A stretch of 64,000 nt of DNA from Linnemannia hyalina. Lineage: Eukaryota > Mortierellomycota > Mortierellomycetes > Mortierellales > Mortierellaceae. The position numbers and the translations under genes were made by a program. Numbering within the stretch: the stretch's first letter is position 1; every line of letters starts with the position of its first letter. Below are positions 1 through 64,000 of the stretch, in pieces. Location of the stretch: assembly GCA_019671135.1 (NCBI GenBank), contig JAHRHY010000007.1, positions 2,232,001-2,296,000 of the forward strand. Reading direction: 5' to 3'. Under the pieces are notes generated by a model, which saw only the letters and a list, made by a program, of their open reading frames with translations, was not told where the DNA came from and searched no databases.

Positions 1-683
1 TTCGAGGTCCCCTGATCTGGTGTTTCCCGCGAGACGCTGACCTTGTAGCCCATGTGATAGAGCACATGCGTGCCTGAGCCGGGGGCGTATACGAGCTTGG
101 GTCGCTCCTCCTCGCCATCGTCAAAGTAGTCCAGATCATCGTCGTTCTCAGGCCACACAGTCTTGGCGGACAGATGTCGTATAGACTTTGTAAGAGGGCG
201 CTCAGAAATCCAGTCTATACAAGAAGGAAGATGAGATCAAGAGGCGTGAGTTCAGGTACACCTCCACTGATGATGATGAGTTCGACAGAGTTACGTTTCT
301 TACCAGACAGCCAGTTATATAACTGGTCTCCATCCTGAACCACGATCGACACATAGAACCAGGACTGCACCTCTTGGTAGTAACCGACGATCATGTCCTT
401 GAAGAACGTGTAGGAGCTGCCGATGATCATCAGGAAGAATCCAGCAGACAGAACATCATTCCCCATGACTAGAGGCAAGCGAGAAATGTTAGTAGGGCTA
501 CAAAAGAAGCTGAATGTGCGTGTACTGGTGAGCAGACAAACAAAGGAACGTACATCCTTTGACGACGCTCATGGCGGCAGGGGAGAGCGTGGACTCGAAC
601 TGTGAGGCCGCCGAGACGACCTGATCAAAGACATCCGCAGCACTGTTGAGTAGCGTGCCTGTTGTTGTCACGAGAGTCTCCAT
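1..683 (-). CDS. BCS1: BCS1-type mitochondrial AAA chaperone, N-terminal part only
   Basis: Seen: three exons on the minus strand (683-554, 468-304, 214-1), joined by GT-AG introns 469-553 (with an ACTAAC branch) and 215-303. The frame stays open through all joins, giving about 169 residues before the window edge. The N-terminus starts METLVTTTG. A hydrophobic segment with LSAGFFLMIIGSSYTFF follows, then YNWLSDWISERPLTKSIRHL. This order (one membrane helix, then a YxWL...W..E.P motif) is that of the BCS1_N domain. Known: BCS1 is an inner mitochondrial membrane AAA protein that moves the Rieske iron-sulphur protein across the membrane during complex III assembly; several fungal paralogs have other or unknown roles. 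Inferred: the AAA domain lies beyond base 1, so true BCS1 and a BCS1-like paralog cannot be told apart here. Confidence 0.8.
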
Positions 684-974
684 GGTATTGACGAGGGCAG
701 AAGAGTCACGCAAAGGTGGGAGTAAGAAAGAATGTGTGTGGAGGGAGAGGAAGGAAAAAAGAGGAAGGAAAAGAGAGGACGCTAAACGGAAGATGAGCAA
801 GCAAGAAGCGGTATTTATATGCGGCGATTAGTAAACTGGTGGCGCATTGGGTGGAAAATTTACAGTTTTTTACAATGGACCTCTGCGCCACCGCTTCGAT
901 CTTTTCTGTCGTCATTGGGAGCATTGCTGACGGGAGGAGTGAGGCAAAGTCAATTGCCGAGTTCGATGGTTATT

Positions 975-1076
975 TTTTGCTTGCCTGCGTCTAAGCGTCA
1001 CCATAATGTTTTGCTTGCCTGCGCCTAAGCGCCACCATAATGTTTTGCTTGCCTGCGTCTAAGCGCCACCATAATG
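975..1076. repeat. 34-bp tandem repeat, three units
   Basis: Three head-to-tail 34-base units at 975-1008, 1009-1042 and 1043-1076. Each begins ttttgcttgcctgcg and ends ccaccataatg or caccataatg. The units differ at only a few bases (cgtcta/cgccta and gcgtca/gcgcca). It lies about 300 bp upstream of the BCS1-like start codon. No coding role is seen. Confidence 0.9.
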
Positions 1077-1453
1077 ATATCTCGTTGTCACCCATGGGTA
1101 GCCATATCAGGCTGGGTGCGAGGAATAAGAAGACTGCCGGGAGTCGATGATAGCAGGGCGTTGGTGTTTTACCCTCCAGTCTTACTCGACAGGCATCCTA
1201 GCCAAGGACCATTCGTGCGCCGACTTTGAACGTCAACAAGTGATCATTCGTTCGATTCTAACATTAACATTACTCATTGCCTTTTAAAAAAGCACTCCAA
1301 TGCTTCAGGCCTCTCCTTTTGCAAAACACAAGGTTTGAGAGACGGGCAAATGGCAATTTTCCTGCCGCAGCTCGTCCATCATTTCAGGTACATATTTTTA
1401 TTAAGCAACATAAAGGCCCTTTTTCAGAGACACTTTCACCAGCGATTAGCTGA

Positions 1454-1809
1454 CCGTCATTTCAGTGTGCGTGTATTGCATTGAGCGAAACTAAGTGTCT
1501 ATTAAGGAGCAACAGATCAACCACATACATCAACAACTGCAGACGCAACAATTGCTTGATCTACCCCGTTGTCGACCTCCTGAGCACTTATTCACTTAAC
1601 ATAATTTAAGGGGCTTACTTTTCTTTATCATGATTGGCGTAGTGTAACAGGAATAGCTTTTGGGATGACAAATGCTGTGCCTCCAACTGGGGCTGAGTTC
1701 TAAGCATAATGATGTTACAAAATCAGGAGGTTCCGCAGTTGTTGATCTGTTGCTCCTTTAATAGACACTTAGTTTCGCTCAATGCAATACACCCACACTG
1801 AAATGACGG
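1454..1809. mobile_element. inverted-repeat element, possible MITE
   Basis: The arm at 1454-1540 (starting ccgtcatttcagtgtg) is repeated in reverse complement at 1735-1809. The arms are nearly identical over about 70 bases. The left arm carries a 13-base insertion that duplicates an atcaac motif. The roughly 190 bp between the arms has no coding content. The structure resembles a non-autonomous DNA transposon with long terminal inverted repeats, but no target-site duplication is evident at the outer edges. It could also be an inverted duplication. Confidence 0.5.
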
Positions 1810-1816
1810 GCAAAGA

Positions 1817-1859
1817 AGAAAATGGGAAGTGTTCTTTGAAAGGACACTTCCCATTTTCT
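1817..1859. repeat. 16-bp perfect inverted repeat
   Basis: Arms 1817-1832 (agaaaatgggaagtgt) and 1844-1859 are exact reverse complements around an 11-base loop. The palindrome starts 8 bases beyond the right arm of the neighbouring inverted-repeat element. It may be part of the same element or a separate fold-back. Confidence 0.7.
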
Positions 1860-2937
1860 ATCTACATAGCGTCTACGTTACTCTAGTACGGTGACGTTGA
1901 CGTCCGACTCTCTCTGGCTTGTCAAAGAGTAGCACCTCATAGTTGGCATCCAGTAAGTTAATAAGATGGAACACGTCAGAGTAAAGTCTGCGCCGGCTGC
2001 TTGAAAAGTCGAGTGACATTATCTCATTTGGTGCCCTAACACAGCAGTATCCTCTGGATCACAGGGCCTAAAAGAGAAGAAAACATACGAAAACACTAGC
2101 ATGTGCAAAGAAAGAGGATTCAGTGTTGTGACGAAGGCTACAAGGCAAACCTCCTAAAATAAACCAGACACGAAATCGTTCGGTCGGCAGTCCGTGCACA
2201 TAAGATGCCGTGCATGTATCGGGGAAATGGCGAAAGAGAAGTTTTTATCTTACCAGGTGTCGCTGAACCAGCGACTGCGGTCCAGTTTGTAGACCGCTTG
2301 CAGAGGAGAGGCCGAAGAAGAGTGAAGAAGAAGAAAAGAAAGAAAAGCGTTTTTGTATGATTCCTTGGAAGGACGCGCATGTCACCAAACAGGCGATCTG
2401 TTTTTCTTACAACTCACAAACACCACCTACCGCTCTCTCAGCATGCAGGAATCAGAACCAAGAAAGTAAAAGGACGCGATGCAACTTTTGTTCAACGATT
2501 TCCCTAGGTGTAAGTTCAAGGGGGGGAAAAGTTACACCGCTTCCCCAACCAACATGACCTGGCTGACAGGTAGTTTCGAGTCTTGCCAATCTCTGGAAGA
2601 CCCATCTTCCATCTCCGCCATTCGCCGCTTGAGTTCGCGTTCGAACTGCATCCCATCAAGGAATGATAATTGTCTCGAAAACTGGACATGTCGAAAATTA
2701 AATACTGTACATAGTTCTATGACGCCTCTGATAGTTACTTTGTCGTTTGTTCTCTTTCGCTGGTGCAACCAATTTTACTTTATTATGAATGACTTCTATT
2801 CTAAGATGTATGGATATGCATATTTTTGTTTGCTTTTTGGTATGGTATGTTAGATGGAGGGCGTATGAACGAAAATAAGTTGTGACCAGTTGAATACTGT
2901 ATGTGCCTTCTTCGCCTTGGCCTGAGCCAGTAAGGCA

Positions 2938-5178
2938 TTACTCGAGCTTGATGCCCATCTTCTGGATATCAGGGATGCCCTGGGTGCGCATGAGTCCATT
3001 GCGCTTGTTCCATTCCTTGATCTTCAATCCGACCGAGAAGACCTCGACTAGGATGTATCTCGACACCAGGCATGACACAAAGATGCCAGAGTAGATGACC
3101 AGTCTGTAGTACTTGCCCAACGTATGCATCAGTGGGGCTGTATTAAATTAATTAAGCAAAAAAACGCATATATTAGTCAAGTGAATGAGTGCACATCAAC
3201 GAACGCAAACAAATGAGAAAAGAATGGGATCCGGAGAGAGAAAGAAACTTACAGTTGGGAGGGACGAGCATGTAGTTAAGGTTGTGTCCGGTCAAGAGCC
3301 CCAATCCACTGAGGATAAAGGAGTGAAAGAGACAGAAGAGGGCGTAGGAGAAGACGGCGTAGGAGAACGACAGAGGGAAGACAACGAATCGCCTGGTGTA
3401 GATCAGATAAATGGGGACAAGCAGGAGCAAGTAGTGCTCTAAGAGGGAGTGGGAAATCGTATTACCAATGCCTATCGGGTTAGTTTCCTCTAAAAATTCA
3501 GGCACACTAGTTTTCAATGTCCTTCATTTTCCCATGTGGCAGTGGGCTAGGCTGTCTGTCGTTTTAGAACGTTTTTTTCTTTTTCTTAGTGTACACTCCA
3601 TATCGATCCAATGGTAATGCAAGCACAAAAGACAGAAACGGTAGTCCTCCCGACAGTAACAGTCCCCTCGCATGCCATAGTTTTCATTTTCATTTGCTTC
3701 GACTGCAGCATGGTTACATTCTACTCCACCTTTTCTCTTCTTCACATTTCCCTCCCCCATTCTTTTGGGGTTGCCGCTCTTTACTCCTCAAGAGATAAAC
3801 ACAAGATTGTAACTTACCGAACCAAAAGTTCTCCATGACCAGGTAGAGGCCGTTCTCACTAGTGTCGGGAAAGGAGAGGGCAAAGATGGTAGCCCATATG
3901 TAGTGCAGGTACGAATTAAAGGCCATGCGGGTGACCTTGCTCTCCTTGGGTCCGACCATGGTGAAAATGAGCAAGAGCAGGTTGACGTGACAGGGCTGGA
4001 GGAGGTACATGTAGCTATCGCCAAAGACCTTGTGATAGACGGTGAGAGCGTATGATCCGCAGAGGAGAACCAAGACGGCCTTGTCCATCACATGTCCCGC
4101 CAGCACATTCGAGCTGATGCTCTCCGTGAGTTGGTCCAACCGAGGGCTGTAAAATGCCGATCTATTTGATGTAGAGGTGGAAGAGGAAGGTGGAAGAGAA
4201 GAAAGACAGAAGGGTTAATTGTCAGATTGACTTCATATCGACGACCTTGTGATTGTTTGCTGCAAAGGAAGGGCACTTTGCAAGGGGATGGCTGTTGTGG
4301 TTGTGTACTGAAAAAGGAAGGGGATAAAAGGGAACCAATTGATCCGACACATTTGTCTATAGGCCGCAAGTAGCGACGTAGTGTCCTGAAGAATAGTTCC
4401 ATTTGATAGCAAAGAGAGTAGAGAGACCACAGTTGTTGCGAACAGGCCACATGGGCACAACCACTCACATCCAGTGGCTAAAAGTCGTGACAGCCTGTTA
4501 ATTGTAATCCATTGTCCCTGTTCGTCCTGTTCCGCCCTGTTCTTTCCCTCTCTGTCCTCTGTCTCTCTGTCTCTGCCTTCTCTATCCTGTCCAGTCGAGT
4601 CCTGCCATGTCAGTTTTGTTCCTTTTTTTACTTCAGAAGAACTCTGATGACCAATAGGTGGTTATTTGCGGTTATGGCAGAAAGAGGGAGGAAAGAGGGC
4701 GGCAAAGAGACAAAGACAAAGAGTGTCATAGAGTCTTCCTGGCTTCCTGTGTTCCCGAGAAACGGAGCCAAGCCCTCGTTCTTTTCATTCCCGTCCTGAC
4801 GTTCATTCCGTTGTTGTGCCCCATGAGAATTTGTTGTGCTCCATATGAGAAAAGTCGTTTGTCACACACCCCACATAAAAAAAAAAAAAAATGAATGAAC
4901 TTTCAAAAAAAAAAAAAAAAAAGAAACGAATGCAGAAAAAGTGATTACCCTTTCTTACGGAACAGCTGCAACCCGATCCGGAGGAGCACAAAGAACAACA
5001 CATTATAGCAGACAAACTCGATGGTATGCTGGCGGGGGGAAAGGTACCAAGTGCCTTTGTAGGTGTCTGCGAGGTCGGTGACGTTTGGCATTTCGAAAGC
5101 GTATTTCTCGACGAATTTCGAGGCTGGGTTGACGACCTCATGTTCGAGGTAGGTCAACACTGTCCTGGTGATGGTCAT
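2938..5178 (-). CDS. TMEM164-family multi-pass membrane acyltransferase
   Basis: Seen: four exons (5178-4949, 4161-3818, 3471-3253, 3137-2938) with matching phases (2, 1, 1) give 330 residues. Introns 3-4 and 2-3 have GTAAGT donors. Several hydrophobic helices surround a YLLQPCH motif near residue 130, followed by LLLLVPIYLIY and GLLTGHNLNYMLVPP. These match the family order NPCH, then VPIYLLW, then LGLVTEVNLNNMLCP. Known: human TMEM164 is reported to be an ER acyltransferase that makes arachidonoyl ether phospholipids, with an essential Cys and His; the PCH cysteine is kept here. Odd: intron 1 is about 790 bp and holds long A-tracts (4878-4922). An upstream in-frame acceptor would add a few residues to exon 3. 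The fungal substrate is unknown. Confidence 0.78.
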
Positions 5179-6033
5179 TGTTGTTGTTGTTGCTGGAATG
5201 AATGAATGGAGGGCTGGGGAAGAGGAATGGTGATGAAGGAGGCGTGAAGTGGAGGAGGAAGGAGTGAGGAAGGAGTGAGGAGGGAGTGAGGGAGGGAGGA
5301 GGGAGGGAGGGAGGGAGGAAGGAAGGGTGAAGAGTGAAGAGTGAAGAGTGAAGAGTGAAGAGTGAGGAGGGGCGGGGAGTGTCGGGGAGGAGCGAGAGAA
5401 GGAAAAGAAAGAGAAGGGCTAGGCACAGGTGGGGCTGGAGGTAAAAAGTAAAGAAAGGACACCTGTTTTTTCGAAAAGGAAAAATATCACTAACATAGGA
5501 CAACGATTGGCTGGCTGGCCTTGGTCCAGGCTGAGGGTTGTGGTTGTCGACTTCAGTTCAGTTCGTCAACGGGGGGATCGCTGCGCTCTTGCAGGAGGAC
5601 GAAGAGAGAAGAAAATGGCGTGACTGTGTGGCACATGCGCCTTGTCCTCGTTTACTTTGCCGCCAATGCAACATGCAAATGAATTATCAATCGTACAGTG
5701 CTCTTCTCTTGTTGCATTTAACAAACACACCACGGGCTACATATCACGAAAGGGGTGAGAGCATTCATAATTTACCATCGAGCAAACACATCGCCAAAAG
5801 AGTGGGAACAACGCTCCCTGATCGTAGTAAAGAGGAGCTGACGATCCAGGCACACACATCCAACCCACACAGACACTTACGATACAAAGGCAATTAGAAA
5901 GGGGAAAGACTCATTTGTTATGTACAATCCAGGATTTATTCATTCAAAGAAGAGACGCTGGTTAAAGAAAGAATGCTGGTGAATGGTAGTGGGGTTGAAA
6001 ACTTATAGTAGTACAAGAGACGAAAAACGACCT
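5179..6033. other. spacer: TMEM164-gene leader and PGI1 3' side
   Basis: The 5179-5420 part is the likely promoter and leader of the minus-strand TMEM164-type gene. It is an extreme purine tract on the plus strand, with gggagga-like runs and a gaagagt tandem repeat near 5327-5368. The 5430-6033 part lies between this promoter and the 3' end of PGI1. No gene is seen. Confidence 0.6.
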
Positions 6034-8253
<2,220 letters not shown>

Positions 8254-10106
8254 TGTTGGAATGTGAAAAAGGTGCGAAGGTGGAGTTGGGGGGTGATGGA
8301 GGGAGGGGAGTGAAGAGGAGTAATGAACAAATGTAAAAAGAAGACGAAAAGTAGTGTCGTCGTTCCCTTTTATCTCAGTGCTGGGTGGGACTGGCTCTGA
8401 ATTTACAATCAAATCAAATCCGCATTGGGGTCTTGCTTCTGGCTTATCACTCCTGAACGAAGGTTGGACAGGGGACAAGGGTGGGAAAACAACTGCTACT
8501 CACTTCTTTCACCTGTCAAACACCAACGCCATCCTCTACCGCTTGGATAGTCATTCCCGTTCCTTTCTTTCGTTCTACTTTCCCTCTTCCTCCCTCTCCT
8601 TCCAATCAATCAATTGACCACGCAACGAGGCACAGAAACTGTTGGCCCGTCAAAAGGTTATAAGCCTCCTCGCTCGCTTTCTATGCATTCCTTTGGTCGT
8701 TGCAAAGGCAAGTGGCGTAGCTATGCTTTTCTTCCATCTTTCCTTCACTCCCTCATTCTTAGTCAACTCTCAAGTAACCTTGGTTCTCTCTGTTAAGATT
8801 TGTCACCGGTTTCCCTCTGTTCTTTCTTTGCTGACAGATCCCAGCGCGGTGGCTTTTCCCCCTTTCAATTGCTAGGAAGTCGATATGAAATCATCCTTTT
8901 GTCATCGAGACGGTGTCCCTGGAACAAGGTCAAGAAAAGTACTAAGACCGCAATTTACATGCATAACACGACTCGACTTATGAAACCAAGGAACCTGTCG
9001 AACTTGGCGTTGGGAGATTGACCAAAAGTAGTTCTTGAGACAGCAGATCCCAATGTAAGGCTGAATCTGTTGCCAAACCCAACAACCCATAGCAGTTGTG
9101 TTTTGCTGGGCTCAGTTTCGTATTCCCCCTTTTCTTCCGCCGCGATAAGGAAAAAAATACGCAATGACCAACAAAAAGTAGAGATGAACGCGGCAAATAC
9201 CTTCCAAGAGCACCTCAAGAACACAACAACCAACAACTGGAGAGAGTTATTTTTCGGTCGGTCGGTTGGGTCGTGAAGAAAGGGGACGAGATGTGTTATC
9301 CATAGCCACTGGATGATAACCTTGTGTGCTTGATTTTAGAATCTACTCTCCGCCGGTGGTTAACCTTCTTGTTGTCCTGATAAGATCCGAAGGAGTCAAA
9401 GGAGAAAAGACAGAAAGTTAGTCGATACGCGACCTTTGGGCGCACTGTTTTCATCAAACCCCAAGAGGGGTTTGACCAAGCAACCGAGAAATGAGATCTG
9501 TCCTCTTTCATTCAACAAGGAACTCAAAAATAAAAGGCTAACAGACACCAGACTTTTTACAAGCGTTAGGATAAGGAATGGTAGGTGAGGCAGTTTACGA
9601 CGTTGTGGGTCTACCTTCTCGATCGTGAGAAATATTAGAGTGTAGTAATGGCATTGGTGTGATGCGATGTGGTTTTGATCGTCTTTTGCTGGGTCCAGTC
9701 AGACAAGGGAGAGGGAGTGTAGAAAAGGGAGGGCATGACGAGGAGTAAGGTCGACGAAGCCTATGGCTACGCCCTCTTTTTTTCGCGCCCTTTCATTGAG
9801 CGTCCAGTCCATAGGAAAGAAACAGGAAAGGAGTTTAATCGCAAATGCTTCCAGTATTTTGTGACTGCTCTACACTTCAACAGAGGTGAAAATCAAAACA
9901 AAGAATCAGTCAAGTGGCGTTCCTTTTTTTTTTTTTTTTTTTGTAGGCTAGTTCATTCTGCATGCACTGTTAGTTGTTACTTTGTTGTTTGACACCTCCC
10001 CCTCCTCCATCACACATACCTCGACTTACTTCTTCAGGAGCACACTCGTACAGGCACCGCAACCAACAACAACACACAACAACACAACAACATAACAATA
10101 ACATAT
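8254..10106. other. long intergenic spacer, divergent promoters
   Basis: This holds the promoter and leader of PGI1 (minus strand) and of PUF6 (plus strand). A run of 18 T lies at 9925-9942, about 165 bp upstream of the PUF6 start, and a CAA-rich leader follows. Several short ORFs on both strands have no recognisable content. No RNA gene is seen. Confidence 0.6.
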
Positions 10107-12266
10107 ATGGCTGTCACCAAGCGCAAGTCCGGCAGTATCACCGCCGAGAAGCCCGAGAAGAGAGTCAAGAAGGAAAAGTCCGCCCCCGCTGCTGCCGCAC
10201 CTGCCTCCAACAAGAAGACTTTCTTTGGCAAGGTTATCGACGAAGAGGAGGATGATGCTGAGGATGAGGGCGAGCTCGAGGCTGAGCCTATCCGGGACGA
10301 CGATGAGCAGAACGATATGGATATGGAGGTTGATGCCGCTGCCCACGGTGACCAGACCGTTCCCCAGAAGAACAAGATCCGTAAGTCTCTTCTTCTTTTT
10401 CTCTTTGCCCTATGTGCGATGGAAGATATTCATGCAAATCTAGGTTCACAGCTAACCTAATCCACCTGTCCTTAAAACTACAACAATACTCTCGCTAATA
10501 ATGGGATAATACAAACGACAACAGCTACAAAGGAGCAGAACGCACAGAAGAAGGCTCTTCGTGACGAGCGCAGATCGCACAAACCCAACGCAGAGCTGAT
10601 CTACCCTGCCAAGAAGCTCTGGGAGAAGCTTCGTCTCAAGGAGCTCCCCAAGCCCGAGAGACAGCAGGTCATGAAGGAAATGATGGAGTTGATTACCGGC
10701 AAGGTCCAAGAGATTATTTTCAAGCACGACATGTCCCGTATCATCCAGTCTTGTCTCAAGCACGGAAACGAGGCTCAGAGAAACGTCATTGCAGGAGAGT
10801 TGGTCGGACACTACTTGACCTTGTCCAAGTCGATGTACGGTCGTTTTATTGTCGTCAAGATTCTGCACTACTGCCAAAAGTACAGGGAGTCGATCATCAA
10901 GGAGTTTTATGGAAAGGTCCGTCAGCTGATCAAGCACAAGGAGGCTTCGACTATTATTGAGGACGCCTACTCGACTTACGCCAACGCTGCCCAGAGAGCT
11001 GGACTCATCCAGGAGTTTTATGGACCCGAGTTCCGTATCTTCAAGGTCGAGGACAAGAAGACGCTTTCTGATATTCTTGCCCAGAACCCCACCAAGAAGG
11101 AAAACATCATGAAGCACCTCATGGAGACCCTCAAGGGATGCATGGAGAAGGGTACTGTTGAGTTCAGCATTGTCCACCGTGGATTGCTCGAGTATTTTGA
11201 GCATGCTGACGCTAAGGGCATTCAGGTACCGTGTCTTTTTGCTAGATTTGTTATTCACAAGCTATGTATGTATCTCAATAGCCTCGCTAATCTATATTAT
11301 GTTGCTATTTAATAGGAGATGTTGGATGTCATGAAGGAGCAGGCTGTCGAGATTTTGCACACAAAGGAGGGCGCTCAGGTTGCAATGTTGTGCTTGTTGC
11401 ATGCATCGCCCAAGGACCGTAAGGCGATGTTGAAGACGATGAAGCCCTTTGTGGTCAAGATCTGCAAGGAGGAATACGGACACATGGTGATGTTGAGGAT
11501 GTTTGACGTTGTCGACGATACAGTCTTGATGAGCAAGGCCATCCTGGCCGAGATTGTCAAGGAGATGGAAGATATTGCGAAGGACAAGTATGGTCGTCGT
11601 GTGATTCTTTACTTGCTCGCAGGACGGTCACCCAAGTACATTTCCCCCCAGAGCATCGAGCTCCTGGCCAAGGGTGACCTTGTCCGTGCCAACACCAGTA
11701 AGAAGGATGCTGCTGTTCGTTCGTCCGAGTTGCTCAACTACATTTCGCCCTCGTTGATCTCTTTGATCGCCACCAAGACCCGTGCCCTCACCAGCGAGCC
11801 CCTCGCCTGCCAGGTCGTGTTTGAGACAATGTTGCACTCCACCGGAGACCGCCAACCTGCCATCGATGCCCTCTTGGCCCTTGCTGCTGAGAACCCCTCA
11901 GAAGCAACCTCGGAGACCCCCCATGTGTTGATGTCGATGCCCACAGACCGTCTCTACAAGACTCTCGTCCAATCCGATTACAAGGCGCCGCTTGCCGAGC
12001 CTAGCTTACATTTCGCCAAGGCTCTGTTGACCAAGATTTCGCCTCACCTCGGATTCTTTGCCCAGCAGAGCGGATCGAGCCCCTTCATTGTCTTGGCGCT
12101 GTTGGAGAACCCCGAGACTGCAGAGGAGACCAAGAAGGCATTGGAGGCCAAGGGATCTGCCAAAGGATCAATAACCATCCAGAAGGAGCTCGAGAAGGTT
12201 GTCAAGGGTAAGCCCGAAAACGAGTTCAAGGCTGTCCGCTTGATCCTCGACACTCTTTCCAAGTAA
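10107..12266 (+). CDS. PUF6: Puf6/PUM3 pumilio-family RNA-binding ribosome biogenesis factor
   Basis: Seen: three exons, 10107-10380, 10525-11225 and 11316-12266, with phases 1 and 0, give 641 residues, close to human PUM3. A lysine-rich and then acidic N-terminus (KVIDEEEDDAEDEGELE) is followed by divergent Pumilio repeats (for example KHDMSRIIQSCLKHG, SKSMYGRFIVVKIL, EYGHMVMLRMFDVVDD, DKYGRRVILYLLAG). A CPL-type C-terminal region ends in DTLSK. Known: in yeast, Puf6 binds ASH1 mRNA and pre-60S particles; PUM3 is nucleolar. Unlike classical PUFs, these proteins bind RNA with little sequence preference. Inferred: a nucleolar role in 60S assembly. No start ambiguity: the ATG follows a CA-rich leader. 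Confidence 0.95.
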
Positions 12267-13597
12267 ATACAGGCTAGAGTAGAGTTCGGGGTTGTTAGTT
12301 TTGGGTCAAAACGGCGAATATGCCGTAGAACAGCCTGAACGGACAGCCGATGAACAAGCAGAGGAGCGATGGACGATAGAGATGAAAGATTGATGGCGAG
12401 GGACGGAGAGGAGATCCCGTTTTTACCACACAGACAGCATTACATTTTTTTTCGCATTTTCACAACTATACTATTCCACATTTTTCTATTAAAAGCACAC
12501 CAATGAGAAAACCCCATCATAGAACGAACAGGTAGCGCGTTGACGAGTTTTGGGCGTGCCGGCCGCACAGCCCGGTTTTGTGGCGCAAGAGTTTGCTTCA
12601 TTCTCGTGAGGGATGTTGGATGTGTGGTATGCTATTTTATTACCCTCCTTGATTTTGTTGAGTTGTCCACTCATAGCGTTTGCATTACCTGTGTGCACTC
12701 TCTTTTGTTTCTCTCTATTTTTTTCTTTTCGTATCACTGGAATCTCGGAAAAGAAAAAAGAACAGCCTGTTGCAATAGCCAAACTAAATTACGTCGCTCG
12801 TTTCCACGGCCTTGGCAAAAGAAAGGCAGAGGACAATCATTCCAACCAGGGGAACGGGAGTTGGGCGATTCTGGGGCTGAACCTTGCCTCTGCGCATCAT
12901 GCCAATTGGGGGCAACGGAGATGAAAGAAGGAAAGAAAGAAAGAAAGATATCAATCACAGAAACGAGGCGTTGCTCCGACGAGATGGCGAGGGAGGGAAG
13001 GGGCGTCATCGTTTCTGACTTTGTTCTTGTTGTTATTGAGCTGCTTCCATGATTAGGTGTCATTTATGGTTTGAGTCGTTCTACAGCCATGGGAGAGACG
13101 ATGATGATGATGATGATAGATGGGGCGTGTGTGTGTGTGTGTGTGTGTGTGTGGAGTGGAGAGGGAAGCGGGCTGTCTTTGTTTACTCTTGGGCAATTGA
13201 GCTAAAAGATTTCGGTCTAAAGCTGATCAGCCTACCATAGAGTACACCCCTTTTCCCCTTGTTTGTGAGTAGGTAATAATAGGGGGGCTAAGAAGGTTAT
13301 CACGCGAACTTGGCGAATCCAATTGCGCTTCTTTTTTACTTTGCATTATGACCGGAGAAACGTATAAAGGACAGGGGGTGTCCTCACCCTTCTGTTTTGT
13401 TTTCTTCATTATCCTCATCGACACTCGCAACGACAATACAACAACAACATTCTCACTCACAACTGACAGTAGCATACCTCTCCAACCGTCTTCCTCGTCT
13501 GACTTGTTTCACTCTACTCTTGAACAACCTCCTGTGATCCTTCTCCACTCTCACACCACCACCACCACCACCACTACCACCGCCACATCAACAAATC
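12267..13597. other. spacer with microsatellites and a TATA promoter
   Basis: The left part is PUF6 3' UTR. At 12923-12949 there is a gaaa-rich tract, at 13099-13117 a gat repeat, and at 13127-13153 a GT dinucleotide run. The right part (13360-13597) is the promoter and CA/CT-rich leader of the small Cys-rich gene, ending in a run of cac/acc triplets. No other gene is seen. Confidence 0.65.
13363..13369 (+). promoter_or_regulatory. TATA box of the small Cys-rich gene
   Basis: TATAAAG sits 235 bp upstream of the ATG, followed after about 25 bases by a pyrimidine- and CA-rich leader. Clear TATA boxes are rare in this window, so the downstream gene may be strongly or conditionally expressed (inference). 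Confidence 0.55.
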
Positions 13598-13957
13598 ATG
13601 GCCTGCATTATTGACTGCACCTCGTTCCTCGCAACCGCAAACACAGCTTGCCAAAATATCAACCACGTCGACGTTTTCACAACCGTCCCCATCCCCGGCA
13701 ACGACCCCGTCCGCGACACCTGTCTCTGCAAACAATCCATCATCTCCAGCATGCACGATTGCGCTCTCTGCCAGTTCAAGAATAACATCGTCCCGACCGA
13801 TAGAACTTGGGATTATATTAACGCCTGTAACACGACGTATCCCGACAGAAAGTTGTATCTGAGTGGGGCTGTTGGTGCGCCGACCGCATCCAAGTCAGGA
13901 GTCTTGCTGGTTGCCATGTTAGCGGTGACATTGTTCTCTGGCTCATTTTTCGGATAG
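13598..13957 (+). CDS. small Cys-rich protein with hydrophobic C-terminal tail
   Basis: Seen: one uninterrupted 119-residue ORF starting MACIIDCTSFLATANTACQN. Eight cysteines are spread over the first 80 residues, including CLC and CALC motifs. The C-terminus (SKSGVLLVAMLAVTLFSGSFFG) is a hydrophobic tail after small residues, as in GPI-anchor signals or tail-anchored proteins. The ATG has a good context (caaatcATGGCC) and a TATA box lies upstream. Odd: no N-terminal signal peptide is visible, which a GPI protein would need. An unseen upstream exon or a non-classical route is possible. The Cys layout recalls fungal secreted Cys-rich proteins, but I do not recognise a named family. Confidence 0.6.
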   Translation: MACIIDCTSFLATANTACQNINHVDVFTTVPIPGNDPVRDTCLCKQSIISSMHDCALCQFKNNIVPTDRTWDYINACNTTYPDRKLYLSGAVGAPTASKSGVLLVAMLAVTLFSGSFFG

Positions 13958-15502
13958 ACCCAGCGGGAGAATGTCGAAGCTTGTCTGTTTTCTGCCTTGC
14001 CCTCGCCTTGCCCAGCGCTTGCCCCGCCCTTTCCATCCAAGATATGATCTACATACAGCCATCTAACAGCATCACATAATACCGCAATACAAAGAACAGA
14101 CTATATCATCTTTGTCAATATGCATTGATCGGGGTTAAGACATATAGTTCCGAAACTATAGAGGGTGGTGCTCTTTTTTTATGGGGTGGTGTGCCTGGTC
14201 TGTGCCTAGAGAATCATTGACGATGAAGGTATCAGTCCCTTTGAAAGAAAGACACCCTCCGCCCGCATGGTAACATGCTCGCGGTGGGTCTATAGATAGG
14301 GAAAAAAAACCATGATCTCCACCGTATTACTTCAAAATAATAATTCACGCCGTGTATCTCAATCAAAAAACATGATCCACGCCTTGTAGATTAAAAAACA
14401 ATCCAGGCCCGTGTAGCTCATAACTATGTTCTACACCGTGTTACTCAAAACCATTGATCTACGCAAGTGTAAATATAAAAATTATCACATTGACATCCAA
14501 TTTGCTGTGTCATTTTCGGCTCTGTTGCCATTTCTCTCCCATGGAACTCAAACGTGCATCAGGTTTTCATTTCCAGTTTTTCAACTCTTTTGAAAAAGTA
14601 TAGACATATCCTTGTGATATATATGTTGAGTGAGATTTGCAGTCTCGCTACTTTTCTACCATAGTAGGGATCTTTCTTTGTAATGGAGGCCCCAAAAAAA
14701 GAGGGAGCGGTCGATTCACAGCTGTCTCAATTCTCTTACTTTCCCATGGATGGATAAGTGTGCTAGTGTTCAAAAAAGAGCAAGAGAGGGACAGAGATAG
14801 ATTCATTCATGGTATGAATGAGTGGATGTTGGTAGCGGCTGAATGTATCGCTAGCTGCAGTACAGTAGCACCTTGGAGAATAGGCTAGGGCTACACGATT
14901 ACTATCAAAGTACTAATACACGGTTATGCTAGACTTGCCTATGCAATAGGCGGAATAGCAGAGACGAAGATTGATTTAAAACATGTTACCCCTTTTCAAC
15001 ATCACGTACGATTGACGCAAGGGAGAAAACAAAGGCAAAAGGCACAGAAAAGAACTCGGCATTGACGGATAGGTCGTCATAAACGACCCAATGATGATTT
15101 AACATTTCGCACATGAAATGATTTCTCGTCGTCCATAGCGACTGCTTCTCCCCCTCACTCACATTGATTGGCGGGGTGAAATGTGCAACTGAAATAGCTT
15201 CGGATTTTTTTTTTTTACAGTAGGCTCGGAAAACAGACACGCGCGAAAAGAAATGAACTATTCGTCCATGTTCCGTGGACGGTGACCGGCATGACGAAAC
15301 GTTACATCGACTCCCACGCCCACCAGTCATTCCTTTTCGCGCATACGCGGGTATGACGGAGCGAGGATATCATCTCCGAGATCTCGCTCTACGCCACGCC
15401 CCACTCAAAGTTGGGCGATCCCTCTCGTGCTTAAAACGTCGGTCTTTTTCTCTTTTTTTTTCCTCATCTCAATACACAGCAACACCCTCGCCTTCCTTGG
15501 TA
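13958..15502. other. spacer with degenerate tandem repeat
   Basis: This spacer holds the 3' side of the Cys-rich gene, the degenerate repeat at 14303-14480 (listed separately), and the promoter of the hemerythrin gene. An ATTGG (inverted CCAAT box) lies at 15167-15171 and a T-run at about 15207-15218. No gene is recognised in 14500-15200. Confidence 0.55.
14303..14480. repeat. degenerate about 30-bp tandem repeat
   Basis: About six diverged units alternate an A-rich stretch with a core like catgatccacgccgtgta or ctacaccgtgttactca. Unit starts are near 14303, 14334, 14365, 14393, 14425 and 14447. Spacing is uneven and identity moderate, which suggests an old minisatellite. Confidence 0.5.
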
Positions 15503-16429
15503 ATGCTCTCGTCCCGTATTCATCTCATCAAACCTATCGCCACCACTCGCTTCTATCTTTCGCTACCTCGCATCACCACGTCTCTCTGCCACAACCACCA
15601 CCTTTTCACCACCACCCCAGTCGCCGCCATGTCGCACGCTGCTTCCGCTTCCGCTTCCGCTGAAACCCTCAATGGTATCTCGGACCCGGTCAAGAAGGAC
15701 CACAGAGAGCTCGAGGAGTACTACAACAACATCCTCAGTGCCAACACCGAGGATGAAAAAACGCGCTGGGCCAACCAGTTTGTTTGGGAACTTGCCCGCC
15801 ACAGTGTTGGGGAGGAATTAATCATGTACCCTTGCATGAGGAAGGTTCTTCGGAATGGGGATGCTATGGTTGAGAAGGATCTCGCCGAGCACCAAGAGGT
15901 AATTATGATTGCTTTGCTCCTCGATGTTTTGTTCAGTGGGTGTCTCTTGTTGTGATGTGAACGTATGGCTATAACTCGTCGAGAGAGAGACAGAGATGTT
16001 TTGGAGATCATATTCTCTGCCACGCTAAAGAGAACCGTGTGAGCAAATCATCTAACCACCCATTTCCCCTCCCGCCTTTTTCTTTGCTTAACAACATACA
16101 CAAAAAAGGTCAAGGAGCAACTGTTCAAGTTCCAAAATTTGAATTCGGCCGACCGATCCTTCGAGCCCCTCCTCCGCACCATTTGGACAGACTTGTCCAA
16201 GCACATTAAAGAAGAAGAGGAGAATGACCTCGTCCAGCTCGAGCAGGCCCTCTCCTCCGAGGAGTCCATTGATCTCGCAAAGAGTTTCCAGCGCACAAAG
16301 AAGTTCGTCCCGACTCGTTCTCACCCCTCTGCGCCCAACCAGCCCCCGTTTGAGACTGTTGTGGGATTGTTGACGGCGCCGATGGATAAGTTGAAGGATC
16401 TTTTTGCGCGCTTCCCCAAGGATAATTAG
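15503..16429 (+). CDS. hemerythrin HHE-domain protein, possible mitochondrial targeting
   Basis: Seen: two exons, 15503-15898 and 16109-16429 (phase 0), give 238 residues. Iron-ligand candidates follow the HHE pattern: His67 (KKDHREL), His100 with a nearby Glu (ARHSVGEE), His130 (AEHQEV) and His164 (KHIKEEEEND). Known: HHE proteins bind a di-iron or single metal centre and act in oxygen, iron or NO sensing or storage. The first 42 residues are rich in Arg, Ser, Thr and hydrophobics without acids, as in a mitochondrial presequence. A second in-frame ATG at 15629 has a stronger context (gccgccATGtcg) and would give the bare domain. Two start sites could give two locations (inference). Confidence 0.85.
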
Positions 16430-16640
16430 AACAAGAGAGGTGACAGAAGAATTTGTACATACAGAAATAAGAGTGCATCACACTGTCTGTGAACATCGCA
16501 CCAACAACAATTATCGTTTTTTTAGTGCGTCGTGGAAGTGTGTGCAGTAAACTAACACTCCTCACCTACAGGAGTCACCACCGTTCAAAAGATATAAAAT
16601 AAATACTTTCGCAAAGGTTACATCCAAAATGGGAAAGCAG

Positions 16641-18262
16641 TTAACAACGAAAGACAGGACCAGGGCCAGGCAAATTAAGTGCAGAAAAATAAAGAATAGA
16701 AATACAGATTAGGTGGGGAAGTTGTTGTCGACAAAGGGGAGCTCGACTGGGGGGTGGGGGTTCACGCTCCTCGCTCTGTCGCTTCTTCTCAGCCAACTGA
16801 GCGCGAACTTGGTCAATGGCCAAATCCACCGCGGCAAGTACCATGCGAGGTTCAAAGGCTTGGTCCTCACGGACAAAGGCGTGATGGTACCTCCAGACAG
16901 GGGCCATGATAGTATTAATCACGATGAAGATGGGGATTTCATGACCTGGTTTGACAGGGTCCGGGTCAGGAAAAAAGAGGCTGCAGATGTAGTCCGCAGT
17001 CTAGGTTCGTTCCTCTACATATCTCGACAGTGCTGAACAGGAGGTGCTGACATTTCTTCAGATCAATTCCACAGACACGGCAGAGGGACTCAACCATATC
17101 AGGAATAATGGAGTGAAGGTGGAGGCCAGAGGGAAGTTTGTTGATCAGGAGCCGCCACCAGACATTGCGCGCATTGTGCAGGATCTTGTTCTTCCAGAAG
17201 GATGACCAGAGGGATGTCCAGAAGGTGGCAGTGAGTGGTGGGGGCGGTGTGATCATGGGTGAGTGATATGGTGCTGGGGTTGGAGGGCGGTAGGACTTGG
17301 AGGAAATCATCTGTCGAAACGCGCGGGTACTGGCTAATTCGAAGGTACCGTTCTCAGACTTGTGGATAACGATCCCGTTTGTGCGTTCCGCCAGGTCGTC
17401 AACCAAGTCGAAAGACCCGTCATTGTCTAAGGCCCGTCTCAGGGCTGGGTGCGCCTTGAAGTGACCATTCCTGGTGTTCTCCTCCAACCTTGAGTGGGTG
17501 CGGTGGCCGACGGATCGCTCCTCCATTGGAATAAACTCCAGTCTGCCTTCTGTCTTGGCCTCGTCCGTCCATACAGGTCTGAAGACACAATCCATGAGCC
17601 AGTTAGGAGGGTGAGGCTCTGGAACATTATCCGGCTTGAGCCATTGTGGGAGGAGTATTGCCATCATGGTCCCGACTTCCAACGAACCCCCTGTTTCCTG
17701 ACCCCAAGACAGTCCAGAGGTACGCTCTACCGCCTGCGCCATACCCTTGAGAATCGTGTGTGACAAAAGTATTTCCTCTTCGCCGTGAGAAAGAAAAGAG
17801 GGGCTAGCGAACGGGGCCAACGGAAACTCAGATTCTGTTGCTGATCGGGGAAGATCCATGAAGAAGCATATCATGAAGGAGGTAGTGTCGGAACAAATTC
17901 TCTGAACCGCTTGCAGCTGGAGTGCGACAGTCTGGGATCCAATGTCGACAAGACCAAGCCCACACTGGGACCGCCGGAGGCAGAGGTGGTTCCAGGATGG
18001 AGATGGCAAGAAAGGAACAGTGAACTTGCTGATCGATCCTTGGACTTTCTTCATCCATTGGCGCGTTGGCGGGTGGACGGCGATGATGGACGTGCCAGAA
18101 GCGGGAAAGCAAGAGGGAGTTGGCGATGATGCTGCGTCCCAGGACCGATAGTTGGCGACCGTACTGTACGTTGATATGGTGTTTGATTTTTTGTGTATGC
18201 TGTCGAAGAGGGGGGTAGGGTAACCCAAATAGACCAGTATCTTCGAGGATTTTTTCTTACCA
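16641..18262 (-). mobile_element. dead 5'-truncated LINE (non-LTR retrotransposon) fragment
   Basis: Seen: a minus-strand frame open over about 420 codons (from about 18262 to 16966). It begins at a reverse-transcriptase KILVYLGYPT-like motif. It runs through the post-RT region (GLGLVDIGSQTVALQLQ) and a zf-RVT segment (WWRLLINKLPSG, ESLCRVCGIDLKKCQHLLFS). A frame change near 16970 leads to the tail frame 16922-16641 (WRYHHAFVREDQAFEP). The RT fingers, palm and endonuclease are missing, as expected from 5' truncation during insertion. Stop codons precede the frame upstream. Not functional. Confidence 0.75.
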
Positions 18263-18705
18263 CGTCAACGATCACATGATAAAATCAACATTCCTTTCAA
18301 CATCCCTCCCGTTACACCTTGATGTCAGAGCGGCAACTTCCCCTTCAAAAAAAATATCTCCCGCTGTTGTCAATTGATGCTTTCTCCTTATTCTGTCCAT
18401 TGGTCTTTGTATCTCTTGATCTTTTGACTTTCTCCCTTGCCTTAGTACCTTCCTCAATCGTACGGCGGTCCTCCTCCGTGCCCTTGATCTTTTTGGAATC
18501 CCTCCCTCCCTCCCTGCCTGCTACTCTATGAGCGACCTCTCCCTTCTGATTCCTGCAAGATCTTTACCCATTTCTTATTTAGTATCATTAATATTTTACG
18601 TTTGTTGCAAGACATTCTCTTTCACATCCACATTTACAAACTTTCAGTTCTCAACAACCGCTTCACTCAAATCAACTCTACATACCAAAGCCTTCTCATT
18701 CAAAA
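18263..18705. other. promoter and leader of the micro-exon gene
   Basis: Pyrimidine-rich sequence with AT-rich stretches (tttagtatcattaatatttt near 18580) precedes a CA-rich leader ending caaaaATG at 18706. No separate gene is seen. Confidence 0.5.
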
Positions 18706-19968
18706 ATGCAGCTCCAATATCTGTTCATTATCTGCGTTCTTGTTAGCTTTGCTGCCGCTGCTCCTATGTATGTAATCACCGTCAATGCTAAAGATCCTCC
18801 CCATAGCAGTGCTGTAGCATTGGAGATCAATAATGGAAGAGCATCCTAGGTTCAAGGAATAATTGTTATTATTATACACAAATGCAATAACAACGAGTAC
18901 AATACGGCAGCTTACAAGAGGAGCAGGAGCATTGTTAAGGTGATAGCTAATATGATTTCTTTCTGTTACCTCTTGTTTGGCATTGTCCCATCTCTAATAG
19001 TCCGTAAGTTGATACACAAACCCTACAGCAGCTACTAGATATGACAACTGTCGAGTGGGATAGGGGTATTGTTGAGGCGATAACTAACATGTTATCTCTA
19101 TATTGATTATTTGTTGGTATTCTTGTCCTATCTCTAATAGCCAGTAAGTTGATACACAGATCCCACAGCAGCTACTGTGATATGATTACCGTCGAGAGGG
19201 ATACAAGTGTTGTTGAGGCGTTAACTAATACGTTTTATCTTTGTTGCTTCTTGCTTGGTATTCTCTTCCCATCTCTAATAGCGGGTAAGTTGATATACAG
19301 ATCCCACAGTAGCTACTTGTGATATGAAAACTGTCGAGTGGGATGCGAGTATTGTTGAGGCGATACCTAATTTGTTTTATATCTGTTGCTTCTTGCTTGG
19401 TATTGTCGTCCCATCTATAATAGACTGTAAGTTGACACTCAGATCCCACAGCAGCTACTGCGATATGACTGATGTCGAGTGAGATACGGGTATTGTCGAG
19501 GCGATAACTAATATGTTTTATCTGTGTTGCTTCTTGCTGTCGTTCCATCTCTAATAGTGGGTAAGTTGATGCACAGATCCTACAGTAGCTACTGGGATAT
19601 GGCTGCTGTTGAGTGGGATGCGAGTATTGTTGAGGCGATAACTAATTTGTTTTATATCTGTTGCTTCTTGCTTGGTATTGTCGTCCCATCTATAATAGAC
19701 TGTAAGTTGATACACTGATCCCTCAGCAACAACCGTGATATGACTGCTCTCGAGTGGGATACGAGTATTGTTGAGGCAATAACTAATATGTTTCTCTGTG
19801 TTGCTTCTTGCTGTCGTTCCATCTCTAACAGTGGGTAAGTTGATGCACAGATCCTACAGTAGCTACTGGGATATGACTGCTGTTGAGTGGGATATGAGTA
19901 TTGTGAACTAACAACTAAAATGTATTTTGTGGTGCGTGAATATTAGATCTCGGCTTCCTAACTTATAA
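18706..19968 (+). CDS. predicted secreted peptide gene built from tandem introns and 3-nt micro-exons
   Basis: Seen: exon 1 (18706-18767) encodes MQLQYLFIICVLVSFAAAAP plus two bases, ending at a GTATGT donor. Then follow seven 3-base slots, each between an AATAG or AACAG acceptor and a GTAAGTTGA donor: 19001-19003 TCC, 19141-19143 CCA, 19282-19284 CGG, 19424-19426 ACT, 19558-19560 TGG, 19699-19701 ACT, 19832-19834 TGG. The last exon is 19947-19968. Introns are 233, 137, 138, 139, 131, 138, 130 and 112 bp, normal for this window. Spliced, the frame is continuous and stops at TAA; the part after the signal peptide reads IPHGLGLGSRLPNL (34 residues in total). Intron 1 retention would instead give an open 47-codon reading to 18849. 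Inferred: a small secreted peptide of unknown role. Splicing is unproven; the slots could be skipped as one long intron, which also stays in frame. Confidence 0.6.
18930..19910 (+). repeat. tandem array of 130-140 bp intron modules
   Basis: Seven full or partial copies share this order: GTAAGTTGATACACAGATCC, an acagcagctact box, a gatatga box, gtcgagtgggatacgagtattgttgaggcgata, a branch-like ACTAAT or CTAAC, ttgcttcttgcttggtattgtcgtcccatct, and a terminal AATAG. The three bases between each terminal AG and the next GTAAGT are the least conserved part. Modules carrying ACT and TGG occur twice in the same order, which shows a two-module duplication. Confidence 0.9.
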
Positions 19969-21888
19969 TTCGGAGTTGTCGATTTTATATCATTGGTCGG
20001 TGGACCTTCTAATTTCCTATCAAGAAATGGGTTTTGACGCAGACATTCATCTAGGATATTGTTACAATCCCATTAAAGCGCGTTCATGACAAAAGTGGAC
20101 CTTTCGAAAAATAAACATTTTTGTGTGAAGATAACCTCGGTAGAGTTGGTAGGTGAGGTGACTGATGAAATATTGTTGGGAATCTAGACGTGGACAGAGC
20201 AGAATGGCCATTCTCTAGACGCGGCGAGAGAGGAGATGAAGGGGACAGAGATGAAAAAGGAAGGATTAGGTGATTGTGGTGAATTTGCATGCGAAGATGA
20301 ATGATTTTCACTTATTCTCCTAGAAGACCAGAGACCGAGGATGTGTGTGACCTATTTTAATATGATCGAGAAAAACAATACAAAACAATAAATGGAGGGA
20401 ACTATAGGAGCTGGACCCCTACCTTAATTTACGCGAAGAAGAATCAAAAACAGGCAAACGAAAAGAGGGAGAAGCAATTGCTTGAACAGCTGTCGATCGC
20501 GAAAAATCGACGCCATTGTCCATCAATGCGATTTTAGTGACATCTCTTCCCCATCTTTTTAATTCTTTTCTTTTTCTTTCGCCGCAAGGCTCAGCTTTCA
20601 ACATCTTTTTTTTTTTCGTACACAATTTTATTTCTTTGATAAACAGCACAGAAAAATCATTTGGAAGTAATGGGGACTACAGACCAAACTCTTCAATGCG
20701 CCATCCACCAGTTGCGGTCCGGTCCAGAACCTGGCTCTGCACGACAATTGTCGCTGCTCTTCACGGCTTAAAACGGAAGAAAATAAACCAAGATACGAAT
20801 AAAAGGGATTCTCCCCATCCTCTCCTTCATTGATAACCTACCTCTCCCTAACAAACTCTCTGTCGCGTTGTTCCCTATGATCAGTCGACTCTCGACGTGA
20901 TCGGTCGACCCTTGGCATAATCAGTTGATCGTTGGGCGCAGCCAACTGCGCCCAAGATAATTAATTAGCTTCGCTCCCAAAACATATATATATATCTCAT
21001 AGCACCCACCCCAAATACCTTTACCTAGTAACTTGAATAATACTTTGTCTACTCCTTGAAACCTCATATCTGATTCTCTGTTCCATTTGTTCTCTTCCCT
21101 CCACCTCTCTCCTTGATCTTGCATAAGAATAGGTCAACCCTGCCTTGTTCTACTCTAGATCTTTGACACTCTACAACAACCGCTCATCAGAAGCGGAGGG
21201 TCCTTGGTCGCTCCAGGGCAGGTTCCATCCTTGTGTGTGGCTAGCGAAGTGCCACACGGGCAGAAAACATCACGGGTGATGTAGCCGTATCCCTAACTCC
21301 TGTCACCTCAGGGGCCTGTGTACTAGGATGTCTTGTCCTTGGTAGAGATGCCCTGGGTCTGTTCCCACGCGATCGTCTCGGAGTATAGAACTTTCCAGAT
21401 TAGCTCTTAGGCCTGCGTCTCCAGGTAGCCAACAACTTGTGCAGAACCGTCTCGGCGATGGACATTGGGGTCCAGAAGACCGTGGACCATTCAACCAACA
21501 TATTCTTGGGAGGATGTCGCGGAGGAGATCCGATATGTTCCACTTGGGATTCTCGTTGCGGTCGGGAGTAGGACTACCGCTGTGCACAGCTCGAGTTCCA
21601 CTGATAGAGGTGAACTCTCGTACATGATCCGCATCCGAAGGGGGCAGCCAGTGTATGGGTACTGGCCTCGGCACTTGATGACCTTTGTCAAACCGCGCGT
21701 TTGTGTTCCCGTTTCCTGGCTGCGTTGTAGCTGTTTGTCGCCTGCACACCCCACTCGTGTCAAATAAAAAATAAAAAAAGATTTGCAACATCCAAGCCTC
21801 CATTCCTTCCTATATGGCTATTTCTTCCCTTGATTTTTCAACACCAACTACAACAGCCGCTCGACATCTGCAACCACAACACGTACGC
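19969..21888. other. spacer with short repeats and a possible retroelement relic
   Basis: The left part is the 3' side of the micro-exon gene. At 20880-20955 there are 20-bp direct repeats and a hairpin (listed). A tatatatatat run lies near 20985. From about 21180 to 21770, short overlapping frames on both strands have protein-like composition (for example a plus-strand frame 21465-21767 with EEIRYVPLGILVAVGS). No known domain could be named; this may be decayed retroelement sequence. No RNA gene is seen. Confidence 0.45.
20880..20955. repeat. 20-bp direct repeats followed by a 10-bp hairpin
   Basis: Three imperfect 20-base units (20880-20899, 20900-20919, 20920-20939) share atc(a/g)gt(c/t)ga at their start. 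The third runs into a perfect inverted repeat, TTGGGCGCAG at 20932-20941 against 20946-20955, with a ccaa loop. Confidence 0.7.
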
Positions 21889-23917
21889 ATGGACTCGGCA
21901 TTAACTCACTTCTTCGATGTGCCAGAACTGGTCGATCACCTGGTTCAGCATCTCAACCACGCAGGAATCTCGAGACTAATGCGAACAAGTCGACAAATGG
22001 AAGCAATCTGCACACCGGCCCTCGACTTTCACGTTACCGCCTGTTTTGACTGGTTTGACACTCGACAAACAACACCTATTTGGCTCTGCCGAGTCGATTC
22101 TGGCGTTATTATCCAGGAATGGTCATCACGGTCGACAATTGAAACTCGGCCGCCATGATATCGTCTACTACCCTAACTGCGCGATTGTGTTCCTGGACCA
22201 ACTCGACACACAACAACACAACAACATAACACCGTGACCACCACTACCACCACAATTGGACAACTACCGTTAGTTGCACGACCCTGCTTGGCTTGCACCA
22301 CCGGACCTTCATATCTGTACAGTGCTGCCGATACCACCAATCACAATTGTCGACGAGGCTAAAGCTGGACCTTTATGCCAAGAGGCAGGAGACGGATACG
22401 TATAAGAAGTGCTCATACTATCTGCCCAGCTAACTGGATTCTCAAGGCGACCCTCACCCAAGTCTGCTGGATCATGGATTCTACCCCCCCCCCCCCCCCC
22501 CCTTCCTGGACCTCTTCCTGGAAATCCTTGTCAAGGACAACAAGGAAATTCAGCTCCTAACGACGTCGATCTTTAAGTTGAAGAAGGTGAAGAGGGTTGA
22601 CTTGGATCTGGCGCATTGGCCAGAGTAGGTGAATTTGTGTCGGTGGGTGCCGGTTTTTTGGTTGGGTGCTGTCCGGTGAGCGTTGAGCGGTTTGTTTTGA
22701 AGTTGATCGAGAAGGATGTTTGTTGGTGTGTGGTCGTTTAAGTTTAGCCGGCTGTAGAGCGAAGAAGGGAAGACGCCAGTTTGGAAGATGAGTGATCAGG
22801 ACCCGTGGGCTGCTGGAAACAGCGACCATGGAATTACCCATGCGCCCAAAGACCACTCATGAATCTGAAGACGCTAATACTTCACGATCTGAACGAAGAG
22901 GTTGCCCTGGGGGGGATGAATTCCGGTCAGTACCGGAGCAATACCCCTAATCTCGAGTACATTACCATGCCTATCGTTGCGCCCATCGGGAGTCCCAAAC
23001 GTCTCGCCCAAGAGATGGTCCGGTGCTGTCCTAAACTAAAAGGCGTCGAACAAGTGTATGGGATCGAGGGCGTGGAGATCTGGGAGACCATGTTGTGGCT
23101 CTTAGAGGCGCTCCCCGAGAATCAGCTTTGGAAGTTCGTTTGTGGCTCCTGGGCTCCCGCCAAATGCAGGATCGTTGTTGTTCTGGAGACACTCGATGAC
23201 ATTGTGGTCTATCGCCTTGGGTGGATGCTGGAACTTTGATAGCAACACCATACATACGATCCTGACAGGTTGCAGCATAGTGGAGCGCTTGGAGGTCCAA
23301 TGGTCGATGAGGAGAGATACCCGACAACAGCTATGTCTCGAGCTGGGGGATTCTGTTCAAGTTCCTTGGGCTTGTACCGGACTGAAGGACTTGACATTCA
23401 CAGTCGCCATCCCGGACCAGCCATTGCACCAACCTCCTGACGGCGTCGTATCCTACTACAACCGAGCATCCCCAACAACACTGTCTGAGGCAGAGACACA
23501 TCAATTTGGGTTACTCGAGGTGCTCTACCGCCAGATCGGCGCGCTGACAGAGTTGCACACCCTCGATTTACGCGCCATCTTCTACGACCCACAAGACCAT
23601 CGCCCACTAACAAAGACCACCGCCAAATCTTCTTCCCAGGCTTCCTAAACCTCAAGTCCGAAACAACCGGTCGGCCAGGGTACCTCCACTACCTAGGAGG
23701 CCCCACCAAACTCAGAAAAGGTTCGGTGTTAATGACGACCAAGGAAACAAGGATCACGGTCAAGACGACAGCTGAACCCGCATGGATGGCCCAGCATTGG
23801 CCTGCGTTGATGGAAGCTCAATTCTATTCGAGAGCCGAAAGGATTGGAACGCAGTATGTATGGTTGGAGGATGAGGTCGCGAAGCAGAGCCAAGGGCGGC
23901 GCAAGATGGTCTTTTAA
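21889..23917 (+). pseudogene. broken F-box/LRR gene
   Basis: Seen: the intact start MDSALTHFFDVPELVDHLVQ and a following RLMRTSRQMEAICTPAL segment are a typical fungal F-box. An earlier in-frame ATG at 21814 also exists. The frame shifts near 22045, is lost between about 22240 and 22800 (several stops, plus a 19-C homopolymer at 22484-22502), and resumes as LRR-like protein at 22805-23239. It then shifts again into 23142-23648 and once more into the frame ending at the 23917 stop. An intact relative would be about 650 residues. At least four lesions make translation of the full protein impossible. Confidence 0.8.
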
Positions 23918-24122
23918 ATGGATGCCTTTTTATTAAAAGACGAACAATGTTGATACTTTTCCTTCAGTCCCCTTTTCTCAAGAGTTGAATGCTTTGTTTG
24001 TTTGACGTTTAAAAAATATGTCTATGTTGCGTCGTTTATTTTTAATGCCTTCATAAAAAATGCCAAAAAGTCATGTACACTCCACTCCTCTCCTCCAAAA
24101 AAATGAAAAAAAGAAAGGGTAC

Positions 24123-27001
24123 TTAATCAATATCCATATCCTTGGACTCGTCGTGCTTGGTCTCCTCCTTGGACTCGGCCTTCTCCTCAGAAGCAGGGGT
24201 CTCGACGGGGGTCTCGACAACAACGGGCTTGGGCTTGGGCTTGTTCAAGATGGGGGTGGCAAAGTAGACGATATCATCGCGCTGCTTGCGGACCTCGGCA
24301 GATGTGAAGGCAGGGGTCTCGTACTTCTTCATCATCGACTGGCGCTCGAGCTTGTTCTCGATCCAGGTCTGGGCCTTGGAGCACTTCTCGATGATCGAGT
24401 TCTTCTCGGCCTCGGGGATGTGGGCGTACTTCTCCTCAGAGCTGGTGGCCTGGGCCATCAAGTGGTTGATCGACTCGCGGAGCTCGCGGGCGGCGTTGGC
24501 ACGGGCCTCGACTTCGCGGTAACGCTCAGTGACGGGCTTGCCAACAACGTGGAGCTCGCCCAACTTGGCGGCGTAGACAGACTTGGTGGTCTCGTCACCC
24601 TCTTCGTACAACCAGTTCTCGGCATCGTTCAAATCGGCGACGAACTTCTCCTTGTCAGCGGGGTTGATGAAGTCCTTGTAGACACCATCGACCTTGGCGC
24701 GGGTGTCGTAGATGTACTCCTCCAAAGTGTTCTTGGCCATCTCGGTATCAACGACCAACTTGTCGGAGGCGATCATCTCCATCTCCTTCTCGCGCAACTC
24801 GCTGACGAGGGCACGGTCCAAGGATGAGGTGGCGCTGACAACAGTGAGGTCACCCTTCTTGACCAGCTTCTTGACCTTGCGGGTCGAGGGAGCCTCAGCA
24901 GCGGCTTCTTCACCCTCAGCGGGGGCGGCCTCAGTCTTGGACTCCTCGACCTGCTCCTCCTTGACGACCTCCTCAACAACGTAGGCGGACTCGACGGTGA
25001 GGACACCATGGATGTTGACTCTGGCCTTGACCTTGACGCAGGCAGCCTCACCGTTGACGGGTTCGACACCCTTGATGGAGAAGCGGGCGATCCAGGGGTT
25101 GATACCGGCGGGGATCGACTCGGGCTCGGCGTACTGGGCCTCGAGATCGAAGGGGGCAGAGCGGTAGAAGGTCAAGATCTTAGTCGAAGGGATGGCGTTG
25201 TTCTTGTTGAAGACGACGAGCTCGGTATCCTCCTCCTCGGGGGTAGGCTGCCAGGTCATCTTGATGGGGTAGTTGGTGATATCCTGGACAGTGAAGTCAC
25301 GGACCTTGAAGGCGGGTGACAAGATGGCACACTGGAGGGCGGCACCACGGGCAATGGCCTCATCCTGGTTCAAGGTGGCAGAGATGTCCTTCTTGAAGAA
25401 AGCCTGGATGCGCTCCTTGAGGGCGGGGATACGGGTAGAACCTCCGACAATCTCGACGGCATCAATCTCATCGACGGTCAAACCGGCATCATCCAAAGCC
25501 TTCTGGAGAGGGGCCTCAACGCGGGAGATCAACTCCTGGGCGAGCTCCTCAAACTCGGCACGCTTCATCATCGAAGCAACATCGCGATCCTCCATGATCG
25601 ACTCGATGTTAAGGGGAGCCTGGGCGTTGGCAGAGAGAATCTTCTTGAGCTTCTCGCATCCGGCCATGAGACGGATCAAAGCCTTGCCGTTGGACTTGAC
25701 ATCGATACCGTACTTGGTCTTGAACTCGGCAGCAAAGTGGTCGACCAACATGCGGTCAAAGTCACGACCACCAAAGTGTCTGTCAAAGGCACGGGACTTG
25801 ACGGTGAGCTGACCCTTGATGAAGGAGACGACCGAAACGGTGTAGGACGAGTGACCGACATCGACAAAGCAGACGTTGCGGGGCTTGTCCTCGGGCAAGT
25901 CCGTCTTGGTGATACCGTAACCGAGAGCGACGGCGGTCGAGTCGTTGATGAGGCGGAGGACGTTCAAGCCAGCGATCTCGGAGGCATCGAGAACAGCGCG
26001 GCGCTGGACATCGGTGAACCAGGAGGGGATGGCAATGACGCAGTCCGAGACGGGCATCTTGGTCTCGCTGGCAGCAATCTCCCTCATCTTGGTGAGGTAC
26101 ATGGCAAAGATCTGGGTGGTGGTGAAGGTCGCCTCCTCGCCCTTGTAGTTGACCTTGACGGAGAGCTGACCGTTGACATCAACGAGAGGGGCGGTCAAGT
26201 ACTGCTTCTCGATCTCCTGAACCTCCTTGTCAGCGAAAGTGCGTCCGATAATGCGCTTCAAGGACGAGATGGTGTTCTTGAAGTTGGAGATCTCCTGAGT
26301 CTTGGCGGTCTCTCCGAGGTAACGCTGCTTAGGGCCGAACGAAACCAACGACTAAGTGCATGTAACAAATGAAACCATTGAGTGTGAGTAAGGTGTATGA
26401 TATCCATGAGTATGTTCCTTGTGCACGCGACAACAGAGATAATACGTACGGGAGTGAAGCGGTTGGAGACTTCGTTGCAGATAACATCGATACCGCGGTT
26501 TCTGGCGACGGCGATAACCGACTGCAAGTTTCCGAAATCAATACCTATTTGTTTAATGATGACCGTTTACTGCAGGTTAGCAGACAGCCAACGTCTCTTG
26601 TTTTCTCTCTTTCTCTCTCGCTCGCTCGCTCTCTCTCTCTCCTGTAGCAAGGGTAAGCCTTTTGCTTGCTCTCCACGTGATTTCAGGCCCTATTCTCCTG
26701 TTTGTTGTACTCTGTCGAGGGGATGTATCATGGATCGGTATAGTGTTTGGAAAGCTGTTTGTTTGTCCAGGTCCAAGCGCAGTACTCGAAGCAGGGGTTC
26801 GCTGTGTGTGTTGAAAGGTATGCAGTGGGTCGCACACAGATGAACTGCTCAGGACAGGGTTGAAGGGCAGCATCACTCTCCGTTTCCTGAGGTTGTTTGA
26901 TGTTCCTGATGTAATGGAGTGTAGGTTGTTGCAATGGTTCCTTGTGTGGATGTGTGGTCCTGTTGTTGCCCTCGAAGTGTTGACATACCAACGACAGACA
27001 T
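24123..27001 (-). CDS. SSE1: Hsp110/Sse1-type chaperone, nucleotide exchange factor of Hsp70
   Basis: Seen: three exons, 27001-26989 (only 13 bases), 26544-26450 and 26351-24123, with phases 1 and 0, give 778 residues. The ATPase start is MSVVGIDFGNLQSVIAVARN, and VSNRFTPSLVSFGPKQRYLG matches yeast Sse1. FVDVGHSSYTVSVV, HFGGRDFD and IVGGSTRIPALK are phosphate and adenosine motifs. A substrate-like domain with an acidic, Glu/Ala-rich insertion (about residues 520-545) and a helical bundle follow, and the end is DESKDMDID, like the DVDMD end of Sse1. Known: Sse1 releases ADP from cytosolic Hsp70, holds unfolded proteins and takes part in disaggregation. Odd: the tiny first exon would be missed by ORF-based calling. 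Intron 1 is 444 bp. Confidence 0.95.
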
Positions 27002-27522
27002 GATGAATTATAAAAAGGGGGGGAGGGATGTGGAGAGAAGATCGAGTCATCGTTGGCTTTGGCTTTTAACTGTTCAAAGTGGAAAAAAGCACTCTGGTGA
27101 CTGCTTATTAATAATGTAAACAATCCACCTGGATTTGGGGCGCTAGGAAAGAAGGACGACGAGGAAGGAGGTCAAGGAGGGAAGGAAGGGAAGAAGAGCA
27201 TGATGCTCCTAAGGTGATAGTGAAGGAAGTATGGAGCATTCTGGTTACTTTTGTAACATGCAATAGGAAGGAAGGTGAGGGAGGTAGAACATACAAGCAG
27301 GCACCATCCACCACATACCAAAGTAGCTGCCTGCCCAATTGGTAATATCGATGACGATTTAGTGGCGCCGATCCGTGACTTTATTTTTTGTTCTTCTTAC
27401 AAAGCAAGCGGCATGCCTGCTTGCGGAGAGAAAGGCCTAACAGTGTACAGCTCCCCTTTTTGCATCATCTCTACCCATTCCATTCTCCACACACCCTCTT
27501 CATCACACATCAGACTCACACA
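27002..27522. other. divergent promoter between SSE1 and the FSH1-type gene
   Basis: A 520-bp spacer between two outward-facing starts. It contains purine-rich tracts (27140-27210), an AT-rich stretch near 27105 and a CA-rich leader just before 27523. No perfect heat-shock element was identified by eye. No other gene is seen. Confidence 0.5.
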
Positions 27523-28807
27523 ATGCCACCTCTTCGCATCCTCTGTCTTCATGGCTACACTCAAGTAATACAACTTGCTATCAAAACAACACTTTCAACA
27601 GAGCCGATTGATAGGAGCAGAGCACCCCCCCGCTCACCCAACCATGTCTTCACCTTGTAACAATAGAACGCCTTGTCATTCACCAAGAAGACCGTCGTCT
27701 TTCGCAAATGCCTCAAGGATATTGCCGACCTCGGTAATCATCAGCCTACATCTGCACACTTGCTAGCCATTGGACACTCAACATTCTTCGCTCAATTGAA
27801 ACTAATTGCCCCTTATCTGCCTTTCTTATTAAACAGTCTATGTAACGGCTCCTCACATTGTGCCAATCCCTACCTTGAACACACCCGAGGAACGCGAGGA
27901 CGATATACTGGACCTAGAGAAATTGGAGCCCGGTATGTCTTGACATACTTACAACTGTTACCCTGTTGATGGAGGAATACGATGTTGATTGCAAAATGCT
28001 CACACAGTTTACCTTTCACTTCTGTAATGAATAGAGGCGGTGCCATATGGATGGTGGACATCTTCACCCGAAAAGCCCCTCTACAAGGGATTTGATGAGA
28101 GTTTAACAGGCCTCCGCGAGGTCCTTGAGAAGCAGGTATGTACCACTTTACATCATTCCAGTATGTTTTGTCAGGATATGAATATAGCAGCCAAAGGGAG
28201 GAAAGATACTCACTCCTCCTTTCCTACTCCTTTATTACACCCAAAATTGTGCAAAGGGACCATTCGACGGAGTGATGGGATTCTCACAGGGTGCTTCCAT
28301 GGCAAGTCTACTCCAGCTGCTGTTGGAGAGACCCCACCTTTCGCCCGTCATGGCTGGACTGAAGCACGCTCCCTTCAAGTTCGCAATCATTGTGTCTGGA
28401 TTCGAACCCCGCGATGCTGAGAAGTTGGCTTGGTACACCAACAAGTACGATGTCCTCCAACAAATGGATGGTGATGACGAGAACAAGGAGAACCAGGAGA
28501 ACCAGGAAACTAAGACCCTCTTTGGTGTCCAGGGCGCCAGTCTGCATGTCATTGGTCGAAACGATGTCATCATCGAGCCAGGTACCCACCTTGTTTCATT
28601 TACATTTCACCTATCCCGTTCTTGTCTCTCTGAACACTTGCTAATGGCTCTTTCCTACCATCAAATACAATAGAGAGAGCGGAGGGTTTGTTGAAGCACT
28701 ATCAGTACAAGGCTCCTCAGACGCTATACCACGACGGCGGCCATTATCTGCCCTCGAACGCTGCCAGTCGGCAAACCTACAAGTCCTTTGTCCAGTCCTT
28801 CGTTTAG
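27523..28807 (+). CDS. FSH1-type alpha/beta-fold serine hydrolase
   Basis: Seen: six exons (27523-27564, 27667-27733, 27837-27932, 28035-28135, 28257-28581, 28674-28807) with consistent phases give 254 residues. The N-terminus MPPLRILCLHGYTQNALSFT is the family start (oxyanion HG). The nucleophile elbow is GFSQG (Ser112), the acid is Asp205 in RNDVIIEP, and the base is His234 in DGGHYLP, so the triad is complete. Known: the family includes yeast Fsh1-3, cytosolic serine hydrolases related to human OVCA2; physiological substrates are poorly known. Residues 150-180 contain an Asn/Glu-rich insertion (DDENKENQENQETK), unusual but in frame. Five introns in a gene this small make it easy to mis-predict. 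Confidence 0.88.
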
Positions 28808-30505
28808 ACTGGACTCATTCATCATTACTCCTCCACAGCCATAGACACATCCAGTAGAAACAAGTGTAAAAATAACATGTCAATCACGCGTTTTGCTTTA
28901 CCAACTTCAATTCCCTCGGAGCGAGTGTGTATTGGCAAGCGTTCTTAACAAGGTACTCTCGGCTGCACCCTTGTGCGCAAAATACCTAAGAATGTAACTA
29001 GCGTCAACTATATACCAAGGAGACGCAAGGTCCCCCAATCCCTAGTCCTATCATTGACCTCCTCATCCCTCGTCTACCCTGTCATGCGCATGTGTAATCT
29101 TGGAGCCCACTTCACCCCTCATTTTTTATCTCACTTTGTGCCTGTTGCTATTCAACCCCTCACCCGCCCATGCAAAAACTGACATTTTTGTGCTCCCATC
29201 TGACCCTTCTTTTACAAAGCAAGAGTCTTGTGGGGTAAAGGGCCGCATCCGCATTCGGCTGTTCCTCCGTCTGGGGTGAACACAACACAATTGGCATTTC
29301 ACACAAAGCAATCATTCAAAGTCGAAAAGAAAGGTGTCAACCAAAGACTCATCTCTCCTTGTTTATTTCTCCCGTCCATCCATCCATCCCTGCCAGAGAC
29401 CACTTTTCCGCCTTAACCCACACACGCTCCCTTCCTCGATTCCTTTCTTCCCCCCTCCCCTCCACATCTTTTGTCCATTTTTTTTTGGGCGCTGCATGCC
29501 GCATGTTGCATAACTTCGTTCCTCTGTTGTTCCAAATTGATTGAGTCGATGCCACTGTAGAGAACATGAGGAATATTATTTCCCCTTTCGTTTAAAATGT
29601 CACATATCCGCAATAAGAGAGAAAAAAAGACGTTAATGAGAGAGATAGAAGATTGAGTGCTCTTTCGTCGCACCTCGTTGATGTTTTTGTTCTTGTACTT
29701 CCGTTAGTCTCCACCCCTTGTTTCTTTACAGCCATAGACCAATTGGTTGCTGGAGAGGCAAAGTGATTGGACATTTTCTCAGTTCCGGTAAGGTGCACTC
29801 ATGTTAACTCTGGGGGGTGGTGGAAAAAGAAAGAGGCGTTATGTTTGGGCATCGCTGGCAAATAGGAGAAGTGGGCAATTATCAGCAACAATAATGAAAA
29901 CCCACAACTCTTCCTCCTCCTCGGCTTACGCTCACTTTGCTCTTGGTTGTTTACATGCGAGGGTACGTGTACAATGAGCAGTTGACCAGCAACTACATAA
30001 CCAACAAGAAGACGTGATCCCCGAGCGTAATCCAGCGACCGCTGTATATGTGTGTATGTATGTACGTGTGTGCTGTGTTCGCCGGGAGCTAAGTTTGATT
30101 CTCTTCCTCTCTTGTAGTTTCAGCCCAGTTTAACCCCGACGTCTCCATCTCGTGCTCTTTGTTCTTTGCCCTGGCCTCGTTCCTCTTTCTTTCTCTTGTC
30201 TCTTCTCTTTTCTTTCTTGGTCATCCTGGACCACTTCACCTTTGGACCACTTCAACTTTGGACCCCCACCCACTCCTCTCTTCTTTTCGTCCCTGCATAC
30301 ACTCACGGCACTCCTAGTCGTCTCCTATAAATTCGCAACCATCCAACGCTCTTCTTACTATAATTCCCACCTCCTCGGCTCGCCCATTCATTCCTTTCTG
30401 ATACCAGACCCTTTTTTCAATTTCATTATCCCCTTCTCCTCCTCTTGTTCTAGTCCCCCCTTTTCGTCACCTTCAGTCTGACAGAATAACGACAGCATTG
30501 CCCTA
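28808..30505. other. long spacer with pyrimidine-rich leader
   Basis: No gene is recognised in 28808-30100. From about 30120 to 30505, CT-rich sequence with a 16-bp tandem duplication (tggaccacttcacctt type, about 30229-30262) looks like the leader of the downstream two-TM gene. A short ORF at 30152-30481 is low-complexity and is taken as untranslated. Confidence 0.5.
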
Positions 30506-32859
30506 ATGCCACTGCTTATTCAGGCAGTGCCTTTGGCAAAGAATTGGCACGGTAGCCACTACTGGCGCACACCCGATTTCGACACCTTCCCCGAGGAGCT
30601 TGAGGTACCATTCTTTTTTTGTATGAACAGGTGAAAAGAATGAGCAACTCTTAACGACAAGCGACGTTGTGCATTGATGGAATGAAAGTGAGCGAGTCAT
30701 TGCTGAGCAGAATGACGATGACAATGACCCAATGACACCCTCTCGTTCGTTTATAGTCGGCGTATTTCCAGGGCTGCTACTCGCCGATTGAATACCATTT
30801 CTTGTTATCCTCACCCTTCTCTTCTTTCCTTTTCCCCTCATTTTTCCTCTTTTGGGTCAATCCCCCAAACCTCTCATATCCTTTGAACTGAAAACGCCAT
30901 TTGTGTATTTTTACCCCGCATAACGTTGTCGAACCCACTCAATCGCTCACTCCCTCGTCTGCACTTCTTTCTTGTTTACGCTTGTCTTGTCCTCAATAGT
31001 ACCTACCGAGAGAAGAGATAACAAAACGATTCGAGAAACTCAACCTAATCGCCCGCAGGACTTACCCGACCATCTGGCCAAACATCATCTTCATCCTCTT
31101 CTTCCTTGGTCTCACCGGTGCTGCGGGATATGCGCTCTCTAAGATTGGGTCCTCAAACTTGTCTATTATGGGCCAGGGAATCTGTTTTTTGTTGCCTATC
31201 GCCATTGTGGTCTGGGTTAAAGTCCGCAAGGATACCAAGGCTCGTGCGCGTCGCAGGGTAATTGAGCAATCGAAGCATGCATTTTTTTGTTTGTTATGGC
31301 TGATTTGTTGAATGACAAGGATCTAATTGATTCATCTCTGCCTGCTTCTTACCCCACAAACATGACTTCAGTTCAAGCATCAGAGTCAGAAAGTGCTGAG
31401 GGTATGGACAACTCAGGACACTCAATCACATGCGATGCAGTGGAAGATTCGACAACGTCCAAAGTCAGTCGCAATTCCTTGGCTAGCACAGACTCGTCGC
31501 ACTCGCAGGCGGAGGTCTCCTGATCAACCACAACAACTACAACAACAACGAAGACACCAACGACAGGAGCAAGAACTGGACCAATTGCAGGACCATGGCC
31601 AATCATTGTCCCTCAATGGGCAACAGCAGCAACAACATTTTCATGCAGGGACAACGGTGATTTCAATGACCGACGCACTGCAGATCGATCACCACCAAAC
31701 ACCTGATGACCATGAGGGGAGCGATATTGCAACCCTGCATCGTGTCTCTTGGGTCGACCCGCGCCATCGTCGTGAGCACCCTACACAAGGTCCACAGGAG
31801 GGCGATCAGGACCAACGACCTCCTTCCTTCATCCGCCATACTCCTGAAGAGCCATCGTCGACTGTTACCCCTCCCTCACCCATCGTTTCTCTGTTCGAGA
31901 CCATCCGAGCCCGGACACAACGTGGTCGCACGACTTCTGTAGACTCTACCAACAGCACCAACTTTGTGACACTCCCACCACAACAACAAGAAATCGACAT
32001 CTCCTCCTCAACAGCAACTACAACAGAGACCAACACCCCTAATATCTCACCCGCCTCTTCCTCCATCCCCTCGGCAACAAGAGGCGAATCCCCGACCACG
32101 ATTTTTACCGCCGGCGCGTCAATATGGAGCATCATCAGGGAGTATCTGGGTAACTCTCTCTGCTATGGTTTCTGCTTTGCTGAGCCTAAGGTGTGGCTGA
32201 TCGAGATTTCGTTGAGAGAGTGTCAATTGGACGAGTACGCGTTGATGGTGCCTAGTCCGGTGTATTGCGATTACAGATTGCCCGGGTATGATGATGTCAT
32301 TGCTGGAGCAGGTGGAAGTGCAGGAGAGTCGTCAGGCATTGCCGCAGCGGCAAGTTCTAGTCGGACAGGATTGAATCGGTACAATGGTCTGCCGCCTGCC
32401 TATGAGAGTGAGTCCGAGTCGGAGGGCGAGGATGATGATGACCTTGACGATGAGGATGATGATGACGATGATGATGATTTGGAGTCGGATGGTATCGAAG
32501 CCCAGATCCAGGACTCTACAGGATATCGACTCACACGACCAACGCCAGCCCACCTACCAGACATTGGAACCGGCAGCAACAGTGCCAGCGCGTCAACCAT
32601 GGCTGCCAACAGTTTACAACCCCCGATGGAGATGATCCAACGACCTTTCGAGATGACATCCATCGTCGTCCTCGCAACCCCACAATCCTCTGCTACTACC
32701 ACCTCAGGAACCCCACCACCACCAACACGACCATTCCCCTTCAATACCTATGGATCTAGCAGTTCACAAGAATATACCCCCAACGACCCCCGCCATATGA
32801 CCCAGTCGTCCATCTCGCTACCCTCTATTGTTGAGGTTCCAGCAGACGCGAGCAAGTAG
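30506..32859 (+). CDS. orphan two-TM protein with PPxY motif and acidic tract
   Basis: Seen: exons 30506-30604, 31000-31257 and probably 31372-32859 give about 614 residues. Exon 3 could alternatively start at 31441 in the same frame. The N-terminus contains WRTPDFDTFPEELE. Two membrane helices lie at about residues 60-79 and 90-108 with a short loop between them, then a basic RKDTKARARRR stop-transfer. A long polar tail follows with Q-rich and S/T-rich parts, LPGYDD near 422, PPAYESESESE near 460, and a run of Asp. PPxY motifs bind WW domains of NEDD4/Rsp5 ligases. Inferred: possibly a membrane adaptor for a ubiquitin ligase. No family recognised. Confidence 0.65.
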
Positions 32860-33244
32860 ACAGGGGAATGAACTACCTTAATTTTTGTATATAGCCTATT
32901 CTTGAAATGCTAGTCTTTGTTGTTTGCTGGTTGCCCAGGTCTTTTATTTAATAAATGCGATGGATTTGTGAGGGATGTGGATAGTATGCAAGCTGTTGTG
33001 ATGTACAATGGGAAAGAAAGGAATCGACTGACTAGGGAACATTATGCAAAAGAGGAAAAGTAGTGAAAGAAGTAAAAAGTACCGAAACAAAGCTAAAAGG
33101 TAGAAGCAAAGAACCCGAGAGGCCAAAAAGAGCTTAAAAGGCATGAAAAGCCTGTTAGAGAGACGATCAGGCATGTAGACTGACAGACAAGCGGTAGAGA
33201 TTGCAAGATCTTTGTCAGGATCAAACCACCGCGGACGCTGCGAT
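32860..33244. other. convergent 3' spacer
   Basis: The 3' UTRs of the two-TM gene (plus) and the RGG-tailed gene (minus) meet here. An ATAAA motif on the plus strand near 32951 is a possible poly(A) signal. Nothing else is seen. Confidence 0.5.
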
Positions 33245-33902
33245 CTATGTTTGCAGTCCACCGCGTCCGCGACCATGACCACCACGGACGCCTCCACGAA
33301 CAGGAACGGATCCACGTCCACGTTCACGCTCAGCACCTTGGATCCGACCATGCGTAGATGAGAGTCCTGCTCCGGCGATTTGGGAAGCCTGGGACAGCAG
33401 TTGCTCTCTTTGATGTTCCTGCTGGCGCTGTGATCCTGGCGGCGAAGGTGATGGCAACGTCCTGGCTGTACGAAGTTCGTCGGGTATCGCCAGGTGATTG
33501 ACGATCAGTGGCGCCTAAGCATCGGTCAGTCCCCCATCAGATCGAAGTTGAGAAAAGAAATTGTTTAGCCGAGCAGTAACTTTTGGCGTTTGCACCGCAG
33601 AGATATAAAAAAGAAGGGCAAAAAAAGGTACAGAAGAACGCCTCCTATGATCGACAATAATGAAAGTATAATAAAGACGATACACATACGGTCTTGGTCT
33701 CAGTCAACGCACTAATGATCAGGTTTTTGATGAACACTGGCTTGTCCAGGAGAGGAACATGGTCGTCTAGCAGTCGGTCGACCCACAACCGGAACCGCTG
33801 TAGGTCTTGGGAGTCGTGTGCGATAATGAACGCTCGGAAGATCAGGTATGGCTTGGGGTTGGCCGTGCTGAAGAGGTAGTCGAAGACGGGAGGGTATGAC
33901 AT
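33245..33902 (-). CDS. small protein with Arg/Gly-rich tail
   Basis: Seen: exons 33902-33690 and 33514-33245, phase 0, give 160 residues; the intron of 175 bp has a GTATGT donor and a CTTAG acceptor. The N-terminal 70 residues (MSYPPVFDYLFSTANPKPYL...) are compact and helical in character. The middle is Q-rich. The last 35 residues are RGG/RGR-rich (for example RGGVRGGHGRGRGGLQT). RGG tails usually bind RNA and are arginine-methylated. The start was chosen at MSYPP because the upstream extension is low-complexity. Inferred: an RNA-associated protein; I do not recognise the N-terminal domain. Confidence 0.7.
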
Positions 33903-35399
33903 TTTTGACTGAGCTGACCTTGAATGTTGGTTTGTGAGTTCTGAGCTGTGTGGAAGAGGTTCTGTTGGTGAGGCTGTTGTAGATGTTGATGTGAACAAAG
34001 AATGGAAGTAGCGATTCTTCTCGAGCTTGCTGAACTGCTTTTTATACCCGTCGAGTTAGTGGCAAATGTTGCGGGTAAAATGTGTGGGAGTATAACCCTT
34101 GCTTCTCATATCTTTTCTTTGCGTGTCTTGCCACTCCTTTTTGTGAGCGATTACGAAGAAAAAGGGAAATGAAAGCGGAGGAAACGATCGTGAGTCGAAC
34201 ATGCATGGACGAACGACCAATTGCACTATCTCTGGTATGTTGTTCGTGTCAACTGAGGTCTTCGAAACTAAAGGAAGGTGGTCTAGTTGAGAAAAAGAAG
34301 GAGAAGGCATACATGTACTGGACAGAAAGAAAAGGCGATGGGAAGAATGATACAGCAAGAGAGTTGATCGGACGCGCATGGTCAGTGGTTTTTTATTTTA
34401 CACATCAGCTCCTTTTGTTTCGTGGCATATGCTTCCTCCTTTTTTCCCTTTTTCTACGTTTTGTCTATTCCTTCCTTGCAGAACCCCATTGCCAATCCGC
34501 TTACTTCCAATTCACCTATCCACACCCCCAAAGGGCTTCCAATGTCAATCAAAATGACAAAGACGTGGACTAGACGATGAATTAAAATTGAGTTTATCCC
34601 CCCACCGAGTTCGTGTGATAGACTTGTACAGAGGTGAACCTTCGTTTTCCTTGTAGTGTTTTTTTCGCCATCGGTGACATGGATGTTCTGAAATGAGAGT
34701 GCATGCGTTCGCCATCAGCTTTTTTGAAGAAAAAAAAAGTAAACGTTTTTGAGCGAGGAAATTGAATATCTACCCGTTTTCTCCTGTTTTCCTTTTAGAT
34801 ACACACGCCCAGGGTCATCAGAACGACGCAAATCCGTATCAGTTCGACAAACATAGGTGCCAAGTAAGCAAAAATGGTACATGCATTTTGTCCGCAGAGG
34901 GGTTCATTTGCATTGGGCTGGAGTTAAAAAATTCGGTTTCTGTGCAACCATCGAACAAAAACAAAAAAATCGGTCAATGAAACGACGGAATGTTCAGAAA
35001 ACGGATTTGGATAAAGGGTGGAATCACCTGGAAGGAAATGGCCGTATATGAGAGATCATCGAGGATCGGAGGGTATGCTCAACTCTCCATTCTTGTGCTT
35101 TTGTAGGTTGTCAGGTTGCAGCGTTCTCAGAACAATATCATATCAAGCCGCGAACCATCTATATTTTTGTCTTTCGTGTTTTTCCTTTGGCGTCCAATGC
35201 AAGTTTTTTTTGGCGAAAGTATCGACGGCATCGATAAGACTTGATCATCAAGTGATTGATTTATCCGTTCCTCGAGTATTCGAAATAAGGACCATCTAGT
35301 CGGCTTTTTTGTCTTGAAGAAAGAGACTGGTGTCTGTGGTGTAGTTTTGCCATTGATTTCCATATCACTTCTCCGTCCTGGTGCCTTCAATTGGATACG
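33903..35399. other. spacer, no convincing gene
   Basis: This is the promoter of the RGG-tailed gene followed by about 1.3 kb without a recognisable gene. The ORF at 34082-34573 has random composition. No repeat above microsatellite size and no RNA gene are seen. Confidence 0.5.
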
Positions 35400-36257
35400 C
35401 CTTCTAAGACAATTTTATTCTGTGACACTCATAACCGTAGGATCTAGCGGGAGATATAACAGAGGAAACGCGATGACTGCAGAGAACCACCCATCGTGCT
35501 GATATGTAGGCGACAGCATTGACAAGGTGGAGCGAGGGAAGGAGCCAGGCGCAACTCCGGTGTTGAGCCCAAAGTGGACAAATGTGTAGATCGAATTCCC
35601 TGGTACGTAATGGTTGAGGTGTAGTATACATCCGTAACTATTGATGAGAACCTTGTAAGTGACCTGAGCGGCGTTCTGCGCCGCCTTACCATGAACAGGG
35701 AGTTGAGGCCATCCACTAACGACTTCCTCCACCATCCTGTTTTTGCGGTTGAGGTATTTGGCACTCATGGTGAGCTGCGAGGCCATTTGTCGCATTTTGT
35801 TCGAAAAACACATCGGTGTTCATATTCACAGAACCACACGTTGGCTCAGGAGAAAAGTCCTCAGGCCAAGAAAGGGGGCGATCTTTTTGTTCCTCTGCAC
35901 TTTGCAAGTTTTGCAAGTTTTTTTTTTTTTGGATACAGCGATATATGTCGATGACTTCCAGTTTGACGCGGATAGTGTAGTAAATCCTGGTCTTCAGAAA
36001 TGGCATATTTGCTAGGCGGTGGGAGAAGAAGAGAAGGAGTCTCTTGGTTGTTCCTGGCACAGTTCAAAAGACTGACATAACTGCGGTAACGCGTCTCATG
36101 AAATTTGTCAAGTTCGACTTTGGTGTATTTTACGCCGGGGTCGTCGTCAACTGGGAGCTGAAGAGGTGTGAAAGGTTCACTGTATTTGGTTGCTTTGTTG
36201 GTTCGGGGTTTTTGGCAGCCAGTTGGATGGCGCCTGACAACGCCTGTTTACGCGTCA
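35400..36257 (-). pseudogene. possible gene remnant in broken frames
   Basis: Three overlapping minus-strand frames have protein-like stretches: a start at 36257 (MTRKQALSGAIQLAAKNPEP), then another frame with LPVDDDPGVKYTKVELDKF and RYRSYVSLLN, and a third at 35813-35415 with VEEVVSGWPQLPVHGKAAQN. No GT-AG introns of normal size join them. This may be a decayed gene; I could not name a family. Low confidence. Confidence 0.2.
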
Positions 36258-37219
36258 TGGTGTAATGAGAGTTGATTTAAAAGGAGAAAGATGAACCGAT
36301 CAATTTTTTTTTCTGATGGGGGAAGAATTATCACGTGATTGTATAGTTTGCTCGATTGAATAACAAACTTATTCAGTACTGTACAACGCCCTTGGTGTTC
36401 TTTCTTCAAATTTTATGTCTGCGCCTTTTTCTCTTTTCGCCTGTTTCATTCTCTCCCTTCTACCTTCTACCCCTTCCTTTCGCCCAACGTCCTCATCGCA
36501 CCTTCCCCCAACGTCCTCATCGCACCTTCCCCCAACGTCCTCATCGCACCTTCCCCCAACGTCCTCATCGCACCTTCTCTCCAACTTCCTCAGCACCCTC
36601 CATCAACTCGCTTCATTACATTCTCGCTCCTTCCATCAACTTTCTTGACTTGGTTACGCACACGGTGCACTAGGAACACTATTCACACCAACAAACAAAG
36701 TAGTTAGAACTTAAAGCCTCGGTTCCCTTTAAGTACGGCGGTAGGAGACAGCATTATTTGCGAGTGTGAGGTTCGACCCGTGAGAGTTCCCTGGAGGATC
36801 AACTGAGACCACTGAGCTAAACAGATTATTCTTAACGGTCTTCAACAAACACTCTCAACCTGGACTTGCGGAGGACAAACAGTCAGCCTCGAGATTCTAC
36901 GATTTTGGACGCTCCAGAAGGTACGACCAAGAATGCCTGGCTCGACAAAGTGTGTCGACTCGTAGCATGTTTACTGACTACTTTTGCGATGAAATTAGAC
37001 GAGGCAGGCAAACACGCAAGTCTCCTAAGCCCTTCTCCCAACAGGATTCGCATATCAAGATAGAAGCGCTTCATTCCAGGATTTGGACTAGGCGCAAAGA
37101 AAGGTTACTCGCCGTCCGTCTGGTACGTCCACCCATTGCAATTGGCCAGTAAAAGTAACAAATTACATGGTCAGAAACCTTGATTAATAGAAGTCTCTTC
37201 TCTGAAACAGTCAACTAGG
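36258..37219. other. spacer with 24-bp minisatellite upstream of the STAND gene
   Basis: Holds the 24-bp tandem repeat (listed) and the upstream region of the NACHT gene. A CTAAT/AG-like acceptor context (ctctgaaacag at about 37201-37211) just before the ATG suggests a 5' UTR intron. An A-box-like tRNA motif near 36809-36819 (minus) does not fold into a tRNA. Confidence 0.5.
36484..36579. repeat. 24-bp tandem repeat, four units
   Basis: Four units of ccaacgtcctcatcgcacct plus tccc at 36484-36507, 36508-36531, 36532-36555 and 36556-36579. The first three are identical; the last differs by one base at its end. The high identity suggests recent expansion. The frame is open on both strands, but no gene context supports coding. 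Confidence 0.9.
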
Positions 37220-40200
37220 ATGTCCTCTTCAACTGCAGGCAACACACTTCGTCACAATGCCCGTTTGAGGATACAGCGTCCAAGCGCAGGAACTGTCAGC
37301 GACAATGAAAGTGAGACTCTCAATGTTAGTGATACCCTTTCCTCTTCCTCTAGGCGCTCCTCCGCCTCCTCCGCGCTACGTATCAAGAAGCGCCTCCTGG
37401 AAATTTTCGGAGTCGGCCGCAAGACCAAGGACACAGCTCCTGCCCCAACTGCGATAACCGGATCATGGCACTGTGTCGGTGCTTCGTTTTCTGGCATGGA
37501 TAATATCCCGGTCGCACTTGACCTTGATCCTACAACGTCACATCTTTACAACACTTCATGCGTCAGCGTATCTGTCCGAGCCGCCGCCGCCACAGCAACT
37601 CTCCCAACAATACTGATGAACTCAGGCCCCCTCACTCCTGGTCCTTCACTCCTAAAAATCTTTTCCAAGGACGTTGCTCGAATGGCTCTTCCCGCAACCT
37701 TCTTACCTAAACACCACGCTCTCATTGACCAGACGTCACAGCTCGCCTACTGCTGCAGCCTAATCGCCAGGTCACACAATGTGCTGATGAATCCCGCAGA
37801 GGATATACCCACAACGCCGTTCTTAAACAACAATGAGATAGGTTGGGTCCAAGCGACCGGCCGTGTCGAGAGAGACCAGCTCCGCTGGCTCGTGGACCAG
37901 CTGATCAAGGCGTTCTCGGACGACACCCTCAATGAACCTGATGCTGTTTCCGAGATTGTGCTCCTCGGTCCGGTCCTCGATAGCGACACTTATCGCAGTC
38001 TGCTCTCATGTTTCATCGCCAAATTCGAGAACACGACTCCGCTCGATGTCAATCTCGTGCAAGGTCTGATCCAGTTGGTCGAATGCGCGTCAATAGGGTA
38101 CCTTGTCGACAGCGACCTAGTCAGGATCGCTGCTGTCTTGTCGAAGGAACTGGCGGTTACCCGAAATAGCACTAGCGACCATGCATCGCATTTGACGTGG
38201 GCTCTTTCTCGCATTCTGGATGTAATGGTTGCCGGCAAGGTTAAAGACCTGAACCGAGAACGAGATCACCAGCTCATGTTGCAGCTCCTGGCCGGTCTGA
38301 AGGACAGCAGTGATCCGTACCTCCGAAACCAGGCCGCCTATGCGTATCAAGCCCTCCAGTACGCCTCGGATGACGAAACGCCACTCCAGGTTGTGTTGCG
38401 ATACGCTCAAGAAGTCCCTTTTGTCGCTTCCGCCACCACTAGCATCTTCAAGTTGGACCCATTGCAGCTGGTCGGCGGTCTGGAGCGTATCTCTCAAATC
38501 TGTGGCAGCACTTTTGAGGTGATTAAGACGGGGATCGAAGGCATGAAAACATTTGTGGAGGTTCGAGGGCGATTCACCTCGCTCGCCAAGAGGAAATACC
38601 ATTCGCTGGAGAAGCACTCCTGGTACCTCGCACTCCAGGTCACTGCTGGAATGATCCAACAAGGTCGACTCGCAGCCTTCAATGACCTTGTTTGGAACGT
38701 CCCCTGTCGTCAAGATCGCAACTTTCAATGGGGCGTTTGCCGACAGATCGCCGAGATCGCCGTTGACCCGCTCTGGGATACCGAGGTTGGCGAACAGGCC
38801 GTTGCCTTTCTAGGAGAACTGTATAGAAATAATACCCAATGGAAGCCTCATGGAAATGTCCGACGCTGGATACTTACACTCCTGGTCCAGATCTCATCGC
38901 TCTCAGTTCCGTGCATCGTACTTCGAGCTCAGGCTCTTTTGCAGGAACTGAATTCTGACGGTATTAGCGAGTTTCCGGGCTCATTCCCGCTGATGCTTCG
39001 CCTTCCTTTACCGAGCTCGTGTCCGCTCCTCGTCCAAGTCCAAGATATCCCCAAAGTCGAGTACGACTTGCACAAGTTGAGGAGCCTCAGAATAGACGAG
39101 TACAAGCAGTCGGTCTTTATCGCTCCAATGGCCAAACCTAGCCTCCGAGCGTCAGAAGACAAGCTATTCCCTCTGATGGACAAGGTCAAAGAATTCCTGA
39201 CCAGCGAACGCCAGGTGATGCTGATCCTGGGTGACTCGGGTACCGGCAAGTCGACATTCAATCGGCACCTCGAGAACGAACTCTGGAAGACCTATGAGAC
39301 CGGAGGCCCTATCCCGCTCTTCGTCAACTTGCCAGCCCTTGAGCGTCCTGATAGGGACTTGGTCGCGGAGCAATTAAGATCGCTCAATTTTTTCGAGACG
39401 CAGGTACAGGAACTAAAGCAGCACCGCCAACTCGTACTGATCTGCGATGGCTACGACGAGAGCCAGCTTATGACCAACCTCCATAACACCAACCTCTTGA
39501 ATCGACCTGGGCAGTGGAGCGCCAAGTTGCTTGTCACCTGTCGCACTCAGTATCTTGGACCTGACTACCACTATCGTTTCGTTCCCGAGGCTGTTGGTCT
39601 GTATTATCGTTCCGCCAAACACCTCTATCAGGAAGCCGTCCTCGCACCCTTCACGACAAATCAGATCGAACAGTATGTCGGTGAGTTCGTCTCGCTCGAA
39701 CCACGTATCTGGGCCAAGGAAGATTATATGCTCAAGCTAATGGCGATCCCCCACCTTATGGACCTGGTCAAGAACCCATTTCTTCTGACGCTGGCGCTGG
39801 AGACACTCCCCATAGTTGTTGCGGGCAGAGCCGACCTCTCAACTCTTCGTCTCACTCGAGTCCAACTTTTTGACACCTTTGTGGAACATTGGTTGGAGGT
39901 GAACAAGCATCGTCTCTTACGCCAGAGGCTCAGCGAGATCAAGCATGCCTTGCTCAACGATATGCTGGCGAATGGATTCGAACGAGATGGTATTTTTTTT
40001 CAGAAACAGCTAGCTGCGGCGATTTTCCGAGAACAGGACGGTATTCCTGTTGTCCATTACTCTCCGGTGGACGATAAAACATCCTGGAAAGAAGAGTTTT
40101 TCAGTTCGGAACCGAAAGCCACCTTCCACCGAGATTCAAGTCTGTTGACTCGCGCCGGCAACCACTACCGCTTTGCCCACCGCTCTCTTCTGGAGTATTT

Positions 40201-42718
40201 TTACTCTCGGGCCATCTGGGACCCATCAAGTACCATCGATGAATTTGCTCCGCACAATTACTTTGACTCTATTGGTGCTCCGCTGCACATTACCGAACAT
40301 CCGCTGTCCTCAAGAAGCCTTGTCCCAGAGGCTTTGGTCATCCAATTTCTGTCCGAGCGCGTCCAAGTCTCGTCTGCTTTCAAGCATCATCTTGTCGCGC
40401 TGATTAGGTTGTCCGTGTCGGACGCTCAGGCGAGCCAAGCAGCAGCGAACGCGATAACGATCTTGGTCAGGGCCGGTATTCGATTCCATGGGGCCGATCT
40501 ACGGGGCGTCCGTATTCCGGGTGCTGATCTGACAGGCGGGAGATTCGACTCTGCGCTGCTTCAGGGTGCCGACTTGACAAGAGTCAACTTTTCCAAGACG
40601 TGGATTCGGCAGGTGGATTTCAGCGGAGCACTGATGAGGGGGACTCGGTTCGGGGAGATGCCCTATTTGGCAATCTCGGTTTTAGCATGTTCATGTGCGT
40701 TCTTGCCTGGCGGGAGAATGCTTGCCGTCGGGTCGGATAAGGGCGACATCAGCATCTACGACACTGCAACGGGAAGGCGAGTCGAATACCTTCTACGTCA
40801 CAGAGATCGGATTACCAGCCTCGCTTTCTCAACTTCTGGTGACCAGATCGTGTCAGGTAGCTGGGATGGGACAGTGATACTGTGGCATCGCAGACCTATT
40901 TGTTATTTTGCTGATCGTATTTTGAGGGGACACTCGGACCATGTCAACGACGTAGCATGTTCATCTACTGGCACACAGGTCGCATCAGCCAGCTCCGATA
41001 AGTCTGTGAGGCTCTGGAACGCCCGAGATGGTAGCTTGCAATTTGTCTTGCGCGGTCATACACAATGGGTTCAAGGTGTCGCATACTCGCCGGACGGGGA
41101 CCGCGTCGCATCTTGCAGTCACGATGGAACGATACGGATATTCGACACTCGCACCGGAGAGCCAGTCTTGGTTTCGGACACAAAAGGGGGAATGCTTCAG
41201 TGCATTGCATATTCACCTGATGGCCAACGGATTGTTTCTGGCAACGCTCAAGGGACGTTGCAGCTTTGGGACGCAGCCTTACTCGAGATGGTGGCTGAAT
41301 GGAAGGGCCATGCGAGTCCGATCAATAGTGTCGAGTTTTCTCCAAACAGTCTTGGGATCGTCTCGTGCAGTGGCGATAAGGCGGTGAATCTGTGGGACAG
41401 TCAGACTGGCGCGCTTGTTTCGGAGTTTAGAGGTCACTCGGGAGTGGTCTTTGGAAACGTTTTCTCCCCAGATGGATCGAGGATTGCCTCCGCCAGTGAG
41501 GACAAGACCGTGCGGCTCTGGGAGGTCAACCCTTATGAATCCGTCGCCTCTGATAGTGTCGTCGAGCCATTGAATAGTGTGACGTTCTCTTCAGACGGTC
41601 AATATCTGGTATCTGGCGATCGCAGTGGGATGTTACGACGGTACAGCCCCAAGAGTCTTGACGATCCTGATCTCACTTTTTCGAGCAAATTCAAAAGAGC
41701 CCAGTGCATCGCCTACTCTCCAGGCGGCCATCAAATTGCCACTGGAGGCTTTGGTCGCGATGTGATCCTATGGAGCGTCCCACCCGGTCCAGGCCCAGCT
41801 CAAGTTGTCCTAACTGGACATACAGGGTACGTGAGGGCTGTACAATTCTCGCCGTGCGGCGACTGGATTGCTTCTGGCGCTGACGACCATACGGTTCGAC
41901 TCTGGGATTCGCGGACTGGACAACCCAGCCTTGTCCTTTCTGGCCACACAAATCCTGTCTGCAGTGTTGCATTTGCGCCGAGCAGGCATGAGATCGCATC
42001 AGGAGATGAGAATGGGGATATTCGCACGTGGGATGTGAACACAGGAAATCCCAAGGCTCTGTTGTCGGCACACTACGGCAGATGTGTTGTTGCTTACATG
42101 CCTGGTAGTGATGATATCGTCTCAGCTCATAATTACGGAGACATTCTGAAGTGGGTGCGGGACGGAAACGGCTTTCGCTTCCAAAGCATCATAATTAGAG
42201 AAGCTGGAATCTCCCTCTTCGCAATCTCGTCCTGCGGGCAATGGATAGTCACGTCGAGTCACCGATCGCTTCGTCTTTCAAAGTTCACGTCGAGTGAGGT
42301 TCAGCAGGACTGGAAGGAGGTGGCGCTCATCAAGGATTTCTTTGGACGTATTGCAGGGATCGCATGGAGGCCCGATAGACTGGAATTTGCCACGGCCTGT
42401 GAGGATGGATCCATTCGAATCTGGTCGATTGTGGAGGAGGAGGAGGAACCCTACAAGGTGTCAGTCAAGATGATATGGGATACTGGATTGACTGCCTTCG
42501 TTGCGTCTGAAGCGGTTCTTGTCGATACTGTTGGCCTCGACGCGACCGATGAAAGGCTACTTAAGCAACGTGGCGCTGTGGATGTCCTTGTCACTTCGCA
42601 TGGTGCTTTCGTCCCCTCTACTACGGCAAGCAACTCTTCCGAGGACTCCATTTCTATGTACGACACCGACAGTTTCGTCGACTTTGACTCATCAACTGAA
42701 ACTGACATCGATGACTAA
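37220..42718 (+). CDS. NACHT-pentapeptide-WD40 STAND (NLR-like) protein
   Basis: Seen: one uninterrupted 1832-codon ORF. Ser-rich start, then a long helical region (residues about 80-620) with armadillo-like character. NACHT domain: Walker A GDSGTGKS at 671-678, Walker B LVLICDGYDES at 738-748, and a downstream LLVTCRTQYL sensor-like segment. Then helical/winged-helix sequence to about 1085, a pentapeptide-repeat block at about 1090-1143 (GADLRGVRIPGADLTGG), and about 14 WD40 repeats at about 1150-1745, enough for two propellers. The tail is Ser/Asp-rich. Known: STAND ATPases with WD40 sensors act as signal-triggered switches, in ascomycetes often in self/non-self recognition. No N-terminal effector domain is recognised. 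All key ATPase motifs are intact. The ligand is unknown. Confidence 0.93.
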   Translation: MSSSTAGNTLRHNARLRIQRPSAGTVSDNESETLNVSDTLSSSSRRSSASSALRIKKRLLEIFGVGRKTKDTAPAPTAITGSWHCVGASFSGMDNIPVALDLDPTTSHLYNTSCVSVSVRAAAATATLPTILMNSGPLTPGPSLLKIFSKDVARMALPATFLPKHHALIDQTSQLAYCCSLIARSHNVLMNPAEDIPTTPFLNNNEIGWVQATGRVERDQLRWLVDQLIKAFSDDTLNEPDAVSEIVLLGPVLDSDTYRSLLSCFIAKFENTTPLDVNLVQGLIQLVECASIGYLVDSDLVRIAAVLSKELAVTRNSTSDHASHLTWALSRILDVMVAGKVKDLNRERDHQLMLQLLAGLKDSSDPYLRNQAAYAYQALQYASDDETPLQVVLRYAQEVPFVASATTSIFKLDPLQLVGGLERISQICGSTFEVIKTGIEGMKTFVEVRGRFTSLAKRKYHSLEKHSWYLALQVTAGMIQQGRLAAFNDLVWNVPCRQDRNFQWGVCRQIAEIAVDPLWDTEVGEQAVAFLGELYRNNTQWKPHGNVRRWILTLLVQISSLSVPCIVLRAQALLQELNSDGISEFPGSFPLMLRLPLPSSCPLLVQVQDIPKVEYDLHKLRSLRIDEYKQSVFIAPMAKPSLRASEDKLFPLMDKVKEFLTSERQVMLILGDSGTGKSTFNRHLENELWKTYETGGPIPLFVNLPALERPDRDLVAEQLRSLNFFETQVQELKQHRQLVLICDGYDESQLMTNLHNTNLLNRPGQWSAKLLVTCRTQYLGPDYHYRFVPEAVGLYYRSAKHLYQEAVLAPFTTNQIEQYVGEFVSLEPRIWAKEDYMLKLMAIPHLMDLVKNPFLLTLALETLPIVVAGRADLSTLRLTRVQLFDTFVEHWLEVNKHRLLRQRLSEIKHALLNDMLANGFERDGIFFQKQLAAAIFREQDGIPVVHYSPVDDKTSWKEEFFSSEPKATFHRDSSLLTRAGNHYRFAHRSLLEYFYSRAIWDPSSTIDEFAPHNYFDSIGAPLHITEHPLSSRSLVPEALVIQFLSERVQVSSAFKHHLVALIRLSVSDAQASQAAANAITILVRAGIRFHGADLRGVRIPGADLTGGRFDSALLQGADLTRVNFSKTWIRQVDFSGALMRGTRFGEMPYLAISVLACSCAFLPGGRMLAVGSDKGDISIYDTATGRRVEYLLRHRDRITSLAFSTSGDQIVSGSWDGTVILWHRRPICYFADRILRGHSDHVNDVACSSTGTQVASASSDKSVRLWNARDGSLQFVLRGHTQWVQGVAYSPDGDRVASCSHDGTIRIFDTRTGEPVLVSDTKGGMLQCIAYSPDGQRIVSGNAQGTLQLWDAALLEMVAEWKGHASPINSVEFSPNSLGIVSCSGDKAVNLWDSQTGALVSEFRGHSGVVFGNVFSPDGSRIASASEDKTVRLWEVNPYESVASDSVVEPLNSVTFSSDGQYLVSGDRSGMLRRYSPKSLDDPDLTFSSKFKRAQCIAYSPGGHQIATGGFGRDVILWSVPPGPGPAQVVLTGHTGYVRAVQFSPCGDWIASGADDHTVRLWDSRTGQPSLVLSGHTNPVCSVAFAPSRHEIASGDENGDIRTWDVNTGNPKALLSAHYGRCVVAYMPGSDDIVSAHNYGDILKWVRDGNGFRFQSIIIREAGISLFAISSCGQWIVTSSHRSLRLSKFTSSEVQQDWKEVALIKDFFGRIAGIAWRPDRLEFATACEDGSIRIWSIVEEEEEPYKVSVKMIWDTGLTAFVASEAVLVDTVGLDATDERLLKQRGAVDVLVTSHGAFVPSTTASNSSEDSISMYDTDSFVDFDSSTETDIDD

Positions 42719-44146
42719 ATACATCGTTGCCATCGAAATAAAAATATAGATGATTAGAAGCAGCAAGATATTTTGATTAAGATTCCTCCGATTTTTTTTT
42801 ATTTTTTTTTGGTGACGGACTATGAGTACAGTACAGGAAAAAAAAGTTAGAAACGCGGCCTGGATCGTAACAGGATTGTTATTGTCAATTTGTGATCTGC
42901 CATGTCGAGCAAAAGGGCTTCTCAAGTAAGATCAAGTCTCCACTGTGGAGCTCTGATGTTTTTTTATTCAACTGTCAATGGAGCCACCTATTAGCCACGT
43001 CATTGCTCTTACGATACATGCATACAGGAGTTGAGACGTTTCATCGAAAAAGAAGAGGCTCGTCGAATGGACAATGGCCAGGATTCCCAGGGGCATACAG
43101 ACGCGCCATTCTGCCATGGGCTCCGCTATGCTACCGCGTCGTATCTTCACCCGTCGTATCCTCGGCCGCCTGGTCAACAATCAAAATACCGTACCGCGGC
43201 TCACATCCTAGTCATCGTTATCAACCAATATCATCCATCCCACACACCAAATACGACCTCCGTTATTTCATACGTTGCTTAGCCTCCATATTGGCCTTCC
43301 GGTCCGAGCATCAGTACAGGAACCACTATCAAATGCGGTAACTTCTACTACCCCTCCTCCTCATCCACAAGACCCCGCTCTCCTTGGCGTCTCCTTATCA
43401 CACACAAGATATTTTATCTATCAGCATAGGGTACAAAACACTCCTTGATAGATGAGCGTTGGCGGTACGCGCTGCGTGGGATGAGTTTCACGGCCCTCTC
43501 TATCATCTAAGGAGTTAGGACTGTTATTCAAATGATCTGAGGACAAAAAAGCCCATAGTTGTCGACGCGAGTTTGTATCGTTGGTACATTACAAGAAGCA
43601 GCAGAACGAGAGAAACGCCCGGCGGAGGTCCTTGTCGACAAATGGACAGAAAGGTTTAGAGGACGGGCCATTAACTCCATTCGGGAGGAATAGAAGTCCC
43701 AGCAAAATACAAAGTATAATACTGAACCTAAGCCTGCTTTGCCAGCGTGGACCGCAATATATAGCAATTATCGGTCAAAAATGATGCAGGGCGCTGTGAA
43801 AAGCATAGAGTACATATAAGGAGGGATAGGAGTAGGAAGGATCCATAATCCATGATGAATATGAATATCAAATAAGGCGAAGAGATAGTGTAGTAATTCG
43901 ATAGCACAAGCAACGTAGCATGCCCCTTCAGCGCCAATCCATACCCGTTTACGCCTTAGGACATAGCATTCAGCTCAATATTATTTGATTTCGCCAACAC
44001 AAAGGGAACTCGGAGTGAGATGGGAAGGATATGGGAGGGACATGGGAGGAGATTCGATAAACATGCTGCATGGTTGTATATATTTCCTTTTTGAGCACCC
44101 TGTCAACCACCCCTCTAGTTACACACGCACTCGCCCTTGCTCTTTG
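42719..44146. other. spacer, no recognised gene
   Basis: The STAND gene's 3' UTR includes AATAAA near 42737-42742. A T-rich tract lies at about 42792-42810. Short ORFs on both strands (for example 43031-43282) have no recognisable content. Confidence 0.5.
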
Positions 44147-44167
44147 CACGTGCCACGTGGTATAAAA
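44147..44167 (+). promoter_or_regulatory. tandem E-boxes abutting a TATA box
   Basis: CACGTG occurs at 44147-44152 and again at 44154-44159, followed by TATAAAA at 44161-44167. Paired CACGTG sites are bound by bHLH factors in fungi. The pyrimidine-rich leader expected after such a promoter follows (44190-44311), with 15-bp tandem units (acctctctcgtcacc) and a GTAAGA donor at 44313. Confidence 0.55.
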
Positions 44168-46377
44168 GGCGAACTCCCCGGCCAAAACTGTTGTTTTCTT
44201 TTCTTTTCTTTCTTCTTCACTCCTCTTCGGCCCCCTCTCTCGTCACTCACCTCTCTCGTCACCCACCTCTCTCGTCACCCACCTCTGCCGTCTGGAACCT
44301 GCTGCTGACTTGGTAAGAAGACCACCTTCCTTCCCTTCCCTTTCTTCCCTTTCCTCCCTTTCTAAGGAACGAGGGCGTGTGTATGTGTTTCTCGTTGTAT
44401 CTCCTCTCCCACGCGTTCTTTCCCGTTCTACTTTCCTTTCCTCGTTGTTGGGTGTCTGTGCATTGTTTTGTCCTAGTTTCTTCTTTCCTTCTTCGTGTTT
44501 CTGTGCTGGAGCAGACGCCTTGCATTCTTTTTGTTCCTTCCTCGTCTTTTTCTGTGGGGGTGACCGTTTGCGTTCGCGTTGCCTTCTTCCTTTCTCCCTC
44601 TGCCTTCTTTCCTTCCCCAACCATGCCATCCCATTCTCACAGCCAAACACAACCCACTGTCGCGTCAACCTTCTTCACCAACCTTCTTCACCAACACTCC
44701 TTGCGCGTCTTATTCGACACATTCTAGACCGTTTCCAGCTCCGTCTGTCTGCTGTTCGTTTCCCGCTCTCTCTCCTTCTCGTCGTGCTCGTGAGCGGTCA
44801 GGGCCCAAGGAAACAGGGCTACACTCGAACTAGAGCCTCTTATCCTGGACAGCGACTGGCTGTTTGTTCCTGCGAACTAACAAGAGAATAGGCAAGTTAA
44901 CATGATTTTCATTTACACCTGTTGGACTTTTTTTCTTTTTCCCTCTGGGGTTATTATCCTGGTGCTGTCCATTTTCCTTTGAGGTGGGCGCCTGCGAAAG
45001 AGTGGCTGTTTTTTTTCCATTATATTTTCGTCTGATGGCTGGAAGGGCGTATGGAGTATAGGGGATAGGCAAATGGGATTAAGGTATAACCCGGCAGGCG
45101 GCTCGTCGAAAGCACGTCCAGTTGTAGAGTAGACTTGAGCCAGCCTTCGTCTCACAATCGCTAGATTGTCCCGACGATTGTTAATAATGAGTTAAAAGGG
45201 AGCAGTTGCGTCGCTGGTGAGCTTCCTCAATATTCCCTCGTTCCTTGGATGGATATGCTAGCGGGAGGTTTGCTTTGCCAAGGATCAACGTGTGTCCGCG
45301 ATCAGCCTTGCCCACTGGCTTGGTTGACGCTCTGTGGTAAAATGAGCCCGGTTCTTGGTTACTTTTTTGTCTCTCCCCCCCCCTTGCACCATTTACCGCC
45401 TGTGGTGTATCTCTTTTTGTTCTCTCGCTTATCCGGCTGGCGAACATCCAGTGAGCAAAGGAGTTCTGGGTATCAGGCGTTTATATTCTGGGATAAGAAT
45501 GGTTGCTTTTGTGGGTTGTCTAGGATAGTTGGGCTGGCGGTTAAAGATCAGAGGTGTAGGTCTGGCCAATACGGGTTGGCGTGTCTAACTATCCCAAAGT
45601 CCACTTCAGAAATTGGGTCAACAGCAGGGAGAAGGAATGTCTTGCTATTGTGCACGTTTTTTGTATGATTTAACTCTGCTAACCTACCTTTTCTATATCT
45701 CTATCCTTGTCATCACTATGAGCTGAGCCTACCCCTACCGTCGCTACCGTCGCTACCGTCGCTATCGTCCCCACCGTCCCCACCGTCCCCACCGTCGTCA
45801 CCGCCCTCACCGTCCCCACCGTCCCCGCCGTCGTGTCTTTCGGTTGAGACCTTCATGATCAGGATTTCGATGCGGATACCTTCGTAGCAGATAATACGTT
45901 GTTGAGGAATAAAAAGCCAGGAACAGGATCAGACATGCAATAATCGGATAAGGGTGTTTCTGCTGCTGTGTATGGCGCTGCTAGTGGCATAGCCATATAG
46001 AAGGGGGTTAAGAATATCCTCTTCTTTTCAGTTTTCTTTTTTCCACGTATTCTATTACCGATACAGTAATAAAAACAAGGCTATATACGTTTCTGCATAC
46101 ACATCATTGCACATTATTTTGCTCCGCATGGCCCAAAGTTGCTCTTAACAAACAGCTTTCAAATGTATTAGGTTAAAGTTTCAAAGGTGAAAGAGGGCAA
46201 CATGGAGGGAAAGGTGGTATTCCTGTCGAGTCGTCGCCAGGTGCACCTCTTTTGGTGCCGAGATAGACCGACTTCAAGTGACAAAGACCGATCAATCTCT
46301 TGATAACACGATCACATTCTACCTATTCCTGATAATCCTGGTCAAGCAGGCATTCACCTCATCCAGTCCTTGAACCT
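44168..46377. other. transcribed-looking region without a recognised protein
   Basis: Downstream of the E-box/TATA promoter. A 34-codon ORF at 44623-44727 (MPSHSHSQTQPTVAS...) is the best candidate but weak. Longer frames (44310-44891) are low-complexity. The 9-bp repeat at 45735-45834 lies further on, after a CTAAC and an AG that could form an acceptor. No gene could be assembled, so an RNA gene or a heavily spliced small gene is possible. Confidence 0.35.
45735..45834. repeat. 9-bp tandem repeat, about 11 units
   Basis: Units like ctaccgtcg, then ccaccgtcc, run for about 100 bases with a few variants. The period is a multiple of three and all three plus-strand frames are open through it. 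One frame would read as YRR/HRP triplets, a basic repeat. No start codon or spliced exon could be tied to it. Confidence 0.75.
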
Positions 46378-47618
46378 TCAAATAGAGAGCTTCTGGATCC
46401 TGACACGCCCACTCTCTTCAGCCCGCTCAAAGGACTCAACTCTTGCGGCGTAATTTGGAATCGATAGGAACATCAGGTGAGGACATGATCGCATCAACTT
46501 GGAAAACATCATGTCCGAAGGATCCAGCTGAGGCGATGGTGGTGGTGTTGGGTTATGGATGATGGTTGGGCTTGAGGTTGCAATGCTGACAAGGATACCG
46601 CCACGAGTGGAGCGCGCATGCCTCAAGATCCCAGGCACCATCCCATCAAGACTACACTTATCCTTAGTCTGAATGTGTGGAAACCCGATCCTCTTGATCT
46701 TGACGTCCGAGAATGCGCCGGTGAGAAGACTGTTGATCAAGGCCGTGGTTCCCCAGCGGAATTCTAGATTTGTGAGCAATGGGGTATGTGTGTTGACAGC
46801 TTGGTGGAGCGACAGGGTGAGGGTTGGTTTTATGTCCGTGTCCTGAAAGTCGATTAGGGAGATCTTCCAGGTTGTGAAGGCTGGGAGGTGCACAAGGTGT
46901 GGTGGGGGTGTGAAGTCTAGGTGGTCGAGGTGGAGGGTTTGATGAATTGTCGGAGTTAGGGTGGGGATGCTTGTGCTTGTGAATAGTGAGTGGTGTCTCT
47001 GAGGAGGGCGACAGGGGTGAGGTGAAGATGACTTTTGCCAAAGTGAGGTCCGTGAGGTGAGGCGAGTATCGGATTACGTCTGAGAAGGTGCTGTGGTCCA
47101 TGTCCATCGTCTCCAGCGTTAGGCACCTCGGCGAGTTTGCGGAAGGGTAATCGGAGTGCCGTAGACATCTCGGTCTCAAAAAAAGGTATGGGCAAGCAAG
47201 GCAAGATCCCCAGCCCAACAAGTGTCTCAGCACCCACTGCATGTTCAGCGCCCAACTGCCTCAGGCTCAGCAACACCTTTTCAAATGGCTCCCTATCGTG
47301 CAAAGTCCTGAGCTGATGCACCATAACACTCCACAGCCGCAGGTAGATAGGCTTGATTTAGAATCGGTACCAAGAGAGGGTTGTCCAGAGGTTGACACCC
47401 CACTCGCCATGATGGTTTCTGCTGAGGTTGATTTCTTCAAATGATGAGCAGCGGGTGAAGAGGTCGTATAATCTTTGTTGACTATGGAAGTGACTGAGTG
47501 AGAATCGGAAAGTTTTCTTAGCGGTCCCTGTCTCATGAATCGCCTGATGTGTGTAGCCCAGAGCTCTCTTTAATCCCCTTGCCAAGTCGCGATTCTTATC
47601 CTGATAGATGTTTTTCAT
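46378..47618 (-). pseudogene. broken LRR part of an F-box-type gene
   Basis: Seen: minus-strand frames 47618-47358 (RLYDLFTRCSSFEEINLSRN), 47324-46956 (VLLSLRQLGAEHAVG), 47242-46664 (LTLETMDMDHSTFSDVIRYS) and 46893-46378 (LTNLEFRWGTTALINSLL; FSKLMRSCPHLMFLSIPNYA) carry LRR-like segments in sequence. Frame changes separate them, and no F-box is present at the 5' end. The last frame ends at a normal stop. It lies next to two intact F-box/LRR genes and is probably a decayed paralog. Confidence 0.65.
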
Positions 47619-47941
47619 TATTTTTGTTCTTTAGCGAAGGATGGATGTCATCAAAAAGGTAGAGCGATGTTACTGTTCGCTTTCTCTCAGACTTGAATGT
47701 ATAGGAACAATGGGCCGGTGGATGGCTGACAACGAAGATATAAGCATTGTCCACGTTAGTAAGCATAGCTTTGTTTCTTACGCCCACTCATAGTCTTGAC
47801 CCTTCGCCATCCCTTATTTTTTCATGTGTCGAGTTAGGTTTTACATTCCCACACCGCCGTTTGAGACTGTAAACCTTATTGGCCTTCTGCATAAGCACAA
47901 AGTCGACAAGTCCTACAAAATTGTCTTGGTGACCTTTCTTT

Positions 47942-47989
<48 letters not shown>

Positions 47990-48045
47990 TCCTTGTTTTT
48001 ATTTCTCCTCCCACCACTTCCCACCCCTCCCATACGACGCCGATC
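47619..48045. other. spacer with TTCT microsatellite
   Basis: This is the promoter and leader of the 683-residue F-box gene. The TTCT run at about 47934-47992 lies just upstream of the start. The frame stays open through it, which would add FFLSFFLS-type residues; this is taken as leader. Confidence 0.6.
47934..47992. repeat. TTCT tetranucleotide microsatellite
   Basis: About 14 copies of ttct with slight edge variation, starting at about 47934. It is likely length-variable between strains and sits about 55 bp upstream of an F-box gene start. Confidence 0.9.
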
Positions 48046-50097
48046 ATGGGTCTCTTTAGCTCACTCAAAAAGTCAAAGGCGACCACAACAAGTTCACAAG
48101 GCACAGGAACAGGAACAGCACCAACAACAACTACAACATCAACCAACACAGCACCACCTCGACCTCAATCACAGAAACCAATCCATGCAGCCCTAGAACT
48201 CCCAGAGATCATGCAACGGGCCTTCGATTTTGTCGACGAGTACACTCTCCACCACACCGTCATCCTCGTCTGCCACGACTGGTTCTGGATGAACCAACAT
48301 CGCATCGTCCGTAAAGTCAATTGGTTCGAGACCTCCAAAACCAGACGACTTGAGAAGGTCGCCTCTCGATTACCCAGGGCCACCCATATGGTCTTGTACA
48401 CTGTCAGCAATGACAGGATTAGCGAACTGGTCCGGGCGTTGGCAGAGAACCATAGTCGGCAGGTGCGGAGCCAGGAACAGGGGTTGCATGGGCTTTCGGG
48501 GCAGGATGCGTATTTCCAACCGACGGCGCCGACAAGTCATCATGGGATGTTGAAGAAGAGGAATCCGCTGCAGATCTCGAGGGTCCTAAGGGATTTGGAT
48601 GTTACTGGGACAGGGGGGTTGTTTCGGCAGCTGTTGCCGTCGCTCGGGTCGCTGACGGGTTTGAGGGTTCAGTTTATGGGATACGAGGTCTTGGATGTTG
48701 ATTCGGTGCTGGTGGAATGTCCGAGCCTGGTCTCTCTCCGTTTGGAATCCAGGAAGGAAGAATGTGTTCTTCAATTGTCTAGTACCTTCACCGATGACAG
48801 CGCAGCAACCTCACCGCCACGTCTACTGCTCCGAACCTTCATAGTCGAGAACGCTACCATCACTCAACCCTGCCTCGATCATCTCCTCGCAGTCTCCCCT
48901 CGTCTCAAGGACCTCCAACTCAGGAACATTTGTCCCAACAAGACCATCTCCGCACCCCAGATCGAGCAGTGGAGCTGGCTGATGACCAAGCTGCCCGCGC
49001 ACGGGATATCCCTCTCATCGGTCCACTTCTCGGTCAAAAGAGGACAGCCCACGACAGATGAAGAAGCCTACGAGAAGATCTTGATGGTTGCCCCGCGATC
49101 ACAGGAGTGGGTCTGGAGAGTGACCGACTTCACGCCAGCTCTCACCCATTGTTTGAGCCACCTCCCGAATGTGGTTACCCACCTAGAACTCATTCAGCCG
49201 TTCACCGCGTACAGCGATGGGCGTGAGCTCCATCAGTACCTTTGTGCATCCCCCCACCTGCTCCACCTTAAAGCTCTTTACGCTATTGCTATGGTCGATA
49301 GGATGGACATCCATGGCCGATGGACTAACCCCTCCGTCGCCCTTCCCATGTCATCAGGGATCTGGGCCTGTCGCAACCTCAGGACCCTCCATATCACCTG
49401 CTACGCCATTGGTGCCAACACTCCCGAAGACCGCAAAGGGCGCTCCCGGATTATCTTTGGATACATTTCTCGAGTCCTCCCACGACTTGAGGATTTGACG
49501 ATCGCAGAGTATTTTGCTTCGAGTCCTTGTCTTTCCTTGGAGTTGCAGGGCGGGTTCTGCCTTCTAGCACGGCTCTCCCAGTTGGCGCACTTGAGGATTG
49601 GTGACGATGATATGAAGAAGGTGTTCAAGGCTGCGGATCTGAGGTGGATTGTTCCGAGTGGCCATATCAACGGTGGGAGGATCGAGAGGAGTTATCTTTA
49701 TCGGACCTGGGGTGACCTACTAGCAGAAGAGGCAAAGACGACTGCAAGGAAGAAGAACGTCCGAGAGGATGATATGACCAAGGATGTCGAGTTGTGGAAG
49801 AGTCTGGAGGACTTGGGGCTCTTGCTGGATGTCAAGAAGATGGTGGACGAGATGGAGGCGAATACTGAGGCGTACAAGGGTGGGATGCGAAAACTGCGGG
49901 ACCTGGCGATTTATAGAAACCCGCTGTCGGGATCCACACGGCCTGAGAAGGAGTACTTGAGGTTGGCGAGTGATAACTTTGAGCTCAAGCGCGAGAGGTG
50001 GAGGGATGAAGTTGCTGGTTTAGATGGTAGTCTTGTTCCCGGCTACAGACCAAAAAGCGACTTGAGCGAGCAAGCGCGCCACTTTTCTCTTGGATAG
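48046..50097 (+). CDS. F-box/LRR-type protein
   Basis: Seen: one intact ORF of 683 residues from MGLFSSLKKSK; the ORF extends upstream through a microsatellite, so the inner ATG is preferred. A Thr/Gly/Gln-rich linker (residues 11-45) precedes an F-box (about 50-90, LELPEIMQRAFDFVDEY...ILVCHDWFW). Irregular leucine-rich repeats follow (for example LDVDSVLVECPSLVSLRLES, LRTLHITCYAIGA, RLEDLTIAEYF). The C-terminus has a charged helical stretch (EEAKTTARKKNVREDD). Known: F-box proteins join substrates to SCF ubiquitin ligases through Skp1. The substrate is unknown. Such intronless F-box genes form large families in Mortierella-type genomes. Confidence 0.8.
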   Translation: MGLFSSLKKSKATTTSSQGTGTGTAPTTTTTSTNTAPPRPQSQKPIHAALELPEIMQRAFDFVDEYTLHHTVILVCHDWFWMNQHRIVRKVNWFETSKTRRLEKVASRLPRATHMVLYTVSNDRISELVRALAENHSRQVRSQEQGLHGLSGQDAYFQPTAPTSHHGMLKKRNPLQISRVLRDLDVTGTGGLFRQLLPSLGSLTGLRVQFMGYEVLDVDSVLVECPSLVSLRLESRKEECVLQLSSTFTDDSAATSPPRLLLRTFIVENATITQPCLDHLLAVSPRLKDLQLRNICPNKTISAPQIEQWSWLMTKLPAHGISLSSVHFSVKRGQPTTDEEAYEKILMVAPRSQEWVWRVTDFTPALTHCLSHLPNVVTHLELIQPFTAYSDGRELHQYLCASPHLLHLKALYAIAMVDRMDIHGRWTNPSVALPMSSGIWACRNLRTLHITCYAIGANTPEDRKGRSRIIFGYISRVLPRLEDLTIAEYFASSPCLSLELQGGFCLLARLSQLAHLRIGDDDMKKVFKAADLRWIVPSGHINGGRIERSYLYRTWGDLLAEEAKTTARKKNVREDDMTKDVELWKSLEDLGLLLDVKKMVDEMEANTEAYKGGMRKLRDLAIYRNPLSGSTRPEKEYLRLASDNFELKRERWRDEVAGLDGSLVPGYRPKSDLSEQARHFSLG

Positions 50098-50334
50098 TGT
50101 TGTGATATGTTATCAAGTACAGATCAAAAGAGCGAGTAAAGTGAACAAGCATGTTTTTTGTAAAAAGATCAAGTGGGTGTCCTCCTTCTCTTCATTTATT
50201 CCACATGCGCATCAAAGGAACAAAGAAAGAAGGGCGTTATGTACAAGTATATATGTTGTGTGTGCCAAAGGAGGTTCTTCTTGCTTCCTAATCCTGATGT
50301 CAGCAACGCGCCTTCTCTGCTTCTCTCATTGAAT
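50098..50334. other. short convergent 3' spacer
   Basis: The 3' sides of the 683-residue F-box gene (plus) and the 163-residue conserved gene (minus). Nothing else is seen. Confidence 0.5.
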
Positions 50335-50983
50335 CTACTCGTAGGCATGGTACCAAGAACTCTCGATGACTTCCTCCTTGAGGGCATCGATCTTGAACCA
50401 GAGGTAGTCGTGGTTGTTGCGCCACTTGTAAATAAAGTACAAGACCTGAGGTGCGGTGTCGGTGGCTCCAGTGGGCATCATGGTAGTGCTGACATCGCCC
50501 AATCCAGCACCGGTAGCAAGGGCATTGGCGTTGTACTGTCCACCGGGACCACCGCCGACCAAGTGGCCGGGCATGTAGGAGGCGTGGAAGGCCTCGTCCA
50601 TGGTCTCCTTGATATCGTCGGGTTGGCCCATGGTTTGGAGGATGTTGACTGCGGGTGTTCCGGGTGTGCCAAAGTACTCGCCGAGTTTCTATCATAAGCA
50701 AAGAGGAAAAAGAAAGGAGAGGTTAGAACTCAGCACGTGCCAAGCATCATCATCATCATCGATCAAAAAGCGTGCCGTCTTTGTTCTTTTTCTCTTGGCA
50801 AATTGACATATTAATTGTGTGAACAAAGTGAGAGGTACGACATACCTGGAGGGTCTGGTGCTTTTCGCCGTTAAAGTTGTCGACGCTGGGGTTGGAGTCG
50901 CCACCGTCCCAGTGGCCCTTGATTGTGCGGAGGTTCTGGAAGGACTGGCCGAGGGCCTGGAACTCAGAGGAGATGGAAGCCAT
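50335..50983 (-). CDS. conserved small fungal protein of unknown function
   Basis: Seen: exons 50983-50846 and 50688-50335, phase 0, give 163 residues; the intron has a GTATGT donor and a GATAG acceptor. Conspicuous motifs are NLRTIKGHWDGGDSNP near the N-terminus, KLGEYFGTPGTPAVNILQTMGQPDD in the middle, a MPGHLVGGGPGGQ glycine-rich segment, and YKWRNNHDYLWFKID toward the C-terminus. From memory, similar motif order occurs in uncharacterised proteins of other fungi, but no function can be given. No signal peptide or membrane helix. Divergent from the next F-box gene. Confidence 0.75.
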
Positions 50984-51346
50984 GTTTGCTTTAGTTGTTG
51001 CTGTGCTGGTGGTGGTGATGAGTTCGAGGAGGAGGAAAGTGAGAACAAGGGAACGAATGAGTCGCGCCGTTTTGGAAATGGTCTTTTTTGGTGAAAAGGG
51101 TGGGTGTGAGAGTTTGGTTGCAGTGGGGAGGAGGAAGAGGAGTGAATGTGCTTGGTTTGAAGTAGCATGGGAAAAAGAAGGAGGAAAAGAAAAAAAGCGA
51201 CACTCTTATTTCCCAAGGTTACCCAATGATCCAATGACGCAGTGGCTGCATGCATGGATCAGGTGACATAATGCACAAGGTGTTCCTCTTCAAAGAAGGA
51301 ACTTTGTCTTTTTTTTGTTCATGAACAACGCACAAGAGGACATGCG
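50984..51346. other. divergent promoter spacer
   Basis: A 363-bp spacer between the 163-residue gene (minus) and the 532-residue F-box gene (plus). It is GA-rich on the plus strand near 51120-51200, with a T-run near 51310-51317. No gene is seen. Confidence 0.5.
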
Positions 51347-52945
51347 ATGCTGCTGATCAACAACGACAACAGCAACAACACACCCGGCGAACAGAAGCAA
51401 AGGACGCCAATCGAGCGCGTGCTCGATATCCCTGAGCTATGGTCAACCATCCTATCCTACCTCAACCAAAAGCGCTTCCGTCGACTACGCCTCGTCTCCA
51501 AACGCATCTATCTCGCTTGCACACCCCACATCCACGTCAGTCTAACCCTCGCCAGCCAGAAACACGTCGATGTCGCCTGGGATCAAGACTTTCCTTCAAA
51601 CCTCGTCTCTTCCCTCCGCATCGTCTCCATCGACCAGTTCTCGCCTGCACTCACCCACCTCCTTGACCAATGCACCAATATCTCCACTCTCGACATCAAC
51701 GTGTTTGGGCTCGACATTGATTTCTTACAGGAGCTGCTGGATTACTGCCCTCGACACCTCAAGAATCTGGTCATCCGGTCCGAGGGCTTTGTTTCTCTAG
51801 AGTCCATTGTCGAGACCTTTCTTCAGTCGACTACTATTGCCCGACAGATCCAGTCATTGGCGCTTGACATTGGGAGTACTGGACTCTTTGAGACGGATGC
51901 GCTCTCCTGGACCATCTTTCGGTCTCTACTCGACACCTGCAGATCTCTCACATCGCTCTCTCTATCAGCGGTCAAGGTGATGGACATACCGGAATCACTC
52001 GAGGAGATCAACCCATTGCACGCAACAAAGGCCACGTTTCCCAACCTGGTTTCCCTCGCCATGACCCTGTGCGATATTTCAAGCGTTGGGCGGATACGAT
52101 TGTTGAGGATGTTCCCTAACCTACACACGCTGGACATGACATGTCGCAACGACGTCTTTCAAACTGTCGGGGAGGAATCCGTCGACAACTCATCGGCGGC
52201 ACTCGAGCTGAATTATCAAGATCTGTGCGAACAATTGAGGAATGTCCATGTGAGTAGTCGGTCCCAGTCAGAGCAAGAAGGTCTCTTCAGGTTCCTGGGA
52301 CATTTGCGGCACTTGGAGAGACTGGAACTATCAGGATTGGCGACTCCGGGAGCAAGGTTACTGGACTTGGCGGAGGGATGGAGTCGCAACAAGGTGTCGT
52401 TGAAGCAGCTGATATTGAGTCCAAAGTACCGCAAGCTGACCGAGGAAGAGCTTGAGAAGGTGCTCTTGAAGCCATGTTTTTCAAAGCTGGAAGTTCTGGA
52501 TGCCTGGTGCGGACCCGATCTGATTCTACGGTTCTGGAACCACGAGACCCAACGATCCCAATTGCCGTTCCTGGAGACTCTCCGAGCATTGCATCTGAGA
52601 AAGGAAGATGTGGTGTCGGACCTGGACGATGGTGCTATGGAGGCACTGAACATGACACTGAAGCAGTTACCGAGGTTGGTCGATCTGACAGTGGGCACCA
52701 AATTAGAGGACTTTGGAGTGTTTCAGGGGATGGGACGAGATCCGGAGGTGTTGTTGCCAGATCCACGGACGGTTGTGTATACGGGACCTGGTGCTGTGGA
52801 CTGGTCGGGTGAACGACCGTTCCTGCAGACACTTGTGATTGGATGCAGCTCCGAGTTCTTCCACCACCGAATGAGTGATATCCCACGGCAGGTTGGAAAG
52901 CGCTTCCGGTTCCTTGAGGACTTCAAGTTCACTGGATTCACTTGA
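51347..52945 (+). CDS. F-box/LRR protein
   Basis: Seen: one intact ORF of 532 residues, without introns. The N-terminus has an Asn-rich start, then an F-box (about residues 25-60: VLDIPELWSTILSYLNQKRF...RLVSKRIYLACTP). Leucine-rich repeats fill the rest (STLDINVFGLDIDFLQELLD, LRMFPNLHTLDMTCRND, LERLELSGLATPG, LPRLVDLTVGTKLED). It ends FLEDFKFTGFT before TGA. Known: an SCF substrate receptor architecture. Inferred: part of the same expanded family as the gene at 48046 and the two broken copies, though sequence similarity between them is low by eye. Confidence 0.82.
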   Translation: MLLINNDNSNNTPGEQKQRTPIERVLDIPELWSTILSYLNQKRFRRLRLVSKRIYLACTPHIHVSLTLASQKHVDVAWDQDFPSNLVSSLRIVSIDQFSPALTHLLDQCTNISTLDINVFGLDIDFLQELLDYCPRHLKNLVIRSEGFVSLESIVETFLQSTTIARQIQSLALDIGSTGLFETDALSWTIFRSLLDTCRSLTSLSLSAVKVMDIPESLEEINPLHATKATFPNLVSLAMTLCDISSVGRIRLLRMFPNLHTLDMTCRNDVFQTVGEESVDNSSAALELNYQDLCEQLRNVHVSSRSQSEQEGLFRFLGHLRHLERLELSGLATPGARLLDLAEGWSRNKVSLKQLILSPKYRKLTEEELEKVLLKPCFSKLEVLDAWCGPDLILRFWNHETQRSQLPFLETLRALHLRKEDVVSDLDDGAMEALNMTLKQLPRLVDLTVGTKLEDFGVFQGMGRDPEVLLPDPRTVVYTGPGAVDWSGERPFLQTLVIGCSSEFFHHRMSDIPRQVGKRFRFLEDFKFTGFT

Positions 52946-53333
52946 GTAAATAAACCACCATGATTATTATCATTACAGTCTTAGGTTAAATACTAAGTTG
53001 TCTTTGACGGTGCAAGTTGGCAAGGTTAAGGGGCATGGAGCTAGTTCACAAGCGATTGGCATGCAGGTTTTGCCAAATTTCATTTTTAGCATTCAATCGC
53101 TTCTTCCTCCTAACGAACTCTGTCACTTCACTCTGGCCTGGACCCTTCCTCCCCCACTGTCCCTTACTTGACACCACATACTCTTCAGGACCTTACACTT
53201 CAGCCTTCCCCCTCAGTCTGTGTTGCCCCTTACTTCTTCTTCTTTCATCCGACAAGCAAACAAACACATCACACTCACTCATTTACTTCCCTCTCTAACC
53301 GCACACAAGCGCACAAGGAGAGAACATACAGCA
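52946..53333. other. spacer and leader of the TM9SF gene
   Basis: About 390 bp. The right half is CT- and CA-rich leader directly before the ATG at 53334. No gene is seen. Confidence 0.55.
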
Positions 53334-56224
53334 ATGGTCTCATTCAGAGCGGGTACAAGTGCCATCCTGGCCACAACCCTCCTCGCTACCCTCTCATCCC
53401 TCTCATCCACAGCCTCAGCATTCTACATTCCAGGACTCAGTCCAACAGTCTTCCACAACGGCGACCGTGTACCACTGTTCGTCAACAAGATCTTTTCCGA
53501 AAAGTCGCCCTTACCCTTTGCCTATGCTGATCTTCCCTTTGTGTGCGAGCCACCCAAGGACGCCAAGCGGGCATGGCTCAACCTGGGTGAAGTTCTGAGA
53601 GGCGATCGTATCTTGACCTCTGACTATGAGGTACGCCTGTGTGCCATTCGATTGAAGTGCTTTGAAGGAAAAAGGATAAGAGAATAAGCAAGAGGAGATA
53701 GGGTGTAACAAGCTGAGTCCATTGATTCCATTGAGATCTATATTTGTGTTTTTGTTTGGTCCGTATCTTTCTTTTCCCTGTGCTCACCAATTGCCCCTTT
53801 CGTCCATACTACTACTTTACATTAACAGCTGGTGGTAGGCAAGGATATCAAGTGCCAGACCCTCTGCGTCAAGAGTGTCTCCGCGGAGGATGCCGCCCTT
53901 GCAGCCAGCTACATCGCAAACGACTACAACGTCGAATGGTAAATATATCACTCTGCCCTGTTCTGGACCATTTGGTCCGCTATTAACAATTGATCAATTG
54001 ATCTAACCTTACTTGTGTTGGATACTAATCAACCTTCTAGGATCGTGGACAACTTGCCTGGAGCAACAAAGTACAATCTGGGAGACGGACAGGCACACCA
54101 GCAACGGCGATACAGGGCTGGGTTCCCCTTGGGCAAAGTCAAATGGGTACGGAGAACATACCACACCTTGGCACAATATACACATACACGGATGGAGAGT
54201 TCATGAAGTACCTAACATTTTTATTTATCTTCTCTGTGCAACATGAATGAAACAAAAACATAGTCCAAGAGCAACATCCACAACCACGTTACGATCCGCA
54301 TTCTCTACCATAACCAGCCAGGACAAACAGGCGGAAAGTTGATCGTTGGCTTTGAGGTCAACCCATACTCGTAAGGATCAGAATCAGGGAGAAAGAGGAG
54401 AAGGGTGAAAAAGGGACTTTCATATCCATCGCAGACTCTGTATCTCAGATGAAGCAACTGGGAAACTAACCACAATCCCTTTGATTATCGACGGAATAGG
54501 ATCGACCAGGGTGATTCATGCCCTGAAGACCCTCTCAAGGTTGGAGCGTTCAAGGTGGTGTCGGACAAGGAGGTCGAGATCCAGTACACCTACTCTGTTC
54601 AGTGGATTGAGGACAAGGAAGTCACTTGGGACAATCGCTGGAATCTGTACCTGGTTAAGACTGGCACCGAAGTGCACTGGTACTCGATCGTCAACTCGAT
54701 TGTCATCATGTTGTTCTTGACCGGTGTTGTGGCCATTATTATCCTCAAGACCCTCAAGAAGGATATTGCCATCTACAACGAGGAGGAGATGAAGGACGAC
54801 CAGGACGACGGATCAGGATGGAAGTTGGTTCAAGGCGATGTTTTCAGGACACCCCAGTACTCTTCAATCCTCTGCGCCATCCTTGGAACCGGTGTCCAAA
54901 TCATTGTCATGGCCATCTCTACCATTCGTAAGTGCACAGGGGTATTTGGTACAGGATGGACCTGGGCGTCATGTAGGATAGAGGGAAGGAAACTGACGTT
55001 GCATTATTTATATTCGCATTTACGTAATAGTGTTTGCTGTTGTTGGTATTTTGAACCCATCGTACAGAGGAGGATTTGTTTCTTTCGGCCTATTCCTCTT
55101 TGTCTTTGCCGGGTAAGAGACAGAACTACGTTCAACTTATAGCTGCTGAAACCATTATTGTTCCGGAGTTCTACTCAGTAGTTACTAACCTCATGCATCA
55201 CTTCGTCTTTGTAGAGCGTTTGCGGGATACTACTCGGCTCGCTTGTACAAGGTGTTCAAGGGCACTTCATGGACCAAGAATGCTATTGTTACGGCGACTC
55301 TTGTTCCGGGATTCTTGATGACCTTGGTGTTCTTGCTGAACATGTTTGTCTGGTCCAAGAACTCTTCCAACGCCATCCCCTTTGGTACTTTCTTTGCCCT
55401 GGTGGTGATGTGGTTTGGTATCTCTCTTCCTCTGTCGTTGGTCGGCGCTTTCTTTGGTCAGCGCAAGGCTGTCATTGAGCATCCCGGACGTACCAACCAG
55501 ATCCCTCGTCAGATCCCCGAACCTTTGTGGTACATGAAGCCCCGCATCACGTAAGTGCTCTTTGGCGTGACTACTGCTCATTATTGCTTTGGGCGTAAAC
55601 CACAGCATTCATGTTGCTCTTTCATCACGACAGAGGGCTAATTGTTTCGCCCAATTTCTTCCTCTTTCTAAAATTCGGAAAAACTTAGGGTTGCACTGGG
55701 AGGCTTGTTGCCGTTTGCAGTCATCTTTATTGAGCTGTTCTATATCCTCAAGTCGGTCTGGGAGGGTCAATATTACTACATGTTTGGATTCTTGAGTCTT
55801 GTGTTTGCCATCCTGCTGGTGACCTGCGTCGAGATTTCCATCATTGTCGTCTACTTCCAGCTCTGCAGCGAGGTAAGCGAAAACGATTGGTTTGTTCGTT
55901 AAAAAGGAGGACTGCATGAACGTTCTTTTTTTTCAATAGTTCCTTTGTTGACTTTGGATCCTTTCCTTTTTCTCTTTCTGCTAGGATTACAACTGGTGGT
56001 GGCAAAGTTTCTTTGCTTCGTCGTTCTCATCGTTCTACATCTTTTTGTACAGCATGGTGTTTTTCACCAAGCAGCTGTCGATCGACCACTTTGTGCCTGG
56101 TCTGATCTACTTCACCAACACTGTCATGATCTGTATTATCTATGGTCTCTTGACGGGCACAACGGGGTTTATTAGTTCGTACTGGTTCATCCGTCGTATC
56201 TACTCTGCTGTTAAGATTGACTAG
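53334..56224 (+). CDS. TM9SF nonaspanin (EMP70 family)
   Basis: Seen: nine exons (53334-53630, 53829-53938, 54041-54146, 54264-54370, 54500-54927, 55031-55112, 55215-55550, 55689-55872, 55985-56224), all phases matching, give 629 residues. A signal peptide (MVSFRAGTSAILATTLLATL) is followed by a luminal domain with NGDRVPLFVNKI, LPFVCEP, LRGDRILTSDYE and SNIHNHVTI, and then nine predicted helices. SYRGGFVSFGLFLFVFAG and PRQIPEPLWYMKPRIT are family hallmarks. The C-terminus ends AVKID, the KxD-type COPI/coat-binding signal. Known: nonaspanins act in endosome/Golgi trafficking, adhesion and copper handling, and sort glycine-rich TM proteins. Introns are small (71-200 bp). Confidence 0.95.
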
Positions 56225-56630
56225 AAAGTAGATACTGTGTGTATGTTTGGTGAGCACATCGAGAACAATTAGAATGTTAGTGTCATGCATTAGAATCATT
56301 ACAGCTGGAAAAAATTGACCTATACTCGCCTCTTGGTTGGTTGGCGCTTGAAGACAGTTCCCGCCCCCTGTCCCTTTTTTTTTTTAATTGTTATGTTATG
56401 TGCGGATGGGGCCACAAGGGGGCTAGGTATTTCTCAACTTCCCACCTAACAGTCGTGTTTTTGTTAACCCTGACTGGACGTATAAAGAACAGGTGCCGGA
56501 GAGAACTCTCTTTGTCACCCCCCCAACTATTGCTTAACCTTCCCCCCTATACCGCTATTGCTTTTCCATCTTCTTCCTCCCTCCTTCCCTCCCAATCTCC
56601 TTTCCCACTCCAGTCTCCTCGTTCCTAATA
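56225..56630. other. spacer between TM9SF and the PPxY membrane protein
   Basis: 3' side of the TM9SF gene, then a promoter with ACGTATAAAG (TATA-like, near 56479-56488) and a CT/CCC-rich leader up to the ATG at 56631. A T-run lies near 56376-56387. Confidence 0.5.
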
Positions 56631-58352
56631 ATGAGTTTAACAAGTTCAACAATAATCGAAGCTTCTGCCGTAGGTAGATTCAGCTACACATTCCCCACCA
56701 GCACCAACTCCTATCCACCCAACCCCAGCAACAAGGCCATGACAGACTTGGATAACAAGCCTCCAGGCTACCAACGGTCAATCATCATCCTTATCGCCTT
56801 CAGCTGTCTAGTCCTGCTCGGTACTGTCTTCGGTAGCGCCTTATATTGGTACCGGTACCGGGCCAAGTGGCGGATGGAGGAGAAGGAGGCCTTTGAGATT
56901 GTTTATCCGAGTAATAAGGCTCAGGTGGGGAACAGTCGTGGCTTTGAGGGTGATGGTGTGGGTGATGGAGAGGGTGAGGGTGGTGAGGTGGTTAAGAGTA
57001 GGTGGTCGGTGAGGGGGCTTGAGAGTGCAATGGTGGTGGTGGAGGAGAAGGAGGCTAAGAAGGCCTTTTCTGGTCATCAGGTATCGAATAACAGCATCAA
57101 CGATAACAATAGACCGCAGAGTCTGCAACTACCACAACAACAACTATTGCAGCAACGACAAGCTAATGAAATGGTGGAGAAGGAGGAGAAGGAGGTGGTC
57201 AAAATCGAGATTGCACCGGGTCAGAGTAACGCGTTGGAGGCCGAGCGGTGGATGGAGGAGGATCGACAGCGGTACCAGGAGTTGAGCGAGCTGATCAAGA
57301 GCCCCATCTTAATCCAGCAACATGAGGCGCTCCTTCTCCAACAACCCTTTCAACCACAGTCTCCGGTCGGTCGATCTCTGCAATCTCAGTCTCTTCAGTC
57401 TCAACAACAGATCCTTCTTCAGCAAGAATTCCTTCTTCAACAGTATCAACACTTGCAAGAACAGCATCAACAGGAGCAACACCAACGACAACAGGAACAA
57501 CTACAACAACAGCAACACAAGGAACAACAAGGGACACCTACTCGCAAGCCCTGGCATCTCCCATTGGGTCTTTACGATCAATTGTTTCGAAAGAAAAGCA
57601 GAGCGGCGCTATCGAGGGCGAGTTCAAAGTGGGAAGGTGGTATGGACAGTTTATCCCCCACCCTATCGACGTCGCATCCGCCATCGCCATCCCTATTGAC
57701 ATTGTCGGCTGCACCAAGCGCGGTGAGCATGATGCCGTTCTCTGTTGGTGATGGCGTTCGTCCGAACACCTCTCATCCGCCTCTTGGGCTCAGCCGCCTC
57801 ACAATCGTTAATACTCCCTTGTACCCTTCGCCTCCTTCTGTTACTCCTCCTACGGCAACACCTGTTCGCCCCTTTCGAATCAAGATTGGTGAGGCCCACT
57901 ATTGTTTGACACCCGATTCGACAACCCCTTCCCCCTCGTCATCATCAGCGCCCAGGTCATCCTCGTCTACAGTCGTCGCTTCTTCCTCCCTCCAGCTATC
58001 CTTGCGCTCCGCCCCGATCAATATGGATTCTCCAACTCAGCCTTGGAAGAACGTATCTGAGTTTGCCTTCCCGACGCCGCTGTTGACCTCGTCATTGAGC
58101 ATCTCCGATGGTGGTGGTGGTGTTCGGACTCCACAGACTGTGTCGCCGATCGAGAACGGGCCGATCCCGCGTGGAGTCAGTAAGCGAACTGTGCATGCCT
58201 GTGTTATGCCACCTCAAGCAGAGGACGGGGAAGAGGCAAAGGATGGGGGAGAGAAGGAGAAGGAGAGGGAGTTGGAGGAGTCGGTCATGTCGCCTACGCT
58301 TCCCCTATCTTCAACCCAGTTCCGACGCTTCTACGACCTTGAGATCGACTAG
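56631..58352 (+). CDS. orphan single-TM protein with PPxY motif and Q-rich tail
   Basis: Seen: one 573-residue ORF. Residues 1-49 are polar with PPGY at 44-47. One strong helix lies at about 50-73 (SIIILIAFSCLVLLGTVFGS), with aromatic/basic YWYRYRAKW after it. Then an acidic/Gly segment, a Gln-rich coiled-coil-like region (about 165-300), a Ser/Pro-rich region, and an acidic C-terminus (EEAKDGGEKEKERELEE). There is no N-terminal signal peptide; the helix may act as a signal anchor. A TATA-like element lies 150 bp upstream. No family recognised. The PPGY motif next to the membrane suits a WW-domain partner (inference). Confidence 0.7.
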   Translation: MSLTSSTIIEASAVGRFSYTFPTSTNSYPPNPSNKAMTDLDNKPPGYQRSIIILIAFSCLVLLGTVFGSALYWYRYRAKWRMEEKEAFEIVYPSNKAQVGNSRGFEGDGVGDGEGEGGEVVKSRWSVRGLESAMVVVEEKEAKKAFSGHQVSNNSINDNNRPQSLQLPQQQLLQQRQANEMVEKEEKEVVKIEIAPGQSNALEAERWMEEDRQRYQELSELIKSPILIQQHEALLLQQPFQPQSPVGRSLQSQSLQSQQQILLQQEFLLQQYQHLQEQHQQEQHQRQQEQLQQQQHKEQQGTPTRKPWHLPLGLYDQLFRKKSRAALSRASSKWEGGMDSLSPTLSTSHPPSPSLLTLSAAPSAVSMMPFSVGDGVRPNTSHPPLGLSRLTIVNTPLYPSPPSVTPPTATPVRPFRIKIGEAHYCLTPDSTTPSPSSSSAPRSSSSTVVASSSLQLSLRSAPINMDSPTQPWKNVSEFAFPTPLLTSSLSISDGGGGVRTPQTVSPIENGPIPRGVSKRTVHACVMPPQAEDGEEAKDGGEKEKERELEESVMSPTLPLSSTQFRRFYDLEID

Positions 58353-60619
58353 TCATGACCATAGCGGGTGTGTGGCTTTAGATAGCGTTTTGCACCAACA
58401 TTTTTTTCAATGAAATGAGTGGTTCAACGATAGATGTGGGTGACTGTTTTGAAGAGCAGAGCCATTTTTTGGTGGCAAAAGTCAAAAGTCGATCAGAGAG
58501 AGAGAGAGAGAGAGCCCGCAGGGGGCGTATTTACATCATGGGATGGTGATGATGGATCGATATGCCCGAATCGTTGGGTCAGGATGGACAGACTTGTAAG
58601 CGATGGTCAATTGAGTGTGAGTGAAGGGAGTGAAGGGTGTGAGGATAGCGGAATGGATAAAAGAGGTTACCAAGAAAAGAGGAGAAAGGAAAAAAAAATA
58701 ATATTGTCTCAGGCGTTTGTTGTTGTGCATTAAGCAGCGACGACGTGGTTGTTTCAACCAACGAGCACATTTAAAAGGGGGCACAACACACAACTCGGAC
58801 AGACAGACAGTCGATCGAAAGCCATTCTCCCACCCAGCCTCCAACCCGGTGCTGCTGCCCAACGACATACACAAACACAGGCGCACCTTCTTCTCTTTGC
58901 TAACCACTCCTTTCGCTCCCTCTTTTCCCTTAATAACGAGTCTCCTTTATCGCCACTGAAAACAACCCTCTTTTTTCTACTCTTCCCTCCTTCCTTACTT
59001 TTTTTATTCCCTCACCTCACCCTCCTTTCGTCTCCCGGGAATCGCCCCCACCTCTCCTCGGCTTGCTCATTCACTCATCCTCCTCCTCCTCCTCCATTCC
59101 GTCATTGTCAATTCCTTTGTTGTGAATCTGTCACTCTTCACCTTTACTCGTCCGACATTCAAGATCAACACCCTCACACTCCATCGCCACAAGGTAAAAA
59201 CAATTTTATTTACTCTGTTCACACCCATGCAGGATACAAACGGTGGCGCTGTGCGGAGGCGTAGAACAATTGACAAACAGAGAAAGAGAGCTCTCACAGA
59301 GACAAAAGAGTGACAGAGAACACAGCGTCTGCTGTCGATCAATATCTACACCAACAGCCGTTTTACATGTTTCTCCACCTTCCTCCCGCTACTGTTTCCT
59401 CCTTCATCCTCTCCTCTCTTTTCTGTCTCTGTATCTTGCCCTGTGTCCAAGACACAAAACTATCAACAGCCGATCCAGCGACAGGGTTTAAGTCTGAATT
59501 TTATCATTCTTTGCGAGCATCGATGCACGACAAGGAGGGGGGGGCTCGTCAATACCTTATTCACACCCACTTCCCTACACCCCCTCCAATCAGCCACGCT
59601 TCTTGCACGTTCCTGCACTCCTGCTTTCATATGGATTCACAAAAGACGGCGATGGCAGAGGAAGGAGCGACAAAAATAACGAAAAGAGAGTCGGAATGAT
59701 CTCAGGTTTCTCAACTGTCTCCCCCCCTCCTCCCTTCTTTCGTCATAGGGCGTTGTTGATTTTTTGTCGGCTTCTGGCAGAGAAGATAGAAGATAAGGTT
59801 GTTGATGGTTGGTTACTGTGCGAACGTTTGTGGGTAGAGACGGCGTTTGTTGAATGAGAGAGGGATGAGAGAGTACAAAGAAAAAGTTTATTTGGAGGGA
59901 AGGAACGATGAGGGCTCTCGAGTCGCATGGACTGAGAGAGCATCGAGAAATCAAAGAAAAAAGAGGGAAGACAACAGCCCTGACATAACCCAGTTGTAAA
60001 ACGGTATCTCATCCAGGACTCTACCGAACCAATTTACACTCATCTTGCCACAATGGTCATTGAAAGGGACACGAAGGAGGGAATGGTGATGATGTCTGAG
60101 ATACGCTCTTTGCATTTGTTGCTGTTGTTGTAGTGTGTGTGCTTGCACTCATTTGCCCGCATTCTCGCCATGGGGCCAATGGCCCAAATCCTTAGCTCCG
60201 TTGGGGCTAGTGTAATCTGGTTTCTGTTTGGGTCATCAAGCTGGTGCGACTCAACGAACGAGAAACGTTGGAGTATTTGTCTGTCTGTTCCTGAATATCT
60301 CTCACTCATTGAGCATGAATTGCAAAAAAGAGCTGGTGGGTTGATACTTGTTTGTTGACAAAAAAAGACCTCTTCTCTCCCCCTAAAAACTCATCGGTGG
60401 GCATGCTTATATCTTGATGCAGGCACCGATCGCCCTCCGGTCTTGTACTTTAGACACCGTACTCCCATTCTCAATGATTTTGTCATTCATGTCTTCACTC
60501 ACTCACCTTTTCTCTTCTTGTTATCATTGTCGACATAGTGATGAACTCCTAGGGGCTCAACTACTCCAATAATCAAACACAACAACTCCTTCAACGCACA
60601 CACAAGGATTGATACCAAC
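58353..60619. other. long spacer and probable leader of the arrestin gene
   Basis: About 2.3 kb without a recognised gene. An AG dinucleotide run is at 58495-58514. CT-rich sequence with a GTAAAA donor-like site near 59193 and a CATAG acceptor-like site near 60538 would allow a 5' UTR intron of about 1.3 kb for the arrestin gene. ORFs such as 58749-59264 are low-complexity. Confidence 0.45.
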
Positions 60620-63600
60620 ATGGATAGCAAAGAGCTACTGCCAAGGCAACAGGATGAATTGCTGTCGGAACATCTCTCGGGTGTTGGAGGATACCCTGCT
60701 GCCTCTCGAAGATCTTCACAGTCTCTGACATCACCCCCACAGGCACAGGCTATGTCCCAGCAGCAATTGTACGCGGTGCTCCATCAACAGCAGCAACAGG
60801 AGCAGCAGCAACAAGAGCAGCAGCAACAACAAGAGCAACGGCAACAGCAAGACCAACGGCAGGAGCAGCTGCAACAACATCGGTTTCAGCATTCTTGGTC
60901 ACAACAACCGCTTCCACAACAAGCACAAGCACACCAAGCCTATCAACAGCAGCAACAATACCGGCAGCAATCATATCCACCACCACATCCATCCAGGAAC
61001 CAGGAAGGGCTCTATATTTCGGATCTTCAACGACACAATTCGACGGCATCTGCAAGAGGACCAATGTCAACTGGCTACCAAGGTTACGGACCGCCAATGA
61101 TGTCACCCATGAAACAGCAGGATGCATTTCGTCCCATGCCAAACATGCAGGGTGGTCGGTCTCCAGTCATGAGGTCCAGCAGCATGTATGTCGCCAACAC
61201 AGGGCCACCTGGCGGTTTGCGTTACCAGCCCTCGATGTTTCGTCCTCAGCCCCCACGAAACACCGAATCTGCATACCCCGAGCAACAGCAGCAGAGGCAG
61301 TACGAGCATTTCGAACAGCAGGCACGCTACTACCGAGATGCCAGTCCCTCAACCGCCAACGCTCAGGATCAGTCCCCGCCTCAGCCTCCACGCGGCGCCG
61401 ATCCATATGGAGCGCCATATCGACATTTGACTTACCATGGAGTGTACGCTGGACAACCTCAGCCTCGACCACCTCTTAACCCTCGACAGCAACAAATTCA
61501 ACAGCTTCAGGCTCAGCGGTCACTCAACCTCGGTTATTTGGGACCAAATCGCTTCTCTATCGCATCCCGAGATCAGCTTCCCACAGCACCCTCGCCATCA
61601 GTTTTTTCGGCCACCCAGCCTGAACCCAAATATCCAGAAGCGCTAGGCCCATCAACCAAACCTGCAGAAGAGAGCGATGCTGGATCGAATTCACACCCTT
61701 CCGCCTCAACGGATTCGCTCGCACTGTCAGAGTCGGGAATTGTCACAGGGCCGTCACATGAGCCTTACCGTAGAGGCAACCGCCGCAACAGTATCTACTC
61801 TACATATTCGGTTGGATCTCCTGTGACATCAGAGAGGGTTCTTCGGCCCATGTCGGCTGTGGTCGAGCCCAGTCCACGGTTCGTAGTTTCACCAAACAAC
61901 ACTCACAGCGCAGTTGGTGCTTCTCACAGCTCACTTGCGGGATCAGGATCGGACCCTCATTGGAGTACGGCAACCCCAAGTCACGGAGGAGGAAACTCTG
62001 TCCTTTTGCAGGCCAAGGCACGAGCTGCTCAGTCGAACGCATGCTACTCTCACCAAGTAACTCTGTCGTCGATCCCAAGCAACGAGGAGGTGCCACCTAT
62101 GCCGGGAAAGATGACTTCCAAGACAGGCAAAGTACGGATCCAGCTTACGTTCGACCGACCGTTTTTCAATGCAGGAGGCGAGCTTTCGGGACGTTTGGAG
62201 ATTCAATGCTCTTCCTCTCGGTCTGTGATGCTGGCCGACATGATTATCGAGTTGGTTGGATACGAAGGTACATGGTCATTGCATACTCGTTATAGTTGTT
62301 TTATGGTATTGTTTTGCGGAGATAATTAATTCCTCGTGCTGTTCGTTGTTATAGCATTGGCCAAGGATCATTTCGTGCCAAAGATATTTCACAAGACCGT
62401 GTTACGGCTACAGGACATCCGGCACCCCTCACAGGCTGTACAAGAGAATATCGAGCCAGGTTAGTCACTTTTACTTTTCGGCTGCAATGTCCTTGTATTT
62501 TACAGCTTCACTATACCAAAACATACCAAACTCACCACACTTGCGATGGATAGATGCTGACGGCTACTGGTTGGCACGAAAGGGGCGCACCATCTTTCCT
62601 TTCCGGCTCAGTATCCAGGACTCCCTACCCAACTCCTACGATTCGAAACTAGGTCAAGTCCGCTATATCGTCTCAGCGTAAGTTCTTGTCCACCTTTGAG
62701 TGAGCAATGCCTGGTATTAATAAGGTATTTCCAGTGCAATTCGCTAACATAACTTCCAATGTGATGATTGGTCCTATTGTAGAATTGCGGTAATGAAGGC
62801 GAACCAGAGCAGGGAGGTTGTGAACCATACCCGCGAGTGCTTTATTTATGAGACCTGGACGACAGATGATATCACAGAGGCCCGACGCAAGTCCGTCAAG
62901 GCCGACACAAGCAAGCGGTTATTCATGGGAGGAGAGGGCAGCCTGGAGTTGTATGCTGAGCTGACTCGCACTATGGTCAGCTCCGGGGGTATCGTCTATG
63001 TCAACGTTGGCGTCAAAAACCTCACCAAGAAGAAGGTATGTTCATATATTGTTTCCAGCACCACTGTGGTTGCTACATGTATTCTATTCGCTGCTCTAAC
63101 CAATGCACGCATTTCAATGCGAAATAGATCATGGGGATCAAGCTGTCGCTTTGGAGACATATCGCCGCATCACACTCGCGGTCAAGCTTCAGCAGTCACT
63201 CTTCGACGCCTAGTTCTCGGGACCAGGACAATATCAAAAACTATAGCGAGATCATTTACAAGGGTGAGGATTTTGCGTTCGACAATGACGATCCTAGGGT
63301 CGTCGTCTTGCCTGTCTACATCCCCTCGGGAGTTTACTCGTTGCGTCATACCTCCTATCTCCACGTTCAGTTCTTTGTCCAAGTCAGTTTGATGGCATCA
63401 ATGAGCAAGGCCTTGGCAGTGGAGTTACCGATCTATATCGCCCACGCCTCGTCCTGGTCTGACCCTCCGCCCAGGATACCCCGCGATTTCACATTCCCAG
63501 TGCATGAGGACGAGCCCGTCAAGAAGAACAAGACTGGGGTGTTTTCCAAGATGAAGACTAACTCGCTCCCCACTCACCAGAATGGATTCGTAAACAGCTC

Positions 63601-64000
63601 CGGATTGAAAAAGTCGAGCGGCCTTAATGGAAGCACTAGCAATCTCAACGGCGTTGCCTCTGCTGCTTCGAGCAAATCTGGAGCGTCATCTGAAGCGACT
63701 ACGTTGAAGAACGAAAGTTTACATCCCTCGACGCGCCGTTCCAGACTCAAGGATCCTGATTCTCCGACGAGTGTTCTCGACTTTTCTCAAGCTGGCAACC
63801 TCTTTGTTGTCAATCCTGATGCTGCCAGTATTTCTGCTAGCTCTGAGTCTGGATCTGCCCTGAAGAAGTCCATATTATCACGTCCTCCGCCCCTCCCAAT
63901 CACATATGACCCAGAATCACGACCATCGTCAACCGAGAAATCGCCACTGATGCTCGTTGATACTTTGTCGCCCAAGACCACCGAGGAAGCTGAGATGGAG
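60620..64000 (+). CDS. Q-rich alpha-arrestin, 3' end beyond window
   Basis: Seen: exons 60620-62267, 62355-62459, 62554-62677, 62783-63035 and 63128-64000 (open to the edge), with matching phases, about 1000 residues so far. The first 490 residues are low-complexity: polyglutamine (about 50-115), then Pro/Ser-rich. The arrestin fold starts near residue 500 (KVRIQLTFDRPFFNAGGELSG, MLADMIIELVGYE) and continues through FPFRLSIQDSLPNSY and VVVLPVYIPSGVYSLR. A Ser-rich tail follows. Known: fungal alpha-arrestins (ART, Rim8/PalF) recruit Rsp5-type ubiquitin ligases to membrane cargo. No PPxY is seen in the visible part; it may lie beyond the edge. Confidence 0.85.

Follow-up and report, generated by a model that had tools for sequence, protein, structure and literature searches.

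Layout of the locus and its surroundings

We describe here a tandem array in the window, by which we mean the whole stretch of 64,000 nucleotides that was analysed from Linnemannia hyalina, a soil fungus of the Mortierellaceae. The array lies behind an exon-like stretch of 62 bases that opens with ATG at 18706, ends in CCTAT directly before the donor GTATGT and encodes MQLQYLFIICVLVSFAAAAP, which, judged by eye, is likely a signal peptide. Downstream, the sequence AATAG or AACAG, exactly three bases and then GTAAGTTGA recur at seven of seven junctions, just as the first-pass annotation had described for its seven modules. The six units between these junctions measure 137, 138, 139, 131, 138 and 130 bp, and TRF describes the array either as a 141-bp period with 7.1 copies (18927-19904) or as a 283-bp dimer with 3.3 copies (18988-19904). 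The triplets follow in the order TCC, CCA, CGG, ACT, TGG, ACT, TGG, in which the ACT-TGG pair occurs twice, as in a tandem duplication. That modules start with GTAAGT is true of all seven window junctions, but the first intron-like stretch also includes a diverged unit lacking this start. Altogether, eight intron-like stretches come after exon 1: the first measures 233 bp, the next six 130-139 bp each, and the end of the last is uncertain. Each triplet would provide position 3 of one codon and positions 1 and 2 of the next. Phase 2 is preserved by every triplet in the predicted model, hence all splice combinations stay in frame, as had been annotated. Beyond exon 1 the following gene model is a prediction.

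18259-20424, plus strand: duplicated block, one gene unit, with DNA matches to contig C44
18575-18705, plus strand: conserved upstream stretch, possibly 5' UTR; 13 of 111 aligned bases differ between the copies, with 22 gap columns
18706-18767, plus strand: exon 1, putative signal peptide, ending in phase 2
18706-18849, plus strand: unspliced 47-aa ORF (alternative gene product), open in both copies
18768-19000, plus strand: intron 1, GTATGT to AATAG, its 3' part being the diverged unit
19001-19003, plus strand: predicted micro-exon 1, TCC
19004-19140, plus strand: intron unit, 137 bp
19141-19143, plus strand: predicted micro-exon 2, CCA
19144-19281, plus strand: intron unit, 138 bp
19282-19284, plus strand: predicted micro-exon 3, CGG
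19285-19423, plus strand: intron unit, 139 bp
19424-19426, plus strand: predicted micro-exon 4, ACT
19427-19557, plus strand: intron unit, 131 bp
19558-19560, plus strand: predicted micro-exon 5, TGG
19561-19698, plus strand: intron unit, 138 bp
19699-19701, plus strand: predicted micro-exon 6, ACT, dimer copy of micro-exon 4
19702-19831, plus strand: intron unit, 130 bp
19832-19834, plus strand: predicted micro-exon 7, TGG, dimer copy of micro-exon 5
19835-20042, plus strand: putative last intron in the preferred model, an ambiguous assignment (alternative end 20054; end in the first-pass annotation 19946)
19947-19968, plus strand: terminal exon of the first-pass annotation, ending in SRLPNL and a stop, without a counterpart in the copy
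20043-20076, plus strand: putative terminal coding exon in the preferred model, ending in HSSRILLQSH and a stop
20108-20115, plus strand: AAAATAAA, which may be a poly(A) signal and is shared by the two copies

Some of the conserved flanking motifs may have promoter or poly(A) roles. Just upstream of the array, on the minus strand (16969-18228), lies an open frame of 420 aa whose zf-RVT match stays below threshold (24.3 bits, cut-off 27.5) and which is likely a retroelement remnant, and further upstream an open frame at 15275-15952 carries a hemerythrin domain (PF01814, 37 bits). On the other side of the array, 20604-20860 and 21168-21758 are pieces of a dispersed repeat, probably a transposable element. 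The start of this repeat, near 20600-20660, has at least 44 matches among the 52 matches listed (40 of 140 candidates scored), and four loci extend it, mostly at 83-89% identity. A different dispersed repeat (20303-20424) has copies on contigs C5, C12, C18, C33 and C44, with facing arms on C5 and C12 (foldback, MITE-like). Its position matches the right-hand end of the duplicated block, and it may have assisted in moving that block.

A second copy on another contig

The genome that was searched comprises 51.5 Mb in 50 contigs. By DNA search it contains one further full locus, on contig C44, at 83% identity. The single array that had been annotated is real, but it is one of two loci. Window positions 18259-18452, 18571-18705, 18700-19343 and 19958-20424 match C44:219294-220756, with an identity of 559/741 in the 5' alignment, including its poorly matching far end, and of 477/575 in the 3' alignment. 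Exon 1, the GTATGT donor and the first intron recur in the C44 copy, which has just three triplets, ACC, CTT and CGA, and at one of its three junctions the donor is GTAGGT, a weaker site, rather than GTAAGT. Exon 1 differs at 3 of 62 bases (4.8%) and all three changes are synonymous, while the aligned non-coding stretches of flank and intron differ by 10-17%. Small as this number of changes is, it suggests purifying selection on exon 1. In the predicted peptides, the first two array residues (I and P) are identical in both copies, the single base change there being synonymous.

A fragment of exon 1 is found at C13:358393-358466 on the minus strand, with an in-frame stop and unrelated flanks. 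It is 84% identical to the C44 copy over 74 bases. Its homology stops at the last base of exon 1, whether the window or the C44 copy is used as query. As this is the proposed splice site, the fragment gives independent, modest support for the exon 1 boundary.

A genome search for further arrays, which the first-pass annotation had proposed, yielded the C44 copy and, for splice signals of the window type, no other clusters. With up to two mismatches CTAATAGNNNGTAAGTTGA has 20 matches in the genome, compared to 27 for the reversed control. The junctions nevertheless go beyond chance: the ten matches with no or one mismatch are exactly the seven window junctions and the three C44 junctions, and the ten with two mismatches are scattered; clusters at up to two mismatches occur at the window and C44 loci only. 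For AATAGNNNGTAAGT there are 27 genome matches against 36 in the control; six of the 27 form a cluster at the window locus, and a second cluster outside this locus is absent among the matches listed. The pattern AG-NNN-GTRAGT behind a strong pyrimidine tract, which does not fit the array's own junctions, was found 23 times against 41 in the reversed control, with none clustered on one strand; by this strong-tract search there is no sign that the organism commonly uses exons of 3 nt. A genome-wide family of such arrays was rejected for window-type splice signals, since clusters exist at two loci only; arrays with other signals would be missed by these patterns. Two protein searches with the 47-aa ORF, which contains exon 1, revealed no relatives in a set of 5.8 billion proteins under a criterion of three shared near-identical words. 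Four weak tblastn matches of the same ORF (two on C23, one each on C46 and C18; E 0.08-0.34) were taken as chance.

The array is not the only feature of the window with a second copy. The Sse1/Hsp110 gene at 24126-26357 (minus strand) encodes a protein with 93% identity to its Linnemannia exigua counterpart and 89% to the one from L. zychae; a further Sse1 copy, on C12, shares 87% with the L. exigua protein. Seen next to the C44 copy of the array, this second Sse1 gene may be a hint of older duplication events in the genome.

Divergence of the triplets and the predicted gene model

The part of the module that differs most is the triplet itself. In an alignment of the ten junctions from both loci, the triplet columns have a mean pairwise difference of 0.733, where random letters would give 0.75, compared to 0.168 for the other 142 columns. 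The AG and GTA beside the triplet are invariant in this alignment, and AG and GT are intact at 10/10 junctions of the two loci. Between the copies, the triplets differ at 46 of 63 sites across all 21 window-by-copy pairs. Fitted on a tree built without the triplet columns, the module tree being poorly resolved, the triplet rate is 9.4 times that of the module for all ten junctions (2dlnL 29.1), 14.9 times for the eight non-redundant junctions that remain when the recent dimer copies W6 and W7 are left out (2dlnL 24.9) and 14.3 times for the five distinct window junctions alone (2dlnL 16.4). In each of the three sets the triplet ranks first in rate among 128 three-column windows; for windows without overlap to it, the top values are 3.8, 4.8 and 9.1 times the module rate with ten, eight and five junctions, respectively. 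Random column triples attained the observed number of changes in 0, 0 and 15 of 200,000 draws for the same sets. The position of the triplet had been fixed by the earlier reading of the sequence, ahead of the rate test, and the ten junctions represent two loci of one genome, between whose modules sequence exchange is possible.

In a plain minisatellite, as we define it, all parts of the unit evolve together, and here the triplet evolves 9-15 times faster than the module. That the triplet is fastest between an invariant AG and GT is not predicted by a plain minisatellite. Compared with DNA from the same duplication that looks neutral, the spacer has changed more, and so it is not simply free of constraint. 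The simplest cause of this speed would be diversifying selection on the triplets; a local mutational mechanism that holds the length at three may be at work instead, hard as it is to imagine. Hypervariability marks the triplet as special; it does not mark it as translated. The intact AG and GT and the rate contrast are what one would expect of triplets that are not intron sequence, in line with the micro-exons annotated earlier; the splicing of the triplets is a prediction.

The signals around the triplets are consistent with such splicing. In 10/10 complete introns a CTAAY branch-like motif precedes the intron end by 45-53 nt, and between this motif and the terminal AG there is no other AG, while 5 to 18 AGs lie upstream of it. 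The last 40 nt of the ten complete introns consist of 68-78% pyrimidine. Module length is within the range of the candidate introns of other window genes, among which GTAAGT and GTATGT donors occur. These candidates stem from an open-frame heuristic, and several of the 27 look false, so that only the lengths and donors of the plausible ones serve as a rough guide; the Hsp70 loci, mostly single long open frames, were left out of the intron statistics. One splice across the whole array would remove 1.27 kb, which is long beside these candidates. A structured RNA or a snoRNA host was considered and rejected: Rfam returned one row, with an E value of 1.5 and 14.7 bits where the cut-off is 85, and the RNA folds of eight units are unremarkable (z-scores -1.54 to +1.88).

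The terminal exon is ambiguous. The 34-residue product proposed earlier does follow from acceptor 19946, with a stop at 19968, but this acceptor has no aligned counterpart in the C44 copy, and neither does its exon. Among 14 candidate last acceptors, eight lead to a stop that the copy uses as well, which makes such agreement weak evidence when taken by itself. Six of these eight lack the combination of YAG and a nearby branch-like motif. A counterpart in the copy and a shared stop occur together with YAG and a branch-like motif no more than 80 nt away at just two acceptors, 20042 and 20054. Both lead to the TAA at 20074-20076 in both copies, with an in-frame length difference of 6 bases. We infer 20042 as the preferred end of the last intron, although several AGs lie ahead of it within this intron. 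It gives IPHGLGLGHSSRILLQSH and IPFEHRILLNPH as the predicted peptide sequences for the two copies. In this preferred reading, the window product would be the signal peptide followed by (A)P-IP-HGLGLG-HSSRILLQSH, and that of C44 would end in (A)P-IP-FE-HRILLNPH, i.e. two predicted peptides with similar ends and a variable middle.

Readings of the array and known systems

Taken together, the layout, the intact splice signals and the rate contrast lead us to lean, with modest confidence, towards a micro-exon gene in which exon 1 is followed by tandem introns that each leave a 3-base exon, the product being a small secreted peptide whose mature part would then likely be made up, in large measure, of one hypervariable residue per module. 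The fungal spliceosome would pair each GTAAGT with the next AG, 130-139 nt further on. Removal of intron 1 would attach three bases to exon 1, directly ahead of a fresh GTAAGT donor, and each further step would lengthen the exon by one triplet in a stepwise, recursive manner, which would also avoid the steric problem of a 3-nt exon. Since every triplet is in frame, a change in module number or the skipping of a module would alter the peptide by whole residues. Tandem duplication, including that of the 283-bp dimer, would make the array grow and supply codons, and the observed pattern would result from selection that favours change in the codons while it keeps the splice signals constant. We tentatively propose, as something possible rather than probable, a codon-per-intron architecture, in which each intron duplication adds one codon and selection diversifies the codons, resulting in a length-adjustable secreted peptide, perhaps with splice variants, that acts in recognition or defence. 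Transcription and secretion are predicted, and a function in recognition or defence is perhaps suggested by analogy to micro-exon genes elsewhere.

The main rival is that the gene is the unspliced 47-residue ORF (18706-18849), coding for a small secreted peptide, with the array as a minisatellite in its 3' UTR or downstream. We consider this unlikely, but it is the reading to be taken most seriously after the preferred one. The ORF is open in both copies at 89% identity, its start and end segments are conserved, and the 82 bases after exon 1 contain no indels and 8 changes. These changes, three synonymous and five not (counted by eye), give no sign of constraint at the protein level, in contrast to the three of three synonymous changes in exon 1. 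Also the end of the C13 homology with exon 1 speaks against an unspliced frame, which moreover leaves the change-saturated triplets between AG and GT unexplained. The stretch 18768-18849 itself is an open frame to TAG in both copies, with a changed middle between conserved ends, and could be the product of a retained intron; a spliced form and a retained 47-aa form could coexist.

Two further readings we regard as improbable. One of them places the array inside one long intron, with the AG/GT pairs as recursive stepping stones or decoys and the triplets usually absent from the mRNA. Intact AG and GT at ten junctions fit this, and stepwise removal would help with an intron of 1.27 kb, long as it is beside the candidate introns. 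However, stepwise removal keeps the triplets in the mRNA unless they are skipped, so that this reading shades into the preferred one, and a free spacer is expected to be neutral, yet the triplets differ far more than the 10-17% of the flanking non-coding DNA. The other takes the array as a relic, a once-working micro-exon or peptide gene that now decays as a minisatellite. The failure of the protein searches with the 47-aa ORF to find homologues, the in-frame stop that breaks the C13 fragment and the one weak donor in the C44 copy would agree with decay, but exon 1 and the splice signals are still conserved in surroundings that differ by 10-17%. Mobile introner-like introns, inserted repeatedly into older coding sequence with the triplets as old codons, would account for differing triplets between near-identical introns, but seem very improbable, as the insertions would have to fall exactly 3 bases apart each time, further copies of the unit were not found in the genome beyond the two loci, and the ACT-TGG pair is repeated as in a tandem duplication.

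Should the triplets be spliced in as the preferred micro-exon model predicts, the locus would be an extreme micro-exon gene with an array of one-codon exons, in which intron duplication directly creates coding sequence, one residue each time. It would test the lower size of serial exons in fungal splicing and be a case of stepwise splicing that diversifies a protein; it would also suggest a class of peptide genes likely overlooked by standard annotation, their exons being too short to see.

The first-pass annotation named no described system of this kind in fungi. Among the matches listed from open-licence papers, with most subscription papers and preprints lying outside, we found no tandem array of 3-nt exons, and no open-licence paper combined micro-exon, fungal, tandem and effector; genes with micro-exons and exons of 3 bp and 1 nt are nevertheless published. 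In Schistosoma, MEG genes encode secreted variable proteins with an N-terminal signal peptide and many tiny exons, mostly multiples of three and mostly 15 bp (3-81 bp in the abstract, 6-81 bp in the text), with introns of up to 5 kb (PMC10526429). The array described here would resemble them in its putative signal peptide and in its predicted short exons in multiples of three (7 and 3 spacers in the two copies). It would differ in having predicted internal exons of 3 nt throughout, between introns that are tandem repeats of nearly the same sequence, and it belongs to a fungus. The protein searches with the 47-aa ORF returned no MEG protein under the criterion of three shared words. The bicycle genes of aphids encode fast-evolving secreted proteins with many micro-exons, around 17 exons in all, whose internal exons are almost all in phase 2; they carry CYC motifs, and tandem intron repeats are not mentioned in the excerpts of that paper (PMC9168663). 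Likewise, the predicted exons here break after codon base 2 and keep phase 2 throughout, but cysteine is absent behind the signal peptide in the products predicted from acceptors 20042 or 20054, and so are CYC motifs.

Splicing is possible for exons as short as 1-3 nt, as indicated by Fusarium CYP621A, a fungal case with a 1-nt exon conserved in sequence (PMC12940212), and by Drosophila homothorax, with a 3-bp exon (PMC7392893). A micro-exon is also described in Trichoderma Xlr2, in a 2024 paper whose excerpt calls functional micro-exons previously undescribed in filamentous fungi (PMC11121469). As these excerpts present them, the three cases concern a single micro-exon in an ordinary gene, whereas here there is a whole array in which the predicted exon is the most variable part. 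Stwintrons of fungi, as far as the excerpted accounts go, are spliced consecutively by the ordinary spliceosome and consist of one intron that interrupts a splice signal of another; the words 'tandem' and 'micro-exon' are absent from the stwintron paper PMC12403724. The introns here, in contrast, lie side by side, three bases apart, with complete signals flanking each triplet. Intron gain by tandem duplication has been described as creating an extra intron (excerpt of PMC4974935), while for the array we propose that this was repeated many times, each round adding a codon. Introners, in the accounts excerpted, are near-identical introns in many genes of a genome, unlike the units here at two loci only. 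The nearest serial micro-exons among the matches listed are the three in a row in human RPS24 and an adjacent pair of 5 and 12 bp reported from an alga and land plants.
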